DNA from: Ceratodon purpureus
Taxonomy: Eukaryota > Streptophyta > Bryopsida > Pseudoditrichales > Ditrichaceae
Direction: 5' to 3'
Length of the DNA stretch: 64,000 bases
Assembly (NCBI GenBank): GCA_014871385.1
Contig: CM026426.1
Coordinates: 101,449,393-101,513,392, forward strand
The notes below the pieces were generated by a model. The model saw nothing but the letters and a program-made list of their open reading frames with translations, made no database searches and was not told where the DNA came from. A program made the translations under genes and the position numbers. Positions within the stretch are counted from its first letter, which is position 1, and the number at the start of each line of letters is the position of its first letter. This document shows, piece by piece, positions 1 through 64,000 of this stretch.

Positions 1-440
1 AATAGTATCCTAATTGACGACATTTTGACAGAAACCTGTCAATTGCTCCGTCAATTAGGAGACCCTGATTCGGTCACTCAATTGACAAAATTCCGTCATT
101 CATTTGTCAATTTGGACGAAGTTCCACAATGCAAAAATTTAAAAAATCCGGAATTTTTGAAGAAACATTTCTCTGCCCGGGCACGCCGGGCAGCAACGTT
201 GGCACACCGAAAAATAGCGCAGGCCCTGTCGAGGGGAAGCGCAGGCCCTACCGACGGGCAGCGCGGGCCACACCGGCAGGCAGCGGGCCCCATCGAGGAA
301 GGCTCGCAGGTGGAGAGCCTAAGGGTTGGATCCCCTAACCTCACGGGTTCAGTCCGAGGGACTAGCCAACTCACCGTTCACCCGAATTCGCATACAACAC
401 AATGCTTTTTTTTACATATATACGCTGTAAGTACAAGTAC

Positions 441-705
441 AGCAGACTTTGAATATTTTTCACGATGTAAAAAATTATTTTTTTTCAAAATTTTTTTTTG
501 CACTATTCCATGCAGGTATTTTTCTATATGTATAAAAAATTTCAAATTTTTTTGAAATTTGTTTTTTTTTTAGGCTGGGGCCTTTTTTTACTACCCAGCA
601 GACTTAGAATATTTTTCACGATGTAAAAAAACATTTTTTTTTCAAATTTTTTTTTGCACTATTTCATGCAGGTATTTTTCTATATGTAGAAAAAATTTTA
701 AATTT
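441..705. repeat. Diverged direct duplication, period about 156 bp
   Basis: A segment starting AGCAGACTTTGAATATTTTT at 441 recurs at 597 as AGCAGACTTAGAATATTTTT. Both copies continue through CACGATGTAAAAAA, a poly-T run, TGCACTATT and CATGCAGGTATTTTTCTATATG. The copies differ by a few substitutions and T-run length changes. It lies inside the CACTA end and has no coding potential. Confidence 0.75.
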
Positions 706-823
706 TTCTTGATTTTTTTTTTCTTTTTGAGGTTAAGACTTGATTTGGGACCCAACCCAAGTGATTTCGTCCAAAACGCAGTCCGGATGAAGAAGTTATA
801 GCTCTTCAAAGTTTCTGCCCTTC

Positions 824-854
824 ATGCAAAATGTCGTATTTCGACATTTTGCAT
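824..854. other. Perfect 13-bp-arm hairpin
   Basis: ATGCAAAATGTCG (824-836) and its exact reverse complement (842-854) flank a 5-nt loop, TATTT. It sits in the CACTA end just before a stretch (855-960) that resembles 10,920-11,010, where CTTTGAACGTTAYGATCT is shared. A role is unknown. Confidence 0.7.
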
Positions 855-1001
855 CAACTTTGAACGTTACGATCTCACAAATGGAGAAGATCCAACGGTT
901 GAAAATTTCAGCAATAGCTCAAAAACAAGTAAATTACAAGATCCTACGGTTAAAGTCTACAAAAAGTTTTAGCAGTTCCATGCTGGTCGTAAATAAAAAA
1001 A

Positions 1002-1056
1002 TTGACAAGAAGTTGACAAGAATTTGACAAGAATTTGACAAGAAGTTGACAAAAAC
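1002..1056. repeat. Five tandem 11-bp units TTGACAAGAAG/T
   Basis: TTGAC starts at 1002, 1013, 1024, 1035 and 1046, an exact 11-bp step close to one helical turn. The same word in both orientations is scattered over 1-130 and 1050-1140. In CACTA elements such subterminal arrays bind the element's own protein; that role is inferred here from position. Confidence 0.75.
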
Positions 1057-1164
1057 ATTAATAATGTCCAAAGTGACAGAGTTGGGCTGCGAGATGCTGA
1101 CTTCGTCATTTCGGACATTTTTTTGTCAACTATTTGTCATCTCGGGCCCCATTTCCTTGTAGTG

Positions 1165-1871
1165 TGAAGACGAGTCCTAGGATATTGTTCATTGAAACAC
1201 TAAGGTGTAGGGTACCGAATATCGCAGTTTAGTACATCAAGACCTGCGAGGCTTAGGGTTTAGCGTAGTTGCACGTTTGCGATGGTCGGATTGGTGTCGA
1301 CCATTGTCCGGCACCTATCAGACAACGGGTCGGACACTGCATTGCAGCCGAATAAGGCTGGTTTATCATGATATCGAATCCTTAAGTATTGGAATCATGA
1401 AACTTTAATTGTTAAAGCATTGATGATATTGTAATCATACTTGTACATGCGTGGTCACTAATAAGTTCATGATGCCAATACATGTCCGGGGGCGACTATC
1501 AATTCTGTTCTCGAGTGATACTCGTGTGATAGAGTGTATTATGAATGATATCATACTCCCTAGACATATCGAGCGTGTTACGTTTTATGATTAAACCGTC
1601 GGCCCTGTTATAACTGCGTGTACGTCTGTTCCCAACTTGGGATTGATTTCATAATCCAAAATCTAGGTGGATTATTAGTTTTATTGCAACTGAGAGGGAA
1701 AATTAAATGCCCATTTGGAACTATGATGATCATCGCCTCCCTTCTTCTATGTGTTGAGCGCCGTTGGTAATGCAGCACCATTGCGGAAAACGTTCTTCCT
1801 GGGTGGTGTAGCGTTGTCTATTCTCCGCGCGCTGACCTGCACCAACCTCAACTCATTTCGAGCCGTGCCCG
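1165..1871. other. No gene recognised
   Basis: Between the CACTA end and the next ORF I see no long reading frame, RNA gene or clear repeat. The last 100 bases are GC-richer and may be the 5' untranslated region or promoter of the following ORF, but no TATA box is convincing. Confidence 0.4.
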
Positions 1872-2627
1872 ATGGCTTGCTCGCGCGAGTGCCCTCCATC
1901 TTGTATGGAAGGGAGTAGCCGGTGCCTAAGCGAGTTTCTCCGATCGGACTACGAATCCGCGGATTTGCCAGTGTGGGTTGATGCAGCGAGGAGAAGGGGA
2001 GGGGAGTTTCAACATGCGAAAGATGTGCCGAGATCCAAGGAATGTCTACGGACTTGGCTCGAATCCGTCGACGCGTTTCAGGAAGAGTATGGCCTCTTGT
2101 GTCCCGACTTCTCCGCCGTGCCCCTCATGGAGACCCGTCTGTGGGCGTCGAACTGGGACCCAGTCGCAGTGTTGCAGTTCCAATCCGTGGCGAATTGCAC
2201 AGGCATCATGCATCCGATACGCGTGCGCATTCCAGCGGAACAGGTGGTGCAAAGTGGGGTCCGGGGGGACGAGGGAGGTCGAAAGATCGTGCGGACACGG
2301 ACTGGGGGTCCATCGAGCGATCGAGTGCGTGAGGGGTGTGCATGCGCGCATGCCCGATGGTGGAGGGCTGGAAGTCGGACGAGGACAACGCCACTCCGCC
2401 GGAATAGAATCAGAGAAGTTGGCCAGGTTTCATTGGAGATGGAAGCGGGAGACGCTGCGCTGGAATCTCGTAGATCCATAAGGGCGAATGCAGAATCCCC
2501 TAATGCGACACGCCGATCTTTCAGTGATGCTAAGAAGCGTAAGGTGGACGAGGAGGAAGACGACTCGGAGCATGAAAGTGACGAGACTCGCGAAATGACG
2601 GACTACGAATTCCAACAGTATTGCTAG
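1872..2627 (+). CDS. Hypothetical nuclear protein with SV40-type NLS, 251 aa
   Basis: A single ATG-initiated 251-codon frame. The family is not recognised. The N-terminal half is mixed and slightly Cys-rich (CSRECPPSC near residues 3-11) and includes a WASNWDPVAV segment. The middle is Arg/Gly-rich and low complexity. The C-terminal third has KKRKV followed by an acidic run (EEEDD), a textbook monopartite nuclear localisation signal, and the protein ends EFQQYC. CGGAC/GTCCG words occur within it, as in the neighbouring genes up to 23 kb, so it may belong to the same mobile cassette as the hAT transposase at 4.7-7.9 kb. No in-frame stop interrupts it. Expression is unproven. Confidence 0.5.
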   Translation: MACSRECPPSCMEGSSRCLSEFLRSDYESADLPVWVDAARRRGGEFQHAKDVPRSKECLRTWLESVDAFQEEYGLLCPDFSAVPLMETRLWASNWDPVAVLQFQSVANCTGIMHPIRVRIPAEQVVQSGVRGDEGGRKIVRTRTGGPSSDRVREGCACAHARWWRAGSRTRTTPLRRNRIREVGQVSLEMEAGDAALESRRSIRANAESPNATRRSFSDAKKRKVDEEEDDSEHESDETREMTDYEFQQYC

Positions 2628-3087
2628 AGAACGATGCCTTATCTCGGTGAGATGTTGGATATTGTGAACAAAAAGGACGGTGTTTCGCAGAGTTTTTGGG
2701 AAAACGCTTGATTTTAATAGACGAGTGTTGCCGCTGATAATGATTCTGCTCACTACCAATCTTGGAATGCTTAACTCTGGCCTTCTTTTTCCATGACTAT
2801 TTTATATATGGGACGAGAATTTTCGCAAATTTTTGGCCTTACTATAATGTTTATTCCCTGTTTATTATTATGCTGATCTTCCGATGATCAGAGTATATTT
2901 ATGTTTTAAAATGACGGAGCTATTCCGAACGTCCCCCGTAGTTTGATATCTTCTTTCTGTTTCGGAAATATCCATCCAGTGCAGTTTCTAAGCACACATG
3001 CATCTTCCAACCTCTTATCTAATTGCCAATGCATTGCGTCGATAAAGGAGATTCTCCGTATTTAACCGGACACTATTTACTTCATAA
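2628..3087. other. Intergenic, no gene recognised
   Basis: This is AT-rich sequence between two convergent ORFs. I see no repeat or RNA gene. It probably contains the 3' ends of both. Confidence 0.4.
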
Positions 3088-3546
3088 CTACCTAGATTTC
3101 CTAGCTTGTTCGATGTCATTCTTTAGTTTCAGGTACTTGGATGGCCAAATCGCCTCCAGTTCCTCGATGTAAGTCTTAGGCTTTGAAGTTTCGGTCTCTA
3201 CGGATGCCGCTGGTCTCCCCCGCGTGTTCCTTCGTGTCGGATCTATCGCGGTCGCAGCAGCGGTGGAATGCTTCCTTCCCTGTGCTGGGGATAACCTCCC
3301 ATTACTACTTCCTCTGAGCTTACCGTACTCATTGTTGTCCTTCCACTTGCATCCCTCGTTAGTTGGAATGCATAGACCATCCCCCAATACTTGTACCTTG
3401 TCTACGCCGATGTCCTTGTCTCCACTGCCCGCTCCTGGAGCAGTTTCCTTATCAGTGTCCCCAACGACTTCGTTCCTCTCGGGATTCCAAGAGAGCAAGA
3501 ACTCTAATACCTCATCCTCTAGACTAGTTATGTCACAAGGATCCAT
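3088..3546 (-). CDS. Hypothetical protein, 152 aa
   Basis: ATG at 3546 reading leftwards. The family is not recognised. The N-terminus is acidic (LEDEVLEFLLSW), the middle is a Gly/Asp-rich linker, then comes a basic, Ser/Thr-rich part (DPTRRNTRGRPAAS). A predicted helical end (YIEELEAIWPSKYLKLKNDI) is the most protein-like segment. It is convergent with the NLS protein at 1872-2627 and divergent from the hAT gene, whose upstream GTCCG block begins about 100 bp away. It could be an accessory gene of the same element or a chance frame. No in-frame stops. Confidence 0.4.
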   Translation of the reverse strand: MDPCDITSLEDEVLEFLLSWNPERNEVVGDTDKETAPGAGSGDKDIGVDKVQVLGDGLCIPTNEGCKWKDNNEYGKLRGSSNGRLSPAQGRKHSTAAATAIDPTRRNTRGRPAASVETETSKPKTYIEELEAIWPSKYLKLKNDIEQARKSR

Positions 3547-3649
3547 CTTGAACCTGGGGAGGACTCCTCCACAATAACTTGCGGGCTAATTGCATCAGAA
3601 GGGACCTGTGTTATCGCACTTCCCGTTTATATATCATGGCATACCTCGC

Positions 3650-4330
3650 GCACTATAGTCCGCCATTCGCCCTTTGCCGGAAGACGCTGCCTCGGATTGA
3701 ATCCGAACGTACGTTGCCTGCTGCCCCTATCCGACCGTACTGGATCACCATCCGCGCTAGACCGGACCGGCACAAGCTCCTGCCAAAGGCCGAATGTGCG
3801 AGGTTCGTATTATCTGGCGCCGTTTTCACTGTCCAGACACAATCCGCCTGTCTGAAGTCGGATTACGTTTCGCAAAGTTCCGACCCCTGTCCTATGCTCT
3901 AGAAGAACGACGCAATTTTGTTTAATCGTCCCTGTAATCAACTATGTCCGCCTTCGCCGCAGTTCTGCCCCGAGGTCGCGTCCGACCGACTCCAGGACGC
4001 GCACGTTTCGATCGGCGGACCACGTCCGAGCCTCTAATCCGTCAGGGTACCTCGTCCATGTCCGATTACGGAGTGACCACATTCCGCAAATCGATCGGAT
4101 TTCAACTAGACCGCCCGTCCGTTGTTGATCCATCTCCGTACATGGGCCAATCTCACGGAGTGCAAACCACCTCCCCGATGTCAGCACACGAGTGCCATAT
4201 ATATGCAGATCCTGACCATCCTTTTCCTACAACGCGGACCAAAATCGAATGTGGTTACTGGACCGCCATCGATCCCGCCCTCGTCCGACCTCGTCCGCAA
4301 CACCGTGAACAACTCCGCAATGTTCCGCTT
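3650..4330. promoter_or_regulatory. GTCCG/CGGAC-rich block upstream of the hAT gene
   Basis: Non-coding sequence with repeated GTCCG or CGGAC words (for example around 3660, 3763, 3977, 4010-4026, 4058, 4118 and 4287), far above the roughly one per 512 bases expected by chance for both orientations. Similar blocks precede the genes at 11.9, 14.1, 18.0 and 21.1 kb. The overlapping ORFs here look like shadows of the repeated word. It may be an array of binding sites for a transposase or transcription factor. Confidence 0.55.
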
Positions 4331-4358
4331 CCAGGTCCCGGACACGCTCGGGGAGTGC

Positions 4359-4367
4359 CATAAAAGA
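4359..4367 (+). promoter_or_regulatory. Candidate TATA box of the hAT gene
   Basis: CCATAAAAG follows the GTCCG block directly, in the same arrangement as the clearer TATA boxes at 13,960 and 17,729. An alternative is TATATATG at 4198-4205. Transcription would start near 4390, and a 5' UTR intron ending at the CAG at 4656-4658 would place the ATG at 4661. Confidence 0.4.
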
Positions 4368-4660
4368 TGCGACTCACCACGATCTGTTCTCCCTTCTTTG
4401 CACTGCGTGTCTGAGGACTTTGGGGTCTCGTCTGAGGTTTCTCTGCATGAGACCCAAGTGTGCGCGAGGGGTCAAACATAGCCCACTGGAACGGACCGTC
4501 CGAACTCCATCGGAGATCTTCCACATAATCAAGGCAAGTCCATCCCTCCACCCTCATTCAACGACGCTAGAAGTGCGTTGTCAGGCGCAATTTCTGTAAT
4601 AGGTCCATCTCGCCTTAAATAGTGCGTTCACCCTCCAGATTCTTGCTTTCTGTCGCAGGC

Positions 4661-7600
4661 ATGCCGCAAAGAGTAGAGGCCTGGGATCAGTGGTGGCAAG
4701 ACTTGGGCGTGGTAGGTGCGAGGCCTCGGAGACAAGTTAGGTGTAGAATTTGTAATGTGACTATTGTGTACCGTCGGGATAGAATGTTCGCCCACTTTGG
4801 ATACAGACCTTTAGGTGGTCCAGGTAACTACGGTATACAAATTTGCAGATTACTGAGTGCGCGGGTGAGGAGGTTGTTCGTAGACTGCGGAGGTGAAGTT
4901 CTTAGAAGAGAGCCCAATGATGTTCATGACATTGGCTTGGGAGGTGACGGGGTCCCGGATCCGGTAATACCTCAAGCTCCCGATAACGAGGGGGCGCGCG
5001 CGAATGATGGGCCAGCTATGCAGGAGCCCGATATGGCACCCCAGGGTTCTCCACCCAGGGAAATGCGTCAACTGAATATTGTGCAAGGATTTAATGCTTC
5101 CACGAAGCTTCGATTAGATAAAGTGTGGGCGACGGCATTCTACGAAGCCACTATCCCATTCAACGTTGTTAAGCATCCTGCCTTCATTAACGCCGTTCAG
5201 GAAATAGTGCGATCCCGCTTCTCGACATACCTGCCGCCATCGATGAATGCTATTCGCACAAAATTGTTGACCGCGAGAAAGGCGGAAATGGTGAGACAAG
5301 TAAAGGAACTCACGGGCAATTCCACAGAGAAATACGGTGTTACGATATGTTCAGACGGTTGGGACAACGTCTAGAGTCGTCTTCTTCTGAATGTTATCCA
5401 GAGTGGGACCAGGGGCGACGTTTTCCTTGGAACCATAGACACGACGGGACATTACAAAGGTAGCGATTATATGGCTTCTCAGATCCATCCGTACGTGGAT
5501 CGGGTCAGATCGCAACATGTTGTCCAAGTTTGCACTCACAATGCTCCGAACATGCTTGGATCCAGTCGGATGCTCGAGACACGATATCCTCACATTTATG
5601 TTCAAGGGTGTGTCGCACACTGCTTGGATCTGTTACTGGAAGATTGGGGGATGGAGGATTGGGTGAAGCATATAGTCAGAAAGGCGAGACTTATTTGTCT
5701 ATGGGTTAAAAATCATCATTCATCAATGGCTTTGTTCCGCACGATGTGTCCCAATCTGACCATCCGTTTGCCCGTTGAGACGCGGTTCGCAACCAATTTC
5801 ATTATGATCGAGCGTCTTGTGGAACTTCAGAATGCATTTGAGAGAATGGTCATCGATCCGGCGTTTGCAGGTATTTTAGCAACCTATCCTGATGTGAACA
5901 GCTCAGCGGGGAGGAAGGTCCGCCTGATGCGGAAGTATGTGCGTGCGGACGGTTTCTGGAACACGTGCCATAACTTCTTATACATGGTCATCCCAGTGGT
6001 GAAGGCATTACGCCTTTTTGATGGGAAGGCACTTGCAATGGGCCTAGCTAGGAGGGCGATGTACGATTTGAAGAACCACGTCCGCAGTTTTTCCTCCCAT
6101 CCGTTTAGATTGAACGGGGACCTGGCAGCAGACGCCATGCTCGCATTCAACCACAGATGGGCTATGATGTTGACAGATCTTCATTGGGCAGGTGCGATGC
6201 TCAACCCGACCCTACGTGGATGGGCGCCACTTCATAACCACGAGGAGTCGAGGATCATTTTAAACCGGGTTCTTCGCAAGTTATCGTCTAACGAGGAGAA
6301 TTACGTCCAGATCCTTGTCCAGTATCAGGATTTCCTCGAGAATCGGGGGGCATTTGCTGATTCAACCGATCCCCAGGCGCACGGCAGTGTTATCCATGAA
6401 TGGTGGGACGCAATGGGAGGTGAAGCTCGGGCACTCCAAACAATAGCTAGACGTGTACTTGGACAGGTATGCTCCGTGTCTGCGTGTGAGCGCAACCGGA
6501 GCATGTACTCCTACATGCACAGCAAGGTGCGCAATAGATTGAAACATGTACGAGCGGAGGACCTCGTGTATATCTACACGAACAGTAGACTCGTTCGTCA
6601 CCGCCGGGCCCCGAGTCCGGCACAGTGGTATGGCTTAAAGGAGGTTCATTCCGACGATGACCTCGATGGCGAGGATCCGGACGAGGACGACGAGGAGGAA
6701 GACGTCGGACAGGGAGGAGACCATGTGGCGGACGATGTGGCGGACAATGCCCGCATGGATGGTGTCGGACAGGGCGGATTGGGCATGGGGGGTGTCGGAC
6801 TTGCGGACGATGATCCACCCGAGAGCGACTTTGAGGAATCCGGATCGGACAACGCAGGATCTGACGGTGACGACGGTGGCGATGTCCGGATTGCCGAGCT
6901 CTTCCACAATATGTTTGACGAAGGACACCGCCGGGATGCGGTTGAAGATATCCTTCGCCAGGATACTCGCGTCGGACGGCAGGCGTATGGTGGAGGTGAG
7001 CGTCGAGCTCGGAGTCCGATCAACGCAGCAGAAATACAGTCGGACAGAGGAGATGGTAGTCCGGCTCGGAGGATACCTATCGTCGACACGGACTTCTCGC
7101 AGCCTTGGAGTGATTCTTTGTCATTTGGCCAGAGGGATTTCGACGAGAACCTGGCAAACATGGAGAGAGAGATTCGAACAGTTTTTCAAAAGGATTCACC
7201 ACCTATCAATCGCCGGAGAGATGAAATAACGGAGGAAGATTCGAGAAGGAGGATGGCCGATCAGGAAGTTCAGACCCCGTCTGAGGAAATACACCGTCCC
7301 ATAACTCGAAGCCTTGCTAGTACGTCCGGAAGTATGGCTGTAAACCAGCAATAGCCAGCTTCTGCCCTGCTCTCCACCCCCGTTGGTAGGGGTCACATCC
7401 TTCCGCAGCAGACCTCCGGCCAGGGACGCAGACACCGAGCGGTAGGATCTGCTGGTAACAACGGTAGTCAGTCCTTTGTTCTGACCGCGTCTTCTTCACG
7501 CAGCCGGCCTATGCGGAGAGGGGTTCCATCTACGTCGATCCGAGTCGTTGCGGCACGTGCATCTAATTGTACGACTGGGGAAAGAGCGTCCAGTGGTCCT

Positions 7601-7906
7601 GCAAGGGGAAGTGGTATCCTACGAACAACAAGAGGTGTAAAGCGAAAGAAAAGGTTCCAGGGAACTGCGTCGAGCTTCGCCCCGTACGAACCTAACAACT
7701 CCGAAGGTAGACCAGAACTCGATGAAAATGGAATACGCGACCCCGAAGGATCCCGTCCAACGAAGAAGCTAGTTATCACCAAAGACGATGAGTTGCGTCT
7801 AAGCACTCGAAGTCCGCGGTCTGATGACGACATGAGCACAGATGAATCCGAGGAGGACCGACGTTGCGACGAAGCCAACGACCCAACTGTTCGGATCCGA
7901 GAGTGA
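4661..7906 (+). pseudogene. hAT-family transposase (BED finger, DUF659, hAT C-terminal domain), two in-frame amber codons
   Basis: One uninterrupted reading frame of about 1,080 codons except for TAG at 5372-5374 and at 7352-7354. The start is ATG at 4661, just after a splice-acceptor-like TTTCTGTCGCAG. A BED-like finger (C28, C31, H45) comes first. The DUF659/hAT core includes SDGWDNV, DVFLGTIDTTG and GCVAHCLDLL. The hAT dimerisation region includes SACERNRSMYSYMHSKVRNR near 6475-6535. An acidic tail follows. The first Asp (SDGW) and the Glu of ACER are present, but the Asp expected in the T-D-N-A motif is His (CTHNAPN, codon 5537-5539), so catalysis should be lost. Both stops could come from CAG (DNV-stop-SRLLL, NQQ-stop-PAS). 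Large minus-strand ORFs over the acidic tail are shadows. It lies between two GTCCG blocks. Confidence 0.88.
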
Positions 7907-7949
7907 ACGCTCGCCTAGTCTTTACACTACGATATGAGGAGACCTCCAT

Positions 7950-8420
7950 TCCGTACTTATCCGAGCCGTTTCCAACAACCTCGTGACCCGTCCGCGCATG
8001 AATCCGTCGGCTCCGCGACAGATGTGCAACCTCTGTCCGCCCACGATTAATATCCCCGTTTGGTGGCTCTCCGACCTCGTCCGCCATGGATCCTTTAGTG
8101 TTCTGTGTCTTGCCCCTCCCGTCCCGCGGCCCTGGAAACTTCTCCCACTCCCACTCCCCCTCCTCGCACTCCCCTCGCGCCATCCTCACTTCTGTGTCGG
8201 ACATGCACTCTTGGCTTCCCCGGATATGGCACTGTCCGACTCACAGTTCGGCGCCTAGACTGATAGGATGATCTCAGAGGCTACTTGTCCGATCCCGTTG
8301 CCGGATGTCCGCTGCAGGTCGGACGGGGTGCATTGTAATCTTCGTCCCCGTTTGCGTACAGTTCAGTTCCCTTCCGTGCGTATTAGATGGCACCCTCCGC
8401 GGTCCGTCCCTCAATTTTGT
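7950..8420. promoter_or_regulatory. GTCCG-rich block downstream of the hAT gene
   Basis: Another block of GTCCG/CGGAC words (for example near 7988, 8037, 8078, 8196, 8234, 8287, 8306, 8318 and 8402), followed by an AATAATAAAA stretch at 8438 that could be a poly(A) signal. Together with 3650-4330 it brackets the transposase gene, as subterminal binding repeats would. I could not identify terminal inverted repeats or an 8-bp target duplication. Confidence 0.45.
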
Positions 8421-9163
8421 CTATTTTATCCTGTCCCGAATAATAAAAATATCATTATTTTGTAGAGCATGCATCGTGGGAAGTCCCATTTGGTATAGTA
8501 TTTTACATCTGGATGTAATTGTACGTGATTTACAAACAGAGTGAGAATCTGTATTATAAAAAACAAATGGAATAAGGAAAACATTGGAATTTTTTGGCAT
8601 CCGTTTTTTAAAAGCACAAATAACAAGTTACTAAAGCATGTGTCAATCAATTACTAATTTCAGCATTTACATTCCAAGATTCCTATAAAATCTCAAATCT
8701 TTGGAGATATATTTTTAAATAATTTTCTAAATGTTTGTTTATGCAACGAACACATGAGTATAGTAATTACATTCATATAACAAACATGTGCATACGTGCT
8801 CTCTAAACCCAAATCCCATTATCCTCATTGTTACTGTGTCTTGTCATCTCCATTATTGTATCAGTTTACTTTCACTCGTATGCCATACCATCGATCATAT
8901 CCACCATTTTATTTTATTTTTACTATTATTTCGATCCTGCTATGAATAACCATTTTTTTAGTTATTCATCATATCTTATTTAACTGTTTGTGTTATTTTA
9001 TGTGCTATCACTTATTCCTATTATCTTTCACGAGTTTTTATCTATATCATCTTTAAAATGCTATTATTTAAAATAAAACTTCTTTAACACAAATCTATAT
9101 CAACATCTGTTTATCTTTAAATGAATAATAAACACATCAAAGTAAAGAAAAACGTATCAAATT
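8421..9163. other. AT-rich intergenic sequence
   Basis: I recognise no gene. The composition changes sharply from the GC-richer GTCCG block to AT-rich sequence, suggesting a boundary of the upstream element close to 8,440. Confidence 0.4.
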
Positions 9164-9724
9164 ATTTAGCAATGTTAAATTTGATGTGTTTATGATACGT
9201 TTTTCATTGTTCACATCCTTCTGAGGTGATATGTTGGGTTTTGGCGCACGGGCAGGATGTGGGGGTTAACGGGCAGTTTTGGGAGGGGGGCAGTGCTACC
9301 TCACAATGCACATGCAGTGGTCTCTCTCCTTCATTTCTTCATGTTCTCCGTGTGCACAAAGCTCCGCTTAGTTGCGAGGTTCGGCGAAGGGAATTTGTCT
9401 CTGCGGTACCATTTACAACGAACGTCTTCTCCACCGATGGCCATGTCTTCTGCTACATTTGGAACAATGGATATTGACGAATCATCAGCTGAACTCAAGC
9501 GCTTAGAGGATCTTCAGGTGACTCTGGGTCGACCTGAAGATTTACTAGCTTTAGTATATTAGCTTTAGTATGACATAGCCAATTGCAAGCCCTGCTGGTT
9601 CCTCTGTTAAACACATCAAAGTTTAACATTAAGTTTAACAAAAGATATATGTATTTGGTCAAATATGAATTAAAAAGGTAAAGAAAAACGTATAATAAAC
9701 ACATCAAATTTAACATTGCTAAAT
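9164..9724. mobile_element. Small element bounded by 41-bp inverted repeats
   Basis: 9164-9204 is the reverse complement of 9684-9724 with a single mismatch (shared core AACACATCAAATTTAACATT). Extra partial copies of AAACACATCAAAG lie at 9130 and 9607, and AAAAACGTATCA at 9148-9159 pairs with 9193-9204 as a local hairpin. The 561-bp interval contains a short GC-richer frame (9226-9562) with no recognised product. This looks like a non-autonomous inverted-repeat element; the target duplication is unclear because the ends are AT-rich and repeated. Confidence 0.5.
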
Positions 9725-11325
9725 AACTCAATTTGTTAAAAGTCATATGTTGTTTGTGAATCATTCTTTGAATACACAAAATATTTAATCGTCATCCAAG
9801 AACAATAATGACGCTAAAAACTTGTAACTTTAGCAAATCATTATAGTATAATGAGGTTGGGCTTTTTTACTACCATTAGATTGGACGTTGTTATACGACT
9901 ATACTCGTCAAGCAATGTGGCAACTTACTGTTTAAAGCAATGTAACGTTGCGGTAAGTTGCGGTTAAGATTTAATTGAAAAGCCTTTCATATCTATAACT
10001 TTTGGCCTACATATGTTAAACCTTTTGCATACACGCCAACCAACTTTGTCATACATAGTTAAATCGTAGTATAATTTATACGGTCGTTATATTTTTTAAG
10101 GAAATTTAATTGTCCTCATTGTTATTGTAGTTGGACTTCTATATTATTTTTTAGGCTACTTTCGCTCTTATGCCATCTAATTGATCATTGCCACCAATTA
10201 ATTTTATTTTTAATACCATTCCAATACTCCCGTTAGTAATCACTCTGTATTTTTCCTTTTTAACCCCTAAAGGACAATCTGCCACATTTGGGCTTTTTTT
10301 GAATTTAGGCATGTACGTTTGTATGCAATTTATATCAGGATTTTCTGAAATTTTTATTCTAGGTGGTCTATTTGGAGATCTTCGTGTGGGTTTTTTTATT
10401 TTTCAATTCCGACATCAAGATCAAAAGTTATGAAGGTTTAAATGTCAAACGCTGCTCGTTGGACAGCTGCTGAATGTTTCGAAGCCACTGTGAATGCAGC
10501 AAATTCTGCCCAAAACTGCCCAAAACTGCCAAAATCTACCCAAAGACAAAACTTTGAAATTCCACCAAAAATTGAGGTTTTGATATTTTTCAAAAATAAA
10601 AATTTCTATGCATAGAGAAGACAGTAGAGCATGTTTCCACTGTTCCGATTTCCAATCCAGGAATTTTCCGTATGCTATTTTTATTGTCCAAAAACGGCCG
10701 TTGTTTGTGAATTTCAGAATACCCCCTAGCGGAAAATGATTTTTTTGGCAACGTTTCACAACTTTTTTGAATATAATTTTCTCAACACAATTAGCTAACT
10801 TAGTCTTCTTTGACGTGCATCAAAACCCCCAAATTCCATAATGCAAAAAAATGGTTTTTTGGGCCTTCAAGACTCTGATGTCCCCTTTTTTTGCAGGGAA
10901 TAAAAATTTGTTTTCCTACTTTGAACGTTATGATCTTGCAATTGGTGAAGAATGAGTGTGTGAGATTTGGTGTACATGTAGACATAGAAGTTAGCTACAA
11001 GATCTTACAGTTAGATGTTAAAAAAAAAACCCTAAGTTTGCAGAATCCACCTTGCTTTGAAGAGGAGCTGTTTTCAGGCAGTTTTGATGAAAAATACCCT
11101 CAGAACTTTAGGGGTTAATATATTATTTAGCTCTCAATATTCACTTATGTACTCCCACCTCATTCCTTTATCATTCACGAATTTGTTTCTATATCATCCT
11201 TATTTAAACATTATTTCATAATTTCTCTATAACTTTCCCTTAATTTTTTTTTCTTATTAAACGCCTATTCATCCTTCTTCATTCATAGCGTTTTCTTATC
11301 TCCATGAATTTCGTATTTTTGTTTA
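9725..11325. other. AT-rich intergenic sequence with old repeat fragments
   Basis: No supported gene. 10,440-11,110 contains short frames on both strands that look like chance. The stretch 10,900-11,015 (TTTGAACGTTATGATCT, then CTACAAGATCTTACAG) resembles 855-960 in the CACTA end, so it is probably an old relative of that repeat. Confidence 0.4.
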
Positions 11326-11329
11326 TTCT

Positions 11330-11560
11330 TGGCTGCGTGGTCCGTGACAATCGCTCTGATCGGAGAATCGGAGCGATTGAGCCATCTGAATCTGCGTTCA
11401 ACACTGGGAATTACGCGCGGTCGGTGGGTCGGACAGGTCGGGAGCGTGCTGTCATCGGATCTGAATGCACTCGGGTTTAAGCAGACGGGATGCGGAGAGC
11501 GCGGATACGAAGGTCGGACGACGGATTGCAATGTCGGATTTGAGTGGACGTTCTTCTTTA
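11330..11560. promoter_or_regulatory. CGGAC-rich block upstream of the 11.9-kb gene
   Basis: Contains repeated CGGA/TCGGAC words (for example at 11,429 and 11,513) and many GGTCGG/TCGGA variants. It lies about 300 bp before the ATG at 11,874, matching the layout of the 13.5-kb and 17.4-kb blocks. No TATA box as clear as in those two was found. Confidence 0.4.
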
Positions 11561-11873
11561 AGCCATCCACTAATATGTCTCGACTCCCAACAAAACATCA
11601 GTACTTATGATTAACATGGTTAAACTCAATCATTGTCACTCTTTCGCGCTCTCGGATATCATGTCAAATGCATTGTTCAGTCATTATTCACTCATTCTTC
11701 TACAACGGCAGTCTACTGTCTACACGATAGATTACCTATGCTCTTCCACGATATGCGTATAGTATTTTAGTGATTCTTGAGACTCTCGTTTTAGAATGAA
11801 CAGGGTGCGTATTTTTGAGACTGTCATTTGAGACTCCTACTTGACTCTCTTGATTTCCGCATCGTCTCGTAGC

Positions 11874-12488
11874 ATGGCCGGGAGCTCCTCCTTTAGAATG
11901 CCTAGTCCGACAGAGTCCTCCCCGCACCCTGAGACCGCCACGGATGTTTTGCAGTGGCTGCTTGTAACCCGCGTGATGCACGAGATTAGAGATTTCCGGT
12001 ATTTACGAGATCACCAGGATATTGTGAGGTCTTTGTTGAATACTTCTCGTGATTTCCAGTGGACGCCCACTATGCAGGAGCAGTTCACCAACGTCAACAA
12101 TGTGTTGAACTACACTTGGGTGCGACGGAGTTTACTCGCAGCCAGAGCTGCGAACTCGGGAGATCAAACTGCACACGGCTCGGCTCACGCGTAGAGCGGA
12201 ACTCCCACGAACTCGCAGACCGGATCACCCACAAGCGCGCATCGCGAGACGGACATCCCCGCTCCAATACGACCGGGCATATCTACACGGAGTCTCGCCG
12301 AAGGTGGCCGAGTCGCACGGCATCGCAGAAGTCGGGAACGACGGCTTAGTCGCGATTACGAAGGTATCCCTCTTCCATTTCCTGCTTTTCGCGGATCCAC
12401 GACGCCCTTGCGCGTCACTCGTGACCAGGGAACGCAGACCGATTTCGTGGATCTTTTGTCGGAGCCGGATTGTAAGTGTAACTATTAA
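11874..12488 (+). pseudogene. Hypothetical protein, about 204 codons, one in-frame amber
   Basis: ATG at 11,874 (MAGSSSFRMPSPTESS). The frame stays open to 12,485 apart from TAG at 12,192-12,194. The part before the stop is helical (DVLQWLLVTRVMHEIRDFRY, then LRDHQDIVRSLLNTSRDF); the part after it is basic and Pro-rich and ends QTDFVDLLSEPDCKCNY. A GTAAGT splice-donor sequence at 12,472 could end the exon before the TAA at 12,486. Family unknown. Continuous protein-like sequence across a single stop suggests a recent nonsense change, as in the hAT gene. Its CGGAC-rich upstream block links it to its neighbours. Confidence 0.45.
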
Positions 12489-13465
12489 TCCATTTGTAAG
12501 TGGATACTACGGAGCCATATGAAGTGGAACAGTTTATGGGCTTATTAGAATGGAGCGGCTATCCGCGCAATGGAAGGGGTGGACCTGCATTCGAACGAAC
12601 AATTTTGTTGAGGTATGAATCCGCCAGCGATGCAATGCAACTTCCTTTGAATCCGCCTCTATTGAGGGTCTGCTGGAGCTGCAATGGATAATGAGCTTTG
12701 CAGTTTCTAAGCTTCATTTTGAGAACTTTTCTTCACTGTAACTTATGTCTCACAGATCCCTTTTTTGCAGTTTCTATTTTTGATTTACGGAAAGTGATCC
12801 TAGGTTGGATTACTCGGCTTTTCTAATCCTGCACGAACCTTTGCTAGACATGTTGTTACTATCGGTTTATGTCCCTTTTTACTATGTATAGAACAGTGCT
12901 CTGGCAACGTCCAATAAAGTCCCAATTTTGTAAGATTCTCGTCCAATGGAGTTGGCGGCGTGCATTAAATCTCGGATCATTCATTGTCGTGATATGGAGT
13001 CCGCGTTGCGTTATGGAATTCTGGCTCTGACGGCTGTCATGTGCCTGCCTTACCCCTAATTAGTTTTTGCGTATGTTGTGTATCCTCTCCATGAACGATA
13101 CTGGTGTTGTAGCCACGGCAATGCGTGAAAGACTCTTGCATGCGGGCTTGTAATCTATCTTTTGCAATGGAATTCCTTTGCGTCAAAAAATAAAAAAAAC
13201 TCTTGCATGCAACCTCTACCTGTATGGTTCCTTCCTCTTTTTCTCGAACACGATTCTGAATGTGCAACTGTCCAGTAAGAACTCAATGTAGAGCTGATCA
13301 TCACAAAGTACTTGTATAACGATTACTCCAACACCGGGTCGGACACATCCTTGCAATTCGAACTCATCCTCATCGTGATCCGTAACTATAAACTTGAGGA
13401 ATACCTCCGAACTGGTGATAGTTTTGTACATGTACAATGCTGGAGTATCCTATCTTTTATGTGAA
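12489..13465. other. Intergenic, possible short exon
   Basis: A 63-codon frame at 12,500-12,691 could be a second exon of the preceding gene (after the GTAAGT at 12,472), but no clear acceptor fixes it. The remainder has no recognised gene or repeat. Confidence 0.3.
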
Positions 13466-13469
13466 AAGT

Positions 13470-13955
13470 CGTCCGACGAGGACCTCAATCGGGTCTTTGA
13501 GATGAAGTTTGCTCTTTGGCACAAAAAACATCCAAGAAAGATAATGAAAAAATAATAAGGAAAACTTTAATCGATAAAAAAACAAGCCGGACCAACGCAG
13601 CGGAACCCTGTCCCGGATGGCGTGATAATTGGGGAGCACCAAAGCTTCGAAGGGCGATACGACGGACGAGGTCGGACGAGGTCACTCTGGAACGTTTGCG
13701 CATGTCCGCGATACAACGGACTACAATCCGGATTGTAGCGCGGACAGCGGACTGCAAGCCGGACTGACAATTCCGAATCGGAATGCCGATCAGTAGTCGG
13801 ACTGGACGTCGGATTCCTGGTCCGAACCGCCCTCGAACGGAAAGGGAACGTTGTGCACTTGACAGGGAACGCGGGATGTGGAAGGCAGCGAGTAATGCGA
13901 AGGGGCAAGAGCAGGATGGGCAGTGGGTCGGGCGGGTGCGGAACGGAGAGGCGGA
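13470..13955. promoter_or_regulatory. CGGAC-rich block upstream of the 14.1-kb gene
   Basis: At least ten CGGAC and three GTCCG words in about 500 bp (for example 13,585, 13,664-13,676, 13,719, 13,742-13,760 and 13,798), ending 5 bp before a strong TATA box. Minus-strand ORFs of 143-166 codons over this block are translations of the repeated word and are not listed as genes. Confidence 0.6.
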
Positions 13956-13959
13956 CTCG

Positions 13960-13967
13960 TATAAAAG
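13960..13967 (+). promoter_or_regulatory. TATA box TATAAAAG
   Basis: A consensus TATAAAAG immediately after the CGGAC block, followed 25-40 bp later by a pyrimidine-rich likely start region (TTCTCCACACTTCTC). It is about 90 bp upstream of the ATG at 14,052. Confidence 0.65.
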
Positions 13968-14051
13968 GCAAGTTCGGACGCACATTCGTTCTCCACACTT
14001 CTCAACTTTTGCGCCTAGACCGCTTGCCTCTCTCTGAGTGTGCGGGCGCGC

Positions 14052-14430
14052 ATGGTGCGGGGTGAGCGTGGGGTCCTTGTACGACGTTAATATTATGTAA
14101 GTACTAAATTGACCCTATTCGTGTGCTTTGTCACATTATATACTTAATGGTAATATTAACGTCAGCATATGCGAAGTGTCCGTTTAGGGTTTAAGAGTAA
14201 TTGTATCAGGAGCTAACCAAGATACTGCGAGCAGGTCCGAAGTTCGCAGCACGAGGATGTCCACCGGCGGATCGGGCACTCCCTCTAGAAGGAGGCCGAG
14301 CAGATCGGGCGGAGATGAGTCCGCCGGCAGATCGCAGTCCGCCAGTGGTTCCGGGAAGAGAGCCCGCAAAGAACTGGATTTGCATCTGGACGTTTTCCAC
14401 AATCGAGCGATACTGGCTAGTGATTGCTGA
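14052..14430 (+). CDS. Small Ser/Arg-rich protein, two exons
   Basis: Exon 1 is ATGGTGCGGG (14,052-14,061), followed by GTGAGC. The acceptor TTGTATCAG ends at 14,209 and exon 2 runs 14,210-14,430. Splicing gives a frame of about 76 codons beginning MVRGANQDTASRS, continuing through STGGSGTPSRRRPSRSGG and ending HNRAILASDC. Support comes from the TATA box at the right distance, canonical splice signals and frame agreement across the junction. Function unknown; the basic Ser/Arg-rich composition suggests a nuclear or nucleic-acid-binding accessory protein. It may continue into further exons. Confidence 0.42.
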
Positions 14431-15174
14431 GAGGAAGTGCTAGAGCCTTGGGACGCCGCGACGGCTATGCATTTTGTCGACTTTCCTCATTTCGATCGGC
14501 TTTGGCCAGATAGTTCGCACGCACAACACTGTAAGTCAAAGAACGCGAAATACGCATCCTTGACAGACGTGGGGGGGAGAGCACAATAAAGTGGATCACA
14601 AAGTGCAATATGTGATCACTAAGAAGTGAATTTGAAGTTTGCTGTTTTTTAAAGCTCAAAGCTGATTTTGAGCATTTTGGTGAAGTTTTTGAGCATTTTA
14701 GTCACTTCCTAGGGTGTCATAAGGTATCTTACACCCATCTTCATAAAAAGAACATCCTCAATTGAAACTAAATTTGACCACTAGTTCTAAATCATGAAAA
14801 TGAACTTTTCCAAAGTCTTGATTTCTTCATTTGGTGCCCTCTATTGTCTTTAGAGAATGTTTTTTCCAATTTAAAAAACAATGTTCGGTGAAAAAAAACT
14901 CACAAAAAGTACTGCCGAAGCGACCCTCCCAAAAAACATCCCGAATATACTTCTCGTTCGTCCAAACTTCCGAACGAAGTGGGTGGTGCCCATTTCCACC
15001 ACCACAATTCACGAACGGAGGGCACCATCCGCTCAAAAGTGTTTTCTGACAAAGTTCGCACTCTTTTCTAGCCACTTTTTCAAATGACTGCATTCACTTT
15101 GTCGCACTTTGAGGTACTCGTAGGGCATCGTAAACACCTTACCTTCTTATGCAAATTTCCAGGACTCAAGATGA
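14431..15174. other. Intergenic or intronic, no gene recognised
   Basis: Some lower-complexity TTTTGAGCATTTT repeats near 14,660-14,700. A possible acceptor TTTCCAG at 15,161 leads towards the coiled-coil frame that follows. Confidence 0.35.
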
Positions 15175-17197
15175 CCAAGTCTATTTTCTATATCCCATCC
15201 CGCATTGTTGATGCGAGAAAGGGACGAGGCGTTGAGATCCGCTGAGAGAGTAGAGGCACCGGCTAATGCTTGGGAAAAGGATATGAAAGCCTCTATGTAC
15301 GTAGCAAAATCGGCCGAGGACCTGACCACGCAGTTAAATGGCCAACTCGCGGACGCTGAAGAATGCATTTTGGTGTTGGAAACGGATTCGAGGGAGATGA
15401 GCGTCCGACTCGAAGATGCGGAAAAGCGAGCAACAGCGGCGGAAGCCAGATCCATGGAGCGGGGTGTCCGACTAGAGGAATCCGAGATACGTGCGAAGGC
15501 AATGGAAGACGAATGTCGGAGACTGTCTCGCCAACTGGAGGAGGAGAAGAAGAATTCATCAAAGCAAGGAGAGATCATCCTGTCAATGGAGTCCATAATG
15601 GAAGATCATAAGAAGAAGGCTTCGGACGCAATAGCTTTGGCAAAGAAAACGCAGGAAGAACTAAACGAGCTCCGGGAAGTCGCTACGACGAGCGACAACT
15701 TGATACGTGCGGAGGCAGAGGCGGAGAAAGAAGCAAACAATGCCAAGGTGGTGAAATTGGAGACAGAGAACCTGCGACTACTAGAGGAGGTAACACAGCT
15801 TGGGAAGGCCACTGGCGCTGTGAATGAAGGTGGTGCCAACGATGATCAATCGAGGGCTGGTCCGAGTCATTAACTCAGGAGCAGAAGGCATTACTCCTGG
15901 GTCCGCTCCAAAAAACGGAGGATATGTACATGATCGCTATCCTTGCATTAGCGGGGCGACTTCAGTACGAGAAAGAATTCGAGGCAATTCAGAAAGAGTG
16001 GACGGAGCATGGACGATTGCGACACTTGCTCCTCACCTCTTGGCCGCCTTTACAGACGATGTACCCTCCGGAATGGGAGGACAGTCCGGAGATGCGGTCC
16101 GGCACGGGCAACATTCGGTGGGAGAAGATTGCTGAGGTAAATCATTAATGGAAGCGGGATCAGCTATGGGGGATGGGCAAGACCAAAGAGCAGCTGGAGG
16201 CGCTGACTTGGCCCGTCCCGCACGAAATGACAAGTGACGGATCCCAATGCATCGTGTGCTTTAATCCTTTTGGCCCAGAGGGATGCTATCAACTGGGGAC
16301 GTGCAAACATGGATTTCACCCTCAGTGTTTAATCCCGATGATGATAAGAAAACGTGCGTGTCCAATCTGCCCAGCCCCTCTCCATCCTCCCCTGTATGTG
16401 ACATTCGGATTGAGGGATTCATGCCGAGGGGCTGGGCGTACGATCCAAGAGAGTTTGACGAGGACTTCCGGCTCGGGGATTTCAAGTATAAACCAATGGA
16501 GTGGGTCTCGCAACTACACATGTCGCAGCTCGAGATGTGGTACCAATTTGAGCCTACGGACTTGCTAAAGAGGCCGAAGACCATTATGCAAGCGGCCGAT
16601 TTGTTATACCCAGGGAAGCCTGTCGATGATGGAATCAGGCAATACTTTTACCAGATGTGCAAACACTACTACGACCGTGCAAAGGGCCAGCTGGTCCCAG
16701 GGGACAATCCAAATCCAGTGAATTCACAAGGATTGCCTGCGACACCTTCCGACGTATTGGCAGGATTTTCGAACTGGAATACGGATGCTAACAGTGAGAG
16801 GGAGATGTATTTCGAACAGGGTTACCACATGATGCGGCTACAGATTCTCGCTTTCGAAGAATTGTTATGCAAAATTCTCCCGCAAACCAAGAAGTGGCAT
16901 GATAAGAAAGGACCGAGGCCCAAGCCGAAGGTTCCCGTATGTCGTCAACGCGTGTTATCGAGTGGTGCTTCGACTTCAGGAACTTCAGGGGCCACACCAA
17001 GGAGCGCGACACCGCCGGGGAATTCCAGGAGGAACGCGTCACGAACCCGTTCGAGTGCCACGAACCCAAGCCACTCGGCACCTCCCTCCAGAGTCCCGAC
17101 ACCGCCGATTCCAGCGTCCCAAGGCCCAACGCAACCTGGCCATGGTAGTGCAGTGTCCGGATCAGGTGATACATTGCAATTAGACGATTCGGAGTGA
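15175..17197 (+). pseudogene. Coiled-coil / RING-finger protein, broken by stop and frameshift
   Basis: Three frames read as one protein. 15,175-15,873 is a long heptad-rich coiled coil with many E/K/R/A (for example RLEDAEKRATAAEARS). About 15,858-16,568 contains QEQKALLLGPLQKTEDMYM, an in-frame TAA at 16,146-16,148, then a RING-type finger: CIVC, CKHGFHPQC, CPIC. Near 16,420 the reading must shift by one to continue as MPRGWAYDPREF and a Pro/Ser-rich tail to 17,197. The link between the coiled coil and the second frame may be an intron. RING proteins usually act as E3 ubiquitin ligases; activity here is inferred. Similar RING cores occur at 22.1 kb and, on the minus strand, at 50.3 kb. Confidence 0.6.
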
Positions 17198-17379
17198 GAT
17201 AAACTCCTAGAACTGTATAGAGTGATAACCATGAACAATGTTTTATTTTGTTTCATAAGTATAGTAACCATTGCATAAACATAACTTCATTTGGCTTTTT
17301 CGTTTCCCGAAGACTCACCTAGAGTCACCAACGCGTAAGTCTGGATATATGCCATCTGAGAAGTATCATCCCTTCAGTC

Positions 17380-17620
17380 CGCGCATGCGACCGAGTCCGA
17401 GTCCGCCCATGCGTCTGAGTCCGAGTCCGCCCGTGCGTCCGGGTCCGAGTCCGCCTATGCGTCCGAGTACGCATGGTGCAATCACCGATCAACCCGTCCG
17501 CTCGCATCATAAGATCGTGAGCCCATGCGGACATAGTACTCCCCCCGTCCGACGACCCGCCTCGTCGGCATTCACAGTCGGCCAAGTCGGACTGTGCGAT
17601 CCGACCAACCCGCTAACCCT
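17380..17620. promoter_or_regulatory. GTCCG block upstream of the kinase-like gene
   Basis: By direct count, 11 GTCCG and 2 CGGAC words between about 17,375 and 17,605, against roughly 0.5 expected. It includes a 24-bp tandem repeat. A TATA box follows about 110 bp later and the ATG at 17,968. A minus-strand ORF here is a shadow. Confidence 0.65.
17384..17472. repeat. 24-bp tandem repeat, 3.7 units
   Basis: Units start at 17,384, 17,408, 17,432 and 17,456 with consensus YATGCGTCCGAGTCCGAGTC plus CGCC. Each unit carries two or three GTCCG words. It shows one way in which the GTCCG blocks have grown. Confidence 0.85.
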
Positions 17621-17728
17621 AATTCGCTCACAGGCCTAGATCCTACGTCTGCCACTCGACCGATCCCTTCCAAGGGTGATCGCCAAGCAATCAGTTATTG
17701 TCCCAGATCAATGATCTTCCTCGTCTCC

Positions 17729-17736
17729 TATATAAA
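17729..17736 (+). promoter_or_regulatory. TATA box TATATAAA
   Basis: CTATATAAAGG about 110 bp after the GTCCG block, followed by a pyrimidine-rich start region. The coding start at 17,968 lies just after an acceptor-like TTCTTTTCTAG (17,951-17,961), implying a 5' UTR intron. Confidence 0.6.
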
Positions 17737-17967
17737 GGTGTCCCTTTATTTTCCGCTCACTTTCCCATCGTCTCTAGGCCTCTCGTTGGGATCCGAGACT
17801 CTGTTGCGTCCTTCGAGATAGCAGCACTGCGCGGGTCCGGAGGGTCAGTAGAGCACGGGATCGATTTCAGAGACAAACCCTTGCTAATTTATATCAGGCT
17901 TCTGAACTGACTTGCCTAATCAAAAACCAATTGCTGATTGTTGTGTTTTCTTCTTTTCTAGGGTACC

Positions 17968-19902
17968 ATGGCAAACGAGAGTGGACGCATACATCAGGAA
18001 TGGCGCTCCGACGGGAGCCCCACTGGAGCACTCGGGGTGGGCGGGGGGCGTGGCGGAGAGAGAACTTGGTTTAATCAGGAATTCACCCCGATGGAAAACC
18101 TCGGAGGAGGCCACTTGCAGAGAGCGCGGGGAACGCGGGGTGGCCATGGTTCCCGGAGTCACGGCTCTCGTGCAAACCATGGATTTGGGGGGCGACACGG
18201 CGCGATAGGAAGCCACGCCGGGGAAAACATCGGCAGCCAAGGCACTAGGTCCAGTCCAGCGAGCTCGGGAAGTTCTAGCGGAGTACAAGCACCCGCCATG
18301 GAAATCGTCCCGCCACCTAAACCACTACCTAGGGTATTGTGGACATTGGCACCGTCCGACCAGTGTCCGCCGTCTACTGAAGAGCGTAGGGGAACTAAGC
18401 GGGCGGAGGGGTTGCAAGGAACGGAGTCTGGATCGACCGCGTCCGGTTCTGAGGTTAGGAAGCACAAGCATCGGAAGAAGGTAGCCGCGTGTGACCAGCA
18501 TTCCACGGAGGCTAGGCTTTGCTGTAGAAAGATAATCCTGGAATGGTTTGCAAGCCAGGACATGCCATACTTGGAGAGTACATACTTGAATGATGGTCCG
18601 GCGGGACTTGAGAAAGCTTCGAATGCTCTGAGGCTACTACTGCAGGAGGGCATGGCGGGGGATGAGTTCCAGGAGGATAGAGGGAAGAGCAATTGGGGAC
18701 AGTGGATCGAGGAACAGGTGCAGGAGGCATTGTTCAATTCAACAGTGCCATTTAACATGTTGTGTGGACCTGGTTCGGGATGTAGTGGGGGAAACTCCGA
18801 GATCCTACAGAAGCTGGAGAATTGGAAAAGAGGTGCTATCCTCGCAAAGGGGAAGGGAAGGACTACACTGCCGAAGTTTGTCGGGAGAGCTCTTGCCGAC
18901 GACATCGCTTCTCGAGACAGAAACGGTCTGAAGTGGCTACCGAAGGGTTCTTACGCCATCCCCGTAGACGAAAATAGTTTTCAGGGTTCGTTTGGAATCG
19001 TGCGAAGGGTGCGAATTACAGAGGCATGTTTCATCCCGGAGTGGCTTCATTTTGCAGGGAAGACCATGAAGGTGACTGACTTCAAGACAAGTCGCGATCA
19101 ACGCTCTATCGAGGCAATGTCATGTCTAGTTGATCACCCTGGTGTGATTAAGCTGCAATACCTAAACTGGAAGACGCTAGAGTCGTACTCGCTATGGTGG
19201 AACGGAGGCTCGTTGAAGAACATGCGTGCGTTCGATTTGAAATTTGGGGAAACCCATGAAATGGAACTTCTCAAAGACGCATTTCTGGACTTCGAGGCCC
19301 GGAGGAAGCTGGTCCTTTACCAAAAAAATCAAGCTCACTTGGCTTGGGCTCTCATGTGCATTGTAGATGTGGTACACTGCGAGGAAGTGCTACACTGCGA
19401 CCTACACCCTAACAATGTCATGCTCCACTTTCCAACAGACCGCGACGGAGCTATTTTCATAGGTATATTGGACTGGGGAATGGCTTCTTTCATGCCCGAA
19501 TCGGCCCCTTCGTACTACGGAGTACAGAGCGAAGACGCGATAAAGAAGCACATGGAAATGTACAGTTGTGCCGCTCCGGAGTTGTTCCATGTGCATGGCT
19601 CTAGAGGCTCATCCCAATCCCCACGTCGCATGGCAAAGCAGCACCTTCACACGTACAAATCAGAGTCCTATAGCGTTGGAGTACTCGCAAGGCAGATTTA
19701 CAACTCCGACTCGACATCGGTTCTATTTCAGCAGAACCGCGACCCTAACGGAGTTAAGATGCGCTTTGAGCAGGGTTGAGACGAAATAACCCAGATCAAC
19801 CCGGCTGCTAGACAAACCGTCACACACGTCGTGAGGACGTTGAAGTTACCACCTTACAATCTGCAAACACCGAATATGTGTTTCCGGGACTCCCATTCAT
19901 AA
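17968..19902 (+). pseudogene. Protein-kinase-like protein, one in-frame TGA near the C-terminus
   Basis: ATG at 17,968. Residues 1 to about 330 are Gly/Ser-rich and then helical, with no known domain. The kinase fold follows: Gly-loop FQGSFGIVRRV (about 340), GKTMK with the likely ATP Lys, HPGVIKL, catalytic loop HCDLHPNNVM (about 476), metal motif DWG instead of DFG (about 502), and APE as AAPELF. The catalytic Asp and Asn are present, so activity is possible; HCD replaces HRD. TGA at 19,777-19,779 is followed by 40 open codons (DEITQINPAARQTV, then HVVRTLKLPP) that look like the end of a kinase C-lobe, so the stop is probably a recent nonsense change from CGA or TGG. The substrate is unknown. 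It lies downstream of a GTCCG block and TATA box. Confidence 0.75.
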
Positions 19903-20199
19903 ACTACATGTGAGTATGCAAAACTCCTTAGAAACGTTTTGTCCAACGAGCAGGTACCGCTTCTTAGTTGTCTGACAATTTGAATATAACTATATCATTC
20001 TGAACACCAGGGTCCGACTTTGCATTCGCCGAGGTTAGGCGCATAGGAGGTCATGTACCGACTCTGAACACATCAATTTGTAAATAGAGTTTGTTTATCA
20101 CATTCCTGACCCCGAAGCCATGATAGAGTGATTGTAATTCCACAATATTGGGACCAGAGCCCTAAACACCCAACGTTTATTCCACGCCGAACAACCTCA
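19903..20199. other. Intergenic
   Basis: No gene recognised; probable 3' region of the kinase-like gene. Confidence 0.35.
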
Positions 20200-20560
20200 A
20201 AATGGTCCGGCGACGCGGACAACCCCCTTGCCCACTGTACCAGCGGATGGTGCCCGTTCACATCAAATCCGTGTGATCCGACACCCTCCCGTAGTTACCA
20301 GTGTCCGACATCTAGTTCGCCCACTCCGCGTACTCATTGTGCCCGCTTTCCATTCCCTCTTACTCGTGTCCGAATCATGCCCGCTTACCAGTCCGCCCCA
20401 GTCGCGTCCGCATATCATTGCCATCCGACCCTAAACCCCGATCCGCATCCGCCGGTCCGGCCTCAATCGTCCGCTACATTAAACCACATCCATCTTCAAA
20501 CCTGGCGACGAGGAATGTCGGAAAGACCGGACGACTGGCCGAGAAATACGGCTAGTGTCC
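20200..20560. promoter_or_regulatory. GTCCG block, copy A
   Basis: Seven GTCCG and two CGGAC words in about 360 bp, with a telomere-like ACCCTAAACCCC at 20,428. It aligns in order with 23,090-23,420 through shared pieces such as CCTCAATCGTCCGC and TACCAGT...CCGCCC. The next gene starts at 21,134. Confidence 0.55.
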
Positions 20561-21133
20561 CGTGCTTAGGCAGAGACAATGTCACAAATCCTCTTCAACA
20601 ACGTGAAATTCAAACTGTGACCAACTCATGAACGAAAATTCCCAATAGAACTTACAAACACGAGAGTTGATCGGTGTGATACTTCAGTAGAATTTCAAGG
20701 TGCATAGAATTTTTTGAATGCAATGAATTTCGTGTTGATCCATCTATTAAACCATCTATTACCACACAGCCTACAGGACATTTGAAACACCATATTCATG
20801 TTGCAATGATGGAGCCTACTTGGATACACTGAGTGTAGAAGGAGGAGTACGAAGATATGAAGTCCTGAAGGGTATGTTGTCAAGTCACAGTCGCCAATCC
20901 GAACTCAACCCCTCAAATCACCATAATGAGATGACCACCTTGGCGTTAAATATGGCGGCTGCCTCTAGGGGTAGCCATGGCAAGGGCAGTTCCATTTCAA
21001 TCCACGCCATCGCTGAGAGTTTTGATTGGAGTCGCCATTGCATTTTGGTTCCAATTTGTAGTTCGCTGGTCTGAGGTTGCAAGGGTCCGATCGAAGAGGA
21101 GGGATATACCTGTTGCGAGTGAGAGGGGTCAGA
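20561..21133. other. Intergenic or 5' region of the 21.1-kb gene
   Basis: No gene recognised. The frame of the downstream gene is closed by TAG at 21,059-21,061, so any earlier coding must be on another exon. Confidence 0.35.
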
Positions 21134-22315
21134 ATGAGAGAAGTTGGGAAGGAGAGTTACTTTCACGTGAAGGTTGGGTTGCCAAATGCAGGTTTGGACC
21201 CCGCCTTTGACTGCAACCATGTCAGCAATGAGGAGCTAAGGTCCATATTTGGAGAGAGGGTTCCTGGGAAGGGATATCTCTTTGACGGAGCAAAATCAGG
21301 AAAGGTCAAGGCGAGAGTGTTGGAGCTGTACCCAACGATCTCTCAAACTCTTGAGCTTCCTGTAGGTTTGTTCCTCCCGGAGAGCTTCGCGAAGGCGGTC
21401 GTTTCGGAGGTATTCCATTGCTACCCAATGAACTGGGCAAAGTATGCGGACGATCGCTGGAGGGGTAAGAAAATCGTGAGTGGAGACAAACTCACAGTCC
21501 TGTTTTGCACCCCTGACCGGAATGCCACCTACATCAAAATCCTCTCCAAGGGCCTGGAAGCCGAGATTGCGGACGCTGAGAAGGACTGCGAAACGGCCGT
21601 GGCAACCCATCGTGTTGCACACGAACGGGCTGCGCTTCTGAGGCAGACGGCCAAGCCACCGCTCACGGATATGGACAGGTACAAGCTTCAGATCAAGCTG
21701 AGGTGCATTGAGGAGATTATAGACTCCTCAGAAGCAAAACTGCAGAAGTGGGGGGCGATGAAGTCCGTCGTCGAAGGCTCTGCTGATGAAACATTCTTGA
21801 GGTTCTTCGAGGACGAAATCCACGGCGAAGAACAGAGAATCTTGGAGGCTGGGGAGGAAGTGCAACATATGAAGGAGGATTTAACTGAAACGTCGGCGAG
21901 GGATCTCGCGGGGGCCATCGAGGATGAGAAACGCCTGTCTTCCGCAAAGCAGGATGCAAAGGACAAGGTGAAGGGCTTGAAAGAAAATCTCCGCCAGCTT
22001 CAGATATGGTCGTCTACATCAATGTTCCGTGCCCCCAGTCCTCGAATCGCAGCGCCCACGGAGAACATCGACTCAATTACCCTTACAGTGCAAGGTTGCT
22101 CCCTTTGTAACCAAGGGTTTCCGGCGATGGACCTCGTGACTGCGTCGTGCGCTTGCCCATACCACCCGTGGTGCGCTGCACTGCGGACTTCGCTTGGTCA
22201 GAACTGCGCAAGATGCGGGGAGCATTTCGCAGAGAACTGGTTGAACAGCTTCGGCTTTTTCAAGTGCGAAGGTACGTCAATGTCGCGCATGTGCATTGAT
22301 TTCCAGTATTGCTGA
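21134..22315 (+). CDS. Coiled-coil / RING-like zinc-binding protein
   Basis: The first in-frame ATG is 21,134 (MREVGKESYFHVKVGL); the frame is open to 22,315, about 393 codons without a break. An N-terminal domain (EELRSIFGERVPGKGYLFDG, then KVKARVLELYP) resembles part of the minus-strand gene at 51.4 kb. A long charged coiled coil covers roughly residues 165-300. A C-terminal RING-like finger follows: CSLC, ASCACPYHPWC, CARC, then ENWLNSFGFF. All expected metal ligands appear present. RING proteins are usually ubiquitin E3 ligases; that role is inferred. Unlike its two relatives at 16 kb and 50 kb it has no stop or frameshift. Confidence 0.62.
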   Translation: MREVGKESYFHVKVGLPNAGLDPAFDCNHVSNEELRSIFGERVPGKGYLFDGAKSGKVKARVLELYPTISQTLELPVGLFLPESFAKAVVSEVFHCYPMNWAKYADDRWRGKKIVSGDKLTVLFCTPDRNATYIKILSKGLEAEIADAEKDCETAVATHRVAHERAALLRQTAKPPLTDMDRYKLQIKLRCIEEIIDSSEAKLQKWGAMKSVVEGSADETFLRFFEDEIHGEEQRILEAGEEVQHMKEDLTETSARDLAGAIEDEKRLSSAKQDAKDKVKGLKENLRQLQIWSSTSMFRAPSPRIAAPTENIDSITLTVQGCSLCNQGFPAMDLVTASCACPYHPWCAALRTSLGQNCARCGEHFAENWLNSFGFFKCEGTSMSRMCIDFQYC

Positions 22316-23089
22316 ATCCGTTATGGAACCGAATATAACAGACTTCCGACTTATGCGTCTGTATCTTGCATCTGATAAGCAATTTTTTATTGAAATTCGT
22401 TTTTGACATGATACTGTGCATTAGAGTGTCCATTGCGCTGGTCCGGAACTGATATCTCAGTTTTGCTACAACAGCGCGAGTGGAGATTGGCAGTGCGCCG
22501 GATACCGGAGAGGGAGAAAAGAGGCGCAAGCATTTGAACTCGGACATTGGAGGGTGGAATTATGCGCGCAAGGACAAGTCGACCTCTACATGCCGCCGGA
22601 AATCAAAATAGTGTTTTCCACCTCCGATTTCTCGGAAGACTGCGACTGTATCTCAGCGACGGAATGGATTGCATTGTGACTATGCAGTGAATTTTCGTAC
22701 AATAGCTTAGACAATTTACCTTTTTTAAACTCCCAACTGTGTAGCTGAACCAGGAAAACTTTGATGACAGACTATTTGTAAGGAATTTTCGGACCTATAC
22801 TCGTTTGATAACTAAGTTTCTATCATGGTAGTCCTGTTTTTTATAAGGAACTTTCAGAGCTATACTCTTTCACTGACTAAATTTCTACCAAGACAGCCAT
22901 GTTTTTATGGATACAGGTCGATTACAATATATAATCTGATGGAATTCAATATCGGTTTGAGAAGTAGTTGGTCAGTGTGTCACTTCAGTAGTGTCGGATG
23001 GTTCGAATTTCATATTTGCTCGTGAACCAGTTAAGCTGTGTGAAAATTGAAGACAATATGTTCCCAATACCCCACTGCATCGCGGACCA
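22316..23089. other. Intergenic
   Basis: No gene recognised. Two short similar phrases (ACTATTTGTAAGGAATTTTCGG near 22,770, then TTTTTATAAGGAACTTTCAG near 22,840) suggest a small local duplication. Confidence 0.35.
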
Positions 23090-23420
23090 CTCTGTATGTG
23101 TTCATTCACATCGCGTCCGCCCTGTCCGACAACCTCCGTCCGCAATACGATCGGCATCAAGTCCGCCCACCCGGATACGCATTATCGCGCCTACAGGCCC
23201 GTCCGAGCCATGTCCGCCTACCAGTTCGGCCCACTCGCGGACTTCCCCGGCATCCAACGGTCGTGTTCCTCCTCAATCGTCCGCCACGAGAAAACAAGTC
23301 CGCCCCTGAACCCTAAATCGGTTGCCCGTCTCTGTCCGCCCGACTTCGCCGTTGGAACTCCTCCGCACATCCACGTCATCGTCCGGGGCCACCGCAATTC
23401 CAAGTAGGACGCCACGTAAC
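23090..23420. promoter_or_regulatory. GTCCG block, copy B
   Basis: Ten GTCCG and one CGGAC words in about 300 bp. A diverged, collinear copy of 20,200-20,560. It is the last such block on the right; no plus-strand gene follows within 4 kb, so it could mark the right margin of the GTCCG-associated gene group. Confidence 0.5.
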
Positions 23421-23679
23421 GGGGCCGAGTAACTATTTTACCCACGCTACTCGCAGGACCTAAAGGACCCTACGCTGACCCCTATTATGACGTCGGAGGA
23501 ACCCCGTCACGACCCATTCGGACGTCGCGACGGGATAGTCACGACCCGACGGCATAGAAAACCCTGGTTAATAGCTACCAACACGAGGCAAGACACGATC
23601 AAGAAGAGCCCGACACAGACATAATCTAACATTACCCTCCCTCAATTTTTACATGAAGCAACGGCGATGCTCCTCATAA

Positions 23680-25769
23680 ACAGTGACGCCATTTCATTGA
23701 AAACAGTCTACTTGAAGAAGCAATTGAAACAAATTCCTTTAATACACGGGAATTAAAAAATGAACACCGAAAACAGAAATATAGAGTCAAGGAAGCAGTT
23801 TGTAAGATAGATGTACTATGGGTGACATGATAAATCAGACGTACCTTCCAGTAGGGGAGTTCAAAGAAAGTGCTCCCGCGTTTGATTCCATGGACCTTGG
23901 AGGGATCAGGGGTCAAAGTTCTTTGGCGTCTGACTGAACTCGATGTGCCTGGTATTTCCCTTCGCCTAGATGATGTGGTTGCATCAGATGGCCGTGTTTC
24001 TGTATTTTTCCTTCTACTCCTTTTACTTGATGATGGTCCCGCCATTGTTACTCTCGTTCTTCTTCTTGGTCGGACTACATAGTCCTGATACAGTCTCAGA
24101 GCGGCTCTCTGATCAGCAGGGGTTTTTACAACCGGTGCCAACCTGTCCTCTAACTTCCCATTGAATAGTTTGTCGAATTGGGATGATCTTATAATGTGAC
24201 CTGGACGTACCCACTGCCTAGCATCTCGATAGGTAATTTTCTTACACTCAAAAGCATATGTCCCTCTCAGCTCATCACCACAAGGCAGACAGGCACATTA
24301 TCCTTGATGAGAGGCTCCGGAAACTGAACCATACCCTCGAAAATCGTGTGTAGTATAGAGGACAGCGGTCCTTAAATGAAATGGCGATTACCCTCCGGTT
24401 CTACAACATCATAAGCCGGAACACCTTCCCACAACTCTTTCAGTTCATCTATGAGGGGTCTAATCCAGACATCAAAGTACTCGAATGGTACTTGTGCTCT
24501 TCCCGGGATCAAGAGAGTGAGTAGAGTAAAAAACTTCTTGGTAATGAGCCATGCTGGTAGATTTAGGATATTTACTAGAACTGGCCACACTGACCATGTA
24601 GACCTGTGTAACTTGAATGGACATATACCATCATACGAGACCTGTAAACGAACATCTTGTGGTTTTGATCCGAATTCCTTTGTGTCGCATACGTAGGGAT
24701 CCAGAGAATCCAACGTCTTCCATGCGTGTAAATCTGCTGAAAATCTGACCTTCCCATCCCGGCTGAGATTTTCGTAGTGCCATCCCATCAACTTCAATAA
24801 AACTGGTATTCTAAAAAACCTTCGCAACCTTGGAGTCGGTGGAAAAAACCAAAGCACCTTCATAGGCCTCGTCCTGTTCAACATGTCCTTGTATCTCAGT
24901 GATCCACAGACGGGACAGTGGTCAAGATCCCTATGATCTTTGTGGAACAATACACAGCCTCTAACGCAACCATCAATGTTTTTGAAATCCAAACCCAGAC
25001 GCTTTGTGAGAACTTTTGCCTGGTACATGGATGCTGGTAAACAATTATCTGCAGGCAATAGACATTTGACTGTGGCTAAGATATCATCCGCGGCTTTCTC
25101 GGTTATTAAACTGTGGGTAGCAACTAAGTTGACTATCATAACGGTGGCACCAAGTTTTGAGTGATTTGATCCAGAATACAATATCCCCATCGCATCCTCA
25201 AGGGCTTTCGCATCGTGGATTCTATCCTCCTTTGTTGCAGCGTCATACATATTTGAAGTGTAACAGCCTTCCCCTAATATTGATCCATCATCATCACCTA
25301 AACTCCCTGCTCCAGTATTGCCCCCCCTTTCTTCATCTGCATTGGTCGCTAACAATTCTTCTTCCTGACTGCTACGACCCGCACCGCATCTTCCATCTCC
25401 CTCCTCGTCGCGGTTAATTCCTATGCTGTTGTCCACCGTCTCCATTGCTTCCATTGTGATGTTATCTAGTGTCTCTTTTGTTTCAGTGAATTCTCTCACC
25501 TGTTGATACATGTCCGCCATCATGTTCCGCATTTCTAGTCCACTGTCCCGTTCACTTTCCACATGTGAACTACCGCGTACTTGAGCGGCGCCAACCTCTT
25601 CCCATTCATTATCAGAAGAGTCAAGGGTTGTGGGCCCTCTCCAAGTTTGGCACTCTAGTGAGCGTCCATAACGTAACAAGTGCCTCTCCACCTCTACTAA
25701 TCCGTATGGTCTACATGTTCCCCTGTGTAGACTGCATGGACACGGAATTCTAGTAAAAGTATATAACAA
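23680..25769 (-). pseudogene. CACTA (En/Spm) TNP2-like transposase, degraded
   Basis: Reading leftwards from 25,769: RIPCPCSLHRGTCRPYGLVE, then an acidic linker, then the conserved TNP2 block LGLDFKNIDGCVRGCVLFHK, CPVCGSLRY, KVLWFFPPTPRLRRFF, LMGWHYEN, then YDGICPF, STWSVWPV, LNLPAWLITKKFFTLLTLL, and FDVWIRPLIDELKELWEGV with PAYDV. These match plant Transposase_21 (TNP2) proteins in order. After 24,372 the frame shifts and continues as RTAVLYTTHDFRGYG with an in-frame TAA at 24,300-24,298, then CACLPCGDEL and a basic tail to about 23,680. The apparent start at 25,769 is a TTG codon, so the true first exon is missing or upstream. It is divergent from the accessory gene beginning at 28,078. Confidence 0.85.
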
Positions 25770-27366
25770 TGCTCGTTTTTGCTCTCTCTCCTAGAGTTTA
25801 TTGTCTCTGAGTCGTATTCTTCGCGGGTCTGCTATCGGCAGTCTCCTCGACATCGTCCTATGCAAAGAAAGTGTAAAAATCTTGAAACATATGGCATACT
25901 CTTCACACACATAAATGGACTTTACATCCTGTTCATCACCTTCTCAAACAAAATGTCAAGTATAACATCAATGCAGAATACGGACCTCACCTTGATATAT
26001 TGAAATAGTAAAAATTCGTAAGTGTTGGTTGTCAGACCCCGTTTGATTCTGGAACAACTTCAACTTGCAGGCAAGGTGTATATGCTTCAGAGAAAGCTCT
26101 TAGTAATATTAAACGAATGGTAGATGTGAAGTAATCGCCAGTGTCTTTATTTTTATTTGAAACAGCTAAACCATAATTGCTTGTACTAAAAGTTCAGTTT
26201 ACAAAAAGTATTGTCTGAAAGATACAAAACAACACTGATATCATTCTTGGAACAAAAAGATAGATTTACGGTCACATAAAAGGGAGACCAAACTATTCAC
26301 CCTGCTTACAAATACTAACTTGAATTTACAAAAGTACTTCAACCGAACAGTGTAGTAAAGTAATTCGTCAAGGAACTTAGTAGTGATTAAACAACTCGCA
26401 TCAATAGTTTCATTTTTAACTATTCAATGACGATGAACCACATTCTGACCTATTCAACACTATAAATGGACATAGGAAATTATAGAAGGGATTCAACCAC
26501 GTATAATTCCACGCATTGAATAGTGTAAAAGTCCCCGGTGTCTTATTTAAAATTCCTTCGTATATAAAGTAACAAAGACAGGGTTGTTCTAGAACAACAT
26601 TTCAATCGGGCAGTGATACTTACAAAAACCATTCAAGAAGTTACGGATTCTTGATTCACAGAGCAAGGGAAATGACATATTCAAAGGTAAAAGTGTGTAA
26701 AGTATAACCAGCCTGTACAGAACAAATCCCAGGTCGAGATGTAACATTGGAGAGAACATGGCACCATGAATTATTTAATTTTTAACATGAAAATAAAAAA
26801 ATAAAAGCAAAATCACAATAAACGGGTGCATTGATTAAATTAAACTTACAGTGTATATTCTTTCCGGATGAACACGATTCCAGATGATCGCCGAAATTGT
26901 TATCCTCATCAAGAAAATTATGACCTGTTCATCTGCTTCTTCTCAACGACGCATGAAGTTAGGCAGCAAGTTCAAATCAACGACAACACAAATAAGCCAA
27001 GTAATGCAAATAGAACATGTACTCTGTCATTTACTGAATGTTCTATGTCACTAAGTAGGTTGATCTGCCAAAAAGATTTCGCTTAAACTTGAGATCACAT
27101 TAATCTACTCTGACTATAAAGATGCCGATTGATTCTACAGATATCATGTTCTGCACTGAATGAGTCTACACAAATACTCTTCCCTATTTGTTGTCAGGTG
27201 TGAATGTCGCGGGTAGTCTCCGGTAATTGTAATACATTTATATCTGAATATAACTTGGTGATCTAGAAACCTAGGTATTATTTGCAGAAACATCTAGTGC
27301 ACAAACAAATCCACATCGACTGTAACCCTAAGAGAACAACTACATTACACTTTCATGTGCAAAATG
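25770..27366. other. AT-rich spacer between divergent CACTA genes
   Basis: No supported gene; short frames such as 26,868-27,086 have no protein-like features. It may carry the promoters of the divergent CACTA pair. Confidence 0.4.
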
Positions 27367-27834
27367 CTACACCCTTTGCATCGTATGAAGATATGAGGTA
27401 CCTGAATTCTCTAAAGCAGATCTAATGGCGGCAGAGGGAGTAACTCGATTCGTGGCAATTCGTCGTAGTGTAAAGGTTGTCAATGTTGTCGCTCCGTATC
27501 CCATCCACGAAATATTGAACGATGACAGACGACGCTGAAATTGAACAGCATTGGGATCCGCCGGTATCGTAAACGACCCTTTCCTCAACAAACACCCAAC
27601 ACTAATCAAACCTATGTAAACACAATAGTTGAAGAGTCTGATCGCAAAGTGATCTGAAAAGTGCAAGCGGTCGAGTGTTAAGCTCCCATTTGCGAAATGT
27701 GAATTCGTCATACCATAGTATCTACAAACTGTGATTATGAACACAGAAGGCTTAGCAAGAAGCAATTGAGCCAGCATCCACGGAATATGTAGAGCGATCC
27801 GCAAAATCAATGTAATGAACCAAATTCGATTCAA
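27367..27834 (-). other. Unassigned minus-strand frame, 155 codons
   Basis: An open frame with some protein-like stretches but no family I recognise; it may be a first exon or a degraded fragment linked to the CACTA element. It lies just upstream of the plus-strand accessory gene. Low support. Confidence 0.2.
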
Positions 27835-29959
27835 TGAAATCTAGCTGATAAAAATTTCCAAAAACATGACTCACTAAACTTAGACTGGTGATGCAATACG
27901 AGGTCAAGAGGGTTCGGACGATGGGAGAAGAGAACTTGGCGTTAATGCAGAGTCTCATCCGTCTCCAGGGTCGTTTTGCTTTATGTTGTAGAGAATTGTA
28001 TCTTCTTCAGTAGAGGGGGTCTGCATTTCAACTTCATCTTGACATGCGTACTGAAGAGTTATCCGCCTCCAGAGCATATGTTAACAAGTCGATTAAGGGG
28101 GGTTACAGTAGGAATGATAGGAAGACGAGCGTCAACCGAGGGAGAAGAAGTTTCCACAACTAATTCACAAAACGATAAGACGCCTGATCTTCCAAATGAG
28201 TACAAACAAATGAGGGACGCAATTAAGGCTAGAAACGAAGCGTTCTACCGCAAGACTATACAAGAAGCTGCAGATGAATTGTGAGTGTATTACTGTTTAA
28301 TCCTATTTGGTGGTTTTGGAGACATGGATCTCAGCCACGTGTCAACTTGGACGATGGAGATTTATAGGTTCCTCCAGATTAGGTTTTCTTCCTTCGGTAT
28401 GTGAGATAACATATGTTATCTTGCAGTAGAAAACGCAGTTTAGTAGAGGACGCCTGTCTACAAAATTCAAGAACTCACTCTCACACTGTATATATTGTAG
28501 CAACTCCGGTTTGGTGAATAGAAAGAGATTACGCACCTGCAAAGAGCCGGCACCCAGTGGAAAACTGCGTAGAAGAAGCAGCAGATTTACGTCAAAAAAA
28601 ACTGATGTTGGAGTTGCGAGTCAGGATTTGGAGGGCGATGACAATTCCTAGAGAGACGAGCAGTCGCCACAAGCAAACATGTCGGAATACTCTCCCCAAG
28701 GTAAGTCACAGTAAAAGCCGTGCGTTGCCAAAGTGCATGTTGGAGACCCTCATTTTGGAGGGTTTTATACTACTGTCACAAACTCATTTGCGTGTTTGAA
28801 CGTTGAAGACAGCATGTAGTGTTTTGTCAGCATGGTTTTGTTAATTAGGTGGAAACCTTACTTACCGCATGAACCCTAATACTCACTTTGTTGCGTTGCT
28901 CGTAAAATGTTATACAGAAGATGGACTTTGTTATGGACCTATGCGTAAGAAATCTTTTTTATGAGTTCCTCGACTAATATGTTTTTGCATGTAGAGAACG
29001 CTGAAGAAGAAACAACATTAGGGGATTCAGACGCCAAAAGGAAATGTCAAGGTCACACGTCGCACCATGTTGCTCAGAAAACACAAAACAGGCAGGGTTA
29101 TCATAACAGACGAACGGGGCATAAAATTGTCGTCTAGTCACGTGACGGACGTGACGGACGATTTTTTACGTGACTATCGGACGCGCTTATCGGACGAGCT
29201 CCCCCCCGCGAGTAAAATTACTATCCTCACAGTTTACTATTGTTTACCATGTGATGGCGCCCGTCGTTGCGTCTGCTCGCGCCCGAAGGCACACGCGCGA
29301 GCACGCAAAAAAAATTAAAAAAAATTAAAAAATAAATAATTTGATTTTTTGGTGCGCGCGCCTACATGCTCGCGCCCACATGCTCGCGCCCACATGCTCG
29401 CGCCTGGAGGCAAGCGCGCGAGCACTTGGGTGCACGCGCTCAACAAAAAAATAAATAAATAAAATAAATAAATAAATAATAAATAAAATTGGTTTTTTGG
29501 TGCACGCCTGAATGTTCGCATGCGCCTGAGAGCTTGCGCGAGAATCTCACAAAGAAATTGTTCATTTCATTTTAGTGATAGTTCATCCTTTGGGCATATG
29601 CATGTAAGCATGCACATAGGAAAAAATGAAGCACCAAAATGACATGAACAAATTCTTAGTGGAGGTTGGGTGCTTGCGTGTCGGTGTGCGTAGAAAAAAC
29701 TAGCACGAAAATGAAATGAAACCAAACTCCCAAAACTCATGTAGATATGTTCTTATATGATTTGAATCTTAATTTTCGTACTATTAAAGTTATTCTTGTT
29801 AAATATAGTTTTATATTTTGTTCATGATTGCATTCATTAATTAAATATGTAAATAACTTATATTTCATGTTATTCTTGAATTTATTTACCATGTTTCATT
29901 CAATTGGCACATACAATAAGTTTACATAACAAATATAGGAAAAAAAAACATACATCATA

Positions 29960-30560
29960 GACTTGGAATGATAAGATAAATACAGACTAAGAAGGGAAGA
30001 AAAAAAAAACGAGAAGATAGAATGGAATAGTAATGAACTTAAAAAAAAAAAGATGATAGAATAGAAGACAATTAGAAAAATAAATAAAAATAAAAGATGG
30101 AATGGGCGACTAATTGAAGAATAAATAAATAAATAAATACATCATTCACTAGAAATGGAAGAAAAGGAAAATAAGAAGATAGAATGGAATTGTAATGAAG
30201 TTAAAAGGGACGAGATGATAGAATGGAAGACAATTGGAAAATTCAATACATAAAAATAAAAGATAGAATGTGAAACCAATGGAAGAATAAATAAATACAT
30301 GATAGACTAAGAATGGAAGAAAAGGAAAACAAGAAGATAGAATGGAATTATAATGAAGTTAAAAGGGATGAGATGATAGAATGGAAGACAATTGGAAATT
30401 TTAGTATATAAAAATAAAAGATAGAATGTGAGACCAATGGAAGGCTAATAAAATAAATAAATACATCATCCACTGGAAATAGAAGAAAAGGAAAACGAGA
30501 AGATAGAATGGAAGAAGAATAGAAAAATCAACAAATAAAGGGATAGAATGGGAGAAATAT
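29960..30560. repeat. A-rich tandem repeat, about 160-bp unit
   Basis: AGAAGATAGAATGG recurs at 30,012, 30,174, 30,332 and 30,498 (steps of 162, 158 and 166). Each unit contains GGAAGAAAAGGAAAA, TAATGAAGTTAAAAGGGAYG, GATGATAGAATGGAAGACAA and runs of AAATA. There are about 3.5 copies, purine-rich on the plus strand. Confidence 0.8.
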
Positions 30561-30965
30561 AAAAAAAGTCATGGATAAAAAGCCATCAAGTGTGATGAAC
30601 GACATAGTCAACAATGAATTGACGTTTCAATAGATTATGATTTAATCAACGCGAAGATAGTGGAAATGTACACAAAATGTTCTAGTTAAAACAAAATTAA
30701 ACTAACTCCAAAATCTTCTACTAATCTAATTATCTATGCCTTTTGCTACTATTTTAATTCTAATATCATATTACAAAATTGTTCTCATCATTCATCGGTC
30801 TCCATAACATCGCGTACTGAGCAATTGAGCTCCCTGGTCTGGCAACAATTATTTGTGCATAAAATTGCAATGAACACCTTCTTGATGGAAGTCCGAGGCA
30901 AGCTATCAGACAAGTGCGGACGGGCGCGAGTACTCGAGCGCAAGCATACTGGCGAGTGCAAAGGA

Positions 30966-31470
30966 AGAAGTAGCACCAAAATGAAATGAACAACAACTTG
31001 GTGGAAGTCCGGCACACGCCATCGGGCGAGTGCTGACGAGCGAGTGTTGACAGGCACAAGCATACAGGCGAGTGCGAAAAAATAAAAATAAAAAATAAAA
31101 ATAAAAAAATAAAAAAAATAATTTAAAAAACTTTGGCTGGTTTTTGTGTGCGCGTTTGCTGATATGCTCGCGCCCGTCTGCGCGCGCCCGGGTGCTCGTG
31201 CGCAATGAAGGAAGTAGCACCAAAACGAAATGAACAACAATTTGGTGGAAGTTGGGTGCGACCTCTTGGGCGAGTGCAGACGGGCGCGAGCATTTGGGCG
31301 CGAGCATATGGGCGCGAGCATACAAACAAGTGCAAAGGAAGAAGTAGCACCAAAATGAAATGAACAACAACTTGGTGGAAGTTTAACGCGAGCTCTCGGG
31401 CGAGTGCGATCGGGCGCGAGCTCTAGGGCGCGAGCGTACGGGCGAGTGCAAAAATAAAAATAAAAAATAA
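30966..31470. repeat. Repeats of GCACCAAAATGAAATGAACA plus GGCGCGAGC tract
   Basis: AGTAGCACCAAAAYGAAATG begins at 30,971, 31,215 and 31,345, each followed by AACAACAAYTTGGTGGAAGT and then a tract of GGGCGAGTGC/GGCGCGAGCAT words. An inverted relative lies at 29,340-29,590. The minus-strand ORFs here are translations of this repeat. Confidence 0.75.
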
Positions 31471-34400
31471 AAAATAAATTTTGTACCCACCCGTTTGCTC
31501 GCGCCCGAATGGATGCGCACGAGCGGGAAAGTCAGCGCTAGGTAAATTCGTTTTACCCTTACCATGAGTCAACCGGTCAACGCCCTTATCGGACGGACAT
31601 GGGGGTGTGTCTTGTCACCTTGACGGACTAACGGACTAACGGACGGTTGGTATGTTATGACAACCATGGAAACAGGAACTTTGAACCCCATTCTAGTTCG
31701 GTTCCTCGAACCTACATTGGTAACATGCAAAATACTAACAACTTATTTGATCTGCCTAGTCCGGTACCTCGGCATAATTTTACGCGCAACTCGAATTCTG
31801 CTCCAATGTTCTCTGCGCCTGAGGGATGGACATTTATTCCAATTCCGCCATCTGCTTTTACCGCACAGGTTCAGGGTATACACACGAGGATTCCTCAAGG
31901 TAATATCTCTGGTCAGTGGCAGTTCGTACCGTCTTCATCTGAACCTTTATCGCCACAAGTGCAAGTTGCGGGTGCTACGAATGCTGAAGACATGTCTGCG
32001 ACCAAGTCGTCATCAATAAAAACCGAGTCCATGAAGTGGAAAATCCGTAGAGATAACAAGCGAAAATCGGACAAGGAGGCTCTCAGGAGGGAGGGTCTCA
32101 GTCTAAAGCCGTATGCTGTTCAGGTGAGGCCTCATGGTATAATCGATAGTGGTTGTACAGGTCACCTTCGATGGCAAGAGTACGTCCGAGATCCAACCCC
32201 CAGAATGTTGGACATGAGCGTTACCGTATATGAGGAACAAAATGAAGGATTCACGTAGGTTACTTTTTGACACATTGATTAAGAAGTTTGAGTTTATAGA
32301 TCATGAGGTAACTAGGGCATTGTTTGATAGAATGGTGAAAATTTGGCTATGGAAGGAACGTGAGAGAGTAAAGAGAAATCACAGCAGAAATCCAAAGCCT
32401 CCCGGAAAGTATAAAGTGAAAGAGTGGGAGAGCTTGAAAAAAATATTGGAACCTCCTTGAAATAAAAGAAAGGTCGGAGAGAATGTCCGAGACAAGGAAG
32501 AAGGTTGGATCTAATCCTCGGATTGGTAGAGACGGGTATGCTGGAAAATAGGCAAAACTGGTATGTTTGCTTCCAAGTTCGTCATACCAAAGTCTGGCTA
32601 CTAGCTTTTGTTTATTATTTATGATTAAATCATATAGGAAAACATGTGCATCGCATTTTTATTCTTTCAGTTGTGCCTAGTAGGGAGCAAACTTAATTAC
32701 TATATTATATCTTCTCAGAATGTGTGTCTGATTGAAAAGGGAGAGAGAGACAAATGCCGGTATTACTGATGCATCAGAGGAATTACGAATGTTCCAAGAT
32801 CTCCCGGAAAGCTCTGTAAGTTTGTGTTTCTTCAGGCACTACGTCCTTGAGCTTAATTATACAGCACAATGTTTTTTTTTGTCAATATAGCCCTCGATGT
32901 TTCTATATCTGCTTTTATCCTATGTAAACAACCATTTTACAATTACCGTTATATTTGTTTATCAAAATATCCAAATGTTTGATAGCCAAAAAATATGCAT
33001 GTCCCAATCACATATCTTGATGGCTTCTAATTTCTATTATCTGCACTGTATATTCTCTAGTGGTGTAAGGTAATATGAGAAATTGATGTTCGATGTTTCA
33101 AATGTGCACAATTTTTAGATCTTTCACTGAATTCTAATAATAGATATTTGCTTGGCTTTCTAAATGATGCGAGGCTACGCAGGACATGGAGAGGCGTACA
33201 TCTTCGAGGTTGTCTGCCGTGGAGCGTACTCAAGCCGAAACTAACAAAAGATTGGATAACATTAACTTGACTCTCCAGAATATCATGCATACAGTTTTGA
33301 GCACCAAGTCATCTGGAAAAACAGGTGGCGAAATAGCAGCCGGTGACTACAATACTCCATCCGTGGGAGAAACGAAGTGTACAAGGATTGAGAGAGCATT
33401 TGTTGACAGAGCACAGCGGTGGGGAGAAGGAAGTAGCGAATTGTGGTGGGATAAGTTGGAGAAATCAAGTGACGATGACGAGGGGGAGACGCAGGTGAGG
33501 CACATGACCTTTAATTACCTTGACATGCTAATATATTACCAGCACAATTATCTGTGAAAGTTGATTCATTATTTTGGGACTTCTGATCTCAAGTATTGTA
33601 ACAACTAAGAAGACATAGTGGCATGGTTTACAAAACCCCTAGGTGTGTCATACTACTCAAGGAAATCCATAGCAGAATTCTAACATCAAATAGTGATTGC
33701 GTGATAATGTTAATGAGGGATGGCCAGGCTGTTCTAAGTATCATTCCATTAACATCTGAAATTAACGAGGGTTACTTGAATTAAAAATCACATAATTAAC
33801 TCGTTTTTTCCTTAAGCATTTCTAAATTCGACTTTTGGTTTGAAAAACAGGATGAGAAAAAAAAGCACTTACCCAGACCAACGAAAAGTCTACAGAACGA
33901 CACAGTATTGCAGCACTGCAAACTCTATCTACCATGTGTTCTTGCATTATCTTGTAAACATGTGACGGATTTGAGATGTTTTTTTGATACGTTGCGTGCC
34001 CGAAACAAACTCACGTGGAAGAGAAAACACCATCCTCACAAGAGAATGATATCCTTGAGGTTAGTAGATTGCAGAACTTTCTCTTCTCTGGTCGTATACA
34101 CGTATTCAAAAAAATAAGAGTTTGTCGTGAATGATATATGGCATTGCAACAAGGTGTCATCGGAATGTCTTACCTCTATTTGCTTAATCACTTTGTTTCT
34201 GTTCCGCAGATGGTTCAGCCCAAAATTGGTGATGAAGTCTGGCTAGGGGATCCAGCCAATCCTAAGAAGCGAGTCGGAAGTGGAAGAGTTTTCAGCATAG
34301 GAGGGGAAGGAGCGTTCCACGGTCGACCAATTCCAAAGAAATATATTTGAGGGTAAACCTTGAGAGTGTGGAGGTTAACGTGTCCTTACTTGTTCCAGTT

Positions 34401-34484
34401 GAAGACGTAGACCAAACAAAATTGGAGGATGCCTTGGGGTCGTCAGTGCTTTGGCTGAGGGATCTGTCGTACTTGAAGAATTAA

Positions 34485-35059
34485 CTCATTGGAGAGAAGG
34501 GGAAGCGCTGTGGACTGGAAATGCAGGAGGACGTCTTGGACAATACTGAACGGGATAAAAATTCGCACTCCAATCCACAGGGTAGCCACAAAAACTCTCT
34601 TGTTTCCTTTCTTCAGATATTTTAGCGCTTTCCGTTACTATGATCATCGTTTTCTCCATTTCCTACAATAGTTGCTAGGTCTGAAGTAGTAGAGCCTGTC
34701 CAGATTTGGATTTCAAGTGTGAAATTACAGCTACAGTGCATGCACGAAATAGATCTATATTAATGTCTGTAGAAGACAGGCAAGGATGTTAGTATGATAG
34801 ATTGCAGGATAGTATCAAGGGCTTTTTAATAAGGCACGCTTCAGTGCCTTCATGTGTCGGTTTTCAGTTTTCAAAATTGAAAAATCATTTGTCTAATTTG
34901 TAGCAAATCACTGGCTTCGATGACATAAACCATGCATGTCATTTATTTGTCCATGTATCCTGAACAACTGCTCCAGAAGTCACTTGGGTCGTCCATGATT
35001 ACAGAATTCCTACTAGTGTAGGTGATGTTGGGTGTGTCCAAGTTGATGCAACGACCATC
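34485..35059. other. Intergenic
   Basis: No gene recognised between the CACTA accessory gene and the copia remnant. The last part may be degraded copia polymerase sequence: a TGGGTCGTCC...CAAGTTGATGCAACGACC context leads into the RNase H fragment. Confidence 0.35.
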
Positions 35060-35317
35060 ATGTGTGATAACCAAGGGTGCATTGCATTAGCAAAGAACCC
35101 CACACACCATTCACGCACGAAGCACATTGATGTTCAACATCACTTCATTCGTGAGAAGTTAGAGAGCGGCGAGATAAGCATGAGGCATTGCCCAACGAAG
35201 GACATGGTGGCGGATGTATTGTCAAAGGCACTTGCGAAGGAGAGGCATCATCGATTAGCAAAGGCCATGGGATTGCGAGAAGGTAACTACTCGCAAAGTG
35301 GGAGTATTGGAGTTTAG
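35060..35317 (+). pseudogene. Ty1/copia RNase H C-terminal fragment
   Basis: MCDNQGCIALAKNPTHHSRT, then KHIDVQHHFIREKL and TKDMVADVLSKAL, is the highly conserved end of plant copia RNase H (DNQ, HSRTKHID, ADxLTK motifs). Only this last about 85 codons remain; gag, protease, integrase and the polymerase core are absent, so it is a 5'-truncated copy. It runs straight into the 3' LTR. Confidence 0.88.
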
Positions 35318-35921
35318 ATAGCTTGTAGTTAAGGCATTGTAAATAGAATTTGCAATGAGGTAGAATTAGATGAGGGGAAGTAAAAGGGGAGAAAAGGGAG
35401 AGAGGTGATTTACCACATGGTGCACATGTGGCATGAGTAGGTGAAGAGATAAGGACCAGCCCACTTGCATTGACTAAGCCAAGTCAATGATAAGGTTGGA
35501 AGGACAAATGGGTGGTGGCTAAGTCTTAGGGTTGGCCATGAGTGCCACGTGTCCTAAAGGGACTTGAAAGAAAGCTCAAGTACCATAAGTAAAGGGCTTT
35601 GAAAGAAGCTCATATCTTCCTCCAGCCATTGTTTGTACTACTTTGTGTGCTACACTTGTTAAAGCAACCATCTCTCTTCTTTTTAATCTCAATAAATACT
35701 GGGGCGACTCAGAGAGCATTCTAGAATCACAGCTCCGCAATGACCCTTCCTTTAGTTTGAAAAGTACATTAGAAAATAGGTCACTAGTTTATGCACAACC
35801 CCACCCTATGTACAACATAGAAAACTCTATGGGAGTACATGCACATCCCTACCCCATGTACAACATAGGAAACTCTATGGAAGTAGATGCACAATAGATT
35901 GTGATGTTGGATACTCCAATA
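35305..35921 (+). repeat. 3' LTR of the copia remnant
   Basis: A purine-rich tract (AAAGTGGGAG) precedes 35,305. The LTR begins TATTGGAGT and ends ACTCCAATA at 35,921, a perfect 9-bp terminal inverted repeat. Length is about 617 bp. No matching 5' LTR is in the window, consistent with truncation. Confidence 0.65.
35795..35889. repeat. 48-bp tandem duplication inside the LTR
   Basis: Two adjacent copies with shared ATGTACAACATAG and AACTCTATGG; units begin at 35,795 and 35,843 with CACA. Confidence 0.85.
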
Positions 35922-36043
35922 TATGCATATAAAAACTTTAGCCAAGGCTTAAACCATAATGCCCGTTTTTCCTCACAATAAAGGAATACAATCTTTTTTC
36001 TACATAGGTCTCCTTCCATGTCTCTTGCTTTTCTAGAGGTGGT

Positions 36044-37155
36044 TTATAAGTCATTCCTTAAAGCGAAATGACTTTCTACACTCTCAACATCTCTAGTAGT
36101 AGATTGCAAGTCTTGGAAAGTAAATGGGATTGGAGTAGTTTCATTTGGCAAACTCATGTCCGCAAATGGCTCCGGTTGCAATCCCTTCTCATCTTCCATA
36201 ATCACGTTATGCATTATGATGCATCCAATTATAATGTGGCCAACGGTGTCCAAATCTCACAACCGCAAAGGGTTCTTAATAATCTCCCACCGAGCTCGCA
36301 AAACTCCTAATGCTCTCTCAACATCTTTGCGGGCCTCTTCTTGGCACTTTGCAAAATGCTCCTTCATCACTTCCTAAGGCTCGTGAATAGGTTGGACAAA
36401 ACAAGTCCAAGAAGGATAAATGCCATCAGTTAGGAGATAATAACGGGGATAGACATTGCCATTGACCTCTAAACTGAGGTCATGGCCAGCACCCCGCTAG
36501 AAATTGAGGAAGAATGGTGAGCAATCAAGGACATTGATGTCATTATTGCCACCTGACATGCCAAAAAATGCATGCCAAATCCACAAGCTTTGGTCTGCAA
36601 TGGCTTTGAGGATAACGCTCTGATTCTTGTCCTTCTCCTGGAAATGACCCTACCAAGTCACAGGATAATTCTTCTAGGGCCAATGCATGCAATCCGAACT
36701 TCTAAACATCTTAGGGAATCCACGTGCTTCTTTGATGGACATCTGCTTCTATAAATCTTCTCTAGTTGGCTGAGATATCTGACCTCAAAGCAACCGTGAA
36801 TTGCTAGTAAAAACTTCTTCATATACTCCTAGGCAGTGGACTCTTTTTTTTTGCAATACTCATTCCAAGCGTTAGCAGCAACTCCATATGCCAACATACG
36901 AATGGTTGTAGTGTACTTCTGCAATGTAGAGAGACCCATACAACCTATTGCATAAGGCCTAGGAGTAAACCACAGATCAAATGTGGCTACAGCCTCTACC
37001 ATAGTCAGAAATAATTCTCTCCGCATCCTAATTCGTCTCCGGAATTTAACCAGACCATACATAGGTGTCTCAGAGAAATAGTCTTTATACAAGAGGTACA
37101 CTACACATACTCCCTGTAACACTACCACCAACCTTGGGCGTCGGAGAGGGCTCAT
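36044..37155 (-). pseudogene. PIF/Harbinger (HARBI1-like) transposase remnant
   Basis: Reading leftwards from 37,155: DYFSETPMYGLVKFRRRIRM, LSTLQKYTTTIRMLAYGVAA and EYCKKKEST are the standard N-terminal region. Near 36,521-36,550 the inverse of NNDINVLDCSP (third-acidic-residue region) is visible, then VNGNVYPRYYLLTDGIYPSW, RKDVERALGVLRARW, and the end GCIIMHNVIMEDEKG. Several frameshifts break it, so it is inactive. The matching Myb-like second PIF gene is not seen. Terminal inverted repeats were not found. Confidence 0.82.
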
Positions 37156-37570
37156 CTAGGAGTTCATTAGATACAATGTCAAACATCTTCATGAAAAAAA
37201 TGTCCTCAAACTCATCTTCTAACTCTTCCTCAAACCCTAGTTCTAATCCAAGACTCCTCTCAAGCTCCTCTTCCTATGATTCCATGCTTGCAAACTTTAA
37301 AAACTAAAATCCTTAATACTACTGCACTCCACAATCTGTCCCTCTTTGATCACCATACCCTCGATGCAGATGCTCTGACGGTATCCTTTTCCACTCCCTC
37401 CAACTCTCCACTTTCAAATCATCCCCTTCTATGTCACTCAGTCCCTTTCTTGAGAGCCACGGAAGTTTCAAGCAATCGTCATCTGATGCTCTCATTATAT
37501 GGCCAGCCGGTGAAGAGTTAGGAGAACGATTGTGAAGAAGTCTAGAGGCTCGTGCTTTTCGGTAGTGAGG
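37156..37570. other. Probable promoter and 5' UTR of the SAM gene
   Basis: Pyrimidine-rich sequence with CCCTAG/ACCCTAG and long CTCC runs, typical of plant 5' leaders. No clear TATA box. The frame extends upstream of the ATG to a GTG at 37,532 but no other ATG is in frame. Confidence 0.35.
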
Positions 37571-38779
37571 ATGGAGGATCAGCCACAGTCGAAGCGTAAG
37601 AGGAGGCCGAGTGTGCGCCTAGGGGAAATTGGGTTTGCGGGGCTGTATGATGCGTCGGAGATGTGGATGGAAGCGCCGAGGCAAGGGAAGAAGTTGTTGG
37701 GGAAAAAAGCGCTGCGCATCCGATCGCTGGAGAATGTTGGGCAAAAGGCTGTGGTGGTTCCTGAGGAGGAGTGGAGCGTGGATGAGCCTGCGGTGGCGTC
37801 GGCGGATGAGGAGAAAATGGTTGTGGATGGAACCGGGCCGGTGAGCACGCTTGTGAAAGAGTCGCAGCACGTGAAGCTGCGGACTGGATCAAGCGCACTG
37901 AAGACGCAAAGGGACGTGCGGGCAAAGGGACAGGGGCTTGGAGAGTGTCGCTTGGCGTGGAATGTAAGTAGAGTGAGATGGAAGCACCAGGAAGCCAGCA
38001 GGGCAGGGCCTGTAGCTGACGCAGATTTAGCCGAGAAGGAGGAGGAGAAAGAAGGCCTTCCATTGCAGGCCGATGATGAGGCTCTGTTCCTGGCAGGAAC
38101 AACGTCGGACTCTGAAGAGCTTGAGAGAAATGTGTTGAACGAAGAGGAGGGCGAGCTTCCCGCTGGCGACTATGGGAATGGAGCGTCCGAACGCAGTGCG
38201 CAAGGCGACGCTGGCGCTAACCCTAACAGTCCTTGCAACTCGGGTGATTTTGTTGCAAAACAACAGAGGTGCATCATAATTATACCGGCCAACCCTAACA
38301 GTAATGGCGATGAAATGCAGGGGGGCATTGAGGATGGTCCGGGGCAGGCAGCTGGGAAAGGCTCTAGCACAGTGAAGCAGCGTGAAGGAGAGTGGAGATC
38401 GGGCAGGCAGGCAGCAAGGAGAAGCAACCGGAGTGGGGATACTATCAGTAGAGACCGCAGCAGAGATGCTGTGAGCGGAGACATCGCGGGTGAGCCCAGC
38501 GGGCGCTTCCAGGCTCTACCGTCGGCAACAAACGGAGCGATCGGCGCCACTCCGAGCTCGAGCCAGAGATTGACTTCCCTTTCTGCTGGGGTTAGTGAAT
38601 GGCTGCAAAACCTTGGTCTTGGGAAGTACTCAGTGCTCTTCGAGCTCAATGAAGTTGACGCTGAAGTGCTCCCGCTTCTGACCATGAACGATCTCCGAGA
38701 AATGGGAGTCGATGCTGTTGGCGCCCGACGCAAGATGTTCACCCATATTCAAGAATTAGGACACCTTCGTGGAGTGTAG
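37571..38779 (+). CDS. SAM-domain protein (plant KRxRRPSVRLGEIG type), 402 aa
   Basis: ATG at 37,571 (MEDQPQSKRKRRPSVRLGEI). The basic N-terminal motif RKRRPSVRLGEIG is characteristic of a plant family of SAM-domain proteins. A long disordered, acidic and Gly/Ser-rich middle follows. The C-terminal SAM domain (about residues 341-398: VSEWLQNLGLGKYSVLFELN, LTMNDLREMGV, GARRKMFTHIQEL) ends near the stop TAG at 38,777-38,779. SAM domains mediate protein-protein or RNA binding; the partner is unknown. Intact, single-exon, GC-richer than its surroundings and not similar to transposon genes, it is the best host gene here. The 186-codon minus-strand ORF over its start is a shadow. Confidence 0.85.
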   Translation: MEDQPQSKRKRRPSVRLGEIGFAGLYDASEMWMEAPRQGKKLLGKKALRIRSLENVGQKAVVVPEEEWSVDEPAVASADEEKMVVDGTGPVSTLVKESQHVKLRTGSSALKTQRDVRAKGQGLGECRLAWNVSRVRWKHQEASRAGPVADADLAEKEEEKEGLPLQADDEALFLAGTTSDSEELERNVLNEEEGELPAGDYGNGASERSAQGDAGANPNSPCNSGDFVAKQQRCIIIIPANPNSNGDEMQGGIEDGPGQAAGKGSSTVKQREGEWRSGRQAARRSNRSGDTISRDRSRDAVSGDIAGEPSGRFQALPSATNGAIGATPSSSQRLTSLSAGVSEWLQNLGLGKYSVLFELNEVDAEVLPLLTMNDLREMGVDAVGARRKMFTHIQELGHLRGV

Positions 38780-41691
38780 AAGTGAGTCTGCTAAATGCAG
38801 GGGAATCGGATGAGTTCGATTGTGGTCTGGTAAGAAATCAATTTACATTTCTTCTGATTACCTCTGTAGATTATTCCTACATCTTAGCTTCTGTGTACAT
38901 TCTGGCCCGATTGGTATATGTAGATGCTGTCGGATGGTTTAGTGTAGACTGAAGACAAGCGTTTGAAATTCTTGAGAACAACACAAGTTATGTGCTCACG
39001 GTTCATGATTATGATCCGTTGAGCTTATGTCATAATGGAGATGGGTCCGTTTGATGTTCAGTTACCTAGTCGATGCTTCATGGGCAAAAATTTGAGAGAT
39101 GTGTTGGTCGGTTTCAGAAGTCAGACGCGAAGGTTGTTTCCTCCTTGGTGTCGGTTGTGTGCACGGCTCCCAAGTATTTGGGGATAGAAGTATGTCCCCC
39201 TGTAAGCGGCGTATGAGTTTCCTGCAGTCTGCAGGCTCGGGCAGGGCCATTTCCTTCCTCCATCTCTCCAGCATGATACTCGGCTCGGTAGGTTCCCTCG
39301 ACCTGTTCCCCGACCCGTTTTCCCAAGCCCGGCGCCTGATAGGGCCTGCCCAAGCGCCGCGTCTGTGTGCTCCTCTAGAGCGACGAGCCCTCAGGCCAAT
39401 TGCTGGCGAATTTTCGCCAGAAACCTACCCCATTTTGCATGTGGGTTCATGGACCATGTGATCTTACTCTGAAAGGTCGCCAAATTAGTTGTTTTTTTTT
39501 TACAGTTGTAGACATGTCTATCATAGTATCTGAAGGAGAATGCAAACCATGTGGGTTTATCTCAGAGTATAATCTAAGCAACAACCCTGTTCCTGATTCT
39601 CTGTTCCTGCAGGGACATGATACAACAGACAACTATCATTAACAAGGTCATGAAGATTGGCATCATGCTCTACACGAATGGACAAAGATCTCGTTGCTTT
39701 GCCTCTCGCATGCAAGGAAGTTTGCACTTTCTCCATGACCGCAGGAACGTCATCATAAGACTTCAGTTCATTCAGAATTTCGGACATGTTGATTTTCAGC
39801 AAATCGACCTCTTCGTTTATGTTCAACGAGAGTGCTGGGTTTATCTCTTCTTTATCCTATGCCTGCAGTTTTAACTTCACAGGACGCAAGCTGCAAGCAT
39901 TCATATGCACATGCACTATTTAATATCATTTAAGAAATGGAAAAAAAAAATGCAATAAAGAACTACTTAGTTCTCTATATTTAATGAAATTCTACGTAAG
40001 AGCCCGCAGATTCTGATATATGGCATTTCATGGTGATACATAATATATCTCACCCTCCATGGAAAAACCAAATTGGTTAAAATACACAAATATCGGCATA
40101 ATAGCAGATTCAGATATATGCAATATTTCGACACAAATATTTTTATTGACAACCTCCTGTACAACGTCTTCTTCGGAGTCTTGATTGTGGACATACTTGC
40201 TCCTGCTCTAGTTTAGTACATCAACATCTTCCAATAGTGGACCAATTTGTCCATCTGATGCAGACAGAAGTTGACCAGTGTTAGCACGGCACTGCTTACC
40301 CACGAACATAGACATGAGTCAGTATTGTTTCACTTAACCCTTAAAATTCCACAAAACCCAAAGTGGGTTGCAGGAACTTTGGCAAGCTACCACATTTAGG
40401 ATTTTCAATATTTTTTTACAAGATTTTTTTAGTGAACATTATAAATCATAATCTTTATGGGGTTGAAATTTTGGCATTTAAAAAATTAAAAATTAAAAAT
40501 ATGGATTTTTTTGAAATTTTCAGCATTTTAGAAGTGAAAATTGGCAAAAACGAGTCTGGAATTTTAGGGGGTTAATCCCATCAACGCAGACAATAAAACA
40601 TATGAACATATTGAGCATGAATCACATGACATAATACAAATTGTAAAGAAAATAAAATACCACAGACATGCAATGCAAGTTGTCACACTTGCGTAATGCG
40701 TCTGCTTGGTATTCCTCCGATCTGTACCAAGCATCATTGATTGGATCATGCACTATTCATTTCCCTCATTTAGTGTGATTTGTTGTTTCCTCCAAGGCTG
40801 GACCACCACGCAAGTAGAGCATGATGTTTCTGAGGTGGGCAATCGGAATGCATCTGACTTGTTGTCTCAAAATGCTTTCAAAAGTCACACCTTGATTTTA
40901 CCAACTTCTTCCTCATATAATTTGGAAACCAGCTTGGCTGCAGAGGTGGATCAAATTTGAAGCAAGACCTCACTATGTTCTCCACCATAGTGAACTTCTC
41001 ATCATTGTCTTTATACTCTATTTGTGCAATGTCCATACAAATTTCCAATAACTTCTTCATCATCAACGTCACTCTGAGCTTGATTGTGACAATGTTACAT
41101 ACTCAGTCTGTTTGAATTTTGAATTTGGTCCCGTCATTCTTTTTTTGTGGAGGGCAAAGTTTACCTCTGCCTTTTGCTGCGTTGCCTTCCTTGTCTCCTC
41201 CCGGCAGTCCAGCATCGACGAGTCATAAGAGTTAGAAAAATCTTGCGAAACAGAAGCTATTAAGCTTAAGAATACGCCTTCACTTCACACGGATGAGCTG
41301 CATAGGAAAAGACATTCGTTTCGGGAGGAGTCAGCAATGGGGAGTTCATTGACCGAGCTAACACCCGCGGCAATTCAAATGATGCACTTCCAAAATTCTT
41401 CAAACCTTAAGGTGGGAAGAGATCCTTTATGGCCAATGACTTTCAACATTTTCATCAGATCTCAGAGATGCCAAGTTACCTCGTCCACATCTCCTAAAAA
41501 TCATGTGATGCAGATGTTTTATTTTTGCATCAAATTTGGCACTGTGTGTTGCAAACTTCGTTGATGGTATCCCCCTAACATTCGTGCGGTTCTAGTCTCG
41601 TACTCTGTTGAAATGGAATTGGTCGTCCATCAAGGATCAATTGTTTGAACTGAGAAATTTGCTAACATCCAGTGGCATTTGGGAGTGCATT
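38780..41691. other. Intergenic, fragmentary frames only
   Basis: The first few hundred bases are probably the SAM gene's 3' region. Minus-strand frames at 39,557-39,826 (MSEILNELKSYDDVPAVMEK) and 40,878-41,072 look partly protein-like and may be exons of a decayed gene, but I cannot assign them. 40,340-40,575 is AT-rich with short direct repeats of AAAATTAAAAA. Confidence 0.3.
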
Positions 41692-43320
41692 CACTAGAAG
41701 AAATCGGGTCGTTTTTCATTTTCGGGATTAGTATAGAAGCGGTGGAACGACGCTAGTATCTGAGAGACAAGGAGAGCGGCAATGACGGAGGAAAGTAGTA
41801 GAATCGGTCATAATGGACAATTTAGCGGGCCCCCCTTCTGTGCGTTCATTGGCCGGAGCTAGAACACACTCAACGTCGTGATATTGCCATCGGAGCCTAC
41901 GTGGAGCACACGTGGATTAATCGAGTGCGTACGTGGAACACCCTCAGTGTCTATGCGAGGTAGTTTACCCGGCGACAGATGCCGTCCATTTGAGATCCGA
42001 CAATTGTTTGTACTGATTGGAGATGGTCGGATGTGCTTCACTCCATAGGTCAGCAATATGCCATGTTCTCTTCTCGACGTCCGAAGGAAGTTGGCCACCT
42101 CCATATAAGAAGTTGGTCGCTCCCTTGATGTCCATTCGATTTGTGATGGATGCCCGCACATGAGTGGCGTTAGTTCGGTACGAACAGTGTTTTTGTATGG
42201 GCATATTTCTATGCGGTATTATCGTATCCCACGTATTGTAGGTTGTGATGTCCTGAATTGTATCGCCCTGTAGGGATATGAGTTTGATGATAGGGGAGTG
42301 GGGGGATATGATTTGTGATGTTTCTTGCTTCTATGCGTAGTGGTCCCGGAAGTGGTCGATAGGAGTGTCAACGAACCATACTTCAGGACTACGGTTTTAC
42401 TTTGGGATACCATGTTCTTGGTTTTGGGTGCATGCACTTACACCGCACTGCGAGATGGAGTACAGAGGTGGGGGTCCAAACAAATTCCGCCTCAATCCAG
42501 ATGAATACATACTGTGCAACGGGCATGCTCTTGATAACGACTCGAGCATCGTATAGTTCAAACAAATTTTGTTATTAATTACGGACTAAATACAATTCAA
42601 TCAGTACATAAATCAGTACAGCCTCTCCTGTCTTGATTGAGTTGTGCACACATTCAAGAGGGTGGAACATGCACCCACCTATGGTATACTAGCATCATCT
42701 TTGCCACTGTCCCCGGCATCATACGGTCTGATGTCGTTCTAGTTTGCATGAACCCAGTATGTTTGAAAGTCCTCGCTAGTGGGTCAATATATGCTCTTTG
42801 CTCCTCAACAAGCGTTGGTCAGCTAGGAGCATTGCTCTAGGAACGTTACTGCGGTGCTTGCAACTGTTCGTCCTTTCCTCCTCTTCAACTTTGGCGGAGG
42901 CTGCAATTGTCACAGGGTGAGAGTACACTAGACCCTTGTACTTTTGTATGTCACAGGGAATAAAAGGCAAAGTAATTGAATTTGTACTTTGAATTACTCA
43001 ATGTTGGAGGTCGTTTTATGTTGATTTGTTGTGTTTCCTATGTCATTCAATACTTAAGGGGAACTTATCCGATAGGAGTTGAGAGAAGAAAAAGTTAGCA
43101 CATAAATATAATTGATACTTTTGCACAACCTTAGGCGGATGTCACAAAGTACAAAAGTATTAGAAAAGTACAAATTTCAGGCATCATTGAAACTCAAATG
43201 AAAGTTGCCGCTTGTCGGAGAATACTTGACACGGAGGCTAGTAAAATGGGAAAGGAATTGCCATGGTAGCATGATTAAAATTTCATAGATCTAGCAAAGA
43301 AGTAACGGTTTTTTGTAGTG
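41692..43320. other. Region with two CACTA-like termini
   Basis: CACTAGAAGAAATCGGG starts at 41,692 and TAACGGTTTTTTGTAGTG ends at 43,320 (inverse CACTACAAAAAACCG). Each looks like a CACTA end, but the flanking trinucleotides (ATT and AAA) do not match and the inverted repeats agree only partly, so they may belong to different elements. Minus-strand frames at 41,859-42,204 are unassigned. From about 42,600 rightwards the words GTAC/AGTAC become frequent, as in the 43-50 kb element. Confidence 0.4.
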
Positions 43321-43808
43321 AAAAAGTTGTGCAAAAGTTGTCTTTTTTTAAATTTTTTTGGCAAATTCTGGAAGAGCACGAACTAATCCAAGATGGCCAA
43401 CCGTCGAATCAGCCAAAAAACTCTCTACCGGATATATCTTTTTTTATTTGTAGCTGAGCGGGCGCTTGTACTCCTAGTCCTTAAAGTACTCTTTGTACTA
43501 CTGCGCAAATACGTGGCATTCCATGTTGCATGTCAGCAGGTTCATCAGATGCCGAGCCTGAAATAGTCTGTTACTACGGCACATCATTATGCGTCGAGGC
43601 GGCGCTTCAGACTCCATCACACTTCAGTCCTCTCATGAACTAGTGGAGGGGGCCCTCTTTGAATCCTTCCTTCTGATTTTATTTTTGTGTCCATACTTCT
43701 GTTGTCCATAGCTGGTTCAAAAGTTCATGTCGACTTCTTCTCTAATTGTTCCTTTTGCGTCTCTCTAGATTGAAGACTTTGCAAAACTTTTCTTTGAAGG
43801 ATCTGCTC

Positions 43809-46800
43809 ATGGGAAATACTGCAAAGAGGCGGAGGGTACGAGAGGGATTGAGTCGTCCAGGTCCAACTGAACGTGTTGCCGAGGTCGAAGCCCTTGAGGC
43901 ACAAAGACTAGTTACCACTGAAGCAGCTCGGGAGAGGAAAACCAGGCAAAGAGTACGTGACAGGGAGAGGGTAACAGGGTCTCTAGTTCTAGCTCATTAC
44001 ACGGCAGAGCAAGCTGCAGCTCAGTCTTTTACAATGAGAGAGAATAGTAGGATTTCGTTGCGAATTTGTCAAGCCATTGTTCAAGAGTTGAAACAATGTC
44101 CTAATCTAGCTGGGCGGAGAGATGTCATGGAAAGGGTCCTTCGTCATTCTACAGTTTCTCCCTTTTTGCCTGATTGTTATCATCGTCCACAAGAAGCCCG
44201 AGCTAGGGACGAGTTCATTGACAACTTTAAGAATGAGCTTCATTTAGTGAAGGTTGCAAATTCTCATGAACTGTTAGCCCAAAAATCAGCTCTTTTAGAT
44301 GCCGCAGTCAGTTCCGACTCCAATGTCCGAGTGGGTGCATCGTCTACAGTTCTGGACAAAACTAAAGAGAGTATTAGCATTGCTTTGAGAAGGAGGTGGC
44401 CAGAGGAGGATTCTTAGGGATTACTTCCGAAGTTGCGTTTGTCTCGGCAGCCTAAGGCTGGTCTTTTTGATTATGTCAAAGAGTGCATACTTTGTTGGTG
44501 GGAGATACAGACCAAAGTTCCACCGAACAAGAAGGACATTGTTAGGCACAGAGTAGGGCGCAAACTTTGGCTTCCACCTCATCCTACTCATTATCTCTGT
44601 GAGAGGCAGGTAAGTTTGCCTATACAATCTTTCTAACTCCTCTTTAAAACTTGGTATTGTGGAGTTAGTAGAGTGCTCTAACTTTTGATGTATTCAGTAG
44701 AATGTACTCTTCCTCCACCATTGTCGTCAAGGAGTACATCATGTGGCAATAGTCTATGCTGTGTAGTTTGAGTACCTTGCCTCGGAGTACACTTGTATTC
44801 TTTTGGAAGAGAACAATCATATTTGTACTTTCGATTGTGTTAGAGTACAGCCGTTTACGCGATCAAGGTATTCATAGTTCCAAGGTGTACTCACAGTGTA
44901 ATAGTCCTACTGAATGTAACAAGTTCATGTACACCATGTATCCTTTTCAAACTATGTATCATGGGATGCTAATTTCATAGGTCTACTAGTTTACCATTTG
45001 TATTACACTTCTACTTCAAAGTAATTCAAGTAATTTCAAAGTAGAACAAAGTACTTGAAGTTGTACTATGATGTGGTTATCTTGTAGAATATGTATAGTA
45101 TTAGTACTTTCAATATCCAGAATGGTAATTAAGTACTAACAGTTAGCAACGTGTACTATGCTGTGATGTTCTTACAGACTTCGTATTTCCAACGTTTCCT
45201 CAAAGTCCACCCTGAATGCAATGTTTGACAGAGGGCATTTGAGAGGTCGAAGCCGTGGTGAGTAAAGAAATTAAAAGAGAGGAATACCTCTTGCTGCATC
45301 TATCATGTTGAGATGGACATGATGAAGGCTGGATTAATCAATCTCAGGGCCAAGCTAAGGGGTTTTCATACCTCAACAAGTTGCACATGTCTCTAAGTGG
45401 TGTGTGCAGACAAAGAACAAGGGATTGGTTGCCATGTCCACGTCTCTATTTTCAAACACATTACAGCCACGTGGGAGGCTTGTCTATGTCCAAAGGGAGA
45501 GTTCGATAGATGGCATAGGTTAGAGTGCCTTATAGGTGATTGTACACAGTGTAGCTTTCATTTATTCAAGGTCTGTCCATTAGAGTTGTAGGATTCTCAG
45601 TCGTTCCTACTGAGGTGGAAGTGCTTTGAGTACTACGTGGTTGGAGTGCATGCAGAGATAGGGCAGCCGAAGAAAAGACTCAGAGAGGCATTCAAGGAAA
45701 CGCCTGTCCATGAGTTCCTCTCGTACATGGAGAAGACAGTGACTACTTTTGTGACACACAATTTTAGAGCGAGGTGGCAAGATGAGCAATATCAGCTCAT
45801 GATGAAGAATATCCTAGAAGGAGTTGTTGTGTCCCATATAGACCATGCTGAAAATTATATATTTGCAATTCAGAACGAAGTGCAAAGCATGTATTACTTC
45901 AGCACTAGTGTTACCATTCTTGTACATATTTCAATGTGGAGGGAAGGTGACGAAATCATAAAGCAAACCCATTATTACATTTCGGATGACAAGACGCATG
46001 ATTTGGCATTTGTGCAACATTGCTTATTGTTGCATTGGGATTGGGTGGTTGATGCTGGACTATCCATAGAGGAACACTGGGTGTTTAGTGACGGTTGTTG
46101 TTCGCAATTCAAGTGTGCCACCGCCATGTATTTTGTTGGTCGTTATCCGTCGCTCACTTGGGGGTGCTTGATGCGGTGGAATTTTTTGAATCAGCTCAGT
46201 GGAAGGGGGAGTGCAAGTGCAGTGGTGAAAAGGGCGTTGAGAGCCGAACAAATTCGGAACCCCCTAAGACTGCTTCAGAATGCTAGGCGCGTTGATGTCA
46301 ATTTTTTGAAAGAAAACTACTTTGAGTGTGTTTCCAGCACAAACGCTCAGTCAACAACTGTCCCAATCTCTCGCATCTTCTGGAACATAGGAGAATTTGA
46401 AGTAGATCACAGAGATAACAGTATTAAATGTCGCACTTTACCTAGCTCTAAGAATTTGCATTCTGTTATGGGTTTCTTTGTATCTGACCCTACTCTTCTT
46501 AGAACTCGTGAACTATCTTGCTTTTGCATCCCTTGTGTCGATGGTGATTGGAATAACTGTGAAAATTTGTCTCATGCGGGAGTGGAAGGTACAGCGTTTA
46601 CGGCTGCTTAGTATAGGCGCTGCAGCAAACCAGATTGAAGTGCTTGATGACGACGCCAACTGGATTCACGATGGGACTTCCATGGAGATAGGTGATTTGG
46701 TGTCTGTCGGTGACAATTTCATGATTCCAGCAGAGAGCGACAAGGAAGATGGAGTGGATTACTACATACTGCAACGTCAACGTACAAAGTTTGTATTGCA

Positions 46801-47053
46801 GGAGGGTTTGTCATGTCCATGGGGCGGTGTTTTTTCTGCAGGGCACAATGTGATCCAAGCTAACTACTATAAGAAGTATGGAAGAGGTGATAAAACATAC
46901 GTGTTTTGTGATAGGGCAATTGATGCACATATAGATGCTCATTTAGTCAGAGCTTGCAAGTTCCCAATGGTTCTTGCAGCCCATAGAGTTAAAGGTAGTC
47001 GAGTGTACAAGATTACAATTGAGTCAAAGAGGATTTGTGAGGACGCGTTGTAG
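43809..47053 (+). pseudogene. DDE-type transposase-like gene (SDGCCSQFK family), multi-exon, several in-frame stops
   Basis: ATG at 43,809 (MGNTAKRRRVREGLS; basic NLS-like). Exon 1 runs to 44,609 with TAG at 44,415-44,417 and a GTAAGT donor, ending PNKKDIVRHRVGRK and PTHYLCERQ. Acceptor TTCTTACAG; exon 2 starts at 45,178 (TSYFQRFLKVHPE) and continues with stops at 45,226 (TGA), 45,259 (TGA, or a GTGAGT donor), 45,394 (TAA) and 45,589 (TAG). It includes a Cys cluster (CLCPKG..., LECLIGDCTQC). Catalytic-type motifs: DHAEN (D at 45,841) and FSDGCCSQFK (D at 46,090), then SGRGSASAVVKRA where relatives have HGK...DGxGGxxKR. A one-base shift near 46,575 leads to EWKVQRLRLL, a BAH-like segment (MEIGDLVSVGD, VDYYILQRQR), and the end at 47,053. 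The family identification is from memory of similar proteins in cnidarian, arthropod and fish genomes. Confidence 0.68.
44690..45177. repeat. GTAC-word tract inside the transposase intron
   Basis: AGTAC, GTACT and TGTAC recur every 20-40 bases (for example GGAGTACACTTG, GGTGTACTCAC and AAAGTACTTGAAG). The same words crowd 43,440-43,520, 47,160-47,290 and 49,700-50,060, and tie the plus-strand transposase and the minus-strand genes together. Confidence 0.65.
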
Positions 47054-47273
47054 GAGTGGTGGGCATTTAACAAAGAATAGAAGTCCACAACATAGCATCA
47101 AAAATGTATTTCCTATAGCTTAATACAAACTCTGAATGCCATTGCCGTAAGTTCAGCCGATGATATAATTTGTCCAATATGTCCATTGTGTACAATATTC
47201 AAAATATGTACAAATTGTCTTTAAAGAAATGTACTACAATTGTACATTGTGTACAGTACGTGCTTAGTGTACG

Positions 47274-49690
47274 CTAGGTAGAACAAGTACTTAATAAGTC
47301 TACTTTTCCCCTGCATACAGAACTCTCACACTTGCATTCAAAATACCGCAGATTAGGGTCTTCTCTGCTGAAGTCAGTTCCGTTATCCCATGTTAGTTTC
47401 TCCAATGGCCGAATCTTGTGTTTTGTGAAGAATGCCAGCTGGTATAAGCTCCGGTCTAACCTTTCGACTAGGACTAGGACATCTACCAAATTCGAATCTT
47501 CGCACCTGTAGATACAGAGAACAAAGGTATTAGAAGTATAGAAATGTATGTATAAACCGGTTGAGACCATACGAAGCAAATACAAGGGGGACCCACCGGT
47601 AATTGAGAAATCAGGCCACATTTTCGAACCGGGTTGCATCAAGGCACAAAGCTGAATTGTCATCCAACACTCGTTCAGCAGCCCAGTCAGCATCAATCTG
47701 TAAGCTATAAGAGGAGCCCCTCTTCATACCCCGGTTCCTTAACATTTGTTTAGCATTTGTCAAAATCTCCCCCGTCATTTCAAACACAAACGCCCTTCTA
47801 GAGATAGGTTCTCTTGCCCGGATACCCATGCCATGTCGGCTATACAAAAACCTCTACTCCGTATCTCATCCCTTCTTGTACAACACGGTTCCCACAATCG
47901 ATACCACATCCGCACTTTGCATTACACTCAGAAATGAAGGCGCCCGACTTGTGAACCCCACATGTGACAACACTCTCAATACGGCGTAGCTTAGTAGAGT
48001 AGCACTGTAGAGTACTAATACAGTCGTTGGCCTCATGTATGCGTCGTTGGAGAAAAGAATCCTTGAAGAATCCGCCTGCCCTGTATGCAAATCTACCACC
48101 ATTGGCGGTTGTTGCACATGTACATGGACACTTGGCGGTCAAGCAGTCCTCTAATGAGCATGAACAATATGATCCCTTTCCTAGACTAGACAACGTAGGA
48201 TTCATATGTGCCTGGTCGTATACAATGCTCGTGTTGATGTATTGAAAACTAGGCAAAGCAACATCAGAGAACACAAGAGGGACTGAGGTCTTCTCTAGTC
48301 CCCTAGACAAATCTTCAATCATATATTTGAACTGGCCCTGGTAAGATTTCCATCCCAACAGCCCACATTCCCACAATTGTTATGCGATAATGTGCATTCC
48401 TTGAAGTGAACCTTGCAAACGAGGTTACTATACATAACTGGCCAGAAGTGAACTACATTCCGTAAACCCTTGAAAAAATCTACCAAAATTGACAACGACG
48501 TTCTATCTCCAGCGCTGCTACTTCCGGCCGTTGGACACCGCCCCACCTACCATACATTTCTTCTCCCCTTTCTTCTTTCGCGCGCTCCCGGGAGATGCCT
48601 CATCACCGCCCTCTACAGCTTCTGGAAGTTCCTTCGCACGTGCCCCAGTGATCCTCATAGACGCAATGTGGGTTCTCGGTTCTGCATCCTCCCCACTAGC
48701 AAGAGCCTCATGAAATAGGTGGGTGACGCTCTTATCCACAAAGTGCAGATTTTTAATTGCAACCTCTTCACCGTGGTCAACTTCTCTCTCGCCAGGAAGA
48801 TTCTGCTGCGGCCTTACGACTGGTTGTTTGACCCTCTTGCCGCGGCTCTTTGCTTCCTCTAGATAGCACCTATAATGAAAACATATGGTTAGTAATACGA
48901 ACTGAATGAACGGAGCACAGTACGTATCAATAATCTATTAAGACTACGCATATTAAAAAATAGTAAAGGAGTCTCACCTGTTTGTTTTATGGCAGGACTT
49001 TCCGTGTGGCTCAAGTCGTGTTTCCTCCCAGGTAGACATTGAGATCCGGGAACAAGTTGAGTGGGTGGAGATGTGACCTCCATCTGTGTACACACCACCT
49101 GCACAGCCTCAACAACGTCATCTCTGTCCTCCATGTGTAAGTGTCGGATAGGAGATTTAGACGTTGCCTTCTCCCTGGGTTCCACTTGATTTGGGACCTC
49201 TGGAGGTACGGGGCTGATGAACTCTCGGTTGTAGGACTTAAATACCGGCAACACTCCCAGAGAATTTTTCGCAGCTTCTACCCCTCCACCCGAGCCTGTT
49301 GATCTGGTTATCTCGAAACTAGAAGGGAGGGTGGGCATCTTCTCCTCATGATCTTCATCGCTTGAAGACTCATCTTTAGAGTCCAGCTTTGGCTTCAAAG
49401 GTCGTGTTTTTTGACCACCTTCTCCCTCCAAGCACTGAAAGACAGGGAGTTCCTCCCTCTTCCGTTTTGCGCCACTCGCAGTCTACTTCGACAAGATCCT
49501 GGAAGGACCATGCTGCAACGGCACCAGCAACAAAGTGTCTTCTGAAATGCCCGGTTGAGGTAAGTAAACTTGGCTTGATCTCTCTTCCACCACGATAGGT
49601 AGCGTTGTAGCACGCGCATCGAAGGAAAAACTTGAAGACTCTGCAAACAACCAGTCGAGGGTTTGGGTTAAATTTAATCGCGAAGTACAA
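47274..49690 (-). pseudogene. SUVR-like SET-domain histone methyltransferase, frameshifted, catalytic residues altered
   Basis: Reading leftwards: a basic/acidic N-terminal region (RPLKPKLDSKDESSSDEDHE), then a pre-SET region (SLEDCLTAKCPCTCA; FISECNAKCGCGIDCGNRVV) and the SET core (YSRHGMGIRAREPISRRAFV, FEMTGEILTN, IDADWAAERVLDDNSALCLD, ATRFENVARFLNY). A GTGGGT donor and TCTGTATCTACAG acceptor then join RCEDSNLVDVLV, LAFFTKHKIRPLEKLTWDNG, and a post-SET end ECKCESSVCRG. This matches plant SUVR (KMT1) H3K9 methyltransferases. A one-base frameshift near 47,849 separates GVEVF from YSRHG. The usual NHxC reads NYRC and the catalytic Tyr of WDYG reads WDNG, so enzyme activity is unlikely. It converges on the transposase gene and shares its GTAC-rich non-coding sequence. 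Confidence 0.8.
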
Positions 49691-50145
49691 AGTTTGGATA
49701 AAGGAATAAAAACGGACTTTCTAGTACTTCTAACTGGACTCTAATGTACATTGTGTACTAATATTAGAGTAAGGATACAAACAATATAGTGGGCATTATA
49801 CAGTAGGTACTTCAAGTTGACAGAAGTAGAATTTGTACCCTAAACCATAGTGTACTCAGTATATCATACATACTACAAAGCATTGCACACGCAAATGAAC
49901 TGTAACGAAGAAAAGAACATTCACAAAGAATTCCCGCAACTTCATAGTTTAATTCCAGAATTAAGTACATGAAGACTCTGCTAAGTACTCTACATGTTTG
50001 CAAATTCCACAGCATAGTACTTGAACTATACAATATATACGGAGATCACAAACACTGACCCATTTGTACTGAGCAAAACATGAAATGAAAATAGACAATG
50101 AACATACCATTTGATGGCAACATCGACTTCGCACAATCTGCCCTC
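49691..50145. repeat. GTAC-word tract between SET and RING genes
   Basis: At least a dozen GTAC words (49,685 to 50,070), e.g. TCTAGTACTTC, AATGTACATTGTGTACT, TTAAGTACATG, CTAAGTACTCTACATG. No gene. Composition equals the intron tract at 44.7-45.2 kb. Confidence 0.6.
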
Positions 50146-51825
50146 GCTTAGAGAACTCTGTACCTCTCCTCTAACACGCCTAGCTTTCTCTCCCGATCAC
50201 GCATCTCGGTTGATGGATGTCCCCACCCGAAGCTGTTGTACCAGCCCGGATGGACAATTGCTCTGCAGCCCTTCGCCAAGCACGCACCACAGTTGACAAA
50301 TACCACAAAACCATAGAAAGGGTGGTAAAGGTGTCTACAACTAGATAGAACAACGTCATTACAAGGGAAGGGAAATAGACACAAGCAGCAGGCTGTAATT
50401 GCCATAGAACTAGAAACATCAAGACTCCCAACAACGGGCTCATCAATGGCCTCCGAGTACACCATAGGACGTGGCCTGATGGAGGCGTTGCTCTTCCCTC
50501 CCTTCAGCTCGAAGTTCTCCGCTGATAATGCATCAAATAACTTCTGCCTCCCTCAAGCATTGCCGCCACCCCCTCGAGCTCCGATTTGGCGGCTTTCTAT
50601 TCAACCAAGTCAACCCGCATTTGAGCCTCTTCCTCCTCCAGCTGCACTTGAATCCCTTCCATCTTGATCTTCTCCCAGACTGAGCTTGCACCCTCTGCCT
50701 GAAGCACATCGATGCGTACTTTTTTCTGCTGAATCTGATGCTTGCAACTATCCACCAAGCAGGTTCTTTGCTTGCACTTCGACCTCGCAGCTTCGGTCTT
50801 CTCGAGACACTGGACCTTCGTCACGGCCAATGCCTTTAATTCTAAGAGCAACACCCCCATCAATCCCTCTAACTCCTTTAGCCTCTCATGCACCAGTCCC
50901 TTCTTCCAGGCCACTGATCCCTCACTCCGATCCTGTACACTCCCCTGCACAGAAACCCTAGACCCGATCCCACTCTTGAAATTCCCATCACAATCCCAGT
51001 CTCTCCAAGGCAAGACCCCAAACCCTGTTCCACTCCCTCCTTCTTCACAGGCAGCGACTTCCTCCCGCTGTTGAAGGTCCTTTATCCACGTTCCCCCTCC
51101 GTCCCGGGCTCGAGCTTGATGCTGTGCCACTCCTTTCCTCGCACATCGACTGGACCCTTCCCTTCGAACGTCTTGCTCAAGGCAAACAGTTTGGAAAGAT
51201 TCTACTTGTACCGTGACCACTCGCGCTTGTTTGTCTCTGCACCGAAAGCGTACCAATCCACAATCTCAGCACCTTCCTCGTATTCAAACGTAACACCCTC
51301 CACAAACTTCACCTTGACCTTGTTTGGGATTTCTCTCGGTCCATGCTGGTACAGGATAGGGTGTAGGAACTTCACACGCGCCACAACCTCGGATACCTTA
51401 TAGTTCACCCAGCAGAATCTGGCGCGGCCTGAATCTCCGTAATAACCCCCAAACAACTTCTTGACAGCTTCGGCGCGCACCGTACTCTTTCGGAATTGAT
51501 GAAGGTTGTCACCTTCTAGGGGAAGGTTGTACTCTCTCTGGAAATCCTCGCTGGTCAAAACGCGAGGGGGCGCCTTCAAACGCCAGATTTCTGCCTCAAC
51601 ATCCTCCACCGACTCGATCTTCTTTGCTGATCTTCCCGCCTTCTTCCGATTAGACGCCGGAACCGCCTCCTCATTGCGGACCACGTCGGCGTTGCCCCCT
51701 TCCTCGTCGCTTCACGCCTTTGTTCCGGACTCCTCCCCCCTGCTCAATATGCCGGACTTAGACAGCAAACCTCTTCTTTGACCAATCCCAGCCAACGGTG
51801 TCTGCGCTGTCAAGCTCTCCTCCAT
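50146..51825 (-). pseudogene. Coiled-coil / RING-like protein, third family member, broken
   Basis: ATG at 51,825 (MEESLTAQTPLAGIGQRRGL) directly below a telo-box. TGA at 51,714-51,712 interrupts, then the frame continues SDEEGGNADVVRNEEAVPAS to 51,202 (EAVKKLFGGYYGDSGRARF, KVSEVVARVKFLHPILYQ, VDWYAFGAETNK), with a further TAG. The continuing frame LSKLFALSKTFEGKGPVDVR shows it was once longer. A Lys/Glu-rich coiled coil (51,256-50,597) follows in a shifted frame, and finally a RING-like finger near 50,390-50,300 (CCLCLFPFPCND, SSCRHLYHPFY, CGACLAKGC, WYNSFGW), where one expected Cys is Tyr. The N-terminal domain and RING resemble the intact gene at 21.1-22.3 kb. Inactive. Confidence 0.6.
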
Positions 51826-51829
51826 GGCG

Positions 51830-51843
51830 ACCCTAAACCCTAA
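51830..51843. promoter_or_regulatory. Telo-box ACCCTAAACCCTAA
   Basis: Two telomere-type units just upstream of the ATG of the minus-strand gene (in the reverse sense TTAGGGTTTAGGGT). Telo-boxes are common near plant start sites, often in genes expressed in dividing cells. Confidence 0.6.
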
Positions 51844-51845
51844 CA

Positions 51846-52239
51846 GCAAAATCTCGCTACGGCATACCCCAATGTGAACCTCCTAGCTCTGAACCCAGCA
51901 CTCACTCTCACCTCAAACCTTGCAAAGGTTTTTCACGGTAAAACCCTCCCTAACAAAACCCACAACCGACAGAGCAATGCACGGCACACTGCTCATTCAA
52001 AACTAAGATTCACTAACCCTCCGCCAAACTGAGGTGCGAGACGACAATCTGCGGTCACCGGTCATCCCTTAGAGGTACTTGCTGTCACCGGTTTCTTGCG
52101 TTAACAGCCGATGCAGCAACTAGTGATCACCGATTACCACTAGAAATGACACCGTGACTCAAGAACTGAAATGAATAACTTAGTAATGCGTAACTCATAG
52201 GATATAGGAAATCTACATGCGGGGCTATTCTTATTTGAA
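51846..52239. other. 5' region of the minus-strand gene, short GTCACCGG repeats
   Basis: Several related phrases, GGTCACCGGTCAT, TGTCACCGGTTTC and GATCACCGATTAC, at 52,055-52,140. They may be the margin of the GTAC-marked element or promoter motifs. No gene. Confidence 0.35.
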
Positions 52240-52657
52240 AAAACATTAAAAACATAGATGAAGTGGACAGCTCAGAAGATGAGTAAATGATAAATCTAGG
52301 AAGACGGATAAAGTATGGCAGTACGATTGAACATTAGAGGAAAAATAAATAAGCAAAAATATATATTGAGTGAATGGATGAGGAAGAGCAAAATATCAAT
52401 AGTAGATTAAATCTTTTAAAAATAAAAAATAAAATACATAAGTAAAACAAAAAAATATGAAAGAAGTGGATAATGCACAAGGTCCAAAAATAGTAAATTA
52501 AGGAAGATGGAATAAAAAATAATGAATGGATGAAGAAGAGAAAGATGAAAATTGAATCAATTGATTTGAACTTAAAAAAATAAAAAATAAAAATGAAGTA
52601 GAAAAAGAGTAAATGGTATATTTAGGAAGATGGTATAGGATGCCTAGAAAAAGATTG
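52240..52657. repeat. A-rich tandem repeat, left flank of the retroelement
   Basis: Diverged units of about 130-200 bp containing ATGAAGTGGA, GAGTAAATGATA, TAGGAAGATGG, GATTGAACATTAGAGG and GGATGAAGAAGAG. Related units continue at 59,405-59,620 beyond the retroelement, so the retroelement lies within this repeat. Confidence 0.65.
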
Positions 52658-53848
52658 AAAACTTCCCTACCCCTAAGGGTGGGTGGGCGGGACATCCCTT
52701 TACAGGGCAGCTTTTATCACCTTCCTCACCAAATTTCTTTTGAAATCAGCCCATTCTCAATTCAAACCTAATCAAATCTGTACACTCTCTTGTGATTCCA
52801 AATTACCAGTATAGACACATAGTGCTTTTCACCAAAGAATTCTCAATCAACACACTACTTACAATATAGTAGTGTATGACAAAACAATCCAAATAATAGA
52901 GAGAAAAGTTTGTCTTAAAACTGACAATACAAGATCACACACAAAATAGTTTGAGTTTCCAGAAATCTTCTCATCCCTTGAATGTTGGTGTAGTAAAGTA
53001 AGAAAAATCCAGAGGTAAAGGACCTCACCTGTCCCCATAAACACAACCAAAACCACAGTTAGGATTATGTTTGTAGACAAGGTGTCAACAGCCCTTTACA
53101 GCTTGTTATTGCAGTCACAAGAAAAATCAAACCCTACACCAAACATATAAATAAAAGGGAGAGATGAAAGAGTCTAATTGCAAACATAAATTAGAGGACC
53201 TGACTAGTAGTTCCACCAGACTCAGCCATGTTGTACTTCAGCTCCACACCACCATAAACCAAAACTTCACAAGCTCTTAAAATCTCTCACACACATGTAG
53301 CAAACTAGAATTACTTTCAAAGCAGACAAGTAAACAGATGCATATGGCAAAGAAACTCCCAAGGTTTTATACCCTCAAAGGAGTCTCTAGAGATTCACTT
53401 GTTCATTATATGGAGAGTCTGTGCAAATGAACAGCCTTGCAAGACCAATCATCTCTGACCCTTAGATGAAGGTTAACCTAGATCAAATGGTCATAGATTA
53501 GTGCCTCGCAAAGAGTAAAGTTCAAGCTTGTAGTAAGCCCCAAGTAAAGTAAGCTTCAAGTTTGGAGTAATTACCAGGAAGCCAGGTGTAAGGGAGGTGG
53601 GTGGGTTTCACTAATTTACACCTTAGTTAGCATATCATGCCATAATAAAGTGACTATGTAATTGCTTGCACACTTTTTCAAGTAATGTGCAAATTAATTT
53701 GCAAGCCTACATAACTGAAGAGTGCAACTTCTGTCTAAATCATTGTGATAGAAACCTTATTTATTAGCCAGAAAATAAATTCTAAATCAAATACAGGTAT
53801 AAGAGCAACCCAATATTTAAAAAAGAAAAAAAGAAAAAAAAGAAAAAA
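52658..53848 (-). repeat. Terminal direct repeat (downstream copy for the minus-strand element)
   Basis: Starts AAACTTCCCTACCCCTAAGG and ends in an AAAAAAGAAAAAAAGAAAA tract. From about 52,905 to 53,840 it matches the other copy with only about two substitutions that I could find by eye (53,231 T versus C; ACAGG versus ACGGG near 53,797). The first 250 bp are clearly more different. A small frame (52,859-53,080) also occurs in the other copy and is not considered a gene. Confidence 0.88.
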
Positions 53849-53875
53849 GCCCGCCTACCACCCTTGGTGAACGTG

Positions 53876-53923
53876 CCTCAGTAAGAGTACTTGGTGTACC
53901 CTCTTACTGAGGAGTACACCAAG
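53876..53923 (-). other. Interleaved inverted repeats, pseudoknot-like
   Basis: CCTCAGTAAGAG (53,876-53,887) pairs with CTCTTACTGAGG (53,901-53,912); CTTGGTGTAC (53,890-53,899) pairs with GTACACCAAG (53,914-53,923). The order a-b-a'-b' is that of an H-type pseudoknot, or of two mutually exclusive hairpins. It lies about 100 bases after the RT stop codon and just before the 3' terminal repeat, and is absent from the other repeat. Confidence 0.7.
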
Positions 53924-54021
53924 CTCTTCACTGTATATGGTTCTATTTTTTAAAAAAGAACCAATAATTTTCTTTTTCTTTTTAGTAGCAATTAGATCAA
54001 ATAGGCATGAACTTTGAGTCA

Positions 54022-56174
54022 CTACCTAATTCTGGAAATTAATTCTTGTATGTCAAACTTGATTCCTGGAAATGGACCATTGTCCAGAAAAGTTGAGATT
54101 AGGTGTCGAAGCCGACGTTCTTGGAAACCATTCTTGACCATGGTAGAGATTAAAATAAGAATCTCTTTCAATGCAGCTTCCATAGAGCTGGAAAGGTACA
54201 GAATTGGAACAGTTTGGGAAACAGCCACACTATAAGACTGTTTAATTGGTCGGTTTGAATCGAACATAATATATTGAGAATATGAAAAGGGAAGGTCTCT
54301 CCTTTTGTCATATTTGCAGGTACTATATACTCCTGACCCAGATTCTTCAATAGCAATGTCCAAATTCATAAAATGGGCATGGACTCCTCGAGCAGGGTCC
54401 TCTAGTGCATATCTGGTAACTTCATTTTTAATCTCCAAAACATTGAGTGGATACACCCAATAAGGATTCTCTGCTAGTCTAGGTTGTGATGGTGATAGAA
54501 ACGCAAGAGGCTGTTCCACATTAATCCAACATAAGTCATCTATGTATCTAAATGCAGACTTAAATTGTTGCATAATATCTGAACGCCCTAGTTTGGCCAG
54601 GCAAAGCATGAACTGGATTTCGTAATGTAATAAGTATACATTACACCAGAGTGGAGAGCACGAAAATCCCATTGGGATGCCAAGGGTCTGTTTCCAAACT
54701 CGATCACCAAGTTGTACGTTGCAATTTCTCATCAACCAGCAGTGTAAAGAAATTAACCGTTCAGCAGGCAATACAAAACAGTCACCATATGCAGGCTTAC
54801 TGGAACTCCATTGAGCATGAGCTGCTTGGCCTTCTGCATTCACCCTAATCCATATTTGAGGTGTAGAACGAGGGTGATGTTTCTTGGCTTGACGATAACC
54901 AATGCGTATGATGTGTGACACAGCTTCAATCAAATTGTCATCACCATCTAATGGTATCGACTCATAACACCGCGTAATATCAGCCACAAAAATATTGTAA
55001 ATCTTGTTGGGCAAATTTAAAGCTACCTCAATGGAAGAATTCACCAGCCAATAGATTGAACTATTGCATCTCAGAAATTTGGAGAAACCATTGGTAGTGT
55101 CTGAAGCCCAAATTCGAACTTGTTCTAGTACCAACATGGTTGCTATAGTTAACAAGTGAGCAAGATTTGAATAAATTGTCTGGAATGCATTTGTAAGCCA
55201 ACGGTACCTGTTTTTATGTAGCTTGTAGGTAGCCATTAGATATGGCAAGGCTTCAAAGGAAACCCGTACTTCAGGAAGCAAATGAGAAATCTCAGAAGAC
55301 ATATATCGGAGAACATGAGAAGGCAGCAGCCAGACCTCACCTTCACATCTAGGACTGAAATCTGACCCACTAAGGCGTTCCAATGCCATAAAACGAATGT
55401 GACGAATGCATATAAAGCAGACATTATTGGAAGCCTTGTCTAGACCTGCACAATAAAGGTGCGAAGTCAACCAGCTAAGTTCATCCTTTACAGCATGTAA
55501 AGATAACAAATCAGGTCTTGAGCTTCGAAATCCAAAGAGATTGGAATGTGAAGCTAATTTCAGCTTGGAAAGGCATGTGTCCCGAAACCATTGAGTGGCT
55601 TGCTCAAGAGGGAAACCAGTAGATTGTAAGCCAAGAATTTCCACAATTTGCTCAAAAGCTTCCATTACTGTAGCCATGCAAGCAGATAATTTAGAGGTGG
55701 GCCTAGGCGGTATATGATTGAGGCCTTTAGCCACAGCTGATCTCAGCTGCAAGTGATGGATTATTCCAGTATCTATGGTTCGTACATGAACTTGTGGATC
55801 AATAAAGCTCGATGTCTCAAGTAAGGTCCGAGGATCCAAGAAATGAGCAAATCGTTTAATGCTCAGACATTCACATGTCACAGAAGAGTCCAAAAGTTCC
55901 AAGAACGAAAATTTTTTGAAGACAAGAGAAGGTTTATATAGCACTGTAGAAAGAGGAGCATGGTATTTCCATGCGAACATAACTTCCTCAATCAAAGGTA
56001 CCAAATGTGCATGATCAAACTGTATGAGTACTTCTGCAAACAGTTTTCTAAGATGCAGCCATTCAATGGACCTGCATGGATAGGTGAGAATAACATAACC
56101 GATGGTCTTTCTCTTACTACCTCGTTTCAAAATCCTTCTACCAAGCTCATCAATGGAAAGAATGCGATCAATAT
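54022..56174 (-). CDS. Reverse transcriptase (PLE-like / orphan class), intact ORF of about 717 codons
   Basis: The open frame runs from a splice-acceptor-like TGTGCTTTTCAG (exon begins 56,174) to TAG at 54,022-54,024; the first codons may come from a leader exon because no early ATG is in frame. Numbering from 56,130: DKASNNVCFICIRHI (near 233), TYKLHK, motif A DITRCYESIP (D384), motif B GIPMGFSCSP (484-493), motif C YIDD (529-532), then LNVLEIKNEV, FMNLDIAI and YDKRRDLPF in the thumb region, ending QELISRIR. The GIPMG...YIDD pattern and thumb resemble RTs predicted in many corals, molluscs and fishes, and, more distantly, Penelope-like elements; this is from memory. No RNase H or endonuclease follows. 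The long N-terminal 230 residues have no recognised domain. Confidence 0.82.
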
Positions 56175-56209
56175 CTGAAAAGCACAGAAATTCACAAGTT
56201 CAGCTCAGA

Positions 56210-57871
56210 CTAATCATCATCATCAAAGCTGCAAAACTTGGTTTTGGTGGCAGGTGCACGAATATCCTTGATCAGAACACTTGAAGGTTGAGGCACAAAT
56301 GTATGAATGATCGTTGGAGTAGCCAAGACAGGTTCAACATGTCTGGGTGTTGGAGTTTGCATGTTGTAATGGCGAGGAGAGTTGTCACGGGAATAACGTC
56401 CACGACCACGACCACCATAACCTCCACGAGCATACTGTCCCCGGCCACGGCCGCGACCAAAACCAGTGCTGGGTGGTTTGCACCCGGATTGGTTTGGAGC
56501 AGATGGAGGAGCATTCAGGTTCAAACGTGTTTTCTTCCCAGGAGGTCCTGTCGTTGGAATCATGGGGTTTGCAATTGAAAAACTGGCGGGTTTGAGCAAT
56601 CGCTCAATCTTTTGCAACCCAGGCATATGATTGTTGGCCTGGAACAATTCGCCCTCATGATCATGAGCCATCTGTAAGACACCTTCTAGCATCCAAATTC
56701 GGCTTTGCATGAAGGTAAGTTGGCATTTAACTCCTGAACGACCTGCTGTACCCATCCATATAAGAAAAGCCCCATATTTGGAGACTAAAGTTGGGTAAGT
56801 AGAATCAGGGAAGAACTTGTCCAAATGGTTGAGCATGTAATAGACAGCATGATCAAACCAGATGATGTTCCCAGTGCATCCATTAACAGCTCGATAATGG
56901 CAAAGACATCGAAGATAAGGTCTACTCTGGTTCCATAACTCTTGAGCATGTTTTTCTTTACGATCACCTTGTGTAGGCAAGTCCAACTTAACATGCAATT
57001 TCACGTCAGGTGTGGAACATTTGCCATGGTCGTAAGTGTAGAGAGAGAACGCACTGATCAAATCCTCTGATTTACCAATGCACTGGGTTCCTTTCAGAGA
57101 GTGCTCCTTACAGGCAGACACCTCCTCCTTAGAAAGACCAGCCCAAATGCGCCATGCAGCAAACGGGACTGGAGCCAACAGGTTTATGTTGCCATGAGCC
57201 CAGACACGATGGTCTTTGTAAGTAATGGTTTCTTCCACAGCACGTGCAGGTTCAAAGGGAATAGCCAAGCTCTTGCCAGTGGCAATAAGAGCAGCTTGGT
57301 CTTTCTCAATCTGTGTAGACGTAATTGACTCCTGGAAATCCTCAAGCGCAGCCTTGCTCGGTCCAGTAACGACCATATGTTGCAGAAAAGGGTGAGAAAG
57401 AATGTTCCCCGAAGCCACAGTACCTGTAGCTAGAGTACCTGAGGTTCCCTGTGAAGCTAAATCAGGACCAGTCTCTGGTGCAGCCAAGCAATTTGCTTTG
57501 CGAATGGCATGTTCAGCCTTGGCAGTATCTGAAATGGCCTTCTCCAGTTCTTCCGTGTCCAAGATCATGCGCTCAATTAATTTGTCCTTTAGTTCACCAA
57601 GGCGGGCCAGTCCACTTGCAAGATCAGAGTTGGCCACCTCAAATATTCGAGTCCATTGGCCCAGATCAAGCACAGCCAGAAAAGTTGGAGCCTCACCTTC
57701 CTCGGAATTTGCTCCAAGTGCTTCTTTATCGTGACTCTGAATAAATTCGTGAATCTCTCTAGGATGAATAGCAGCAAGGGTGGCTTGAATAGCAGGGGTG
57801 GGGACAGGTAATGGGTCCTCATACCCAATTGCAGTCAAGTCTTGATGCCAGATTGGACCCTCTTTGGGCTC
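56210..57871 (-). CDS. Gag-like RNA-binding protein with RGG box (ORF1)
   Basis: Open from a splice acceptor (TTGTTATTTTAG, exon start 57,871; EPKEGPIWHQDLTAIGYEDP) to TAG at 56,210. The middle is helical with IFEVANSDLASGLARLGELK, a PFAAWRIWAGLSKEEVSACK segment and several Cys residues (LRCLCHYRAVNGCTG). The C-terminal region (about residues 455-490 counted from 57,838) is Arg/Gly-rich: FGRGRGRGQYARGGYGGRGR, an RGG box for RNA binding instead of the CCHC knuckle of normal gag. It ends FCSFDDDD. Position and RGG box suggest a nucleocapsid-type partner of the RT. The frame differs from ORF2 by one, with about 35 nt between the ORFs. Confidence 0.68.
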   Translation of the reverse strand, partial: EPKEGPIWHQDLTAIGYEDPLPVPTPAIQATLAAIHPREIHEFIQSHDKEALGANSEEGEAPTFLAVLDLGQWTRIFEVANSDLASGLARLGELKDKLIERMILDTEELEKAISDTAKAEHAIRKANCLAAPETGPDLASQGTSGTLATGTVASGNILSHPFLQHMVVTGPSKAALEDFQESITSTQIEKDQAALIATGKSLAIPFEPARAVEETITYKDHRVWAHGNINLLAPVPFAAWRIWAGLSKEEVSACKEHSLKGTQCIGKSEDLISAFSLYTYDHGKCSTPDVKLHVKLDLPTQGDRKEKHAQELWNQSRPYLRCLCHYRAVNGCTGNIIWFDHAVYYMLNHLDKFFPDSTYPTLVSKYGAFLIWMGTAGRSGVKCQLTFMQSRIWMLEGVLQMAHDHEGELFQANNHMPGLQKIERLLKPASFSIANPMIPTTGPPGKKTRLNLNAPPSAPNQSGCKPPSTGFGRGRGRGQYARGGYGGRGRGRYSRDNSPRHYNMQTPTPRHVEPVLATPTIIHTFVPQPSSVLIKDIRAPATKTKFCSFDDDD

Positions 57872-58106
57872 CTAAAATAACAACCATTCAGGTTAAATTA
57901 GAGATAGGAAATGAGACAAAAGCTCAAAGAGAAATCAACCAATCAGGTAGGAAATGAGACAAAAGCTCAAAGAGAAATCATATCCTGTTACCAAAATGGA
58001 CCCTGTTAGGCCTTCTAAAAGAACCCACAGTACAAAAAGAAAAATGATAAGAAAAGAAATAAAAGCTGAGAGAGATTCAACCGTCTCTCTATGGATAGAT
58101 GTAAAA

Positions 58107-59388
58107 AAACTTCCCTACCCCTAAGGGTGGGTGGGCGGGACATCCCTTTACAGGGCAGGTTTTATCACCTTCCTCACCAAATTTCTTTTGAAATCAGCCC
58201 ATTCTCAATTCAAACCAAATCAAGTCTATGCACTCTTTTGTAATTCCAAATTACCAGTTTAGTCACATAGTGTTGTTCACTAGAAAATTCACAATCAACA
58301 CACTACTTACAATATAGTAGTGTATGACAAAACAATCTCAGGTAGTTCCAAAATAGTCACATAGTGCTTTACACCAAAGAATTCTCAATCAATTCACTAC
58401 TTACAAATAATATTGTATGATAAATCAATCCATATAGTAGAGAAAAGTTTGTCTTAAAACTGACAATACAAGATCACACACAAAATAGTTTGAGTTTCCA
58501 GAAATCTTCTCATCCCTTGAATGTTGGTGTAGTAAAGTAAGAAAAATCCAGAGGTAAAGGACCTCACCTGTCCCCATAAACACAACCAAAACCACAGTTA
58601 GGATTATGTTTGTAGACAAGGTGTCAACAGCCCTTTACAGCTTGTTATTGCAGTCACAAGAAAAATCAAACCCTACACCAAACATATAAATAAAAGGGAG
58701 AGATGAAAGAGTCTAATTGCAAACATAAATTAGAGGACCTGACTAGTAGTTCCACCAGACTCAGCCATGTTGCACTTCAGCTCCACACCACCATAAACCA
58801 AAACTTCACAAGCTCTTAAAATCTCTCACACACATGTAGCAAACTAGAATTACTTTCAAAGCAGACAAGTAAACAGATGCATATGGCAAAGAAACTCCCA
58901 AGGTTTTATACCCTCAAAGGAGTCTCTAGAGATTCACTTGTTCATTATATGGAGAGTCTGTGCAAATGAACAGCCTTGCAAGACCAATCATCTCTGACCC
59001 TTAGATGAAGGTTAACCTAGATCAAATGGTCATAGATTAGTGCCTCGCAAAGAGTAAAGTTCAAGCTTGTAGTAAGCCCCAAGTAAAGTAAGCTTCAAGT
59101 TTGGAGTAATTACCAGGAAGCCAGGTGTAAGGGAGGTGGGTGGGTTTCACTAATTTACACCTTAGTTAGCATATCATGCCATAATAAAGTGACTATGTAA
59201 TTGCTTGCACACTTTTTCAAGTAATGTGCAAATTAATTTGCAAGCCTACATAACTGAAGAGTGCAACTTCTGTCTAAATCATTGTGATAGAAACCTTATT
59301 TATTAGCCAGAAAATAAATTCTAAATCAAATACGGGTATAAGAGCAACCCAATATTTAAAAAAGAAAAAAAGAAAAAAAAGAAAAAAA
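58107..59388 (-). repeat. Terminal direct repeat (upstream copy for the minus-strand element)
   Basis: About 91 bp longer than the other copy because of a 94-bp internal duplication: CACATAGTG starts at 58,264 and again at 58,358. Contains the CAG|GTGAGG donor (58,570-58,563) likely to end a leader exon. The remainder is nearly identical to 52,905-53,848. Confidence 0.88.
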
Positions 59389-59404
59389 AACCAAACAAAA
59401 TAAG

Positions 59405-59620
59405 GATGAAAAATATGGAAATGAAATGGAAAACTCACAAGGTGAGTAAAAGATAGATGTACAAAGATGGTATAGGATGTCTAGAGAAGGATTGAACAAT
59501 AAAGAACAATTAAATAAATAAATAAAGATAGGACCAAAAAAAAATTAATGGATGAAGAAGAAAAACAAGAAAATTGACTCAATGGATTAGAACTTAAAAA
59601 AAAATTAGTTATGAGATGTT
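59405..59620. repeat. A-rich tandem repeat, right flank of the retroelement
   Basis: AAAGATGGTATAGGATGTCT, GAGAAGGATTGAACAATAAA and AATGGATGAAGAAGAAAAAC match phrases in 52,450-52,657. It continues the repeat interrupted by the retroelement. Confidence 0.65.
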
Positions 59621-62600
59621 TGTTGACTTTGAAATGCTCTTGATAATTTATTGTATTTGAATTTATACATCTATCTCTTGTAAAATGTTAGGGTGTGCAC
59701 GGTCAAGCCTACAAGAAACTCCTCAAGCAAACCATGACTAATATGCCTAGGTTTAATGTACCCAATATCATGTCTTGTATCACAAATTGGCCCTATTAAA
59801 AATCAATGAACAAGTAAGACCCTAAACCCTACATTATAAATTTACAAGTTCAATATGGACACCAAAATTCAAATTACATACAAATTGTCATGACATTAGC
59901 ACACCATGTATTACTTGTAGGGTCACTAATGTGTAGGTGGCAATATTGGGGTGTTATTTACCTAATGCTTAGTTTCTCTTGCCTAAAACAATGTACTTGA
60001 GATAGTTTGTCCTCCAGATTAGGGTGCTGTCTTCGTCGAATGCAGAGTATGCAATATCCCCCATCGTCAATATGCCCTTCGGTGCAGCTCTGGGTACATG
60101 GGGACCACCCCCGCCCATTGAGGATATACGTAGTTACTTGTCACTTGCTGCATTTGGGCTTCCCATGGCACAGTTGATCCATTTTGAATTAATTTAACCT
60201 TCTGGTTTTTCCAATGCGGGCCACTGCGACCGGTGGCTTGTTTTCTTCGGATGGGGCATGCTCCAAGTACCTGGACGGTCGTTTGGAGAGCCGTTTCCCT
60301 GGCCTCTGTCTTATCATACTAAGGTTATCTGAGAGAGCTGGAGGGTGCGAGTGGAGAGGTGCAGCACTTGTACTCTTGGATTGCTAACTCCGCACCGGAA
60401 CCGCCAAGGGCCCTGCAGTAGAAACTGTTATTGTCAACCACGTGTCAGATCAGAACCTGGAGTATATAGAGTGGGTTTACAACCTCTACAGATCTGCGTT
60501 CATAGGTTTAAGGAGGACTCATACCTTGTACTGTGTCGGGGCAAGACCTTTTCTGCACTCCATCTGCGTCCAACGTCTCATCTGTCACAACAATCCACCA
60601 TTGACATCATTTCTCATAACGGATTAGACAACCCTTTTTGCGCTACCGGCTACCTCTGTGTTACTATTAGGAGCCAATTCAGTCTGTGAGTGAGTCCTCT
60701 GATCATGTGATGAGTGCCATATCCTTCTTAGGTGCCGCTCTCTTTTGCGTCCGAAGATTGCTATCGTTGTATGAGCCAAATGCGATCTCCATTGCGGAAG
60801 GGTACTCAGTTGTGGGAGGGACGGCATTGAATGCTTTGACGTCAAGCGCCGCTTCAGCTACCACTATAGTGCTTAGGTCATGAGTAAGCTGTTTGGATGG
60901 GGACGATCTCTTCTCAGCTGCCTTGTGCTTCAAGCATAGCATTAATGACCAAAGAGCAGCTCTATGTCCTCCATCTTCAATACTACTAACATTGGCATTG
61001 CAAACTTTGACACCGGACTTTGCACTGCCATCTGCATTGCCAATATTATAAAGAAGCCCATGGCGGATAATGAAGATATGATGTTATTGTTACGGGATAG
61101 GGAGACAACGTTTACATGTTTAGAGAACTCATTGGCATCGCATGTTGCACTGTCGACGAAACACGTTTCGTGTGAGATGCCAGACATTGAGCACATCCTC
61201 TCCCCGGATTTCATTACCTTAGGTTCCTTTGAATTTTCCTGTTAGTTCAGTGCTTAATGCTCTGACCTCCATGTGCACAGGTGGGAAGCCCTCTGACATC
61301 AATCGATCAAGCGGGGGGAGAGCGTGTCCTTGACATCTGCAATCTCATGATCAAGTCTAGTTTCTTACTCTTAGATGTCAGGTCAAAATTCATGGATGAC
61401 AGGTCCGAAGCCGTCTCTGAAAGCTTTTTGTCCACTTTGCAGCGCTAGCTGCTTATGCTTTGCATTGGGGTCTTCACAAATTGCAACTCCTGCCCAACCA
61501 ATTGGTTCACGAGTGAAGCTAGCGTGCGAGCCTAGAATGGTGAGCACAGATCGTAGAGCAGAAAAAAGCAGAAAAAATAGGGGAAAACCCAAAATAGTTT
61601 TTTTTGGGCGCCAAATTTACTATTTTTAGTAACAAATTGAACCTATGGCCGTGGATTCCTTCACCAAAAGTACTCCAAAAGTGTGAAGTTACCCCCTTGC
61701 CACCAAATGCTAAATAGACACTATCGGATCCGAGAGCATACATTTCAATACTTGGAAAGGGGGAAACGAAGGCATTCACGAGGGGCAGATTATGAAGCCC
61801 ATTGTTTCTGTATGTGATATTGACTCGTAGACACCTTCTGAGGTTGAGCGCGATGTGATTTAGATTTTGTCAAACTTGGGTGATTATTTGGCACCAAGTA
61901 CAAATGAAGTTTCGAAGAGAGAGATAGCGCTTATACAATGAATCGGGGTGCAAACATCCTCAACAACGATGCCTTGTATATCAAACTTAGGAAGGCTGGC
62001 CACACTCGGAAAATAACAAGTTTGTCTTTGCTCCGGAGGGAGCTGAAGATGACTGCGTCGATCTCAAGAAGAATCATCACCAATCCATACGAAGGTGCTA
62101 TTGGAGACGGAATAATGTATGCGTTGTTGCTTGCAAAGCCGTCCAACTGCGTGACCTCATCGGCTCCAAAGGAGACTCAGGATGTGGTTGATATTGACCG
62201 GCACACGAGTTGGGATGGCCTAGATTTTACACAATAGATGCTAAAATCAATAGTGCAGATGAGTGGTGGACTAAAATTGAGATGATCACGATGAAAGAGA
62301 ATTGCAATTCTTATAGTATGATATTTCTAAGAATTCCAAGATATCAACTTATTTAATTCTCTACAAAATGAGAGCTCTAAGGACAATTCTGTTGAGTTGA
62401 ACTGTTGATGCATGATGAACCAAAGTCGGGCAACGGTGCCAAATTACGCGCTAACCTAGATTCCACAAAGGGGTTTCATTGATTAAGACAAAAGGACGAT
62501 GGTCACAGTAGTCGAAATCCGCTAAGGAGTGTGTAACAATTCACCTCAGAATCAACTAGCTCCAAAAATTGACGGTGGTCATAGAAGTCAAAATCCGCAG

Positions 62601-62830
62601 TATCGCAGTATCATTCACAAGGAGAGTATAAACCATGAGGAGGATAACGTGGGGGTGCCTCAAAGGATTTCTCCCGTGTATGACTTATGGGAAAAAACGG
62701 TGTCGGATTCAACAGTGCATTTGACACATCCTCCCACATGTAGGAAATTAAAAATAGATAATTGCTTCGCCCCCATGCGCCGAATTTATGGTTTGTCGGT
62801 CCCGCCTTCGCTCTCCAAACATGGCGTATA
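59621..62830. other. No assigned gene; scattered short frames
   Basis: Plus-strand frames at 60,686-60,883, 60,964-61,245 (TTNIGIANFDTGLCTAICIA) and 61,938-62,237 (LYIKLRKAGHTRKITSLSLL) have protein-like stretches but no family I can name; they may be fragments of one decayed plus-strand gene. No repeat or RNA gene was recognised. Confidence 0.3.
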
Positions 62831-63077
62831 GGCAAGCTATTTCGGGTTTCCTCCATCTTGGAACATCAGCTAAAGGGTCTGTCGGATCCGACAACGTGTT
62901 TTGCAAATGGTGGTGCACGGAGGAAAGCACATGTGAGACCCTTCAAGTATCCGGGTTCATTGTATACCCGTCTGGAAAGGATGAGTGCGCATGCGCAGAG
63001 GGGGGGGGGGGGATGAACATGCGACTTGATGCTATACTTGGTTCCAATTGTGTTGTTGTTGGTGATGTTGTGTGTGT
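62831..63077 (+). repeat. 245-bp direct repeat, copy 1, with Cys-rich frame
   Basis: The frame reads QAISGFLHLGTSAKGSVGSD, then NVFCKWWCTEESTCETLQVS, then DECACAEGGGG with a G12 run at 63,001-63,012. About 720 bp later the segment recurs. It contains GGATCCGAC. It could be a shared exon of tandem genes or part of a repeat. Confidence 0.7.
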
Positions 63078-63552
63078 ATGCCCAAGGATCAACGCAAACA
63101 GTTCTTTATGTTAAGACTAATGTTTTATCCACACACATTATAACCAAATCAGTGGTTTATAAGAATTGAATCATGTTGGAATAATTGAAGGCTATAATAC
63201 ATGCAAACATGTACTAAAACTTTAAAATCCCAAAAATGTAATTGTCGAGCAATAATTTCCTTAATGATAACGCTCATGAACTCTATATTGTGGTAATATT
63301 GATTGCCGTACACTAATGACTTCTAGAAGTATATTTTAAAATTGACTTAAACTAATGGCTTTGTAGTTATGTTGCTCTATAGACTATAATTTAATATTTC
63401 TATTTGTTTGAACGGTGGGCTTAAAAGTAGTGGTGGAGAGAAAAAACACATAATTTTCATTAGAAAAGTCCCAACCACAATCTTGTTGTATGCATTCATT
63501 GTACACATGTCAAGGCGAGCTTGGAGCCAAGCACTAGCGACCCGTTCTCATT

Positions 63553-63797
63553 GGCAAGCTATTTCGAGTTTCCTCCATCTTGGAACATCAGCTAAGGGGT
63601 CTGTCGGATCCGACAACGTGTTTTGCAAATGGTTGTGCACGGGAGAAAGCACATGTGAGACCCTTCAGGTATCCGGATTCACTGTATACCCGTTTGGAAA
63701 GGATGACTACGCATGCGCAGAGGGGGGGGAGGGATGTGCATGCGACTTGATGCTATACTTGGTTCCAATTGTGTTGTTGTTGGTGATGTTGTGTGTG
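63553..63797 (+). repeat. 245-bp direct repeat, copy 2
   Basis: The frame from 63,408 enters the repeat as QAISSFLHLGTSAKGSVGSD and NVFCKWLCTGESTCETLQVS. The reading frame is kept through most of the copy; the G run is shorter (GGGGGGGGA), so the two copies end in different frames. 63,078-63,552 between the copies and 63,798-64,000 hold no recognised gene. Confidence 0.7.
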
Positions 63798-64000
63798 CCA
63801 GAGTGCTAAGATTTCCTATTTTCATTCCTTAATTTCAAAAGAATAATATAGGCTATTGATAAATGGCTTAACTTTTGAGAGCTTGATGCATTGGTCACAT
63901 GCACTTGTAATCTTAGTATGTTTCTTCTCTCAAATGAAAAACATGTGTAAAAGTTGATGGTGTTAGTCGTGTTTGAAATTCAAGTTGCTTCTATCTTTGT

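Follow-up and report, generated by a model that had tools for sequence, protein, structure and literature searches.

The 64,000-nucleotide stretch of Ceratodon purpureus DNA analysed here (the window) carries, at 52658-59388, a retroelement with two open frames between direct repeats of 1.2-1.3 kb, which is probably an autonomous, endonuclease-deficient Penelope-like retrotransposon of this moss, its telomerase-like reverse transcriptase (RT) being primed at microsatellite DNA ends and jumping between templates. Judged by sequence comparison and predicted structure, the element belongs to the Penelope-like elements (PLEs), with an RT that probably shares ancestry with that of telomerase (TERT).

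All parts of the element lie on the minus strand. ORF1 (56210-57871; 553 codons) and ORF2 (54022-56199; 725 codons from stop to stop) are undisrupted, as the preliminary description had it, and the next-longest coding-strand frame within the element measures 81 codons. ORF2 encodes a Penelope-type RT with a telomerase-like predicted fold and no recognisable endonuclease, and a candidate 3' splice site (CTTTTCAG, 56175-56182) lies immediately ahead of its conserved start. ORF1 is mostly helical with an RGG-rich tail and a conserved CxC...C...WFDH block, and some of its Cys, His, Asp and Asn positions are invariant or nearly so; it has no Pfam match at E<=1 and its predicted model matches no known fold. 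The frame is thus of the RGG type first proposed, and a gag-like role, as the RNA-binding partner of ORF2, appears plausible. The leader (57872-58105) holds a candidate mini-intron, with a donor G/GTTGAA near 58081 and an acceptor TTTTAG at 57872-57873. A conserved, structured RNA tail (53849-53927) consists of hairpin 1 (GAGCYTGGTG...CACCARG), of which a 12-base stretch is able to pair downstream, and hairpin 2 (CACCAAGGGTGG...GGCGGGC), directly before pyrimidine tract 1. This tract is found both at the element start, as a TTTTTTC-type 5' copy (59358-59390), and internally, as a 3' copy directly after the G-rich tail (53819-53848).

The RT motifs DITRCYESIP, GIPMGFSCSP and YIDD, reported at the outset, are present in ORF2 and largely kept across 98 aligned sequences. 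Pfam yields for ORF2 a sub-threshold RVT_1 match alone (E 0.0027). In a profile comparison (hhalign E 3e-43), ORF2 aligns along 627 columns with a protein family in which an N-terminal GIY-YIG endonuclease occurs, and every one of these columns falls downstream of the endonuclease in those proteins that bear it; the alignment takes in the linker CxC, with which C86 and C88 of ORF2 (at least 90% conserved) align, and the H..T.D motif. We take this family to be of animals, two of the 120 listed matches being named Pinctada imbricata and most being nameless; 24 of the 120 were used in its alignment. Since GIY-YIG exceeds the Pfam cut-off in four of the eight proteins scanned (three of the four having been selected because the listing already displayed that domain), these proteins are Penelope-like elements. 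The earlier impression of a resemblance to RTs of aquatic animals was accordingly correct, but the terms 'orphan' and 'unassigned' have to be dropped, since ORF2 aligns over most of its length with GIY-YIG-bearing PLEs. From these N-terminal endonuclease PLEs (Naiad/Chlamys) the moss element differs in having no GIY-YIG and a separate ORF1, and in an RT family that forms a separate clade on a long branch. Naiad/Chlamys-type PLEs carry the CxC linker between endonuclease and RT, and show a microsatellite bias, pseudo-LTRs and tandem copies; they are not known to carry hammerheads. The name 'PLE/Chlamys' appears in PMC12477816.

Telomerase RT tops both match lists for the predicted structure of ORF2 (pLDDT 93), with listed ranges that span residues 54 to 702. 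On this model ORF2 would comprise an N-terminal domain in the position of the TERT RNA-binding domain, an RT core and a C-terminal extension. A hidden nuclease in the N-terminal 230 residues, for which the preliminary description had suggested a search, is not seen from about residue 54 on, where the protein aligns with telomerase; residues 1-53 lie outside this alignment.

Neither Pfam nor the inventory of open frames reveals a recognisable integrase, RNase H or protease in the element, and a GIY-YIG domain is recognisable neither in the six frames of 14 loci nor in 158 family proteins (120 ORF2, 38 ORF1). The lack of these enzymes noted at first stands, and the lack of an endonuclease is family-wide; the possibility, raised at the same time, that the window copy is a deletion derivative is removed by the other copies. 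Canonical endonuclease-bearing PLEs differ in carrying GIY-YIG within the RT protein, and many PLE families have a hammerhead ribozyme in their terminal repeats, whereas in the moss element Rfam detects none at E<=5 on 52000-60000, nor at the gathering threshold in five loci.

The same genome holds 70 matches to ORF2, dN/dS is 0.06 and 0.13 for the two ORF2 pairs left once saturated and almost identical pairs are set aside, and 160 homologues of ORF2 occur elsewhere, so that the coding reading is far beyond chance. The best 120 of these 160 were listed, and 97 of them entered the ORF2 alignment, the 23 left out being mostly shorter; the ORF1 alignment used 34 of 38 homologues. Near-full-length copies number 23 across 15 loci, seven of which are head-to-tail; the letters were read for 14 loci, window included, and the arrays at C10, C1:7.27M and C3 were deduced from the spacing of matches. 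Recent activity in a plant, as originally claimed, is supported by the 19 of 23 near-full-length ORF2 copies without an internal stop and by terminal-repeat pairs outside the window that are 99.7-100% identical where paired. The element is young and apparently active, and its chromosome is probably a sex chromosome of the moss.

The terminal repeats of 1.2-1.3 kb described earlier are real, with 300 bases at 100% identity between the 3' copy (52658-53849) and the 5' copy, or pseudo-LTR (58106-59388); further pieces agree over 1039 bases at 98.6% and over 232 at 93.5%, and a block of about 91 bases is confined to the ORF1-side copy. The 5' repeat is type I throughout (23 of 23 diagnostic columns). 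The 3' repeat, which ends in T4 (tract 2), is type I in its left part and mostly type II in its right part, and the type II part resembles the mini-elements C12 and C4. The two repeats of the window are therefore mosaics with different parents, which is what template jumping predicts. In the families read, the repeats begin directly behind a G-rich stretch of the GGGTGG..GGCGGG type and stop directly before the leader. PMC3846280 defines PLEs in part by direct repeats of the pseudo-LTR kind and by tandem copies, whether partial or full, and the moss element has both.

Wherever its ends are readable, the element terminates in pyrimidine (T or CT) tracts, TG...CA ends being absent, and the members of head-to-tail arrays share terminal repeats. 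The family has two branches, one in or beside (CT)n and the other beside T-rich DNA; the window copy is flanked at its 3' end (52377-52657) and at its 5' end (59444-59602) by the same AT-rich minisatellite, an unstranded feature of the target DNA. Visual inspection of the flanks at 13 loci showed no short constant target-site duplication, though the simple repeats there could mask one. Given the location in (CT)n or beside T runs and the lack of a recognisable DNA-cutting enzyme, the element probably inserts by pairing of its own RNA with the repeats. The priming end of the spliced element RNA would bear a pyrimidine tract, either CU or U, that could anneal to the complementary microsatellite strand at a pre-existing nick, break or replication gap. 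Primed in telomerase fashion at the annealed DNA end, the RT would copy the terminal repeat, jump to the redundant end of the same or another RNA, copy the body and jump again, until synthesis stopped at the other pyrimidine tract, adjoining a strong G-rich hairpin. The cDNA would then join the far side of the microsatellite through microhomology, and each extra template jump would add one array unit.

Could the element instead replicate in LTR fashion without an integrase? Synthesis of a two-LTR cDNA would then use a primer site adjoining the 5' repeat together with a polypurine-like, G-rich tract adjoining the 3' repeat; the cDNA would enter microsatellites by homologous or microhomology repair, and host RNase H would assist. 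LTR retrotransposons likewise have direct repeats and a gag-like ORF followed by an RT, and the placing of the repeats between the G-rich stretch and the leader, the insert defined at both ends and the nearly identical repeat pairs would all suit this scheme. Yet the RT is of a different class, the Penelope/telomerase type, integrase, RNase H, protease and TG...CA ends are missing, the G-rich stretch includes T as well as C, the sequence directly behind the repeat does not open with the TGG of a primer site, and seven of 15 loci are tandem; the scheme also expects repeats identical at birth, and those of the window are mosaic. We consider it unlikely. A new nuclease in ORF1 or in an unrecognised part of the element might cut pyrimidine microsatellites, so that the element would not truly be endonuclease-free, and the invariant residues of ORF1, its model without a known fold and the strong target preference agree with this; comparison of the ORF1 profile with the endonuclease-bearing family, on the other hand, gives a probability of 0.2%, and a helical protein with an RGG tail fits a gag-like RNA-binding protein, though a nuclease of unknown fold is still compatible. 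This explanation seems to us very doubtful.

A further, rather unlikely possibility is that we are dealing simply with a plant member of the endonuclease-deficient PLE group already described, of Coprina/Athena type and known from Selaginella telomeres. Coprina is the name for the endonuclease-deficient PLEs of fungi and plants; Athena and the Terminons are those of rotifers. According to PMC6431247, two ORFs without an endonuclease, a length of 4-6 kb, head-to-tail arrays and a fold adjoining a simple-repeat stretch make up a known architecture, and the moss element shares these features. Association with telomeric repeats is not among them: no TTTAGGG run of at least two units occurs in any of the 14 loci, and the element has long terminal repeats and intrachromosomal pyrimidine-tract sites instead, besides lacking a hammerhead. 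Judged against descriptions of that group, the CxC linker and the extensive alignment with N-terminal endonuclease PLEs also speak against membership.

To return to the Penelope-like element primed at microsatellites, TERT offers the closest parallel, both as best structural match of the ORF2 model and in the way an RNA repeat would anneal to the end of a DNA strand. The moss element differs in being mobile and copying a whole RNA, and the listed ranges lack a counterpart of the extreme N-terminal domain of TERT. More tentatively, this endonuclease-free lineage of mosses, and by ORF1 also of liverworts, might act as a mobile telomerase within chromosomes: an RNA pyrimidine tract with a conserved, pseudoknot-capable fold would pair with (GA)n or A-rich microsatellite ends, copying would proceed in LTR fashion with target DNA replacing the tRNA primer, and jumping would give rise to terminal repeats and tandem arrays. 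Telomeres always offer a free DNA end, and endonuclease-free PLEs are described, in PMC3846280, as telomere-associated. From a family thriving at intrachromosomal microsatellites one could learn how an enzyme of the telomerase type finds primers away from telomeres; such a family would also offer a natural system of RNA-guided, nuclease-free insertion and would allow a test of the relationship between telomerase and retroelements.

The element, which lies on the minus strand of the window (52658-59388), is an apparently intact, endonuclease-deficient Penelope-like element (PLE) with a telomerase-like reverse transcriptase (RT). Pfam recognises in its second open frame, ORF2, only RVT_1, and that below threshold. 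The preliminary description had suggested a likeness of this RT to those of aquatic animals, a likeness now borne out by comparison of the moss-family profile with that of the animal-type family (probability 100, E 3.4e-43, 627 columns). The animal-type relatives were gathered with an animal RT sequence as query, which returned 2155 matching proteins, with two of the 120 matches listed bearing the name of the pearl oyster Pinctada imbricata; four of eight animal-type proteins scanned carry GIY-YIG above the Pfam cut-off near the N-terminus. P0240, a GIY-YIG-bearing protein of the animal-type family, enters the profile match ~130 residues past its endonuclease domain, and the CxC linker is part of the matched stretch. 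An N-terminal GIY-YIG together with CxC is reportedly the mark of Naiad/Chlamys PLEs (Craig et al. 2021). A tree of 37 rows separates the moss-type sequences by a long branch that has 100/100 support. No description of such moss elements was found in the portion of the open-access literature that was surveyed, and priority is uncertain.

The absence of any recognisable GIY-YIG from the element, likewise claimed at the outset, stands. Six-frame translations of 14 loci of the element family, and 158 family proteins, gave no significant hit to a profile built from 11 GIY-YIG-family endonuclease regions, which scored its left-out controls at 269 and 368 bits. The profile is narrow, in that the five GIY-YIG frames of the moss genome itself also fall below significance. 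These five, detected with the Pfam model, include none at element loci, and no RT was found beside them; the loci L038, L040 and L041 of this genome hold short GIY-YIG open frames with no RT nearby. The 33 matches of P0240 to the moss genome are all to the element family, none covering its endonuclease.

In sense order, the element opens with a 1.28-kb direct repeat (59388-58106) and closes with a second one (53848-52658). Between them come the leader, which probably holds a mini-intron, then ORF1 (57871-56210), then ORF2 (56199-54022), preceded by a probable 3' splice site, and finally a structured tail (53927-53849). Since ORF1 and ORF2 of the window both lack ATG at the conserved start, and in the families inspected each start comes after an acceptor-like YAG (in itself a common triplet), we infer that the element RNA would be spliced, both at the leader mini-intron and at the ORF2 acceptor. 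Introns are known in PLEs (PMC11722881, PMC3846280).

Where ends are readable, the element begins at one pyrimidine tract (tract 1) and closes in another (tract 2), the tracts being T-rich in one branch (window, C6_11, C6_53, C12, C4, C1_28, C1_26, C68) and (CT)n in the other (C15, C7_14, C13, C6_27, C7_33, C6_83). At the five CT-type 3' junctions read, the CT run extends past the CT end of the element by 7 bases at C7_33, ~45 at C7_14, >140 at C13 and ~140, then N, at C6_27, while at C15 the contig stops after 5 bases; the T-type 3' runs comprise 4 to 12 T. At C6_27 and C15 the terminal repeats are 99.7-99.9% identical but the CT runs imperfect, which suggests that these runs are target DNA older than the insertion. 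Outside the element, none of 5597 sampled 30-mers of the window is such a tract, and the 14 loci contain no telomeric array. Annealing at pyrimidine tracts is the probable mechanism of insertion.

Directly before tract 1, eight aligned tails have two hairpin sequences in common, with fold z-scores of -2.1 to -7.2 in the five folded. The apex of hairpin 1 is also predicted to pair with the stretch behind it, over 12 and 16 bp in two T types (equalled in 0/2000 shuffles) and over 8-10 bp in six CT types (p between 0.01 and 0.17 on shuffling, singly weak); in the C7_14 tail the longest helix lies elsewhere. Rfam gave no family above threshold at 52000-60000 of the window or at five element loci. 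Terminons have a fold beside a simple-repeat stretch, in a position comparable to this tail (PMC6431247).

The terminal repeats of the window differ in type, as judged from 23 diagnostic columns. The 5' repeat is type I at all 23, and the 3' repeat is type I on its left (4/4 columns) and on its right type II, as in the C12 and C4 mini-elements, at 17/19; a 93-column type I block is missing from it, and changes private to the window are common to both repeats. On this mosaic, two templates must have contributed, either through jumping while the RNA was reverse-transcribed or through gene conversion afterwards. At C6_53 four columns differ between the repeats, likewise at the right end; in the CT families compared the differences are scattered.

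ORF2 has 70 matches in the moss genome, 23 of them near-full-length (spanning at least 685 of 702 residues) at 15 loci, and 19 of the 23 are without internal stop. Each of the 15 loci has ORF1 matches adjoining ORF2, those at C6_83 doing so only in part; another ORF1 match lies inside an unusually long reported open frame of 3593 codons (G000:C8:82151-82825). Judged by its codons, ORF2 is under purifying selection, dN/dS being 0.06 and 0.13 in the two pairs neither silent-site-saturated nor nearly identical; for the window against a copy 98% identical to it, with few changes to count, the ratio is 0.58. Head-to-tail pairs or longer arrays occur at 7 of the 15 loci; in the arrays read (C1_28, C15, C7_14, C4) neighbours have repeats in common, with 99.7-99.99% identity from one neighbour to the next, and at C7_330000 (G000:C7:330000-349999; L029-L030) two different subfamilies stand head to tail, separated by CT tracts.

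Annotated ORF1 relatives comprise one in Ceratodon purpureus and others in two liverworts, Calypogeia fissa and Riccia sorocarpa, and a protein search gave 160 ORF2 homologues (42-94% identity among the 120 matches listed). Homologues of both frames occur on contigs of matching size (5341, 5241, 5703 and 5556 bases) and thus presumably lie side by side. The window also holds a hAT transposase remnant with DUF659 and hAT dimerisation domains (5471-7354), a protein kinase-like open frame whose N-terminus is of low complexity (17968-19779), a Transposase_21 (tnp2) domain (24372-25769), which we take to be a CACTA-type remnant, an open frame encoding a SAM domain at its C-terminus (37532-38779) and a Pre-SET fragment of the type found in histone methyltransferase genes (47840-48376). 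Its chromosome, C6, on which it occupies 101449393-101513392, measures 110.5 Mb in a 362-Mb assembly, and PMC8000587 gives >100 Mb each for the U and V chromosomes of C. purpureus in a 360 Mb genome; we infer that C6 is probably a sex chromosome.

Non-autonomous mini-elements are found at L036 (C12:4185000-4194999) and, as five units in tandem, at L025-L026 (C4:5500000-5519999). They have kept the terminal repeats, the leader and the tail but no more of ORF2 than its last ~57 codons, with an internal part of ~691 bases, and the parts so kept may be those sufficient in cis.
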